Source: Betaproteobacteria bacterium HGW-Betaproteobacteria-12 (GTDB lineage: Bacteria; Pseudomonadota; Gammaproteobacteria; Burkholderiales; Rhodocyclaceae). Taken from it: a DNA stretch of 38,139 nt. Each line of letters begins with the position of its first letter. The stretch's first letter is position 1. Below, in pieces: positions 1-38,139 of the stretch. A program made the translations under genes and the position numbers. The notes under the pieces were generated by a model. The model ran no database searches. It had not been told where the DNA came from and saw only the letters and a program-made list of their open reading frames with translations. Location: positions 1-38,139 of the forward strand of contig PHCU01000060.1 in the NCBI GenBank assembly GCA_002842345.1, read 5' to 3'.

Positions 1-460
1 GGTCGGCCAGCTGCAGCGGATCGCCGGCGAGGGCGCCGGGCGGGGCGGTAACGACCAGCAGATCGGGCTGGGCGCGACGCAAAGCGGCCAGCTGCGGGTC
101 GTCCGGCTGGTCGGTGACGACGACGCGGCGCAGGCGGCCCATGTTCTTGTACAGCGCCACATGGATGCGGCGCAGCTCGTCGACGCGGGCGGCGCAGGGC
201 TCGGTGCAGGGGCCGCGGACGGCGAGCAGCAGCAGCCACTTGCCGCGCAGCTCGGCGGAGGCGCCGAGCACCTCTGCTGGCAGCGGGCGCGGCGGGGTCA
301 GCAGCTGCCCGTGGTGCACCGTGCGCGCCGGCTGCCAGCCGCCGACATACAGCGCGCCGCCGACGATGAAGGGCAGGCAGAGCACGCCGACGATCAGCAG
401 CAGCGTGCGGCGACCTCGGCCGGGAGTGTGGCCGGTGCTGCGGATGACGGAGTCGTTCAT
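1..460 (-). CDS. Thioredoxin-like membrane protein of the cytochrome oxidase locus (partial, C-terminus beyond window)
   Basis: The start codon overlaps the SURF1 stop (ATGA at 457-460) and the frame stays open to the left edge, so about 153 residues are visible and the end is missing. One membrane helix lies at about residues 19-40, followed by a soluble domain. A C-x3-C pair (C85, C89, motif CTEPC) sits after a hydrophobic strand, which resembles the CxxxC copper site of SCO and thioredoxin-fold proteins. Genes of this kind commonly sit between SURF1 and ctaA (haem A synthase) in betaproteobacterial cta loci. A role in oxidase assembly, perhaps copper or thiol handling, is inferred from position and the cysteine pair only. 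Confidence 0.8.
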   Translation of the reverse strand, partial: MNDSVIRSTGHTPGRGRRTLLLIVGVLCLPFIVGGALYVGGWQPARTVHHGQLLTPPRPLPAEVLGASAELRGKWLLLLAVRGPCTEPCAARVDELRRIHVALYKNMGRLRRVVVTDQPDDPQLAALRRAQPDLLVVTAPPGALAGDPLQLAD

Positions 461-1194
461 GGCCGGCGGACCAGGAAATAGCCCCAGATGCCGAGGCTGG
501 TGGCGGCGAAGGCGAACCATTGCAGGGCATAGCTGCGGTGGCGCTCGGCCCGTTCGTCCGGCCGCCGCCATTCGCGGACGTAGCCGCCGGGCGACGCCGG
601 ATCGAGCTGGATGATGACCGGCTGCAGCGGGTAGTCGACCGACTGGCGGAAGCGCTCCAGGTCGAGGTTCTGCCACACCGGCGCCCAGCCGCTGCTCGGC
701 TGCGCCGCCAGATTGAAGAAGCGCGTTGCCGGCAGTACGGCGATGCCGCTCAGTTCGACTTCGCCGGCCGGCACTTCGGCGACCGGGACGATCCGGCGGT
801 CGGCCGGGGCCGGCAGCCAGCCGCGATTGACCAGTACGTGCAGGTTCGAGCCGGCGATGCGCAGCGGCGTGATGACGTGATAGCCGGCCTGTTCCTGGTG
901 CACCTGGTTGTCGAGCAGGATCTGGCGGCTGACATCGAAGCTGCCGCGCAGTACGACCCGACGGTAGCGCAGCGCCTCGCCGTCGACCGGCGTCGCCGGC
1001 ATGGCGATGGCGGGCTCCCGGCTGCGCGTGTCGAGTTCGCTTTGCAGCTGGGTCTTGGCTTCGGCCTTGCGCCACTGCCACAGGCCGAGCGACAGGAAGG
1101 CCGGCAGCAGCAGGGCCAGCAGCAGCCCGCCGAGGATCGCCACCTGGCGCCGGCTGGCCCTTGCCTGGCGTCCCGGCGGGCGCGCATACTGCAC
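457..1194 (-). CDS. SURF1 family cytochrome c oxidase assembly protein
   Basis: SURF1 proteins help insert haem A into oxidase subunit I. The product has an N-terminal membrane helix followed by the typical LGLWQWRKAEAK segment, a periplasmic domain with the VLVNRGWLP motif, and a C-terminal helix ending FLVRRP. I chose the GTG at 1194 (245 aa), because an ATG at 1260 would add 22 residues that run into the divergent DUF2909 gene starting at 1223. The longer form cannot be excluded. It overlaps the next gene on the same strand by ATGA, so it belongs to the oxidase operon. Confidence 0.85.
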   Translation of the reverse strand: MQYARPPGRQARASRRQVAILGGLLLALLLPAFLSLGLWQWRKAEAKTQLQSELDTRSREPAIAMPATPVDGEALRYRRVVLRGSFDVSRQILLDNQVHQEQAGYHVITPLRIAGSNLHVLVNRGWLPAPADRRIVPVAEVPAGEVELSGIAVLPATRFFNLAAQPSSGWAPVWQNLDLERFRQSVDYPLQPVIIQLDPASPGGYVREWRRPDERAERHRSYALQWFAFAATSLGIWGYFLVRRP

Positions 1195-1222
1195 CGACGA
1201 AAGCCTGTCGGGAGACGCGTCG

Positions 1223-1423
1223 ATGCTCAGAGCGCTGGTGGTTTTGCTGTTGTTGGCCATAGTCGGCAGCCTGTTTTCCAGTCTGTTCTTCCTCTACCGC
1301 GATCGCGGCGACAGCCAGCGCACGGCCAGGATGCTGACCTGGCGCATCGGCCTGTCGATCGCGCTGTTCCTGATGCTGCTCGCCGGTTTCCGCTTCGGGC
1401 TCATTCCCGGCTACACCCAGTAA
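1223..1423 (+). CDS. Small twin-transmembrane protein, DUF2909 type
   Basis: A 66-residue protein with two hydrophobic helices (about residues 3-22 and 42-60) joined by a short charged loop. A GGGAG ribosome site lies 8 bases before the ATG. Proteins of this type (DUF2909) recur in betaproteobacterial cta loci between ctaE and SURF1, but on the opposite strand, exactly as here. Its stop overlaps the end of ctaE by 13 bases, tail to tail. The function is unknown; an assembly or regulatory role in oxidase biogenesis is inferred only from location. Confidence 0.8.
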   Translation: MLRALVVLLLLAIVGSLFSSLFFLYRDRGDSQRTARMLTWRIGLSIALFLMLLAGFRFGLIPGYTQ

Positions 1424-2283
1424 ACAAAGACGAAGAGCAGCAGCCAGACGACGTCCACGAAGTGCCAGTACCAGGCCACCGCCTCGAAGGCGAAGTGGCG
1501 GTCGGCATCGAAGTGGCCGCGCAGGCTGCGCAGCAGGATGACCGCCAGCATGATCGTGCCCAGGGTCACATGAAAGCCATGAAAGCCGGTCAGCATGAAG
1601 AAGGTCGCGCCGTAGGCGCCGGCCCCCATGGTCAGCCCGAGCTCGTTGTAGGCATGATGGTATTCGTAGGCCTGGAAGCCGAGGAACAGGCTGCCGAGCA
1701 GCACCGTCGCCGCCAGCCCGAGCACGAGCTGCCGCTGATCGTTGCGCAGCAGGCCCCAGTGCGCCCAGGTCAGCGTCGCCCCGGAACTGAGCAGCAGGGC
1801 GGTGTTCAGCGCCGGGATGCCCCAGGCGCCCATTGGCGTGAAGGCCGGGCCTTTTGGCCCGGCACTCGGCCAGGTGCCGGCGAATTCCGGCCACAGGCTG
1901 GTGCCGTGCGCCCCGACCATGCCGCCGAGATCGGGCACCGAAATGACCCGGACGTAGAACAGGGCGCCGAAGAAGGCGGCGAAGAACATCACTTCGGTGG
2001 CGATGAACCAGACCATACCGTAGCGGAAGGAGCGGTCCTCCCATTCGCGGTAGGCGCCGCGCTGCGATTCGCCGATGACGCTGCCGAACCAGCCGAACAG
2101 CACATAGAGGATGACCGCCGTGCCGCCGAGCATGATCCACTTGCCGAACGGCGCGCCGTTGATCAGGGCGATGAAGCCGAGCGCCAGCAGGAACATGCCG
2201 GCGGACAGGATCACCGGATAGAGACTGGGTTGCGGCACGAAATACTCGTGCTGCGTGGCAACCTGGGCGCTGGTCGTTTTCAT
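1411..2283 (-). CDS. ctaE: Cytochrome c oxidase subunit III
   Basis: Subunit III of the haem-copper oxidase, 290 aa with about seven membrane helices. Characteristic stretches include the WFIATEVMFF helix with its conserved glutamate, FHGFHVTLG, and the C-terminal VAWYWHFVDVVWL. The ATG at 2283 has a strong upstream GGGGAGG and overlaps the ctaG stop (ATGA at 2280-2283), indicating coupled translation. A further upstream in-frame extension was rejected because it lies inside ctaG and is not hydrophobic. The 3' end overlaps the oppositely oriented DUF2909 gene. Confidence 0.95.
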   Translation of the reverse strand: MKTTSAQVATQHEYFVPQPSLYPVILSAGMFLLALGFIALINGAPFGKWIMLGGTAVILYVLFGWFGSVIGESQRGAYREWEDRSFRYGMVWFIATEVMFFAAFFGALFYVRVISVPDLGGMVGAHGTSLWPEFAGTWPSAGPKGPAFTPMGAWGIPALNTALLLSSGATLTWAHWGLLRNDQRQLVLGLAATVLLGSLFLGFQAYEYHHAYNELGLTMGAGAYGATFFMLTGFHGFHVTLGTIMLAVILLRSLRGHFDADRHFAFEAVAWYWHFVDVVWLLLFVFVYWV

Positions 2284-2888
2284 TGTGCCTCCCCGCTGGT
2301 CAGTGTCTGGCGTTGCCCGTCGATGCTGAAAAAGGCGTAGGACAGGGTGATCTGGCTGATGTCGCGATCGACTTCCGGTTTGACGATGAAGGCCAGCGGC
2401 AATTCCATCGACTCGCCCGGCGCCAGCGTCTGCTGTGAAAAACAGAAGCACTCGATCTTCTCGAAATGCTGGGCCGCCTGGCCGGGCGACACGCTGGGTA
2501 CCGCCTGGCCGGTGATCGGCCGATCCGAGGTGTTGCGCACCAGGTAGCTGACCTGCTGCAGTTCGCCCGGATGGACTTCGAGGCTCAGGGTCAGCGGCCG
2601 CATGTCCCAGGGCAGGCCAGGCATCACGGTGCCGGTGAATTCGACCCGGATGCGCCGTTCGAGATCCACGGCCGACGCCGGGCCGGCTGCCGTTTTCAGG
2701 CCGCCGACGCCGAACCCCTTGCTGATCGAACCCTGGCCGGCGGTCTTGCCGTTGAAGCCGGTGACCTCGCAGAGCACGTTGTAGAGCGGCACCAGCGCGA
2801 AGGCGAAGGCGAAGGCGGCAGCCACCATCAGCAGCAGCCGGCCGATCAGGCGTTTGTGGCTGACAGGAGGGGGGGCGGCCTGGTCCAT
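2280..2888 (-). CDS. ctaG: Cytochrome c oxidase assembly protein CtaG/Cox11
   Basis: Cox11/CtaG delivers copper to the CuB site of subunit I. The 202-aa product has one N-terminal membrane anchor (about residues 14-36) and a periplasmic beta domain. The conserved copper-binding segment EKIECFCFSQQTL is present with its C-x-C pair, as is PLYNVLCEVTGFNG after the helix. Length is normal for the family. It lies between the 45-aa small protein gene and ctaE, the usual betaproteobacterial order. A short hexanucleotide repeat (GCGAAG, about three copies near 2795-2815) encodes the AFAFAFA run in the anchor. Confidence 0.95.
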   Translation of the reverse strand: MDQAAPPPVSHKRLIGRLLLMVAAAFAFAFALVPLYNVLCEVTGFNGKTAGQGSISKGFGVGGLKTAAGPASAVDLERRIRVEFTGTVMPGLPWDMRPLTLSLEVHPGELQQVSYLVRNTSDRPITGQAVPSVSPGQAAQHFEKIECFCFSQQTLAPGESMELPLAFIVKPEVDRDISQITLSYAFFSIDGQRQTLTSGEAQ

Positions 2889-2892
2889 GATC

Positions 2893-3030
2893 TCAGCGCT
2901 TGATGAACAGCCCGATCAGGTACAGCGCGAGGACGGCCGCGCCGAGCAGCCAGCCGAGGCGGCGGGCGGCGCGGCGCCGACGTTCGAGGTCGGCGGCCGG
3001 GAAGGCCGGGCTGGCGCTGGGCGCTTTCAT
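2893..3030 (-). CDS. Small cytochrome oxidase assembly-type membrane protein
   Basis: A 45-residue protein between ctaD and ctaG. Its ATG overlaps the ctaD stop (ATGA, 3027-3030). It consists of a short hydrophilic, arginine-rich N-terminal half followed by one membrane helix (about residues 26-43, ending LIGLFIKR), so the N-terminus is predicted to face the cytoplasm. Tiny proteins at this position are common in betaproteobacterial cta operons and are annotated as small oxidase assembly proteins. I see the conserved position and topology, not a known motif. Confidence 0.75.
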   Translation of the reverse strand: MKAPSASPAFPAADLERRRRAARRLGWLLGAAVLALYLIGLFIKR

Positions 3031-4622
3031 TTGATCACCGGCTGGCTGGTCCAGCTATGGTGCGGCGGTGGCGAGGCGAGTTCCCATTCCAGGCCTTCCG
3101 CGCCTTCCCAGACTTGGTTCTCGACTCTTGGGCCGCCCCTTACACAAGACCAGATGTTCCAGGCAAAGAGCAACTGGCTGAGTCCCAGGACAAAGGCGCC
3201 CAAGGTCGAGATCGCATTGAACTCGGCGAACTGCAGGGCATAGTCCGGGATACGTCGCGGCATGCCGGCCAGGCCGAGGAAGAATTGCGGAATGAAGGTC
3301 AGGTTGAAGGAGACGACGGTCAGCCAGAAATGCAGCTTGCCGAGCTTCTCGCTGTACATGTGGCCGGTCCATTTGGGCAGCCAGTAATAGACGCCGGTCA
3401 TCACCCCCATGATGCCGCCGGCGAACAGCGCGTAATGGAAGTGGGCGACGACGAAGTAGCTGTGGTGGTACTGCGCGTCGGCGGCGACGTCGGCGAGGAT
3501 CAGCCCGGTCAGGCCGGCGATGCCGAACAGCACGATGAAGCCGACGGCGAACAGCATCGGCGTCTCGAACGTCATCGAGCCTTTCCACATCGTCGCGATC
3601 CAGCAGAAGAACAGCACGGCCAGCGGCAGCGAGATGGCCATGGTGCTGAACATGAAGTAGATCAGCGCCGGCACCGGCATGCCGGCGGTGAAGAAGTGGT
3701 GGGCCCAGACCACCACCGAGAGCAGGCCGATGGCGATGAAGCTGTACACCTGCGCCTTGTAGCCGTAGGCCGGCTTGCGTGAGAAGGTCGACAGCACGTG
3801 CGGCATAAGGCCCCACACCGGCAGCAGCAGGATGTACACCTCTGGGTGGCCGAAAAACCAGAACAGGTGCTGGAACAGGATCGGGTCGCCGCCGCCGGCC
3901 GCGTCGAAGAAATGCGTGCCGAAATGGCGGTCGGTCAGCAGCATGGTCACCGCGCCGGCCAGCACCGGCAGCGTGGCGATCAGCAGGAAGGCGGTGATCA
4001 GCCAGCCCCAGGCGAACAGCGGCAGCTTCATCATCGTCATGCCCGGGGCGCGCATGTTGAAGATAGTGACGATGATGTTGATCGAACCCATGATCGACGA
4101 GATGCCGAGGATATGCACGGCCAGGATGGCGAAATCGACGCCCATGCCGCCCTGCACCGACAAGGGCGCATAGAAGGTCCAGCCGGTGGCGATGGCGCCG
4201 TCGCCGATGCCGAACAGGGCCAGCGTGAACGGCAGGGTGAGCAGGATGGCGGCCGGCGGCAGCAGCCAGAAGCCCCAGTTGTTGAGCCGCGGCAGCGCCA
4301 TGTCCGGGGCGCCGATCATCAAGGGCAGCATCCAGTTGGCGAAGCCGGTGGCGGCCGGCATCAGCGCCGCGAAGATCATCACCAGCGCATGCACGCCGAT
4401 CAGCTGGTTGAAGAACTCCGGCTGCATCAGCTGCAGGCCGGGCGAGAATAGCTCGGCGCGCACGGCCAGGATCATCAGGCCGCCGACGAAGAACATCAGC
4501 AGCGAGAACAGCAGGTACATCGTGCCGATGTCCTTGTGATTGGTCGTCGTCAGCCAGCGCAGCAGGCCGCTCGGATGATGCCCGGGGGAGTGTTCGGCGG
4601 AATCGGTAACGGCTGTGCTCAT
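3027..4622 (-). CDS. ctaD: Cytochrome c oxidase subunit I
   Basis: Catalytic subunit of an aa3/caa3-type oxidase, which reduces oxygen to water and pumps protons. The 531-aa polytopic protein begins with the TTNHKDIGTMYLLFS motif and contains HLFWFFGHPEVYILLLP (CuB histidine and the Tyr-His cross-link region), HHFFTAGM, and HSYFVVAHFHYALF (haem a and a3 ligands). The ATG at 4622 follows an AGGAGG site, 10 bases after the ctaC stop. It is followed by the overlapping 45-aa gene. Family and length are unambiguous. Confidence 0.98.
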   Translation of the reverse strand: MSTAVTDSAEHSPGHHPSGLLRWLTTTNHKDIGTMYLLFSLLMFFVGGLMILAVRAELFSPGLQLMQPEFFNQLIGVHALVMIFAALMPAATGFANWMLPLMIGAPDMALPRLNNWGFWLLPPAAILLTLPFTLALFGIGDGAIATGWTFYAPLSVQGGMGVDFAILAVHILGISSIMGSINIIVTIFNMRAPGMTMMKLPLFAWGWLITAFLLIATLPVLAGAVTMLLTDRHFGTHFFDAAGGGDPILFQHLFWFFGHPEVYILLLPVWGLMPHVLSTFSRKPAYGYKAQVYSFIAIGLLSVVVWAHHFFTAGMPVPALIYFMFSTMAISLPLAVLFFCWIATMWKGSMTFETPMLFAVGFIVLFGIAGLTGLILADVAADAQYHHSYFVVAHFHYALFAGGIMGVMTGVYYWLPKWTGHMYSEKLGKLHFWLTVVSFNLTFIPQFFLGLAGMPRRIPDYALQFAEFNAISTLGAFVLGLSQLLFAWNIWSCVRGGPRVENQVWEGAEGLEWELASPPPHHSWTSQPVIK

Positions 4623-4632
4623 TGCTCGCCTC

Positions 4633-5847
4633 CTAGCGCAGGGACTTGATCTGGGCGGGCTGGATCATGTCGCCCCGATGGTTGCCGAAACTGTTGCGTT
4701 CATAGGTGATCACCGCTGCCAGTTCAACGTCGGACAGCGTGTTGCGGAAGGCCTGCATGGCGGTATTGGCCTTGCCGTTGAGCACGCGGTCGACATGGCT
4801 GTCCTTGATCAGCTTGCCGTTGGCGTCGAGCAGCGGGCCATCGACGATCTTGCTGCCGGCCAGCGCCGGGAAGGCCGGCGGCAGGCCCTTGCCGTCCGCC
4901 TGGTGGCAGGCGACGCAGTGCTTGTCGTAAGCGACCTTGCCTTCGGCGATCAGTTCGTCGCGGCTCCACGTCCGGTCGCTGCCGCTCGCCGCCGTCTTGG
5001 CCGCCAGCTTCTGCTCTTCCAGCCAGGCCAGATACTCGGGTTCCGGCACGGCGTGGACCACCACCGGCATGAAGCCGTGGTCCTTGCCGCACAGTTCGGC
5101 GCACTGGCCGCGGTAGGTGCCGGGCTTTTCGATCAGCACCCAGGTCTCGCGCAGGAAGCCGGGGATGGCGTCGCGCTTGACGCCGAACTGCGGCACCCAC
5201 CAGGTGTGGATGACGTCGGTCGAGGTCAGCAGGATGCGCACCTTCTTGCCGACCGGCAACACCACCGGCCGGTCGACTTCGAGCAGATAGTGCTCGCCCT
5301 TGGCTTCGCCGTTGGCGATCTGCTCGCGCGGCGTGGACATGGTGCTGATGAACTTGACGCCGGCTTCCGGATATTCGTACTGCCACTTCCACTGCATGCC
5401 GGTGACCTTGAGCACCATGTCGGCGCGGGTCTGCGTGTCTTCCATATTGACGATCGCCTGCACGGCCGGGATGCCCATCAGCACGAAGTCGATGAACAGC
5501 AATATGGCGAACGGGATCAGCGCCCAGAACCACTGCAGTGCGCCGCGCGGGCCGGTGAATTTGGCCGGTGCATGACCGATGCTTTTGCGGTGGCGGATCA
5601 TCGAGTAGATCATGATGGCGAACACCACCACGAACAGGATGGTGATGATCAGCATGAACTCGTTGTGGATGTGCAGCGTTTCCCGGGCGATCGGCGTTAC
5701 CGGTTCAGGGAAGTTGAATTTGTATTCCGCCGCCGCGGCTCCCGGCAGCAGCAAGCCTGCGGCGAGGGCGCGCGAACGGCTTCGGCGGAGACGTGCCGAC
5801 GCCTGGCTCGATCCGCCAGCCAAAGAATGAAGCGTTACGCTCGTCAT
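4633..5847 (-). CDS. ctaC: Cytochrome c oxidase subunit II with fused cytochrome c domain
   Basis: Subunit II accepts electrons at a binuclear CuA site. The 404-aa precursor has a signal-like N-terminus (about 1-40), two membrane helices (about 65-85 and 105-130), and a CuA domain with H214, C249, E251, C253, H257 and M260. A C-terminal cytochrome c domain carries haem motif CVACH (C311, C314, H315), making this a caa3-type subunit. The ATG has a GGGAGGG site 5 bases upstream. First gene of the operon, divergent from the SCO gene. The signal peptide has an unusually long serine/arginine-rich leader before a short hydrophobic core. Confidence 0.96.
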   Translation of the reverse strand: MTSVTLHSLAGGSSQASARLRRSRSRALAAGLLLPGAAAAEYKFNFPEPVTPIARETLHIHNEFMLIITILFVVVFAIMIYSMIRHRKSIGHAPAKFTGPRGALQWFWALIPFAILLFIDFVLMGIPAVQAIVNMEDTQTRADMVLKVTGMQWKWQYEYPEAGVKFISTMSTPREQIANGEAKGEHYLLEVDRPVVLPVGKKVRILLTSTDVIHTWWVPQFGVKRDAIPGFLRETWVLIEKPGTYRGQCAELCGKDHGFMPVVVHAVPEPEYLAWLEEQKLAAKTAASGSDRTWSRDELIAEGKVAYDKHCVACHQADGKGLPPAFPALAGSKIVDGPLLDANGKLIKDSHVDRVLNGKANTAMQAFRNTLSDVELAAVITYERNSFGNHRGDMIQPAQIKSLR

Positions 5848-5877
5848 TCCGTTCCCTCCCCCCTTGTGAGAACCGAC

Positions 5878-5906
5878 TTGTCATCTCAGAATCCACCATG
5901 CGTAAT
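5878..5906 (+). promoter_or_regulatory. Candidate sigma-70 promoter of the SCO gene
   Basis: TTGTCA (5878-5883) and CGTAAT (5901-5906) are separated by 17 bases, matching the -35 and -10 consensus at 5 and 4 of 6 positions. Transcription would begin near 5913, about 16 bases before the SCO ATG, in the 81-base gap between the divergent ctaC and SCO genes. No strong promoter for ctaC could be picked out in the same gap. Confidence 0.4.
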
Positions 5907-5928
5907 TAGTTCAAAATTATTTAATCTG

Positions 5929-6510
5929 ATGAATCCTCGACTCTTCGTCCCTCTGCTGTTTGCGCTGCTCGCCGCCTGTTCGCCGCCACCGCCGGCCAGC
6001 TTCGCCAACACCGACCTGACCGGCGCCAGCTTCGCCCAGCGCCTGGAACTGGACGATCACGACGGCCGCCGGCGCACGCTGGCGGACTTTCGCGGTCAGG
6101 TGGTGGTGGTCTTCTTCGGCTATACCGCCTGCCCGGACATCTGCCCGACGACGCTCGCCCGACTGGCCGCGGTGATGCAGCAACTGGGGGCGGACGCCGG
6201 GCGCGTTCAGGTGCTGTTCGTCAGCCTCGACCCGGAGCGCGACAGCGGCGAGCGGCTGAAAACCTTCGTCCCCTGGTTCCACCCGAGCTTTCTCGGCCTG
6301 CGTGGCGACGCGGCGCAGACCAAGGCGATCAGCGATGAATTCCGCGTCTTCAGCGCGCGCAAGGACGTCGAGGGCGAACTGGGTTACGTGCTCGACCACT
6401 CGACCGGCGCCTATGTCTTCGATCCGGCCGGGCGAATCCGGCTTTACGTCAAGGATTCGGCCAGCGTCGAGGAGATCGTCGGCGATATCCGGCTATTGCT
6501 GAAAGGCTGA
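5929..6510 (+). CDS. SCO1/SenC family copper chaperone lipoprotein
   Basis: SCO proteins deliver copper or reduce the CuA cysteines of oxidase subunit II. The 193-aa product starts with a lipoprotein signal (lipobox LAAC, lipidated C17), then a thioredoxin fold with FFGYTACPDICP (C68 and C72) and the distal copper-ligand histidine H157 in LDHSTG. There is no clear Shine-Dalgarno before ATG 5929. An ATG at 5827 lies in frame but would add a non-secretory leader overlapping ctaC. It diverges from ctaC, whose CuA site it probably serves. Confidence 0.95.
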   Translation: MNPRLFVPLLFALLAACSPPPPASFANTDLTGASFAQRLELDDHDGRRRTLADFRGQVVVVFFGYTACPDICPTTLARLAAVMQQLGADAGRVQVLFVSLDPERDSGERLKTFVPWFHPSFLGLRGDAAQTKAISDEFRVFSARKDVEGELGYVLDHSTGAYVFDPAGRIRLYVKDSASVEEIVGDIRLLLKG

Positions 6511-6519
6511 GGCCGGCCT

Positions 6520-6810
6520 TCAGTCGCCGTCGTTCTCGGCCGTCGGTGGCGCCGGATCGGTAAACGCCTTGTTGACCGCGCATTCGGCACAGCCCGAATC
6601 GACGAAGGATTTGGCGATGCTCGGGAACTTGCCCATGCTGCCTTCCGGAAACATGCGCGCCACCGCCACCGGGTCGCCCGACATATGCAGGGCCTCGGCC
6701 TCGGACAGGCCCAACCCGCGCAACCGGACCAGCGCCGCCACCAATTCGTCCATCACGGCGCCCGGTTCGTCCTTGCAGACCCGGCGGCATTCAGGTGCTT
6801 TCGTCAGCAT
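6520..6810 (-). CDS. Small hypothetical protein with four cysteines
   Basis: A 96-residue soluble protein with no signal peptide or membrane helix. It has an N-terminal C-x3-C (C8, C12) and a C-x2-C (in SGCAECAVNK, about C74 and C77), which could bind a metal or form disulfides. The middle contains a helical SEAEALHMSGDP segment. A GAGGAG site precedes ATG 6810 by about 8 bases. It ends 9 bases from the convergent SCO stop and is divergent from the ArsR gene, 171 bases away. I do not recognise the family; the close promoter suggests a real gene. Confidence 0.7.
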   Translation of the reverse strand: MLTKAPECRRVCKDEPGAVMDELVAALVRLRGLGLSEAEALHMSGDPVAVARMFPEGSMGKFPSIAKSFVDSGCAECAVNKAFTDPAPPTAENDGD

Positions 6811-6840
6811 GGGCGGCTCTCCTCATGGTGTTCACAGGCA

Positions 6841-6857
6841 GGCCGGAAATTCCGGCC
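6841..6857. repeat. Palindrome in the 5' leader of the 96-aa gene
   Basis: GGCCGGAA and TTCCGGCC are perfect inverted 8-mers around one central A. If the promoter at 6867-6895 is right, the sequence sits at the extreme 5' end of the transcript, where it could fold into a 6-bp GC stem with an AAATT loop. It could equally be an operator. Confidence 0.5.
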
Positions 6858-6866
6858 GGTCGTTTC

Positions 6867-6895
6867 AGTATATTTGCGCTAGCGCCGGGCGGCAA
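6867..6895 (-). promoter_or_regulatory. Candidate sigma-70 promoter of the 96-aa hypothetical gene
   Basis: On the minus strand, TTGCCG (6890-6895) and TATACT (6867-6872) are spaced by 17 bases. The -10 matches consensus at 5 of 6 positions and the -35 at 4 of 6. Predicted start of transcription is near 6860, leaving a leader of about 50 bases before ATG 6810 that contains the palindrome at 6841-6857. Confidence 0.45.
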
Positions 6896-6944
6896 AGAGC
6901 AGCGCATTTCAGGCGGCAATAAACGACGACAACGACAATAGAAG

Positions 6945-6974
6945 TTGACGAAAACATATCGACGTAACTAAGAT
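6945..6974 (+). promoter_or_regulatory. Candidate sigma-70 promoter of the ArsR-Aas operon
   Basis: TTGACG (6945-6950, 5 of 6) and TAAGAT (6969-6974, 4 of 6) are spaced by 18 bases. Transcription would begin at about 6980-6982, at or next to the ATG at 6982, so the message would have essentially no leader. The -10 lies between the arms of the inverted repeat at 6955-6984, so a bound repressor would block polymerase. Confidence 0.55.
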
Positions 6975-6984
6975 CGTCGATATG
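6955..6984. promoter_or_regulatory. Perfect 10-bp inverted repeat, probable ArsR operator
   Basis: CATATCGACG (6955-6964) and CGTCGATATG (6975-6984) are exact reverse complements with a 10-base spacer. The right arm includes the ATG of the ArsR gene and the spacer includes the proposed -10 box. Location and symmetry fit autoregulation by the dimeric winged-helix repressor encoded immediately downstream. Confidence 0.7.
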
Positions 6985-7293
6985 AAAACGAACTACACGC
7001 GAGCTATCCCCCCCGACTGGGCCGCCATGTCGCGGATTTTCCTGGCCCTCGGCGATGAGCATCGCCAGCGCATCCTGTTGCTGTTCGAGCCGGGCGAGCG
7101 CCTCAATGTCGGGCAGATCGCCGAGGTGTCGACGCTGGCCCGGTCGACCGTCTCGCACCACCTGAAGGTGTTGCACGAGTCCGGCGTGCTGGCTTCCGAG
7201 AAACTTGGCAAGGAGGTCTGGTTCTGGATCGACCGCGCCGCCCTCGAGTCCACTTTTACCAACGTCCTCGACTACCTCAAGGAAAACACCTGA
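6982..7293 (+). CDS. ArsR-family winged-helix regulator without cysteines
   Basis: A 103-aa protein with the ArsR helix-turn-helix: SRIFLALGDEHRQRILLLF, then NVGQIAEVSTLARSTVSHHLKVLHESGVL, and a wing ending in KEVWFWI. It has no cysteine at all, so the classical metal site of ArsR/SmtB (ELCVC) is absent and the signal is unlikely to be sensed by metal-thiol chemistry. No Shine-Dalgarno is visible and the predicted transcription start coincides with the ATG, suggesting a leaderless message. It overlaps aas by TGATG, so it probably controls the phospholipid operon and itself. Confidence 0.9.
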   Translation: MKTNYTRAIPPDWAAMSRIFLALGDEHRQRILLLFEPGERLNVGQIAEVSTLARSTVSHHLKVLHESGVLASEKLGKEVWFWIDRAALESTFTNVLDYLKENT

Positions 7294-9434
7294 TGCGTAC
7301 TTTGTTGCGGCCGTTGCTGCGCGCGCTGGCCATGCTGTGCTTTCGTGTCGACATCCAGTTCCGCCAGTCGGACTTCTCGCATTCGCGGCTGCTCGTCGTC
7401 GCCAATCACGAATCCTTCCTCGACGGCCTGCTGCTCGGCCTGTTCCTGCCGATCGACCCGGTCTTTGTGGTGCATACCGGCGTCGCCAACAATTTCTGGT
7501 TCCGCCTGCTGCTGTCGCAGGTCGATTACCTGGCCGTCGATCCGACCAGCCCGATGGCGATGAAGAAAGTCATCCGGCTGATCGAGGCCGGCCGGCCGGT
7601 GGTCATCTTCCCGGAAGGGCGGATCACCCAGACCGGCTCGCTGATGAAGGTCTACGACGGCCCGGCCTTCGTCGCCGCCAAGACCGGCGCGACGGTGATC
7701 CCGGTGCGGCTCGACGGCGCGTCGCGTTCCTATTTCTCGCGCCTGTCCGGCAAGTACCCGAAGGAGTTGTTCCCAAAAATTCGCCTGACGGTGCTGCCGG
7801 CCGCGCATTTCCCGATGCCCGAGGCGGCCACCGCCAAGCTGCGCCGGCGCCGCGCCGGCGAGCAGATGCGCAAGCTGATGCAGGAGATGATCTTCGCCTC
7901 GCGCCCGCAGCAGACGCTGTACGCCGCGCTGTGCGACGCCGCCGAAATTTTCGGCAAGCGCCGCCGGCTGCTCGAGGATGTCAAACAGATTGAGTACTCC
8001 TACAACGACCTGCTAAAAATGGCGCTGATTCTCGGCCGCCAGGTCGAGCGCCTGACCCGGCCGGGCGAAAAGGTCGGCCTGCTGCTGCCCAACCTGGTGC
8101 CGACCATTGGCCTGATCTTCGGCCTGACCGCCCGCCGCCGGGTGCCGGCGATGCTCAACTACACGGCCGGCATCGATGCCATGCAGGCCGCCTGCGACGC
8201 CGCCGAAGTCAAAGTCATCATCACTTCGCGCGCTTTCGTCGAGCAGGCCAAGCTGGGCGACAAGCTGGCCGGGCTGCACAACGTCGAGCTGCATTACCTG
8301 GAAGACATCCGCGAACGCATCGGCCTCGCCGACAAGCTGTGGCTGCTGCTGTGGGCGATCCGTTTCCCGCGCGCCTTCGAGTTGCACGCCTCGCCCGAGG
8401 ACGCCGCGGTCGTGCTATTCACCTCCGGCTCCGAAGGCAAGCCGAAGGGCGTCGTGCTGCCGCACCGGGCGATCCTCGCCAACATCGCGCAGATCCGGGC
8501 GGTGATCGATTTCTCGGTTGACGACAAGGTGCTCAACGCGCTGCCCATCTTCCACTCCTTCGGCCTGACCGCCGGTGCGCTGCTGCCGGTGCTGACCGGC
8601 GCCAGCCTGTTCCTCTACCCGTCGCCGCTGCACTACCGGATCATCCCGGAACTGGCCTACGACCGCGGCTGCACGGTGCTGTTCGGCACCTCGACCTTCC
8701 TCGGCAATTACGCCAAGTTCGCTCATCCCTACGATTTCTACCGCCTGCGCTACGTCGTCGCCGGCGCCGAGAAGCTGTCGGAAGCGGTGCGCAGCCAGTG
8801 GTTCGAGAAATTCGGCGTGCGCATCTTCGAAGGCTATGGCGCCACCGAAACGGCGCCGGTGCTCGCCGTCAATACGCCGATGGCCTACCGCACCGGCACA
8901 GTCGGCAGCCTGCTGCCGGGTATCGAGCACCGCTTGCAGCCGGTGCCGGGCATTGAACGCGGCGGCATTCTGCATGTGCGCGGCCCCAACGTCATGGCCG
9001 GCTACCTGAAAGCCGAGCAACCGGGCGTGCTGCAGTCGCCGGTCTCCGAGCTAGGTGAAGGCTGGTACGAGACCGGTGATGTGGTCGACATCGACGACGA
9101 CGGCTTCGTCAGGATCGTCGGCCGGGTCAAGCGCTTCGCCAAGATCGCCGGCGAGATGGTCAGCCTGGAGGTCGTCGAGAAGCTGGCCACCGCCAGTTCG
9201 CCGGAGCAGGCCCACGCCGTCTCCAGCCAGCCCGACGCGGCCAAGGGCGAGGCGCTGGTGCTGTTCACCACCGATGGTGGACTGAGCCGCGAGTTGTTGG
9301 CCGCCAAGGCGCGCGAGCTGGGCCTGCCGGAACTGGCGGTGCCGCGCAAGATCCACAAGGTCGAGGCGCTGCCGCTGCTCGGTACCGGCAAGATCGACTA
9401 TGTGACGCTGAAGCGTCTGGCGGAGGCCGTTTGA
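7293..9434 (+). CDS. aas: Bifunctional 2-acyl-glycerophosphoethanolamine acyltransferase / acyl-ACP synthetase
   Basis: Aas re-acylates lysophospholipids using acyl groups activated on ACP. The 713-aa protein matches the E. coli enzyme in length and order. An N-terminal PlsC-type acyltransferase has NHESFLD (H39, D44) and FPEGRI (about residues 107-112). The C-terminal AMP-forming ligase has LFTSGSEGKPKG (about 375-386), the GYGATE adenylate motif, the YETGD hinge aspartate and a terminal lysine in GTGKIDY. It overlaps the ArsR stop (TGATG) and ends within the start of the amidohydrolase gene. With the LplT-like transporter two genes downstream it recalls the enterobacterial lplT-aas pair. 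Confidence 0.93.
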   Translation: MRTLLRPLLRALAMLCFRVDIQFRQSDFSHSRLLVVANHESFLDGLLLGLFLPIDPVFVVHTGVANNFWFRLLLSQVDYLAVDPTSPMAMKKVIRLIEAGRPVVIFPEGRITQTGSLMKVYDGPAFVAAKTGATVIPVRLDGASRSYFSRLSGKYPKELFPKIRLTVLPAAHFPMPEAATAKLRRRRAGEQMRKLMQEMIFASRPQQTLYAALCDAAEIFGKRRRLLEDVKQIEYSYNDLLKMALILGRQVERLTRPGEKVGLLLPNLVPTIGLIFGLTARRRVPAMLNYTAGIDAMQAACDAAEVKVIITSRAFVEQAKLGDKLAGLHNVELHYLEDIRERIGLADKLWLLLWAIRFPRAFELHASPEDAAVVLFTSGSEGKPKGVVLPHRAILANIAQIRAVIDFSVDDKVLNALPIFHSFGLTAGALLPVLTGASLFLYPSPLHYRIIPELAYDRGCTVLFGTSTFLGNYAKFAHPYDFYRLRYVVAGAEKLSEAVRSQWFEKFGVRIFEGYGATETAPVLAVNTPMAYRTGTVGSLLPGIEHRLQPVPGIERGGILHVRGPNVMAGYLKAEQPGVLQSPVSELGEGWYETGDVVDIDDDGFVRIVGRVKRFAKIAGEMVSLEVVEKLATASSPEQAHAVSSQPDAAKGEALVLFTTDGGLSRELLAAKARELGLPELAVPRKIHKVEALPLLGTGKIDYVTLKRLAEAV

Positions 9435-10654
9435 TGAATCGTCGTAAATTTCTCGGCTTCCTGGCCGGCGGCGCCGCCCTGTCGGCGGCCGGCTGGAGCA
9501 TGGCCAAACCGGCGGTGGTCAATCCCTGCCGCGCCGCAATTCCAGTCCGCTTGCTCGACAGCCCGTGGCTGAAGCAGGCCTGGGCCGGCATCGATCCGGC
9601 CGGGCTGTGGGATTGCCACGTGCATCTGGCCGGGTTGGGCGATGGCGGCAGCGGCATCGAGCTCGGCCCGCAGCTGTCGTCACCGCTGCAGCCGGTGCAT
9701 TACGCCCAGCGCCTGTTCTACATGAACGCCGGCTGCGCCCACGATGCGCCGGGCGCCGTCGATGCCGCCTACACGGCCCGCCTGCTCAACCTGTGTGACG
9801 CGATGCCGGAAGGCTTCAAGGTCATGCTGTTCGCCTTCGAGCGCTTCCACGATGCGGCCGGCCATGCCCATCCCGAGCATTCCGCCTTCTACGTGCCAAA
9901 TGCCTGGGCGGCGAAACTGGCGCGCGAGTTTCCGGCGCGTTTCGAATGGGTCGCTTCGCTGCATCCCTACCACGCGACGGCGGTTGCCGACCTGCAACTG
10001 GCGATTGCCAACGGTGCACGGGCGGTCAAATGGCTGCCGGCAGCGCAGGGCATGGACCCGGCGTCGGCCAAGTGCGACGCCTTCTATCGCGTGCTGGCGG
10101 CATCGGGCACACCGCTGATCGTCCATTGCGGCGAGGAAAAGGCGGTCAAGGGTAGCGACACGCAGGCTTTCGGCAATCCATTGCGCCTGCGCCGGGCGCT
10201 CGATCTCGGCGTCAAGGTCGTCGTCGCCCATTGCGCGACGATGGGCACGGACCTCGACGACGATGGCAAGGTGCGCAGCAGTTTCGACCTGTTCCTCAAG
10301 GCGATGGCCGAGCCGCGCGCCAAGGGTCTGCTCCACGGCGACCTCTCGGCGATCACGCTGCGTAATCGCCAGCCGGCGGTGATCCGCACGCTGCTCGAAC
10401 GCGAAGACCTGCACGAGCGCCTGCTGCACGGTTCCGACTACCCGCTACCGGGCATCCTGCCGCTGATCTCGTCGGCGACGCTGGCCCGCGCCGGCCTGCT
10501 GCCGAAGGAGGCGGTTGCCGATCTCGACACCTTGCGCGAGCACAATCCGCTGCTCTTCGATTTCGTTCTCAAGCGCCTGCTCAATTGGCAGGGGCATTCC
10601 TTTTCCCCGGCGGTGTTCAATACCCGCCGCCTTTTCTCGGTGAGCCAGGCATGA
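9434..10654 (+). CDS. Amidohydrolase-family metal hydrolase with Tat-type signal
   Basis: A 406-aa protein starting with a twin-arginine leader (NRRKFLGFLAGG) and hydrophobic core, so probably exported folded to the periplasm. The TIM-barrel metal site is readable: DCHVHLAG (H62, H64), a candidate bridging lysine K199, H231 (IVHCGEE), H266 (VAHCA) and D335 (HGSDYP). This is the amidohydrolase-2 pattern. The substrate is unknown. It overlaps aas upstream and the LplT-like gene downstream (ATGA), so a role in phospholipid or lysolipid turnover is possible but is inferred only from the operon. The ATG at 9434 is preferred to a TTG three bases earlier. Confidence 0.85.
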   Translation: MNRRKFLGFLAGGAALSAAGWSMAKPAVVNPCRAAIPVRLLDSPWLKQAWAGIDPAGLWDCHVHLAGLGDGGSGIELGPQLSSPLQPVHYAQRLFYMNAGCAHDAPGAVDAAYTARLLNLCDAMPEGFKVMLFAFERFHDAAGHAHPEHSAFYVPNAWAAKLAREFPARFEWVASLHPYHATAVADLQLAIANGARAVKWLPAAQGMDPASAKCDAFYRVLAASGTPLIVHCGEEKAVKGSDTQAFGNPLRLRRALDLGVKVVVAHCATMGTDLDDDGKVRSSFDLFLKAMAEPRAKGLLHGDLSAITLRNRQPAVIRTLLEREDLHERLLHGSDYPLPGILPLISSATLARAGLLPKEAVADLDTLREHNPLLFDFVLKRLLNWQGHSFSPAVFNTRRLFSVSQA

Positions 10655-12534
10655 GCGGACAATTCGGACTACTTAAGGAACAGCGCTTCGGGCCGCTGTT
10701 CGGCACGCAGTTTCTCGGTGCCTTCAACGACAACCTGTACAAGAATGCGCTGGTCGTGCTGCTGACCTTCCAGGCGGCGCAATGGACGACGCTACCGGTC
10801 GAGCTGCTCGGCAACCTGGCAGCCGGCTTGTTCATCCTGCCCTTCTTCCTGTTCTCGGCGACCGCCGGGCAACTCGCCGACAAGCACGACAAGGCTTGGC
10901 TGGCCCGCCTCTCGAAAGTGCTGGAGATACTCATCATGGGCGTCGCCGCCGCCGGTTTCTGGCTGCACAGCCTGAGCTGGCTGCTCGCCGCGCTGTTCCT
11001 GCTCGGCCTGCAATCGACGCTGTTCGGCCCGGTCAAGTACGCGATCCTGCCGCAGCACCTGCACGAAGACGAACTGGTCGGCGGCAATGCGCTGATCGAG
11101 GCCGGCACCTTCGTCGCCATTCTGGTCGGCACCCTGGCCGGCGGTCTGCTCGCCGGCGCCGTCGACCAGCCGATGTGGATCGTCGTCGGCGGGCTGGCGG
11201 TGGCGGTGCTCGGCTACCTGACCAGCCGTGGCATTCCGAAGGCATCGCCACCGGCACCCGAGCTGGCGGTCAACTGGAATCCGCTGACCGAAACCTGGCG
11301 CAGCATCGCCTTTGCCCGCGGCAATCGCACGGTGTTCCTGTCCATCCTTGGGATTTCGTGGTTCTGGCTATACGGCGCGCTGTTCCTCGCCCAGTTTCCG
11401 GCTTACACGAAGAATGTGCTCGGTGGGGGTGAGTCGATGGTCACCATGCTGCTGGCCATCTTCACGGTCGGCATCGGCCTCGGTTCGCTGCTCTGCGAGC
11501 GGATGTCCGGCAAGCATGTCGAGATCGGCCTGGTGCCCTTCGGCTCGATCGGCCTGACGCTGTTTGGTCTCGACCTCTATTTCGCTTCGCCGGTCGGTCT
11601 GGCCGGCACGACGGCGCATGCACTGACGGCGCTGCTCAGCCTGCCGGCGATCTGGCGCGTGCTGTTCGATTTGCTGATGCTCGGCGTCTTCGGCGGCTTC
11701 TTCATCGTCCCGCTGTATGCGCTGGTCCAGACGCGCAGCGAGGCCAGTCACCGCGCCCGCATCATCGCCGCCAATAACATTCTCAACGCGCTGTTCATGG
11801 TCGTCGGCGCGCTGACCGCTGCCGCCGTGCTCGGCGCCGGGTTGTCAATCCCGGCGCTGTTCGGTATCGCGGCGCTGCTTAATGCCGCGGTGGCGATCTA
11901 CATCTATGGGCTGGTGCCGGAATTCCTGCTGCGCTTCATCGCCTGGCTGCTGGTCAAGGCCGCCTACCGGCTGCGCTGCGCGGGGCTGGAATACATCCCC
12001 GAGCAGGGGGCGGCGGTGCTGGTCGCCAACCATGTAAGTTTTGTCGACGCGGTGGTGATCATGGGCGCCTCGCCGCGGCCGATTCGCTTCCTCATGGACC
12101 ATCGCATCTTCCAGACGCCGCTGCTTGGCTTCATCTTCCGCCATTGCGGCGCCATTCCCATCGCCTCGGCCAAGGAAGATCCGGCATTGCTGGAGCAGGC
12201 CTTCGCCGCCGTCTCGCAGGCGCTGAAGAATGGCGAACTGGTGGCCCTCTTCCCCGAGGGCGGCATCACCCGCGACGGCGAGCTGCAGCCCTTCCGCCCC
12301 GGCATCAGCCGCATCCTCGCCGCCGATCCGGTGCCGGTCGTGCCGCTGGCGCTGTTCGGGCTGTGGGGTAGCTATTTCTCCCGCATCGACGGCGCGGCAA
12401 TGCAGACGCCGTTCCGCCGCGGCTGCTTCTCGCCCATCGGCTTACGGGCGGGGGCGCCGGTATCGGCTGCCGAGGCGACGCCGGCGCGCCTGCACTCGGT
12501 CGTCGCTGCACTGCTGGCAAGGGAGAATCAGTAA
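10651..12534 (+). CDS. LplT-like MFS lysophospholipid transporter fused to a PlsC acyltransferase
   Basis: A 627-aa two-domain protein. Residues 1 to about 420 form a polytopic major-facilitator domain starting LFGTQFLGAFNDNLYKNA, as in LplT lysophospholipid flippases. Residues about 435-627 are a PlsC-type acyltransferase with NHVSFVD (H461, D466) and FPEGGI (about 534). The fusion would couple inward flipping of lysophospholipid to re-acylation. A third domain (AMP ligase) seen in related large fusions is absent here and is instead supplied by the separate aas gene. ATG 10651 overlaps the amidohydrolase stop. An in-frame ATG at 10585 lies inside that gene and was rejected. Confidence 0.88.
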   Translation: MSGQFGLLKEQRFGPLFGTQFLGAFNDNLYKNALVVLLTFQAAQWTTLPVELLGNLAAGLFILPFFLFSATAGQLADKHDKAWLARLSKVLEILIMGVAAAGFWLHSLSWLLAALFLLGLQSTLFGPVKYAILPQHLHEDELVGGNALIEAGTFVAILVGTLAGGLLAGAVDQPMWIVVGGLAVAVLGYLTSRGIPKASPPAPELAVNWNPLTETWRSIAFARGNRTVFLSILGISWFWLYGALFLAQFPAYTKNVLGGGESMVTMLLAIFTVGIGLGSLLCERMSGKHVEIGLVPFGSIGLTLFGLDLYFASPVGLAGTTAHALTALLSLPAIWRVLFDLLMLGVFGGFFIVPLYALVQTRSEASHRARIIAANNILNALFMVVGALTAAAVLGAGLSIPALFGIAALLNAAVAIYIYGLVPEFLLRFIAWLLVKAAYRLRCAGLEYIPEQGAAVLVANHVSFVDAVVIMGASPRPIRFLMDHRIFQTPLLGFIFRHCGAIPIASAKEDPALLEQAFAAVSQALKNGELVALFPEGGITRDGELQPFRPGISRILAADPVPVVPLALFGLWGSYFSRIDGAAMQTPFRRGCFSPIGLRAGAPVSAAEATPARLHSVVAALLARENQ

Positions 12535-12548
12535 CCGTAAACGTAAGC

Positions 12549-12568
12549 AAGGGGGCCTTGGCCCCCTT
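12549..12568. terminator. Hairpin between convergent genes, putative bidirectional terminator
   Basis: AAGGGGGCC and GGCCCCCTT form a perfect 9-bp stem with a two-base TT centre, placed 15 bases after the LplT-PlsC stop and 28 bases after the end of the convergent PEP-CTERM gene. There is no long T run on either side, so termination strength is uncertain. Confidence 0.5.
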
Positions 12569-12595
12569 GGTCGGTACAACCGGTCAGTGTTGTGC

Positions 12596-13426
12596 TTATT
12601 TGCGGCGGGCGAAACCCAGAGCGACCAGGCCAAGGCCGAGCAGCAACACGGTGCCGGGAACCGGCACGCTGTTGGCGGAGATCGGGTCGCGCGCCCAGAC
12701 ACTCATGTGGGAGATGTCCTTGTCGCCAAAGTCGTTCATGTTCCAGGTGCCGGTGAAGGAGTAGGGGGTGGTCAGGTCGAAGGCGCCTGGGAAGGCGGCC
12801 AGCAGGATGTTGAAGTCGAAGTCATAAACCGCCCAGCCACCATCACTGGGGCCGGAGCCGGCTTTGACGACGAAGGCCAGGTGGTCAAAGTAGTTGCGAT
12901 CGAAAATGCCGGCATCATTGAGAATCTGCACGATGTTGGGGACGGTGGTCAGTGACCAGGTGCCGCCAATACCGTTTGCGTTCTCAAACATTTCGAAGGT
13001 CAGCAGCTTGCTGATGTCGAGCGGCTTGTCGTAGTAATTCAGCTCGCCGCTGTTGCCACCCAGCGTGCCCAGCATGATCCAGCCCGGATCGACCAGATTA
13101 TTGGGATTCTCTAGGCCCTGCAGTTGCGAGGCGGAAATGAACTGGGTCGGACTGATCTTGCCGCCCTCGCCGTTCAGCAGGCCGTCGTTCAGATAGCCGA
13201 GGTTCGGGTTCGGTTCGAGCGTGCCGCCTTGGGCGTCGTTGCCAGCGATGACCCCGTAACAGCTGGTCGACTGGATGCCACCCGGCGGCAGCAGGACGGA
13301 GGTGGCGTCGACACTACTCGTCATCGTCGTGATGACGAAGGAGTCGTTGGTACAGGTGGCGGCCTGCGCGGTCAGGGAGAAGACTCCCAGGCTGGCGATG
13401 GCGAGGGCTTTTTGGATGGTGTTCAT
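12596..13426 (-). CDS. PEP-CTERM sorting domain protein
   Basis: A 276-aa secreted protein with an N-terminal signal peptide (cleavage after about residue 22, AQA-AT) and a C-terminal sorting signal: VPVPGTVLLLG, a hydrophobic helix and a terminal FARRK. This is the PEP-CTERM arrangement recognised by exosortase (EpsH/XrtA) in biofilm- and floc-forming Gram-negative bacteria. The central 200 residues are low in lysine and rich in G, N, D and L; I do not recognise a domain. There is a GGAG site before the ATG and a sigma-54 promoter upstream. No exosortase gene is in the window, so processing must depend on a distant locus. Confidence 0.9.
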   Translation of the reverse strand: MNTIQKALAIASLGVFSLTAQAATCTNDSFVITTMTSSVDATSVLLPPGGIQSTSCYGVIAGNDAQGGTLEPNPNLGYLNDGLLNGEGGKISPTQFISASQLQGLENPNNLVDPGWIMLGTLGGNSGELNYYDKPLDISKLLTFEMFENANGIGGTWSLTTVPNIVQILNDAGIFDRNYFDHLAFVVKAGSGPSDGGWAVYDFDFNILLAAFPGAFDLTTPYSFTGTWNMNDFGDKDISHMSVWARDPISANSVPVPGTVLLLGLGLVALGFARRK

Positions 13427-13461
13427 GTTGGGCTCCTGCTTGTGGTTTTTTGCTATTGATC

Positions 13462-13477
13462 AGCAAGAACAGGGCCA
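13462..13477 (-). promoter_or_regulatory. Sigma-54 (RpoN) promoter of the PEP-CTERM gene
   Basis: Read on the minus strand: TGGCCC, five bases, TTGCT. This matches TGGCAC-N5-TTGCW at all but one position, with the invariant GG and GC at the correct spacing. Transcription would start about 12 bases downstream, near 13452, leaving a leader of about 26 bases. PEP-CTERM genes in Rhodocyclales and relatives are known to be driven by RpoN with the PrsK/PrsR two-component system, which fits. Confidence 0.7.
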
Positions 13478-13488
13478 TTCATAAAAAA

Positions 13489-13548
13489 TCTTTACAAATC
13501 AGTGTTGTTTTGGGTTCTGTAATCGCGTCATCGATAGATTTGTAAAGA
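13489..13548. repeat. Perfect 12-bp inverted repeat upstream of the sigma-54 promoter
   Basis: TCTTTACAAATC (13489-13500) and GATTTGTAAAGA (13537-13548) are exact reverse complements separated by 36 bases. They lie about 35-95 bases upstream of the predicted RpoN transcription start, where enhancer-binding proteins act. Centre-to-centre distance is 48 bases. The rest of the gap up to the end of ccmI (13549-13681) holds no gene. Confidence 0.6.
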
Positions 13549-13681
13549 AATTCGACACTAATTTCCAACATTTGCCATTATTGTTATTCCGTTGGCATGC
13601 AATGGCGTCGGGAAGGTGATCGATCAGTCGGCGAAAAATGACGTCGCCGGCTAACGGACCACCCTCCGCTTCGCCGACCGC

Positions 13682-14902
13682 TTACGGGGCCGGCCGGGTC
13701 GGTGGCACGTAGGCGCGGTCGATCTGCAGTTGCAGCTTGCTGTCGCCGAGCTTGACGGTCTGGGCGGCGCTCTGCATGTCGCCGTCGCGGCCGATGGCGT
13801 TGCCGGTGCGCGACAGGCGGGCTTCGACGATGACCTTCGGGTGGCCGGAAATGGCCTTGTCGGCGACCATTGCCGAGCTGTCGTCGAGGACGAATTTGGC
13901 CGGCAGGTCGCCGACGCGCAGCTTGACGACGGCGATCGGAAAGCGCGTGCCATCGAGCGGGCGGGCGAAGACGAAGACGGTCTCGTCCGGCTGGCTGGTG
14001 GCGGCGACTGCGGGGGCGAGACTGACCGTGCCGCTGATCGCCTTGCCCGGATCGACATCGACCTTGCTCAGGCGACGGGCTTCGGCGATGTTGTCGGCCA
14101 GCACCTGCTGGTCGGCGGAGCCGGGTTCGATGTTTAGCCGGGCCCGCTCCCAGAGCTGTACCGCGGTGGCGAAATCCTTGCCGTTGAAGGCGGCGGTGCC
14201 GGCCAGCCAGAGCGCGATCAGGTGGTTGGGGTCGATGGCCAGGGCGCGCTTGACCAGGCTCAGCGGCTTGCCGCTCAGGTTGCCGCCGTTGGCCGTCGCC
14301 AGCAGGTCGGCGTACTCGGCGAGAAAGTCGGCGTTGTCGGCCAGACCGGCCTCGGCCCGGCCGTAGGCGTCGATGGCTTCCGGCATGCGCTCCATCGAGC
14401 GGTAGGAGCGGCCGAGCATGGCCCAGCCCTCGGCATTGTCCGGTTCATTGATCAAGCGCTGTTGCAGGCCTTCCACCATCTGCTGGATCTTGGCCGGCGT
14501 CATCTCCTCCGGGCTGACCTGGAGCACAGGATTGAGCGCCCGTGGCGAGCCGAGATAGAGATAGCCGCCGGTGGCCAGTAGCGGCAGCAGCAACAGCACG
14601 ACGATGGCCGTCTTGCGGCTGGTGCCCGGCATGTCGCTGTCGGCGGGCAGGCTGGTGGCCGGCAGTTCGTCGAGCAGGCGCCGCTGGATTTCCCGGTGGG
14701 TCTGTTCATAGGCCTCGGCCGACAGGCTGCCGGTCAGCCGGTCGCTTTCCAGTTCGCGTAATTGGTCGCGCATCAGCGCGATATTGGTGGTCCGCCGTTC
14801 GCTGCTCTGCTGGGGGGCGTGACGCTTGCGCAGCAGGGGGAACAACAGGATGGCCAGGGCCAGCACCAGCAGGGCGCCGGCAGCCAGGACGAAAACGGTC
14901 AT
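13682..14902 (-). CDS. ccmI: c-type cytochrome biogenesis protein CcmI (CycH)
   Basis: CcmI presents apocytochrome c to the CcmF/H haem ligation complex. The 406-aa product has the typical N-terminal helix (about 3-24), a cytoplasmic loop containing MRDQLRELESDRLTGSLSAEAYEQ, a second helix (about 97-118), a TPR region (about 140-270: GWAMLGRSYRSMERMPEAIDAY) and a C-terminal periplasmic domain. No other ccm gene is adjacent. It lies just downstream of the multihaem cytochrome cluster on the same strand but behind an intrinsic terminator at 14922-14948, so it is probably only partly co-transcribed. Haem attachment to about twenty CxxCH sites encoded upstream gives the link a clear rationale. 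Confidence 0.9.
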   Translation of the reverse strand: MTVFVLAAGALLVLALAILLFPLLRKRHAPQQSSERRTTNIALMRDQLRELESDRLTGSLSAEAYEQTHREIQRRLLDELPATSLPADSDMPGTSRKTAIVVLLLLPLLATGGYLYLGSPRALNPVLQVSPEEMTPAKIQQMVEGLQQRLINEPDNAEGWAMLGRSYRSMERMPEAIDAYGRAEAGLADNADFLAEYADLLATANGGNLSGKPLSLVKRALAIDPNHLIALWLAGTAAFNGKDFATAVQLWERARLNIEPGSADQQVLADNIAEARRLSKVDVDPGKAISGTVSLAPAVAATSQPDETVFVFARPLDGTRFPIAVVKLRVGDLPAKFVLDDSSAMVADKAISGHPKVIVEARLSRTGNAIGRDGDMQSAAQTVKLGDSKLQLQIDRAYVPPTRPAP

Positions 14903-14921
14903 GGGATCACCCGTAAAGGAA

Positions 14922-14948
14922 AAGGGGAGGAGTGTAGCTCCTCCCCTT
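14922..14948 (-). terminator. Intrinsic terminator after the CbcL-like gene
   Basis: AAGGGGAGGAG and CTCCTCCCCTT form a perfect 11-bp stem with a 5-base loop. On the minus strand it is followed by a TTTTCCTTT run. It lies 24 bases after the CbcL-like stop and 20 bases before the ccmI start. Confidence 0.75.
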
Positions 14949-14971
14949 CGATTGCCATCATCCGGCGGTGG

Positions 14972-16951
14972 TCAGCCGGTGAAGAAGCCGATGCCGACGA
15001 GGACCAGCAGGACCAGGCCGACGCTGATCAGCGCCAGACCGAGGATCACCGAACTCAGGTGCATCTGGCGGGACGGGGCGGCGACCAGGTACTTCTCCAG
15101 CTCGCCGCTGCTCACCAGGCGCTGGTAGTGGGCCGGGTGTTCCTTGCGGAACTCTTCCAGCGACTGGGTGCCGGTGAACATCACGACGTCCGGCGGCGGC
15201 AGCTTGTCGGGCCGGAAGTGGTTGTTGAAGAAATGCACCGTGAAGAGGAAGACGGCCGCCAGGAAGGCTTCCTCGCCATGCACCAGGGTGGCGACGTTGA
15301 ACACCCAGCCCGGCAGGTAGGTGGCGGTGACGTGCGGGAAGGCCAGCATCATGCCGCTCCAGCCGATTACGTTGACACCCCAGAAGACGGCCCAGTAGTC
15401 GAACTTCTCGAAGTAGGTCCAGCGGTCGAACTGCGGCTTCGGACCCTTGGCGAAGAACCACTTGAACATGCCCCAGCAGTCCGCCAGATCCTTCCAGTTC
15501 GGGATCAGCGAATCCGGTCCGAACCAGCGGAAGGTCTTGTCGCGCAGCAGGCGCTGCATCACGTAGATGAAGTGGATGACGAAGATGCCGATGAACAGCG
15601 TCGCCGCCACGCGGTGGACGATGCCGAGGATCTTCGGCCCGCCGAACAGGTCGGCGACGACCGGGGCCCAGGCGCTGCCCGAGAACATGGCCGTGGTGCC
15701 GGTCAGGATCAGGGTCATGGTGACCAGGGCGAACACCAGGTGGGCCAGACGCCAGCCCCAGGAGAAGCGCTCGAAGTGCTTTTCCGGGAGGCCCAGTTTG
15801 TCGGTCTGGATGTGCGGCACGGTCTTGCCGGCCTTGCGTTCCTGCCACTCGCGGTAGTACCAGAGGCCGCAGTGTGCCCAGAAGAAGGCGAAGACGCCGA
15901 TCAGCAAGGCGATCATGAACTTCGTGGCGATCCACATCTGCGGATACTTTTCGAAATCATGGCTGTTGGCGTGCGGGCCGAAGGAAATGAAGCCCGCGGT
16001 GGCCGGCGCGATGCCGGGCTTCTTGCCATCATGGCACTGGCGGCAGGTCTTCAGCCGGTTGTCCACATGCACCTTCGACTCCGGATCCTTGGCACCGAGG
16101 ATGCCGTGGCTGCCGTGGCAGCTGGAGCAGCGGGCCGTGTAGGTGTAGCCGAGCTTGTTGATCTGGCCGTGGTAGGTATCGCGGTAGCTGTCCAGTTCTT
16201 CCTTGTGGCAGCCGCCGCAGTATTCGACGTTCTTCAGCTTGAACGGGTCGGACGAGGCGCCGCGGATCTCGTGGCTGGTGTGGCAGTCGATGCAGACGGC
16301 GCCTTTCGGATCGTCCTTGCCCATGGTCAGCTGGCCGTGGGCCGAGGTTTCATAATCCTCGATCTGTTCCTCGTGGCATTGCGGGCCGCAGGTCTGCAGC
16401 GTCTCCAGGCGCCATTGCTCGCGCTCCGGCGTGCCTTGCGGCGGCACCGCGAAATCGTGGGTGGCGTGGCACTCGCTGCAGTAGGCCTTGGGGCGCTCCG
16501 GATGGTCGGCATCGGGCCGGGCGTGGAAGGATTCCTTGTAGGCGCCGATGTTCTCGGCAACGACGCCGAGTCGCTCGCGCCCGGCCGGGCTGGCCTTCGC
16601 CTCGTCCCACAGCTTGGCATGGCAGCTGGCGCAATCCGGCTTGGCAACGCCGGCGACCTTCTGGTGCTGTGCCTGGTTGTCGACGATATCGGTGTGGCAG
16701 GCGACACACTGCATGTTGGCATGCACGCTCTTCGCATGCTTGCCCTGGTTGACGGCCGGCAGGGTGCGCTTGTCACCGGCGTCGTTGACCAGTTGGATCT
16801 TGGCCGACTTGCTGTCGTGACATTTCAGACAGCCGGCATTGTTCAGGTCGGCATTGGCCGTTGCCGGCGGTGTTTCGGCCGCCAGGGCCGGGCCGCCAGC
16901 GAGGCAGGCCAGGACGGCGAGAATTCTTGATAGTGAGCTAAGCGAACGCAT
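14972..16951 (-). CDS. CbcL-like fusion: periplasmic multihaem cytochrome c plus membrane cytochrome b
   Basis: A 659-aa protein with a signal peptide (about 1-25) and an N-terminal periplasmic domain. This carries eight CxxCH motifs (first cysteines near 41, 82, 107, 158, 220, 245, 275, 303) plus one CxxxCH (C188, C192, H193, sequence CGPQCH), so nine predicted c haems. From about residue 340 a cytochrome b561/NapC-unlike membrane domain follows, with several helices and histidines in HLVF, IVHRVAA, VIHFIYV and VHFFNNHF. Nine c haems fused to a dihaem b domain is the architecture of Geobacter CbcL, a menaquinol oxidase for extracellular electron transfer. The ATG at 16951 gives a clean signal peptide with GGAG before it; an ATG at 17002 does not. 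Confidence 0.9.
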   Translation of the reverse strand: MRSLSSLSRILAVLACLAGGPALAAETPPATANADLNNAGCLKCHDSKSAKIQLVNDAGDKRTLPAVNQGKHAKSVHANMQCVACHTDIVDNQAQHQKVAGVAKPDCASCHAKLWDEAKASPAGRERLGVVAENIGAYKESFHARPDADHPERPKAYCSECHATHDFAVPPQGTPEREQWRLETLQTCGPQCHEEQIEDYETSAHGQLTMGKDDPKGAVCIDCHTSHEIRGASSDPFKLKNVEYCGGCHKEELDSYRDTYHGQINKLGYTYTARCSSCHGSHGILGAKDPESKVHVDNRLKTCRQCHDGKKPGIAPATAGFISFGPHANSHDFEKYPQMWIATKFMIALLIGVFAFFWAHCGLWYYREWQERKAGKTVPHIQTDKLGLPEKHFERFSWGWRLAHLVFALVTMTLILTGTTAMFSGSAWAPVVADLFGGPKILGIVHRVAATLFIGIFVIHFIYVMQRLLRDKTFRWFGPDSLIPNWKDLADCWGMFKWFFAKGPKPQFDRWTYFEKFDYWAVFWGVNVIGWSGMMLAFPHVTATYLPGWVFNVATLVHGEEAFLAAVFLFTVHFFNNHFRPDKLPPPDVVMFTGTQSLEEFRKEHPAHYQRLVSSGELEKYLVAAPSRQMHLSSVILGLALISVGLVLLVLVGIGFFTG

Positions 16952-17008
16952 GATCTCCGGATCCTTTCTTTTCTTATTGGTAATGACGACCCATACCTGC
17001 ATCAGAAA

Positions 17009-17042
17009 AAAAAGGGGGCTGGTAGTTCCCGGCCCCCTTTTT
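17009..17042 (-). terminator. Strong intrinsic terminator between barrel and CbcL-like genes
   Basis: A 14-bp stem (A5 G5 C, one wobble pair, GG, then the complement) with a 6-base loop lies between the MtrB-like stop (17072) and the CbcL-like ATG (16951). On the minus strand it ends in eight Ts. It should end most transcripts of the cytochrome-barrel unit, so the CbcL-like gene needs read-through or a promoter in the roughly 55 bases left. Confidence 0.85.
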
Positions 17043-17071
17043 GGGTCTTCACTTCATCAAAGCGGACTGTC

Positions 17072-19126
17072 TTACTGGAACTTGTAGATGTAACGAATTC
17101 CGGCAAACGTGGCGTTCTGGGACGGCGAGGCTAGGACCATGGTGCCGTCTGGACCGGCGCAGTTGTTGTAGCAGTAGGGCGTGCCGCCAGCCGAGGTCCA
17201 GCTCCAGTCGTCGGTGTGCCAACGGTCGTGGATCAGGTCGAAGCGCAGGTCGGCATTCTTGCGCAGGGCGTAAGTGCCCTTCAGCTTGAGCCGCGTCAGC
17301 TTGTTCTCGATGTCCGGAACTGGCCGGAAGTTGGCGGTGAAGGCGGTGATGTTCAGGTTCTGGTCATACTTGGTAACGCTGCGCATCCACTCCAGGTCGG
17401 CACTGAAAGTGAACTTCGGACCCACCTTGCCAAGCAGGCCGAGGCCGAGCGACTTGGTCACTTCTTCGAGGTCGACCTGGTTGGCTAGCTGACCAGCCGC
17501 CGCCGGCGCGACATCCTGATTCGACGAAATTTCCTCGCGCGATAGCCAGGCACTGAGTTTCCAGTCGTCGTTGAAGATGTAACTGGCATCGATCGAGGTC
17601 TGCCAGGCCTCGCCTTCCTTCAGGCCCCAGGGCTGGCTCTTGTCGTACTTGTCGTCGGATCCTTCGACGGCAAACTGCAGCGACAGCCGTTCGGCCGGTT
17701 CCCAGTCGACCTTGGCACGGAGCTTGTCGCGCTTGCGGTCGGCAATGTGCATCGGCGAGATGAGGCTTTCGTTGGCATCGCCGGTGGTGGCCGGGACGAT
17801 GTTGGAGCTCTTGCGATCGCTGCGCAGATAGGCGATGGAGCCGTTCAGGTTGTCATCGAAGGAGCGCCGCAACTGCAGGCGGTAGGTGGTTTCCTCGAGG
17901 TCCTTCGCGTAGGGCACCAGCCACGTGCCGCGCTTGGGAGTCGAGCGGTCCTGCGTGAAATGATCGACGCCGGCAGTCACGGCGAAGTTCAGCGGCAGGC
18001 GGTAGGTGCCTTCCACCTTCCCGGAAAGCTTCTTGAAGGAGTGCGGCGTGTTGAAGCCGAGATTGCTGTTGATGAACTGATGTACTGGCGTCTTGTCGTC
18101 GATATCGTGATAGCGCAGATTGGCGTTCAGCGACAGCTTGGGCAGCGGCCGCGAACTCAGACCCAACTGGACGAGCTTGGTATCGACGCGCCCGTCCAGA
18201 CTGGTCGGGCTACCCGCCAGCGCTGTGACAAGGCCGTTGGTGGCGAAGGATTCATCCTGCGTCGCGCGGCTGTAGGAGATCTTGAACGTCCCACGGGTGC
18301 TTGGCGTGAAGTTGTAGCCGCCATCGAGGAAGAGCTGGTGTGCCTGGTTGCTGAGCGGTTGCGACAGATTGGTGATGGCCGCATTGCCATTGGTCGAATA
18401 GCGCACGACGCCGCCGTTGTCCTGGTCGTACCAGCTGCCGTAGTAGCCGCCCGACAGTTGCAGCATCTTGCCGCTGTACTGCAGCACGGTCTCGAACTGG
18501 CGGGTCGTGCTGTCGATCGGTTCGACCAGGAAGCGTGGCGAGTCCCCGCCCCACTGGCGGGTACCCGTCTTGTCCTCGTTCTTGAAATCGATCTTGAGGT
18601 CGAGGCCGGGCATCAGGCTCTTGTAGAAGCCGGCGTTGATCATCTCGCGCAGCGTGCCCAGGGATTTCTCCCGTTTCGGCAAGGCATTGACGCCGGCGCC
18701 GCTGGCATTCAGGCGCGACGAGCCGATGCCCTGCAGACCGGTAGAGAAAGTAAAGGGATTGTCGCGCGGCGTCCGGTTGTATTCGAGGAAACCGCCGATA
18801 TTGCCCTGGCGCAGGACTTCGACGCGGATTTCCCGGTTGTCGAGGCCGAAGTTCCGGGCGTCCAGCTTGTACCAGGTACCTGTCGCGTCATCGCGCTTGA
18901 CGATGTCGGCGTCGAACAGGCCGTAGGCCTGGGCGTCGCGCATCCCGTCGTAGATGCCCATCTGGTGACGGTCGTCACCCCAGACATTGCCGACGCCGAG
19001 CGAGATGCTGCTCTCCGGCTTGATCAGTTCGGCAATCTCGGCATCCTGCGCCAGCGCCGGAGCGAAAGCCAGCATCAGGGCTGCCGACAGCGTGGTCAGC
19101 CTGAACGTATTTTTCATCGTGTTCAT
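17072..19126 (-). CDS. MtrB/PioB-family outer-membrane beta-barrel
   Basis: A 684-aa protein with a signal peptide (about 1-26, ALAQ-DA) and long alternating beta-strand pattern ending in YIYKFQ, as expected for an outer-membrane barrel. Segments such as FLEYNRTPRDNPFTFSTGLQ and the paired aromatic strands resemble MtrB/PioB/MtoB proteins, which sheathe a decahaem cytochrome across the outer membrane. It begins 22 bases after the decahaem gene, the conserved gene order. The N-terminal CxxC of Shewanella MtrB is absent; the only cysteines are near the C-terminus (CYNNC). No surface cytochrome of MtrC type or lipoprotein partner is encoded in the cluster. Confidence 0.9.
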   Translation of the reverse strand: MNTMKNTFRLTTLSAALMLAFAPALAQDAEIAELIKPESSISLGVGNVWGDDRHQMGIYDGMRDAQAYGLFDADIVKRDDATGTWYKLDARNFGLDNREIRVEVLRQGNIGGFLEYNRTPRDNPFTFSTGLQGIGSSRLNASGAGVNALPKREKSLGTLREMINAGFYKSLMPGLDLKIDFKNEDKTGTRQWGGDSPRFLVEPIDSTTRQFETVLQYSGKMLQLSGGYYGSWYDQDNGGVVRYSTNGNAAITNLSQPLSNQAHQLFLDGGYNFTPSTRGTFKISYSRATQDESFATNGLVTALAGSPTSLDGRVDTKLVQLGLSSRPLPKLSLNANLRYHDIDDKTPVHQFINSNLGFNTPHSFKKLSGKVEGTYRLPLNFAVTAGVDHFTQDRSTPKRGTWLVPYAKDLEETTYRLQLRRSFDDNLNGSIAYLRSDRKSSNIVPATTGDANESLISPMHIADRKRDKLRAKVDWEPAERLSLQFAVEGSDDKYDKSQPWGLKEGEAWQTSIDASYIFNDDWKLSAWLSREEISSNQDVAPAAAGQLANQVDLEEVTKSLGLGLLGKVGPKFTFSADLEWMRSVTKYDQNLNITAFTANFRPVPDIENKLTRLKLKGTYALRKNADLRFDLIHDRWHTDDWSWTSAGGTPYCYNNCAGPDGTMVLASPSQNATFAGIRYIYKFQ

Positions 19127-19148
19127 GATTAATCATTCCCCCTAATGA

Positions 19149-20117
19149 TCAGCGACGGAAGCGACCGGATTGCGCCGATTCTTCGGTGCTGTTGCCACCG
19201 TGAATATTGGTGTGGCAATTCAGACAGCCACGACCGACCGTGCCAATAATGTCTCGACCAGTCACGTTGCCAGCGTTCGCCGGCAAGGCGCCGACCTGGC
19301 TGCGGTGGTGATTGGTGCCCGAATGGCAGTCCTGGCAGAGGAAGGGGGGACGGCTCTTTAGCAGGTTGGCGATGGTCGTGCCGTGCGGCTGGTGACAGAT
19401 CGAGCAGTCTTCGGAGACCGGTTCATGGTTGTGGATGAACGGACCGCGCTTCTCCATGTGGCAGGTGTAGCAGGTCTCGTTGGTGGTCGCCTTGATCAGT
19501 TGCTTCGGATTATCGCCGTGCACGTTGTGGCAGGACGAGCAGCTCATCTTGCCTTCGACGATCGGGTGATGCGACGGTTTGTTGACCTGGTTGCGCTGCT
19601 CCTTGTGGCAGGTGAAGCAGGTTTCGGTCTGCGTCTGGCGGTCGCGCACCTTGTCCTTGGCGGCGTGCACCTGATGGCAGGAGCTGCAGGTGACGTCCTG
19701 GCTACCGTGGGCGCTGTGTTGCCAGCCGATCCGGTTGCCACCCTGGTGACAGGTCAGACAGGAACCGTTGCGGGCTTCGACGGTGGTGTCGGATTTCTTG
19801 CCATACCAGCGCTCGGGTTTCGGCGGCTTGCCGCTGCCCTTGTGATTGACGTGCTTCTCGCTTTCGCCGTGGCAGTCGGTACAGGTCGGCGTGCGACCGT
19901 CGGCGTTGGTGCCGTGCTTGGTCTTGCCGATCGCCAGCACGGACGGCTTGAGGTCCAGCATCGTCGGTTTGGAATCATCAGCTTCGTCGTGACACCCGGT
20001 ACATTTGGCGTCGCCCTTGAGGAGCAGATCCTTCGGCGCCTCTTTGGCCAGTGCCTGGCCGGCCCCCAGCATGGCGACACACGCCGTCATGGCCAACAAC
20101 TGTCGTAAGCCTCTCAT
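19149..20117 (-). CDS. MtrA/DmsE-family periplasmic decahaem cytochrome c
   Basis: A 322-aa protein with a signal peptide (about 1-24) and exactly ten CxxCH motifs: CTGCH, CTDCH, CLTCH, CSSCH, CFTCH, CSSCH, CYTCH, CSICH, CQDCH and CLNCH. Length and spacing fit the MtrA/MtoA/PioA/DmsE family, a molecular wire inserted into the MtrB-type barrel. The ATG at 20117 has GGGGGTG five bases upstream; an ATG at 20129 lacks such a site and only adds four residues. The direction of electron flow (iron oxidation as in Mto/Pio, or reduction as in Mtr) cannot be decided from this gene alone. Confidence 0.93.
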   Translation of the reverse strand: MRGLRQLLAMTACVAMLGAGQALAKEAPKDLLLKGDAKCTGCHDEADDSKPTMLDLKPSVLAIGKTKHGTNADGRTPTCTDCHGESEKHVNHKGSGKPPKPERWYGKKSDTTVEARNGSCLTCHQGGNRIGWQHSAHGSQDVTCSSCHQVHAAKDKVRDRQTQTETCFTCHKEQRNQVNKPSHHPIVEGKMSCSSCHNVHGDNPKQLIKATTNETCYTCHMEKRGPFIHNHEPVSEDCSICHQPHGTTIANLLKSRPPFLCQDCHSGTNHHRSQVGALPANAGNVTGRDIIGTVGRGCLNCHTNIHGGNSTEESAQSGRFRR

Positions 20118-20144
20118 ATACACCCCCATTGAAAACCCGTTATG

Positions 20145-20167
20145 AACGCCGCCCGTCGGACGGCGTT
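20145..20167 (-). other. Intercistronic hairpin between monohaem and decahaem genes
   Basis: AACGCCG (20145-20151) and CGGCGTT (20161-20167) form a 7-bp stem with a 9-base loop between the monohaem cytochrome stop and the decahaem start. On the minus strand it lacks a proper T run, so it looks more like an RNA processing or partial-termination element that could raise the first gene's expression relative to the next. Confidence 0.35.
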
Positions 20168-20183
20168 TTATAGCTCATGCGCT

Positions 20184-20534
20184 TTACTGCGCGAGAATCC
20201 ACTGCAGCAGATTCTTCAGTTCGGCCGGATCCTTGACCTCGATGATCTTGTGCTCTTCCTCGGAGCCGTCTTCCAGCTTGACCTTCGGGCCGGTGGTGAT
20301 GTTCTTGTGCATCTTCTCCATGCCCTCGGCTTCCTTGCCCTTGTACTTGGCAGAGATCTTTTGGTAGGACGGCCCTTTTTTGGTCTTGTCGATGGCGTGG
20401 CACTTGAAGCAGTCGTTTTTCTTGGCCAGGGACTTGGCGGCATCTGCATCAACGGCGGCGACGGCGCTGCCCGAGAGCAGGAAGGCCATCAGCGAGGCTG
20501 CCAGCAAGGGGGTGCGAACAGTTGGGAAGTTCAT
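20184..20534 (-). CDS. Small monohaem class I cytochrome c
   Basis: A 116-aa precursor with a signal peptide (about 1-27) and a single CFKCH haem motif (C42, C45, H46). A downstream methionine in the EGMEKMHKNI segment could be the distal ligand. It resembles small soluble cytochromes c551/c552, though the C-terminal half is rich in K and E and carries an unusual EDGSEEEHKIIEV stretch. It is the first gene of the electron-transfer cluster, so it may shuttle electrons between the decahaem protein and other periplasmic partners. The ATG at 20534 has an AAGGA site about 8 bases upstream; an ATG 33 bases earlier would spoil the signal peptide. Confidence 0.85.
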   Translation of the reverse strand: MNFPTVRTPLLAASLMAFLLSGSAVAAVDADAAKSLAKKNDCFKCHAIDKTKKGPSYQKISAKYKGKEAEGMEKMHKNITTGPKVKLEDGSEEEHKIIEVKDPAELKNLLQWILAQ

Positions 20535-20617
20535 TTTCAATCCTTCGTATTCAAAGCACGGGTCCAAAAAAACCCGTCGGACGCGAACTAGTCCATCTGG
20601 CCTAGTTTTCAGGCTGA

Positions 20618-20623
20618 ATACTA
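20618..20623 (-). promoter_or_regulatory. Possible -10 box of the cytochrome cluster
   Basis: TAGTAT on the minus strand is the best -10-like hexamer between the palindrome at 20669-20684 and the monohaem ATG. No good -35 sits at the right distance, which would fit an activator-dependent promoter. The palindrome centre would be roughly 66 bases upstream of the start of transcription. Weak evidence. Confidence 0.25.
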
Positions 20624-20668
20624 GATGGGGGGCAAATTCCCCGACATCGGCAAGGGATTAATTGCGGC

Positions 20669-20684
20669 ATAGGAAATTTCCTAT
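20669..20684. promoter_or_regulatory. Perfect 16-bp palindrome, candidate response-regulator site
   Basis: ATAGGAAATTTCCTAT is fully symmetric and is flanked by CGGC (20665-20668) and GCCG (20686-20689), one base off symmetry. It lies 9 bases after the response-regulator stop and about 135 bases upstream of the first cytochrome gene. The two 7-mers TAGGAAA and TTTCCTA look like the paired heptads bound by NarL/FixJ-type regulators, and TTTCCTA resembles the BvgA heptad as I recall it. A terminator role is less likely because no T run follows on the minus strand. Confidence 0.5.
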
Positions 20685-20693
20685 TGCCGGGCC

Positions 20694-21344
20694 TCAGAAT
20701 TGCGATGCTTCGACCAGGCCATGCGCGATGGCATAACGGATCAGCTCGGCGGTGTTGCTCATGTTCATCTTCTGCAGGATGTGCGTCTTGTGGGTGCTGA
20801 TGGTCTTGACGCTGAGCGACAGCTCCTCGCCGATCTCGGTCAGGCCCTTGCCCATGACCAGCATGTTGAATACCTGGTATTCGCGATCGGAGAGCGCCGC
20901 GTGCGGCAGTGCGTCGTTGGTCGGGCGGATGCCGCGGACCAGTAGTTCGGCGACCTTTTCGGTGACGTAAACGCCGCCGCCGGCCACCCGGCGGATGGCG
21001 GCGATCAGGACCTCGCCATCGCTTTCCTTGGTCAGGTAGCCGGAGGCGCCGGCATGGATGGCGCGCACCGCATACTGCTCCTCATGGTGCATGCTGAGGA
21101 CGAGGATGGGCAGATGGCCTTTTTCGTCGCGGATCATCCGGATCAGGTCGAGGCCGTTGCGGCCCGGCATCGAGATATCGAGGACCAGCACGTCGCAAGC
21201 CTGGGCGCGGACCAGGTCCATGGCTTCCAGGCCGTTGGCGGCCTCGCCGGTGACCAGCAGATCGTCGGTGTCGGCAAATATCTGTTTGAGGCCGTCGCGA
21301 ATGATGGCGTGGTCGTCAGCCAGCAGTACCCTGATTTGCTTCAT
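20694..21344 (-). CDS. NarL/FixJ-family response regulator
   Basis: A 216-aa regulator with a receiver domain (about 1-120: acidic D10/D11, phospho-acceptor D56 in VLVLDISMP, T/S and K in LSM and GYLTKES) and a LuxR-type helix-turn-helix (about 148-210: LSDREYQVFNMLVMGKGLTEIGEEL, SVKTISTHKTHIL). Translation begins at ATG 21344, inside the kinase gene (29-base overlap), with an AAGAGGAAAG site upstream. It forms a two-component pair with the kinase and lies directly upstream of the cytochrome cluster on the same strand, so control of that cluster is the simplest inference. Confidence 0.93.
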   Translation of the reverse strand: MKQIRVLLADDHAIIRDGLKQIFADTDDLLVTGEAANGLEAMDLVRAQACDVLVLDISMPGRNGLDLIRMIRDEKGHLPILVLSMHHEEQYAVRAIHAGASGYLTKESDGEVLIAAIRRVAGGGVYVTEKVAELLVRGIRPTNDALPHAALSDREYQVFNMLVMGKGLTEIGEELSLSVKTISTHKTHILQKMNMSNTAELIRYAIAHGLVEASQF

Positions 21345-23403
21345 GGCTTTCCTCTTCCGTTGCGGTATCCGGGATGCGTACGTCGATCCGCGTGCCCTGG
21401 CCCGGTTGCGTGGCGATCGACAGCTGGCCGCCGAGTATCTGGGCGCGTTCTTCCATGCCGATGAGGCCGATGCCGGCGCGCTGCGAATCGGTCCTGGCGA
21501 AGCCCTGGCCGTCGTCGCCAATGCTCAGTTGCCACTGACTGTCGGCGAAGCGCAGGTGGACGTCGACGGTCCGGGCCGCGGCATGGCGGGCAATGTTGGT
21601 CAGCGACTCCTGCAGGATGCGGAACAGCGCCGTAGCGACCGCGCCGCCCTTGGGCGGATCGATGGCGGGGAGCTCGAGGGTGATGACAAGGCCGGTCCGG
21701 GCGGCGAACTGGTCGGTGTACCAGGTGGCGGCAGCGGCGAAGCCGAGATCGTCGAGGACCAGCGGCCGCAGCTCGGCCGAAATGCGGCGGACGGCGCCGA
21801 TGGTCTGGTCGATCAGCTCCTTGATCGACGTCACCTTGCGCGCCAGTTCCGGGTGCTCGGTCTTCAGGCGGCTGCCCAGCCAGGAGACTTCCAGGCGCAT
21901 GCCGGTCAGCGACTGGCCGAGTTCGTCGTGCAGTTCGCGCGAGATGCGGCTGCGCTCGCGTTCGCGGACATTCTGGATGGCCGCCGACAGTTCCTGCAGC
22001 TGGCGGTTCTTCTGCATCAGTTCCAGTTCGGCCCGGCGCCGTTCGCTCAGGTCATGAAACACCGCGGTCACCAGCGTTTCGCCGAGGAAGCTGGCCGTCG
22101 ACAGGCTGAGTTCGAAGGGCCGTTCGTTGCCCTGGTGGCTGAGGGTGATCAGTTCGACCTGCGGCTCGTCCTGCGTCTGCCGGGCCGTCGCCAGCAGTTG
22201 CAGCAGGCGCGTGGCGACGACCGGCGGCTGGCTTTGCGTGAAGAAGCTGCCGGCATCCTGGCCGAGGGCATCGACGAAGCGGGTGGCAAAGAAATGCTCG
22301 GCGGCCCGGTTGAACAGGATGATCCGGCCTTCCGGATTCAAGGTGACGATCGGGTCGCGCACCGTCTGCACGGTCAGGCGTAGTTGGCGATCGCTGATTT
22401 TCAGTTCTTCCTCCAGGCGTTCGCGGCGCAGGATGCCCTTGAGCATCAGGGCGGCCGTCGTCAGCGTCAGCAGGATGATCACCGCGGTGCCGCCGCCGAT
22501 GGTGCGGGCAACGCCCTGCCAGTTGCGCAGGGCCACCGCTTCATTGACCGAGGTGGCAATGCGCAGCGGGTAGCTGGAGACGTCGCGATAGGCGGTGTGC
22601 CAGCGGCCCTCTGCCGCTTCGTCGTGAATGACGACGCTGCCGGTGGCGGCGGCTTCGTCGGCCGGCAGTGCCTGGTCGATGACGCCGGTGCCGAGCAGGG
22701 CGCGTCGATCGACCGTGCCGGCCATCAGCACTCCGTCGCGATGCAGCAACTGAATGCGATTGACGAAATTGAGCTCGACGCTTTCGTACAGCGCTTCCAG
22801 GCGACCTATGCTGATCGCCGAAACGACCACGCCGCGGAAGCTGCCGTCCGGCTCGTTGAGGCGCATGCTGATATAGAAGGTCAGCTGGTCGTCCACCCTG
22901 GCTTTTTCCGGCCGGCTGACAAAGATCTCTTCGCTGTTGCGGTCCACGAAGTGGCGGAAAAATTCGCGGTCGCTGAGCGACAGCCGGCGGACGAAATCGG
23001 GACGGGAAGAGTTGACATTGATGCCCTCGCGGTCGGCGACGAACATCGATTTGATCTGCGGCAGGCCGTTGCTGCGCGAGGTCAGCAACAATTGCACGGC
23101 CGGGTGGCTGAGGTCGAGGCTGCGCCCGATGTCGTTGGACAGGCGCTCGCGGACGCCTTCCATGGCCAGCTCGACGCCATCCAGCGTGCGCGCCGTCTGC
23201 TCGGCCAGCATCTTGCTGACACTGACGATTTCGCGATTGGCGTGATTGAGTTCGCGCGTGCGCAGATCGACGATCAGTGCCGCCACGGCGATGGCCGTGG
23301 ACAGCACCACCGTTCCGGTCAGCATGATCACGGCCCGGGACGATGCGCTCAGGCGCAAGGTTCTTTTCCGGGCAACCGGATCCTCTTTCAATCGAAACTC
23401 CAT
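21316..23403 (-). CDS. Membrane sensor histidine kinase, NarX/DegS-type (HisKA_3)
   Basis: A 695-aa kinase. One membrane helix near residues 23-45, a periplasmic dCache-like sensor of about 280 residues, a second helix near 325-350, then a PAS domain (about 365-480, DPIVTLNPEGRIILFNRAAE), a HisKA_3 dimerisation domain with H492 in SRELHDELGQSL, and an HATPase domain (ALFRILQESLTNIARHAAA, IGDDGQGF, GIGLIGMEERA). It overlaps the response-regulator start. The large periplasmic domain suggests sensing of an external small molecule. ATG 23403 is preferred; the frame is open upstream, but that extension does not look like protein. Confidence 0.92.
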   Translation of the reverse strand: MEFRLKEDPVARKRTLRLSASSRAVIMLTGTVVLSTAIAVAALIVDLRTRELNHANREIVSVSKMLAEQTARTLDGVELAMEGVRERLSNDIGRSLDLSHPAVQLLLTSRSNGLPQIKSMFVADREGINVNSSRPDFVRRLSLSDREFFRHFVDRNSEEIFVSRPEKARVDDQLTFYISMRLNEPDGSFRGVVVSAISIGRLEALYESVELNFVNRIQLLHRDGVLMAGTVDRRALLGTGVIDQALPADEAAATGSVVIHDEAAEGRWHTAYRDVSSYPLRIATSVNEAVALRNWQGVARTIGGGTAVIILLTLTTAALMLKGILRRERLEEELKISDRQLRLTVQTVRDPIVTLNPEGRIILFNRAAEHFFATRFVDALGQDAGSFFTQSQPPVVATRLLQLLATARQTQDEPQVELITLSHQGNERPFELSLSTASFLGETLVTAVFHDLSERRRAELELMQKNRQLQELSAAIQNVRERERSRISRELHDELGQSLTGMRLEVSWLGSRLKTEHPELARKVTSIKELIDQTIGAVRRISAELRPLVLDDLGFAAAATWYTDQFAARTGLVITLELPAIDPPKGGAVATALFRILQESLTNIARHAAARTVDVHLRFADSQWQLSIGDDGQGFARTDSQRAGIGLIGMEERAQILGGQLSIATQPGQGTRIDVRIPDTATEEESHEANQGTAG

Positions 23404-23592
23404 TTTCTCTGTTGGTCGGCGCCGGCGTGTTTTGTCCGCCGCGCACAGGTGCACTATTAACAGGTTGTGCCGGGCGCGCCAAATCCCCTGACGCGGGCAG
23501 GGCTGCCGCCGGCTGCGGAAACGCCATCGGCGAGTGCGGCGAAGCGCCGGCGGGACCGCTAGAATGTCGTCCTTCAGCGTCTCGCCGCGCGC

Positions 23593-24294
23593 ATGGCCCA
23601 GGATGTTTTTGCCGGCGTCTTCCGTCTGGCCGTGTCGCCGGACAGCACAGCCGATGCCGGCGTCCTCGGCGAAATCTCCGCCCGTTGCTGGAACTGGAGC
23701 CAGGCGGCCGGCGACGACGCCGGTCGCGCCGCGCGCCTGGCATTGCTGGTCAGCGGTCTCGACCAGTGGGGGCTGGCCTACACCCAGGCCTTCCGGCTGA
23801 ATTCCATCCCGGCGCTGACGACCCTGATCGGCGGCCTGCGGACTCGTCTCGATGCCGCCGCCGACGCCCGCTTCCAGCAGTATTTCGCGGCGATCAACGC
23901 GAGTGAAGCGGCGGCCATCGACTTCAAGATCGACTTGCGCCGCGCCATCCACCTTGCCTTGTGGCATGCCATGGCCGCCTGCGAGACGGCCGAGCAGGTC
24001 GAAAGCATCGTCCAGCCGCTGGGCAGCCTGATGCTCGGCCTGAACGAACAGATGCCCGAACTCGGCTGGCGCCTGCTGGCCGATGCCCTGGCCAGCATCC
24101 AGATCTCGCTGCTGGCCGATGCGGCCGGCGCCAGCCCCCAAGCGCAGGAGGGTACGCAGCAGCTGTTCGCGGCGCTGCGCCACGCCCTGCCGGCCGAGCG
24201 CTACCAGGCCATCCTGGCCCACTCCGGGCAGGCGGTGCTGGCCTGGCAGCAGGCGCAGCGGGGGCGTGACGGGCAGGGGGGCGGCGCGTGCTGA
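23593..24294 (+). CDS. Conserved hypothetical alpha-helical protein
   Basis: A 233-aa soluble protein with no signal peptide, membrane segment or catalytic motif that I recognise. It is rich in alanine, leucine and glutamine and predicted almost wholly helical. Its stop overlaps the GTG start of ubiA, so it is translated as the first gene of the ubiA operon. The region 23404-23592 between it and the divergent kinase holds no other gene. It has no clear ribosome site before ATG 23593. Function unknown. Confidence 0.75.
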
Positions 24295-25181
24295 CCTGGC
24301 CGGCGCTCAAGGCGCGTCTCGATCTCTACGAAAAGCTGATGCGCCTCGATAAACCGATCGGCATCCTGCTGCTGCTCTGGCCGACCCTGTGGGCACTGTG
24401 GCTGTCGGCCGACGGCCGGCCGGAATGGGCGGTGCTGGTGGTGTTCCTGCTCGGCACCGTGCTGATGCGCTCGGCCGGCTGCGTCATCAACGACTACGCC
24501 GACCGCGATTTCGACCGTCATGTCGAACGTACCAAGGAACGGCCGCTGACCGCCGGCCGGGTCAGCACCAAGGAAGCGCTGGTACTGTTCGCCGGTCTGT
24601 GTCTGCTGGCCTTCGCCCTGGTGTTGGTGCTCGGCCGGCCGCTGGTCATCTGGCTGTCGCTGCCGGCGCTATTCCTGGCCGCCAGCTATCCCTTCACCAA
24701 GCGCTTCTTCGCCATCCCACAGGCCTACCTCGGCATCGCCTTCGGCTTCGGCATACCCATGGCCTACGCGGCGCAGCTCGGCACGGTGCCGGCCGAAGCA
24801 TGGTGGCTGCTGCTCGCCAACATCTTCTGGGCGGTCGCCTACGATACCGAGTACGCCATGGTCGATCGCGACGACGACCTGAAGATCGGCATCAAGACCT
24901 CGGCCATCACCTTCGGCCGCTTCGACGTGGCGGCGGTGATGCTGTGCTACGCGGCGACGCTGGCCATCATCGCCGGCCTCGGCTGGAGCCTGCTGCGCGG
25001 TTGGCCGTTCTTCGCCGGCCTCGCCGTCGCCGCCGCCATCATGGGTGTCCATTACACCTGGATCCGCGGCCGCGAGCGGATGCCCTGCTTCAAGGCCTTT
25101 TTGCACAACAACTGGGTTGGTGCGGCGATCTTCGCCGGCATCGTCGTCGATTACCTGCTGTCCGGAAGGAACCTCGGATGA
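24288..25181 (+). CDS. ubiA: 4-hydroxybenzoate polyprenyltransferase
   Basis: UbiA attaches the polyprenyl tail to 4-hydroxybenzoate in ubiquinone synthesis. The 297-aa membrane protein has the two aspartate-rich motifs NDYADRDFD and [12 protein letters not shown], plus the conserved RPLTAGRV loop and about eight helices. It starts at GTG 24288 (after a GGGGGGCGGC stretch), overlapping the preceding stop, and overlaps the next gene by ATGA. With ubiD two genes on, this is a ubiquinone-pathway operon. Confidence 0.95.
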
Positions 25182-25600
25182 AAACGCTGTTGCTCGCTCT
25201 ACTGCTGCTCCCCATCGCGGCCATCGGCGATGATTCCCGGCAACTGGTCAAGCTGCCGCCAGCGGCGCAGGAGTCGCTGCGGCAGGAGATGCTCGACAAC
25301 CTGGTCGCGGTCAATGAAGTGCTGACGCTGATGGCCGAAGGCAAGGTCAAGGAAGCCGGCGAGGCGGCCGAAACCAAGCTCGGCATGGCAGCCATGGGCA
25401 AGCACCGCGGCAAGCCGGTGGATGCCCGGCCCGGTCCGCACATGCCGCCGGCCATGCACGGCATCGGCATGGATGGCCACCGGGCGGTCAGCGAATTCGC
25501 CGCCGTCGCCAAGACCGGCGACCGTGACAAAGCGCTGGCCCTGTTGCCCAATCTCACTTCGGCCTGTGTCGGCTGTCACTTTTCCTATCGCACCCGATGA
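25178..25600 (+). CDS. Small monohaem cytochrome c (c'/c556-like)
   Basis: A 140-aa secreted protein with a signal peptide (about 1-17) and a single haem motif CVGCH (C130, C133, H134) at the extreme C-terminus. That is where cytochromes c' and c556 of the four-helix type place it, and the rest looks helical. The segment [23 protein letters not shown] precedes it. It overlaps ubiA upstream and ubiD downstream by ATGA in both cases. Its role is unknown; placement between two ubiquinone genes is unusual and may reflect only co-expression with respiration. Confidence 0.85.
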
Positions 25601-27072
25601 AATATCACGACCTGCGCGACTTCCTGTCGCAACTGGAAAAGACCGGCGAGCTGAAGCGCGTCGGCGTCGCCGTCGATACCCGTCTGGAAATGACCGAGAT
25701 CTGCGACCGCGTATTGCGCGCGGCAGGCCCGGCGATCCTCTTCGAGCAGCCGACGACCGGGGCGACCCGGCACACCATCCCGGTGCTGGCCAACCTGTTC
25801 GGCACGCCGAAACGGGTGGCACTGGGCATGGGCGAGGAGTCGGTGCAGGCGCTGCGCGAAGTCGGCAAGCTGCTGGCCTACCTGAAGGAGCCGGAGCCAC
25901 CGAAAGGCCTGAAGGACGCCTGGGACAAGCTGCCGATCCTGAAGCAGGTGCTCAACATGGCGCCGAAGACGGTGTCGTCGGCGCCGTGCCAGGAAATCGT
26001 CTGGGAAGGGAAGGATGTCGATCTGAGCCGCCTGCCGATCCAGCACTGTTGGCCGGGCGACGTTGCGCCGCTGATCACCTGGGGGCTGGTGGTCACCCGC
26101 GGGCCGCACAAGAGTCGGCAGAACCTCGGCATCTACCGCCAGCAGGTGCTCGGCCCGAACAAGGTGATCATGCGCTGGCTGGCGCATCGCGGTGGGGCCC
26201 TCGATTTTCGCGAGCACCAGCTGGCCAATCCCGGCCAGCCGTTCCCGGTGGCCGTGGTGCTCGGCTGCGATCCGGCGACCATCCTCGGCGCCGTGACCCC
26301 GGTGCCCGATTCGTTGTCGGAATACCAGTTCGCCGGCCTGTTGCGCGGCGGCAAGACCGAACTGGTCAAATGCCTCGGCTCGACCTTGCAGGTGCCGGCC
26401 TCGGCCGAAATCGTCCTCGAAGGCGTCATCCATCCCGGCGAGATGGCGCTCGAAGGGCCGTACGGCGACCACACCGGCTACTACAACGAGCAGGCCGAGT
26501 TCCCGGTGTTCACCATCGAGCGCATGACCATGCGCAAGAATCCGATCTACCACAGCACCTACACCGGCAAGCCGCCCGACGAGCCGGCGGTATTGGGCGT
26601 CGCGCTCAATGAAGTGTTCGTGCCGCTGCTGCAGAAGCAGTATCCGGAAATCGTCGATTTCTATCTGCCGCCAGAGGGCTGCTCGTACCGGATGGCCATC
26701 GTCAGCATCAAGAAACAGTATCCCGGCCAAGCCAAGCGCATCATGTTCGGCATCTGGAGCTTCCTGCGCCAGTTCATGTACACCAAGACGATCATCGTCG
26801 TCGACGACGACATCGACATCCGCGACTGGAAGGAAGTGGTCTGGGCGATGACGACGCGCATGGACGCGACGCGCGATACGACGCTGGTGGACAACACGCC
26901 GATCGACTACCTCGACTTCGCCAGCCCGGTGGCCGGCCTCGGCTCGAAGATGGGGCTGGATGCGACCAACAAGTGGCCGGGCGAGACGAGCCGCGAATGG
27001 GGGCGGCCTATCGTCATGGACGCCGACGTCAAGAAACGGGTCGATAGCCTGTGGCAGGAACTAGGTCTTTAG
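25597..27072 (+). CDS. ubiD: 4-hydroxy-3-polyprenylbenzoate decarboxylase
   Basis: UbiD removes the carboxyl group from the prenylated ring in ubiquinone synthesis using prenylated FMN made by UbiX. The 491-aa protein has the family N-terminus ([22 protein letters not shown]), the [20 protein letters not shown] segment, [12 protein letters not shown] with catalytic acidic residues, and the [18 protein letters not shown] region. Length is normal. It is last in the ubiA operon. No ubiX gene is in the window. Confidence 0.96.
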
Positions 27073-27092
27073 TACGAGGCCTTTAGGACTAA

Positions 27093-27122
27093 TTGACCCG
27101 CGGCGGGCGGCCTTGCGAGAAT
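27093..27122 (+). promoter_or_regulatory. Candidate sigma-70 promoter of the riboswitch transcript
   Basis: TTGACC (27093-27098, 5 of 6) and GAGAAT (27117-27122, 4 of 6) are spaced by 18 bases. Transcription would start at about 27129, immediately before the cobalamin aptamer at 27133. The gap after ubiD contains a GC-rich imperfect hairpin (27105-27128) but no clear terminator. Confidence 0.5.
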
Positions 27123-27132
27123 CCGCCCTCCT

Positions 27133-27295
27133 ATCGGCATCGAGATACGGAACACGGTGCGAATCCGTGGCGGGCCCGCCGCTGTAACCGGGGACGAAGA
27201 CTGCACGGTCGCCAGACCAGCCACTTGCGGGGCATACCACGCAGGGAAGGCGCAGCGCTTCGGCTGATCCGGAAGCCAGAAGACGAATCGATACC
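27133..27295 (+). ncRNA. Cobalamin (B12) riboswitch aptamer
   Basis: Conserved pieces appear in order: the CGGTGCGAATCCGT stem-loop (about 27155-27168), CCGCCGCTGTAACCGGGGA (about 27177-27195), GCCAGACCAGCCACT, GGGAAGGCGC, and the B12-box-like GGAAGCCAGAAGAC (27271-27284). An outer helix can close between ATCGA (near 27139) and TCGAT (near 27288). It is followed by an antiterminator/terminator arrangement and a precursor peptide gene rather than a B12 transport or synthesis gene. Such riboswitches turn genes off when cobalamin is plentiful. Confidence 0.93.
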
Positions 27296-27300
27296 CATCA

Positions 27301-27320
27301 GGAGCCAAGGCAAGGGCTCC
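27301..27320 (+). promoter_or_regulatory. Possible antiterminator hairpin
   Basis: GGAGCC (27301-27306) can pair with GGCTCC (27315-27320), the 5' part of the terminator stem, leaving an 8-base loop. The two structures are mutually exclusive, which would give a transcription-control switch downstream of the aptamer. Confidence 0.45.
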
Positions 27321-27371
27321 GGCTGACCGCATGCGCAAGCGTGCCGTCAGCCGGAGCCCTTTTTGTTTTTG
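27313..27371 (+). terminator. Intrinsic terminator of the cobalamin riboswitch
   Basis: A perfect 15-bp stem (27313-27327 with 27346-27360), one C-C mismatch, then six further pairs (GCATGC/GCGTGC with one wobble) capped by a GCAA tetraloop, followed by TTTTTGTTTTT. It ends 20 bases before the precursor peptide ATG, so it can switch the operon at the level of transcription. Confidence 0.9.
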
Positions 27372-27390
27372 CATTCCCGAGGAGTGGAAC

Positions 27391-27546
27391 ATGACCCAAC
27401 CCGTGACTTCAAGCGTCAAAACCCCGCAACCCGCTGAAACCCAGGCCGCCCCGGTCGCCCCGACCATCGCCGTGCGCAAGAGCTGCAATCCGGAAGGCAT
27501 GGGCCTGTCGCACTATGTACTGATGGACAAGAAGGCGGCCAAATGA
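27391..27546 (+). CDS. cbpA: Radical-SAM-modified peptide precursor, CbpA type
   Basis: A 51-residue peptide with a Shine-Dalgarno (GAGGAG) 6 bases before ATG 27391. The N-terminal half is a low-complexity P/A/T/Q/V leader-like region. The C-terminal part has RKSCNPEGMGLSHYVLMDKK, with one cysteine (C32) and candidate modification residues. The stop overlaps the start of the radical SAM gene (ATGA). I recall a TIGRFAMs/NCBI pair named CbpA/CbpB for short peptides and radical SAM enzymes behind cobalamin riboswitches in Rhodocyclales, and this fits, but I could not search. The product structure and function are not known to me. Confidence 0.85.
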   Translation: MTQPVTSSVKTPQPAETQAAPVAPTIAVRKSCNPEGMGLSHYVLMDKKAAK

Positions 27547-28913
27547 CCGCAGCGCTTGCCGAGGGAGCGCTGCGCGAGCCGCAGTTCCGGCCAGTGGACA
27601 TCGGTCACGCGGTCTACGCCGCCGTGACCGATCCGGAGACCGCCTTCTGGGCCCTGGTCGACAAGAGCAAGGTCGGCGAGGTGCTCGATCCGGCGACGCT
27701 CGCCGCCTATCGCGAAAAGGCCGAGGGTTTCCGCCAGGAACTGCATGCCCTGCGTTTCGAACTGAAGCCCTCCGGTGTCTACTTGAACCCGACCGAGCGC
27801 TGCAATCTCAACTGCACCTACTGCTACCTGCCCGATAGCCAGCGCAGCGGCGGCAGCCACATGCCGATCGGCACACTGCTGGCCTCGCTGGGCAAACTGC
27901 GCGACTACTTCCGCTCGGTCATGCCGGAGGGCCGCAAGCCGCGCGCCATCTTCCACGGTGCCGAGCCGCTGATGAATCAGGCCGCCGTCTTCGCGGCGAT
28001 CGACGTCTTTGGCGACGACTTCACCTTCGGGCTGCAGACCAACGGTACGCTGCTCGACGATGCGGCGCTCGATTTCCTGACCGCACGCAACGTCAGCATC
28101 GGCCTGTCGCTCGACGGCCCGCTGGCCGCGATCACCGACGCGACGCGGCTGACCTGGGGCGGCAAGAGCGTGCACGACAAGGTGCTGCGGACGATGGAGA
28201 AGCTGCGCGGCTACGGTTCGTGGAGCGTCATCACCACCTGTACCACCGAAAACCTGCCCTACCTGACCGACATGGTTGAGCTGTTTCATGCCCATGAGGT
28301 GCCGACCTGCATGCTCAACACCGTGCGCTGCACGCTGCCCGGGGCGCGCGGCGTCAAGCCGGCCGACGGCGCCATGGCCAAGGCCTTCTTCGCCGCCCTG
28401 GACCGCAGCCACGCGCTCTACCGGGAGACCGGCCGCAAGCTGATGGTCGCCAACTTCGCCAACATCCTGATCGGCATCCTGGCCCCGACGGCGCGCCGCC
28501 TGATGTGCGACATCTCGCCCTGCGGCGGCGGTCGGGCCTTCTTCGCGCTGGCGGCGGATGGCGGCCTCTATCCGTGCAGCGAGTTCATCGGCCTGCCCGA
28601 TTTCCGCGGCGGCAACCTGCTGGTCGATGGTGTCGAGGCGGCCCTGGCTTCGCCGGCCTTCCAGACCGTCACGACGCGCGATGTCGACAAATTCAGTCCC
28701 TGCGGCGATTGCGCGATCCGCCATTTCTGCGGCTCGCCCTGTCCGGCCGAAGCCTTCGAGATGAACGGCGGCATGGACAAGATCGGTGCCTTCTGCGAGT
28801 TCTACAAGGAACAGGTCAATTACGCCCTGCGTCTGATCGCCGACGGCAAGGCCGACGACTATCTGTGGGACGGCTGGGACGAGGGTACCGAGACCGTGTT
28901 TGCGGCGGCCTGA
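27543..28913 (+). CDS. cbpB: Peptide-modifying radical SAM/SPASM enzyme, CbpB type
   Basis: A 456-aa enzyme. The radical SAM cluster motif is CNLNCTYC (C87, C91, C94). The C-terminal half has a SPASM-type auxiliary-cluster pattern: C322 and C327, YPC at C345, then C-x2-C-x5-C-x3-C (C387, C390, C396, C400) and C418. SPASM proteins mostly modify ribosomal peptides, forming thioether, C-C or related crosslinks. An N-terminal extension of about 75 residues may hold a peptide-recognition region. It overlaps cbpA by ATGA and shares the cobalamin riboswitch. A vitamin-B12-binding domain is not visible, so B12 is the regulator and not obviously the cofactor. Confidence 0.92.
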   Translation: MTAALAEGALREPQFRPVDIGHAVYAAVTDPETAFWALVDKSKVGEVLDPATLAAYREKAEGFRQELHALRFELKPSGVYLNPTERCNLNCTYCYLPDSQRSGGSHMPIGTLLASLGKLRDYFRSVMPEGRKPRAIFHGAEPLMNQAAVFAAIDVFGDDFTFGLQTNGTLLDDAALDFLTARNVSIGLSLDGPLAAITDATRLTWGGKSVHDKVLRTMEKLRGYGSWSVITTCTTENLPYLTDMVELFHAHEVPTCMLNTVRCTLPGARGVKPADGAMAKAFFAALDRSHALYRETGRKLMVANFANILIGILAPTARRLMCDISPCGGGRAFFALAADGGLYPCSEFIGLPDFRGGNLLVDGVEAALASPAFQTVTTRDVDKFSPCGDCAIRHFCGSPCPAEAFEMNGGMDKIGAFCEFYKEQVNYALRLIADGKADDYLWDGWDEGTETVFAAA

Positions 28914-28930
28914 GGCCGCCCGGGCAGCCG

Positions 28931-31900
28931 TCAGGCGTCTTCTTGCGCCGCGGCGGCGGCTACCGCTGCCGCGCTGTCGCGGCGCAGCCATTTCAGCACG
29001 GTGGCGAACAGCCGCTCGGGATCGACCGGCTTGGTGATGAAGTCGTCCATGCCGGCGTCCAGGCAGCGCGCCCGGTCCTCGGCGAAAGCGTTGGCGGTCA
29101 TCGCCAGGATCGGCAGGCGCTGGCCGATGGCGCGGATCTGCCGGGTGGCTTCCAGGCCGTCCATTTTGGGCATCTGCATGTCCATCAGGATCAGGTCGTA
29201 GTCCCGTTCGCGTGCCATGGCCAGCGCCTGCGCGCCGTCCTCGGCACTGTCGACGGCGATGCCGACATCCTCGAACAGGCTGAGTGCCACCTCGCGATTG
29301 ACCGGCTCGTCCTCGGCCAGCAGCAGGCGGCAGTGGACGAAGTCGCGGGCCAGTACCGTTTCCGCTGCTTCACCATGGCTGGCAACGGGCACCGTCGGCC
29401 GGGCGCTGGTGCCTTTTTTCAGGCGGGCGGTGAACCAGAAGGTGCTGCCGACGCCGGGCTGGCTGTGCAGCCCGGTGTCGCCGCCCATGGCCTGGGCCAG
29501 GCGGCGGCTGATGACCAGGCCCAGGCCGCTGCCGCCGAAACGCCGGCTGATGGTGTTGTCGGCCTGTTCGAAGGCGGCGAACAGCCGGCCCTGCGTTGCC
29601 GCGTCGATGCCGACGCCGGTATCCTCGACCGCGAAACGGACCAGCAGCGTCTCGTCGTCCTCCTGTTCATGACGCACGCGCAGTGTGACGCTGCCGTGTT
29701 CGGTGAATTTCAGCGCATTGCCGGCGAAATTGAGCAAGGCCTGCTGCAGCCGGGTCGGGTCGCCGAGCAGCGGAACCGGCTGCGGTTCGCCGTCGAGGCG
29801 CAACTGCAGACCCTTGTCCTGGGCCTTGTCCTGCAGCATCGAGGCGACGTTGGCGAGGATGCTGGCGGTATTGACCTCGGCGACTTCCAGTTCGAACTTG
29901 CCGGCCTCGATCTTCGACAGGTCGAGGATGGCGTTGATCACTTCGAGCAGGTGGTGGCCGGCCACCTCGATCTTGTTCAGGCGTTCGCTCTGCTCGGGCG
30001 GCAGGCCGGCGCGGCGGATCAGGTGGGCCATGCCGGTGATGGCGCCAAGCGGTGTGCGGATTTCGTGCGACATGTTGGCGAGGAAGCGGCTCTTCGACTG
30101 GTTGGCCGCCTCGGCCGCCGCCTTGGCTTGCTGCAGCGCCTGTTCGGCCTCCTTGCGCCGGCTGATGTCGCTGATGAAGGTGATCAGTCGTTCCGGCTGC
30201 TCGGCGCAACCCGGTCGGTGATACAGGCTGATCTCGACCGGAATGCGCCGTCCGTCGCGCGCCTTCTGCACGCTCTCGAACTGCCGCGAGCCGTCGCGCC
30301 GGGCCTGGGCGACGATCTCGGCCAGGCGTTCAGGACCGACCTCGGCGTCGATGTCGGGAACACGCAGCGCCAGCATTTCCTCCGGCGTGTAGCCGAGCAT
30401 TTCGGCGGCGTGACGATTGACGTAGGTGAGCCGCCCGTCGACCGGATCGACCCAGTGGATGCCGATGCCGACGCTGTCCATGGCGAATTGCGTCTCGAGC
30501 AGCTGGCGATGGGTCTTTTCCAGTTGCGCCGTACGTTCGCCGACCTTTTCCTCGAGCCGGTCGCGGTGCCCGGCCAGTTCGTCGAGCGCCCGGCGCAGCG
30601 GGGTGATGTCGTGGGCGACGCCGAGGACGCCGATCAGCGTGCCATCGGGCAGGCACATCGGCGTCTTGGTCGTCGAGAACAGGCCGCGATAGCCGCCGCG
30701 TGCGAAGCGCAGCCATTCTTCATTGCTGCTCGGCCCGCCGGCCGCCATCGCCGCCTGGTCGTGGTGGCGGAAGGAGTCGGCGAGTTCGGCGTCGACGAAG
30801 TCGTAGTCGGTCTTGCCGACGATCTCCGCCTCGCTGGCACCGAAGAACTCCTCGAAGCGCGGGTTGCAGGCGAGATAGACGCCCTCCTTGTCCTTCAGCC
30901 AGATCAGGTCGGGCATCGTGGCGACCAGCGTATGCAGGTGCGTCTGCTGGCGCAGCAGTTCGGCCATCGTCTCGTTGAGCAGCGCCGCCAGGCTGCCCAG
31001 CTCGTTGTCCGGCAGCGCCCCGGTCAGCGGCTGGAAATGCCCGGCCCGGGCCGAATCGACGGCACCCATCAGCTGGCTGAGCGGGGCGGTGACCTGGCGG
31101 CGCAGGAAAATCAGGCCGCCGGCCATCACCAGCAGCGAAACCGCGGCCAGGGCCAGGAAGCCGGCCCCGAGCAGGGGGATGGCTTGGCTGCCGCCGGCGC
31201 TCAGGTTGCGGGCGAAGGCGAAGCTGACCGCCTGGCCGTCGGCCAGGATGCTCTGTGCCGTGGCGTAGGCAGTATCGTCCTGCAGGCCGTGTCGGGGGGG
31301 CGGGAACCAGTGCAGGGCTCCGGTCACGCCCAGCGCCTGGCTGGCCGGCGGCAGGGTATCGACGGTCGGCATGCCGGGCGACTGGAGGAGCACGCCGCCG
31401 GCCTCGAGGGCGAACGGGATGCCGGCTTCGGCGGCAACGCGATCGACCAGTTTCTGGTCAAGACAGCGGCCCAGCGACAGGTGTCCGGTGTCGCCGTTGC
31501 TGCCGCGGATCGGCAGGTCGCGGACGATGGCCAGGCCGGGCAGCGTCCGGCAGGGGGCGAAATGCGCCGGCAGACCGTGCGTCGTCGGGCGGATCAGGCC
31601 GGGCAGGTCGGCGACGGCGGCGAACGGCGACAGCGTGCCGGTGCTGGCGAACAGCTGCGCCCCCTCGCCGCTGCGTTGCGACCAGTACAGGGTGCGGCCG
31701 TTGGCATAGCCGGCGATCGGGCCGTGCGTGCCGGTGACGACGATCCAGTCGACGCCGGCGGTCCGACCGCTTTCGCCGAGCATGACGGCGAGGTCTTCGG
31801 CCGGCGCATCGAAAATGTCGGGGTTGCCCTTGGTCAGCGCGAAATAGCCGTGGAACAGGTTGAGCGTCGCCTGCAGCTTGGCGGTGTCGGCCAGGGTGTC

Positions 31901-32101
31901 GCCGATCATCGCCAGTTCGTCGCTGCGGTGGGTCAGCACGGCGTCCAGGCGCTGCATCGCCTGGTTCAGTTGCTGCGCGCTCTCCTTGGCCAAGGCGTGC
32001 TGGCGCAGGGCGCTGTAGATACCGCCGGCGACGACCAGGACGGCGATCGTTGCGGCAAACCAGAAAAGGAGCAGGCGCTGGGCCAGCGACAGGCGGGGCA
32101 T
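28931..32101 (-). CDS. Hybrid sensor histidine kinase with periplasmic sensor
   Basis: A 1056-aa membrane protein: helix near 8-30, a periplasmic sensor of about 280 residues, a second helix near 313-335, HAMP (about 335-385), PAS (about 390-505, MPDLIWLKDKEGVYLACNP), a coiled stretch, PAS (about 535-660), HisKA with H679 in NMSHEIRTP, HATPase (FAGNALKFTEHG, DTGVGI, GGSGLGL), and a C-terminal receiver with D974 in LILMDMQMP. No Hpt domain or output regulator is adjacent. It begins one base after the stop of a periplasmic binding protein gene, suggesting ligand sensing through that protein. Confidence 0.92.
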   Translation of the reverse strand: MPRLSLAQRLLLFWFAATIAVLVVAGGIYSALRQHALAKESAQQLNQAMQRLDAVLTHRSDELAMIGDTLADTAKLQATLNLFHGYFALTKGNPDIFDAPAEDLAVMLGESGRTAGVDWIVVTGTHGPIAGYANGRTLYWSQRSGEGAQLFASTGTLSPFAAVADLPGLIRPTTHGLPAHFAPCRTLPGLAIVRDLPIRGSNGDTGHLSLGRCLDQKLVDRVAAEAGIPFALEAGGVLLQSPGMPTVDTLPPASQALGVTGALHWFPPPRHGLQDDTAYATAQSILADGQAVSFAFARNLSAGGSQAIPLLGAGFLALAAVSLLVMAGGLIFLRRQVTAPLSQLMGAVDSARAGHFQPLTGALPDNELGSLAALLNETMAELLRQQTHLHTLVATMPDLIWLKDKEGVYLACNPRFEEFFGASEAEIVGKTDYDFVDAELADSFRHHDQAAMAAGGPSSNEEWLRFARGGYRGLFSTTKTPMCLPDGTLIGVLGVAHDITPLRRALDELAGHRDRLEEKVGERTAQLEKTHRQLLETQFAMDSVGIGIHWVDPVDGRLTYVNRHAAEMLGYTPEEMLALRVPDIDAEVGPERLAEIVAQARRDGSRQFESVQKARDGRRIPVEISLYHRPGCAEQPERLITFISDISRRKEAEQALQQAKAAAEAANQSKSRFLANMSHEIRTPLGAITGMAHLIRRAGLPPEQSERLNKIEVAGHHLLEVINAILDLSKIEAGKFELEVAEVNTASILANVASMLQDKAQDKGLQLRLDGEPQPVPLLGDPTRLQQALLNFAGNALKFTEHGSVTLRVRHEQEDDETLLVRFAVEDTGVGIDAATQGRLFAAFEQADNTISRRFGGSGLGLVISRRLAQAMGGDTGLHSQPGVGSTFWFTARLKKGTSARPTVPVASHGEAAETVLARDFVHCRLLLAEDEPVNREVALSLFEDVGIAVDSAEDGAQALAMARERDYDLILMDMQMPKMDGLEATRQIRAIGQRLPILAMTANAFAEDRARCLDAGMDDFITKPVDPERLFATVLKWLRRDSAAAVAAAAAQEDA

Positions 32102-32102
32102 G

Positions 32103-33041
32103 TCAGAAGATCGGGGCGATCCGCTCGACGTTGTCGCGGCTGACGGCGATCGATTTGACGACGACCTCGCGCGCCGCCGGCTTGCCGCCGCGCAACAGGG
32201 TCAGTGCGGCTTCGGCGCCTTCGCGGCCGAAGGTCGGGTAGGTGAAGCTGGCGGCCAGTTCGCCGTTGCGGATGGCGGTGCGGGCCTCGCCGATGTAGTC
32301 GATGCCGGTGATCGGGATCTGCTGCGGATCGCGGCCGGCCATTTTCAGCGCCAGGATGGCGCCCATCGCCATGCTGTCCGACTGGGCGTAGATGGCGTCG
32401 AACGCGAGTTTCTCGGCGAGCGCCTCCTCGACCTTCTGGATGGCCAGCGCCCGCTGCGAGTCGGCCTGCTTGATGGCGACCACCTTGAGGCCCGGGTATT
32501 TCTTCAGTTCGTCGAGGAAACCCTCGGTGCGCAACTGGCCCGGCGTCGTGCTCGGGATGTGCTGCAACATCAGGATGCGGCCCTTGCCGTTCAGCCGTTT
32601 GGCCAGATATTGCGCCGCCTGGCGGGCAATGGCGCGGTTGTCGGCAGTGACGAAATGGGTGAACTCCTCGCCATTGACCCGGCGCGACAGCAGGATTACC
32701 GGGATGCCGCGGCGATGGACGCGGGCGATCGGCTCGCGCATCAGTTCGGCATCGCGCGGACTGGTGATCAGCACATCGACGCCGCGGGCGGCGAAATTCT
32801 CGATGTCCTGGACCTGGCGCGCGGTATCGCCCTTGGCGTCGCTGAAGACGAATTCGACGTCGGGGTGGCCGGCCAGCGCGTCCTTCAGGTCGCGCACCTG
32901 GGCGGCCCGCCAGTCGTTGGCCATGGTGTCCTGGGCAAAGGCGACGACGTATTTGGCCTTGGTCGTCGGTTCGGCAGCCATGGCCGCCGTCATCCCTGTC
33001 AGCCCGAGCAGGGCGATCAGGGCAAGCAGGTTGCGTCGCAT
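32103..33041 (-). CDS. Periplasmic sugar-type binding protein (LacI/ribose-binding fold)
   Basis: A 312-aa protein with a signal peptide (about 1-23, AMA-AEP) and the two-lobed type I periplasmic-binding fold: DTMANDWRAAQVRDLKDAL, IENFAARGVDVLITSP, VILLSRRV, FVTADNRAIARQAAQYL, YAQSDSMAMGAILAL and TGIDYIGEART. A GGGAGAG site precedes ATG 33041. No ABC permease or ATPase gene is nearby. It is followed at one base by the hybrid kinase, so it is more likely a signalling receptor subunit (as TorT for TorS or LuxP for LuxQ) than a transport component. Ligand unknown. Confidence 0.9.
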   Translation of the reverse strand: MRRNLLALIALLGLTGMTAAMAAEPTTKAKYVVAFAQDTMANDWRAAQVRDLKDALAGHPDVEFVFSDAKGDTARQVQDIENFAARGVDVLITSPRDAELMREPIARVHRRGIPVILLSRRVNGEEFTHFVTADNRAIARQAAQYLAKRLNGKGRILMLQHIPSTTPGQLRTEGFLDELKKYPGLKVVAIKQADSQRALAIQKVEEALAEKLAFDAIYAQSDSMAMGAILALKMAGRDPQQIPITGIDYIGEARTAIRNGELAASFTYPTFGREGAEAALTLLRGGKPAAREVVVKSIAVSRDNVERIAPIF

Positions 33042-33163
33042 GAAGACTCTCCCTTTCGCCGTTGAGGCTTGTCGTATCATCGTCGGAATTCTGAGCCGAC
33101 CACCGTACTGTAGCGCAATCGCCTGGGTATGGGCAGGGGCGGCCAAGCAACCGGGGAGTTCGC

Positions 33164-33658
33164 ATGTTCGTCGCCACGCCACTCGATCTCGGCGATCCGG
33201 CCCAGGCCGCCAGCTGGCTGGAACTGCTCGACCACTACGCCGCCGATCCGATGGGCGGCGGCAGCGGCTTGTCGGATTACGCGCGCCGTCATCTGGTCGA
33301 GCGGCTGAACGGCCGCTCCGGCTTCCACGCCGCGCTGGTCTGCGCCGACGATGCGGCGATCGGTCTGATCAACTGTTTTGCCGGATTCTCGACCTTTGCC
33401 GCCAAGCCGCTGCTCAACATCCATGACATCGTCGTCCATGCCGACTGGCGCGGCCGCGGCATCGCCCAGGTGCTGCTCGCCTGGGCCGCCCGGCGGGCCG
33501 GCGAACTGGGCTGCTGCAAGCTGACGCTGGAAGTGCTGGCCAATAATGAAAAGGCGCTGGCCGCCTATGCCCGTGCCGGTTTCGCCCCCTACGTGCTCGA
33601 CCCGGCGGCCGGGCAGGCGCTGTTCCTGCAGAAAATCCTGACGGAGGAAACACCATGA
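33164..33658 (+). CDS. GNAT-family N-acetyltransferase
   Basis: A 164-aa acetyltransferase with the acetyl-CoA binding loop in [19 protein letters not shown] (R/Q-x2-G-x-G/A form), the preceding [13 protein letters not shown] strand and the C-terminal [22 protein letters not shown] segment typical of GNATs. The substrate cannot be inferred. It overlaps the next gene by ATGA and is the first of three overlapping plus-strand genes ending in a hybrid kinase. Confidence 0.9.
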
Positions 33659-34074
33659 ACAAGCCGCTTCCCGTGCCCGATCTCCAGGGCGTGCGCCCGT
33701 CGCTGGTCCAGTTGACCCATGTCATCTACGGCCTGCATGCGCTGGCCGTGGTCGTCGGCGTCACGTCGTCGGTGACGGTCGCCGGCGGCTTCGTCTTCGG
33801 CCTGCCGTCATTGGTCGCCGTGTTGCTCAATTACCTGAAGCGCGGCGATGTCGCCGGCACCTGGCTGGAAAGCCACTTCCGCTGGCAGATCCGCACCTTC
33901 TGGTTCACTGCCCTCTGGCTGCTGATCGCCGGGCTGGTCATGCTGACCATCATCGGCATTCCCTTCGCCGCCTGGATCATGATCCCGATCCTCGGCCTGT
34001 GGGTGGGCTACCGCGTCATCCGCGGCTGGCTGGCGCTGGCCGCTGTCCGGCCGCTTGCCGGTGGCGCGGCATGA
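33655..34074 (+). CDS. Small membrane protein (DUF4870-like)
   Basis: A 139-aa integral membrane protein with about three helices (near 30-58, 78-100 and 102-125). The pattern [20 protein letters not shown], then [16 protein letters not shown], resembles DUF4870/Tic20-like proteins. It starts inside the GNAT stop and ends inside the hybrid-kinase start, both ATGA. Function unknown. Confidence 0.75.
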
Positions 34075-36455
34075 GGATCGATTTCGACTCCCTCGCCGGT
34101 TTTGGCGAAGCGGCCCGCAAGTTGCCGTTCGCGCAGCGCGTCCGGCTGGTCCGGATCGAAACTTTTTTCGGCCAGGCCGCGGGAAACCTGGTCGGTGTCG
34201 CTGCCGGCGCCCTGATTTTCTCCCTGATTCTTGAGCATGGCGGATTGGCGGCCGATATCCGATTGGCCTGGCTGGGCATCGTCGTGCTGCTGTCAACGCT
34301 GCTGGTCGCCTACGAATGGCGCGTCCGGCGCAGCGGACTGACGCCGGAAAATGCCGAGCAATGCCTACGGACGCGCGCCGGCGTCGGCGTCCTGGCCGCC
34401 GTCAGCTGTGGTGCCGGGGCCTTGCTGGTGCCGGCCACTGCCGGCAGTTTCGCGCACAGCATGGGGCTCTTCCTGGCCCTCTCGCTGACCACCGTGGCCA
34501 CCCTGGCCTTTGCCGTCGTGCCCTGGTTTTTCCTGGCGGTCGGCGCCGGGATCACGCTGCCCCTGTTTCTCCGTTACGGCTATCTGTACTCGACGAGTGG
34601 TGAGCCCTTCTTTCTCTGGCTGGCGGCGGCCGGCACGACGGTGACCCTGCTGGTCCTCTCCAAGGGGGTGCGCAATTCGCGCTGGGCGACCCAGGCCATC
34701 GAGGTCAACATGCGCCTGACCGATGAAATGCACGAGCGCCGCCAGATCGAGGCGGCCTTGCGGGCGAGCGAGGCGAGCGCCCGCGAACTGTCCAACTTGC
34801 TGCGCATGATGTGCGACAACGTGCCGGACATGATCTGGGCCAAGGGCTTGGACGGCCGTTATCTGTTCGCCAACAAGGCGATGGCCGAGCAACTGCTGCA
34901 GGCGCGCGACACGGCCGAACCGGTGGGCCGGACCGACCTGTTTTTCGCTCAGCGGGAGCGCGACAGCCATGCCGACAATCGGCAGTGGCATACCTTCGGC
35001 GAGCTCTGCCGGGATTCCGACGGCCTGACCCTGGAAGGCGGCCTGCCGTCGATCTTCGAGGAAGCGGGCAATATCCGCGGCAGCTATCTCTGCCTTGACG
35101 TGCACAAGGCGCCGTTCATCAACGAACACGGGGACGTAATCGGCATCGTCGGTTCGGCCCGCGACGTGACCGAGCGCAAGCAGGTCGAGCGCGAACTGGC
35201 CAGCTATCGGGAGAATCTGGAAGGTCTGGTGCGTGAACGCACCCGCGAACTGTCGGCGGCCAAGGAGGCGGCGGAAGCCGCCAATCGCGCCAAGAGCGCC
35301 TTCCTGGCCAACATGAGCCACGAACTGCGGACGCCGCTCAATGCCGTCACCGGGATGGCGCATCTGGTTCGCCGGGAAGGCGTCAGCGAACGCCAGCGCG
35401 ATCGGCTCGACAAGATTCAGACGGCGGTCGGCCATCTGCTCGACATCATCCACGACGTGTTGAGCCTGTCCCAGATCGAGGCCGAGCGGATGAATATCGA
35501 ATCGCTGCCCGTCGATCCCGGCGAAATCTGTGCCGCGGTCAGCAATCTGGTCGCCGATGAGGCACGGCGCAAGGCGGTCAGCATCAATATCGACTGCGAC
35601 CGGCTGCCTGTCGGCGCCGGCTGGCGCGGTGACCCAACCCGATTGCGCCAGGCACTGCTCAACTACGCGGCCAATGCGGTCAAGTTTACCCAGGCCGGCA
35701 GCGTGACCCTGCGCTGTTTCCCGGTGGGAACGAGCGCGGCCGGCGAGCTGCTGCGTTTCGAAGTCGTCGATACCGGGCCGGGCTTGTCGCCGGCGGTGAT
35801 CCAGCGCCTGTTCGCCCCCTTCGAGCAGGCCGACAATTCGACCACCCGCGCCTTCGGCGGCACCGGCCTCGGGCTGGTGATCACGCGCCGACTGGCGCAG
35901 CTGATGGGTGGCGATGCCGGGTGTGCCAGCCTGCCCGGGGTCGGCAGCACCTTCTGGTTTACCGCCTGCCTGGCCCGCGCCGATGGCGCCGCGGTTGCTG
36001 GCGAAACGGCGCTGCTCCCGCCGAGGGGGGCGGCCGGGGAGCTCCTGCGCCAGCAGTGCGCTGGGCGCTCGATACTGCTGGTCGAGGACAACTGGACCAA
36101 CCGTGAGGTGGTGCTGGAATTGCTCGAATCCGAGCTGCTGTCCGTCACGCTGGCCGAAGACGGCCAGCAGGCGGTCGACTGGGTCCGCCGCCAGCACTTC
36201 GATTTGATCCTGATGGATATGCAGATGCCGACCATGGACGGCCTCGAGGCGACGCGACGGATACGCCAGCTGCCGGGCGGGCAGGAAATCCCGATCGTCG
36301 CCATGACCGCCAACGCCTTCAGCGAGGACCGGCAGGCGTGTCTGGCGTCCGGCATGGACGATTTTCTGGCCAAGCCGGTCTGCTCGGACATCCTGTTCGC
36401 CAAGCTGTTGCAGTGGCTGGTCTCCGGACGTCGGGCGGCGGCTGTCGTCGACTGA
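34071..36455 (+). CDS. Hybrid sensor histidine kinase with polytopic membrane domain
   Basis: A 794-aa protein. The N-terminal 215 residues hold about six membrane helices with little periplasmic exposure, similar to MASE-type input domains. Then come a short coiled coil, a PAS domain (about 245-370), HisKA with H417 in NMSHELRTP, HATPase ([26 protein letters not shown]) and a receiver with D716 in LILMDMQMP. No partner regulator is adjacent. The kinase core resembles that of the hybrid kinase at 28931-32101, so the two may be related by duplication with exchanged input domains. ATG 34071 overlaps the preceding stop. Confidence 0.92.
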
Positions 36456-36465
36456 GCCGGCAGCG

Positions 36466-37167
36466 TCAGCCGCCTTTTTCGCCGGCGAACCGGCGCAGCA
36501 TCACCAGCGACTGGGCGAAGCTGTGGCGGATCTGTGCTTCCTCATAACGATGCTCGCCACCGACCGGGCAGGCGTTGCGCGCCAGGCAGCCGTAGGCGCA
36601 GGCTGAGCCGGGGCGCAGTCGCTCCTCGGCGCAGGCCGCGAGGCGGAACGGCGTGCCGGTGGCACCGGCCGGGCAGGCGGCGATGCAGGGCTGGTCGCGG
36701 CAGTCGAGGCAGGGTCTGCGCTGTTCGACGACCGGGGTCGGGGCGAAATCGGTGGCGCACAGGATCACTGCGCGGTAGGCGAACCAGCTGCCCCACTGGC
36801 GATCGACGCCGATCATGAAGGGCGAGGGGTGGTGCCAGCCGGCCAGCGTGCCGAGCGCCTGCAAGCCGACCGGCGTGTCCCCCGGGTAGGCCAGGCGGTA
36901 AGGCTGGCCTGGCAAGTGCTCGGCGAATAAGCCGGCGATCGTCTGCCGGCAGTAGTCGTCGATCGGATGCTCGCCGGGCAAACCGGCGGCCTGCACGCAA
37001 TCCCACAGCCGGCGCCCGGCATGGCCGAGCAGGATCAGCTGGCGCTCCTCGGGCCGCGGCTGCAGGCTGCTCAGTATTCCGACCGGCAGATCGGCGAGGG
37101 CGAAGACGTGCTGGCGATTGAGTCCGGCGCCAGCAAAAAAATCGCCGGGGAAGGCGCTGCCGCTCAT
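36466..37167 (-). CDS. 4Fe-4S ferredoxin-type protein related to QueG-like proteins
   Basis: A 233-aa soluble protein. The C-terminal half has two cysteine groups: CLDCRDQPCIAACP (C-x2-C-x4-C-x3-CP) and, further on, CAYGCLARNACP. This suggests two Fe-S clusters, arranged as in epoxyqueuosine reductase (QueG) and corrinoid-reductase-like proteins. The N-terminal 130 residues lack a catalytic motif I can name. Length is shorter than QueG (about 350-380 aa), so it is not QueG itself. It overlaps the dacB stop by ATGA. Function unknown; a redox role is inferred. Confidence 0.8.
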   Translation of the reverse strand: MSGSAFPGDFFAGAGLNRQHVFALADLPVGILSSLQPRPEERQLILLGHAGRRLWDCVQAAGLPGEHPIDDYCRQTIAGLFAEHLPGQPYRLAYPGDTPVGLQALGTLAGWHHPSPFMIGVDRQWGSWFAYRAVILCATDFAPTPVVEQRRPCLDCRDQPCIAACPAGATGTPFRLAACAEERLRPGSACAYGCLARNACPVGGEHRYEEAQIRHSFAQSLVMLRRFAGEKGG

Positions 37168-38139
37168 GGCTGGCGGCGTCGTTCGGCGACCCAGGTCAGC
37201 AAGGCGTCGATGGCGGCATTGCCGGCGCCGGCGCGCGGATCGTTGATGAAGATGGTCAGCGCGTAACGCCGGCCGTCGCCGTCGAGCGCGTAGCCGGCGG
37301 CCGTCTTGACGCCATCCAGCGTGCCCGTCTTGATATGCGCACGGCCGGCCGGGGCGCCACCGTTCAGGCGCTTCTTCATGGTCCCGTCGATGCCGGCCAG
37401 CGGCAGGCTGGCGACGAATTCAGGCATCAGGGGGCTGGCCCAGGCGTCGAGCAGCAGGCGGTTCAGGTTGGCGGCGCTGATCCGTTCGCGGCGCGACAGG
37501 CCGGCGCCGTTGTCCACCACCAGCTCGGGAAAGTGCAACTGGCGCCGGCTCAGCCAGTCGTTCAGGCGCTGCCCGGCACGCTCGGCGCTGGCCGGTGGGG
37601 CGTCGTCGTGGCCGTCATGGCCGAGACTGAGGAACAGCTGGCGGGCCATCACGTTGTTGCTGAACTTGTTGATGTCGCGAATGACTTCGGCCAGCGGCGC
37701 CGATTCGTGCCGGGCGAGTGGCGTCGCCGTCAGCGGCAGGCGCCCGTCGCGCACCCGGCCGGCGAAGCCGCCGCCCAGTTCGCGCCACAGCGCGCGGATC
37801 AGCCCTTCGGCCTGGACGGCCGGCGGCAGTGGTGCCAGATTGAGCCCGCGCTCGCCGCACAGCGCGGCATAGCTGCCGGCGATTTCCAGGCGCTGGCCGT
37901 CCGGGCCGGGCTGCAGGCGCAGGGCGATGCGGTCCTTCCAGTCGCTGCCGCAGGGGCCGGCGACCAGGCGCAGGCGGTTGTCGACGGTCAGGCCCTCGCT
38001 CGGCGTCTCGAGCAGCACGCGCGCCTGGCCGTCGGCCGGCTGCAGCGTGAAGCGCAGGGCCTGGAAGTTGATCAGCAGGGCGCTCGGGCCGACGTTGTAG
38101 GGGCGCATCGGCTTGTTGTCGAAGGCCGCCGGGTCGAAG
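37164..38139 (-). CDS. dacB: D-alanyl-D-alanine carboxypeptidase/endopeptidase PBP4 (partial)
   Basis: The frame is open to the right edge, so the N-terminus is outside; about 324 residues are visible. PBP4 trims or cleaves peptidoglycan cross-links in the periplasm. The SxN motif (SNNVMARQLFLSLG) and the KTG motif (HIKTGTLDGVKTAAGYA) are readable, while the SxxK motif would lie upstream of the window. The visible start of the fragment (FDNKPMRPYNVGPSALL) is typical of the family. It overlaps the downstream Fe-S protein gene. Confidence 0.92.
   Translation of the reverse strand, partial: FDPAAFDNKPMRPYNVGPSALLINFQALRFTLQPADGQARVLLETPSEGLTVDNRLRLVAGPCGSDWKDRIALRLQPGPDGQRLEIAGSYAALCGERGLNLAPLPPAVQAEGLIRALWRELGGGFAGRVRDGRLPLTATPLARHESAPLAEVIRDINKFSNNVMARQLFLSLGHDGHDDAPPASAERAGQRLNDWLSRRQLHFPELVVDNGAGLSRRERISAANLNRLLLDAWASPLMPEFVASLPLAGIDGTMKKRLNGGAPAGRAHIKTGTLDGVKTAAGYALDGDGRRYALTIFINDPRAGAGNAAIDALLTWVAERRRQP

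Follow-up and report, generated by a model that had tools for sequence, protein, structure and literature searches.

The known roles of RiPPs are mainly those of antibiotic, signal, redox cofactor and, in one case, copper carrier. Methanobactin is a metal-binding example: it is ribosomally made, modified and exported, and transport genes accompany it. SPASM enzymes, for their part, take part in making peptide-derived redox cofactors, PQQ among them. Cobalamin riboswitches, in turn, often control B12-independent replacement enzymes. Here, we analyzed a stretch of DNA of 38,139 nt (the window) in which a cobalamin riboswitch precedes cbpA, encoding a 51-aa precursor peptide, and cbpB, encoding a radical SAM/SPASM enzyme. 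The two products are ordinary members of NCBIfam families TIGR04164 (CbpA, 54.5 bits, cut-off 35, model positions 1-25 of 25) and TIGR04163 (CbpB, 728.1 bits, cut-off 375, model positions 2-428 of 428), both above the curated cut-offs, which confirms the identification given in a preliminary description of this DNA. Listings from PMC text searches contained no paper on the chemistry or role of TIGR04163 or TIGR04164, or on a cobalamin-riboswitch RiPP. Relative to the named families, the new points are a tie to B12 operons in several phyla, carriers without a ring-synthesis marker, tandem cores and a CteB-like enzyme. In contrast to methanobactin with its transport genes, none recurs beside cbpAB among the neighbours listed. 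CobW is a GTPase serving CobNST, whereas CbpA is a short peptide tied to no single chelatase. The kind of work that we suggest for CbpA, cobalt supply for B12, is that of the cobalt chaperone CobW (PMC7689651).

The preliminary description had proposed promoter-like boxes, a B12 aptamer, a very strong terminator, a 51-aa peptide and an overlapping enzyme. All but the first were borne out (Table 1): the RF00174 match covers model positions 47-167 of 189 and exceeds the gathering threshold of 31.5, the T-tract TTTTTGTTTTT lies directly 3' of the terminator hairpin, and the ATG of cbpB overlaps the cbpA stop codon. Of the promoter-like boxes, one site was recovered, and it is weak. A tblastn search with B12 genes as queries found none of them within the window. 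Elsewhere in the window (17072-20129), an MtrB/PioB-type outer-membrane porin gene stands together with a multihaem cytochrome gene, a pairing that resembles extracellular electron transfer conduits.

Table 1. Features of the cbpAB locus and its immediate neighbours (window positions).
Feature	Position	Strand	Basis or remark
ubiD gene	25597-27072		5' neighbour of the riboswitch-cbpAB unit
Weak sigma-70-like promoter site	27093-27122	+	TTGACC-18-GAGAAT, 9/12 consensus matches, 0.3 expected in shuffles
Predicted aptamer closing stem	27128-27304	+	CTCCT 27128-27132 pairs with AGGAG 27300-27304
Cobalamin riboswitch aptamer core	27149-27284	+	RF00174, 78.6 bits, E 6.7e-18
Predicted antiterminator hairpin	27301-27320	+	GGAGCC 27301-27306 with GGCTCC 27315-27320
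Intrinsic terminator hairpin and T-tract	27312-27370	+	-46.7 kcal/mol by direct fold
Ribosome-binding site AGGAG	27380-27384	+	6 nt 5' of cbpA start, read off the sequence
cbpA, 51-aa precursor peptide	27391-27546	+	Translation; TIGR04164 E 5.5e-15, residues 25-49
Conserved CbpA core, residues 25-49	27463-27537	+	Cys32 at 27484-27486
cbpB, radical SAM/SPASM enzyme, 456 aa	27543-28913	+	Translation; TIGR04163 E 2.8e-219
CbpB N-terminal domain, residues 11-72	27573-27758	+	Strand-strand-strand-helix-helix order
CNLNCTYC, radical SAM cluster motif, CbpB residues 87-94	27801-27824	+	Three Cys invariant (44 sequences)
CbpB SPASM region, C322 to C418	28506-28796	+	PF13186 22.0 bits, cut-off 21.5; TIGR04085 47.8 bits, cut-off 27
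Hybrid histidine kinase gene	28931-32101		3' neighbour, converging on the cbpAB unit

The leader fold beats 200 of 200 shuffles (z -5.0). The terminator hairpin was absent from a simple consensus scan and was recovered by direct folding. Folding 27122-27372, or any of several shorter transcripts, gives the AGGAG/CTCCT closing stem; when the longer segment 27093-27372 is folded, the minimum-energy structure lacks it. Transcripts that end at 27326 to 27350 fold with GGAGCC paired to GGCTCC instead of the closing stem, and the same GGCTCC is also required by the terminator hairpin. These pairings are mutually exclusive, and we therefore predict a transcriptional OFF switch, that is, a riboswitch that would halt transcription when B12 is plentiful, with the OFF direction inferred from the modelled folds.

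The riboswitch recurs in relatives. Among the named loci, which were fetched with the CbpB profile and are the best 80 of at least 385, a cobalamin riboswitch lies directly 5' of cbpAB in 69; it does so as well in all 10 phylum-sample loci and in 29 of 29 family loci tested (of 39 matches), the three sets of loci overlapping. The pair thus does occur beside riboswitches in other genomes, a point that the preliminary description had suggested checking. In five further named loci (L073, L075, L076, L082 and L119, the link being least certain in L119), the riboswitch lies farther 5' on the same strand and heads a series of cob, btu or cobalt-transport genes that continues into cbpAB. Neither the Rfam model nor our model R1, which was built mostly from cbpAB leaders, finds a cobalamin riboswitch in L056, L096, L097, L098 or L114; L074 has just 168 bases of 5' DNA, and no riboswitch was seen in that stretch. 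The plasmid locus L008 has no Rfam cobalamin riboswitch, and together with the five loci just named it makes up all the Rfam misses among the cbpB loci run. Of 70 leaders (the window and the 69 loci from the best 80 of at least 385), 57 have a hairpin below -20 kcal/mol with a T-rich stretch after it in the interval separating the aptamer from cbpA, compared with 12 of 140 dinucleotide shuffles; ten leaders have no such hairpin at all (L055, L065, L072, L103, L107, L109, L113, L117, L124 and L127). As a prediction, the earlier proposal that the peptide is made under B12 starvation agrees with a riboswitch in most relatives and a recurrent terminator.

All 80 named loci (the best 80 of at least 385, representing 11 phyla) have a CbpA core directly 5' of cbpB. 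Across these loci and the window (81 of 81 sequences), the Arg at Cys-3, the Cys, Gly+4, Gly+6, Leu+7, Ser+8 and His+9 are invariant, giving the pattern R..C...G.GLSH, and Tyr+10 and Leu+12 are present in 80 of the same 81. Core codons vary, with Leu+7 encoded by all six codons; since seven core residues are fixed while synonymous codons differ, CbpA is selected as a protein. The rest of the precursor is loose: L096 has merely about six residues ahead of the core, and two Sedimenticola precursors (L090 and L092) carry two complete cores in tandem, the second of which was used in the residue counts. With the non-core part loose and the core fixed, it is the core, and not a leader, that is under selection. 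The invariant Arg, Cys and His are possible ligands.

CbpB scores above cut-off with both PF04055 and PF13186, and an alignment of 44 sequences shows no substitution at C322, C327, C345, C387, C390, C396, C400 or C418. Encoded in overlap with its putative substrate, CbpB is predicted to modify CbpA, and its chemistry is probably the formation of a thioether ring from the invariant CbpA Cys. The CbpB model resembles CteB, the SCIFF thioether maturase (PDB 5wgg); CbpB nevertheless scores just 98.5 bits on the SCIFF model TIGR03974 (cut-off 425), and SCIFF is a six-cysteine peptide, unlike CbpA. The score with the PapB ranthipeptide maturase model NF047865 is 112.7 bits, below the cut-off of 340. 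Rows for CteB and TigE start at residues 11 and 9, and the N-terminal part, possibly a peptide-recognition domain of the winged-helix, precursor-binding kind (RiPP recognition element), is barely tested there. Two other chemistries were considered and rejected. Formylglycine formation as in the anaerobic sulfatase maturase (anSME, PDB 4k38; CbpB 95.4 bits on TIGR03942, cut-off 349.45) conflicts with the CSEF of CbpB at the place of CDFY in anSME, where Ser replaces the Asp directly after the SPASM Cys that we take to be a functional mark of anSME. A Cys-to-Asp/Glu thioether, as made by PapB and QhpD, was rejected as the sole reading: Cys+3 is Asp or Glu in 63 of 81 sequences (the window and the best 80 of at least 385 loci), and otherwise Asn, Lys, Thr, Arg or others. 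Because Cys+3 is variable, the thioether acceptor may instead lie in G-x-G-L-S.

The surroundings of cbpAB in relatives point to B12. Neighbours were called by tblastn with confirmed genes and by a codon-usage caller after a first ORF caller proved poor in GC-rich DNA. Recurrent neighbours with NCBIfam or Pfam matches are CobB, CobQ, CobD, CobM, CbiG-CobJ, CbiET, CbiD, CbiL, CobO (a neighbour in 11 of the best 80 of at least 385 loci) and CobT, together with CbiB, CobU, CobS, BluB, BtuB, CbiX and a CbiM-type permease; precorrin-8X methylmutase (CbiC) also recurs, under equivalog cut-offs, as does CobC at 148.9 bits (cut-off 162.9). Searches with tblastn placed two or more genes for B12 synthesis or uptake close to cbpB in 22 of the 80 named loci (best 80 of at least 385), in records titled Pseudomonadota, Myxococcota, Planctomycetota, Verrucomicrobiota and Chloroflexota, and in 12 of the 28 loci with 8 kb on each side. 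Placed on the CbpB tree, the B12-neighbour label needs at least seven changes, a count made on 38 of the 80 loci (the 22 positives of any flank and 16 negatives with 8 kb on each side) that favours positives. The order cobM-cbpA-cbpB-cbiX is found in L073, L075, L076 and L082, and cbpB-cbiX in L119, so that the cobaltochelatase gene cbiX directly follows cbpB in five loci. No exporter or protease recurs beside cbpAB among the neighbours listed, ten of which were checked with Pfam.

Several other neighbours were observed. A 190-aa predicted protein with no Pfam or strong NCBIfam match (L082:5866-6435) recurs beside cobO in B12 clusters (L055, L068, L070, L071, L075 and L082). Genes of the CutA1-type divalent ion tolerance family lie 3' of cbpB in two loci (L066:11482-11832 and L077:12324-12626). 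Four actinobacterial loci (L105, L107, L113 and L122) have a second radical SAM/SPASM gene about 0.8 kb after cbpB, that of L105 with a SEC-C motif.

Genomes with cbpB are enriched in B12 makers. In its own family, cbpB is found in 37 of 395 genomes, patchily inside genera, one of the 37 (G559) having a partial match below cut-off. CbiC, our ring-synthesis marker, is present in 30 of the 37 family genomes with cbpB vs 98 of the 358 without (odds ratio 11.4, p 2e-10, kinship ignored). Leaving out the window's own genus, the figures are 26 of 31 and 92 of 342; that genus by itself shows a weak contrast (4 of 6 vs 6 of 16). In the phylum sample, CbiC is present in 9 of 11 genomes with cbpB vs 140 of 387 without (p 0.003, kinship ignored), and it is present in 38 of the 45 cbpB genomes outside the family, which include ten from that sample. 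CbiC is missing from 14 of 82 cbpB genomes, among them three in one contig each (G781, G419 and G449) and the window's genome. Cobalt insertion into a new ring can thus not be the whole role of the pair. CobS was rejected as a mark of these CbiC-negative carriers, being present in 12 of the 14 and also in 14 of 18 family genomes that lack both cbpB and CbiC.

The window's genome (95% complete, 6.9% contaminated), in which CbiC and CbiD were not found, looks, from its gene content, like that of a cell that finishes salvaged corrinoid. On contig C50 (L128:6862-13646), a riboswitch precedes bluB, cbiB, cobD, a btuF-like gene and one for another periplasmic binding protein, while cobQ lies beside the bluB-cbiB-cobD group and is transcribed divergently. 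On contig C11 (L129:16355-18123), another cobalamin riboswitch precedes a ZrgA-family metal-uptake gene, which is followed by a small gene without a Pfam match, a DUF2149 gene and a gene running off the contig.

Rows of the CbpB tree are titled with 11 phyla, several of which do not form single clades, and identity to the window CbpB is about 60% at the far end; this distribution is compatible with transfer as a cassette. Among the 79 viral loci listed, the best match is 26% identical and none is CbpB. One plasmid record carries cbpAB, Methylovirgula pHY1, where the pair adjoins pqqADE and a Crp/Fnr gene (L008:9831-14780).

Taken together, we propose the following account. When B12 is plentiful, the riboswitch terminator would stop transcription of cbpAB. 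Under B12 shortage, cbpA and cbpB would be made, and CbpB would modify CbpA, probably by closing a thioether ring from the invariant Cys. Modified CbpA would likely remain intracellular and act as a small cobalt or corrinoid carrier, thereby helping to restore the B12 supply. As a whole, this account is our preferred reading, although we hold it at somewhat less than an even chance. CbpA likely aids the building or recovery of B12, since its relatives lie in B12-making operons in several phyla, and B12 control, B12-operon placement in several branches, enrichment in makers and a near-fixed core jointly argue for a role in cobalt or corrinoid supply. The cobalt or corrinoid theme of the preliminary description is consistent with the B12 gene neighbours, the cbiX adjacency and the CbiC enrichment. 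Because no exporter, protease or receptor recurs among the neighbours listed, the peptide presumably works inside the cell. Handling of cobalt or corrinoid fits because the carriers of the pair include makers with either chelatase as well as corrinoid finishers, and a carrier is further suggested by the second riboswitch before a ZrgA-family metal-uptake gene in the window's genome and by the CteB-like model of CbpB. Counting against a carrier are the lack of a riboswitch in six named loci (five with enough DNA) and in L008, and the 58 of 80 loci (best 80 of at least 385) with at most one B12 gene, many of these loci being short. In addition, His and Cys are commonplace in functional peptides.

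The nearest rival is that modified CbpA acts as a peptide-derived cofactor, giving redox or catalytic help in a step common to B12 synthesis and salvage, such as the reduction of cob(II) to cob(I) that precedes adenosylation. PQQ and its like offer a precedent, the recurrent cobO neighbour agrees with such a step, and a helper of this kind would suit both types of makers and the salvagers; however, no constant redox partner gene stands among the neighbours listed, and we consider this reading rather unlikely.

CbpA could also serve the early chelatase CbiX as its dedicated cobalt chaperone, in the way that CobW serves the late chelatase CobNST. The five loci with cbiX directly after cbpB favour this, as does CbiD in 30 of 30 CbiC-positive family genomes with cbpB; yet CbiD is also present in 39 of 43 family makers without cbpB (43 of the 98 such genomes were used), and early versus late pathway was accordingly rejected as a discriminator within the family. 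CbiD is found in 30 of the 45 distinct cbpB genomes counted (32 of 47 with repeats). CobN is above cut-off in 8 of 52 distinct cbpB genomes (8 of 54 with repeats), three of them (G791, G793 and G796) without CbiD, and a CobN-like protein below cut-off is found in the window's genome (G000) and in G781, G449 and G592. As a partner, a CobN-like protein was itself rejected: at E <=1e-30 it is present in 9 of 30 family genomes with cbpB and CbiC, 17 of 32 with CbiC only and 6 of 18 with neither, and is thus unlinked to cbpB in the family. The CbiC-negative carriers and the CobN users argue that CbpA is not simply a partner of CbiX and that the pair belongs to B12 supply generally; a dedicated CbiX chaperone is improbable.

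A third alternative is that modified CbpA replaces a B12-dependent function during B12 shortage, for which the earlier suggestion was a B12-dependent redox step. Control by a cobalamin riboswitch is what replacement enzymes often show, and in Aromatoleum evansii (L048:11456-14815) the genes converging on cbpB encode a member of the MttB methyltransferase family and a BCCT transporter, with homologues of both at the same position in L051, the MttB-family one belonging to the same cluster. Against this, the pair is enriched in B12-making genomes and sits inside B12-making operons, and we disfavour replacement, giving it little credence. Secretion of CbpA as a cobaltophore or corrinophore, one form of the scavenging first envisaged, is the least probable reading of all: the tandem cores look like excisable units and BtuB is a neighbour in L055, L075, L076 and L082, but no exporter or protease recurs by cbpAB among the neighbours listed and the CbpA sequence has no signal-like hydrophobic stretch.

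Returning to the intracellular carrier, a broader and more tentative possibility is that CbpA is the first ribosomal enzyme-modified peptide to serve B12 metabolism inside the cell, a thioether-ringed mini-chaperone that links uptake, ring synthesis and finishing by carrying cobalt or corrinoid and that has passed between phyla with its own B12 switch. If true, this would bring a peptide into one of the best-studied cofactor pathways, and the supply of cobalt and corrinoid to B12 metabolism, an old question, would become experimentally testable.
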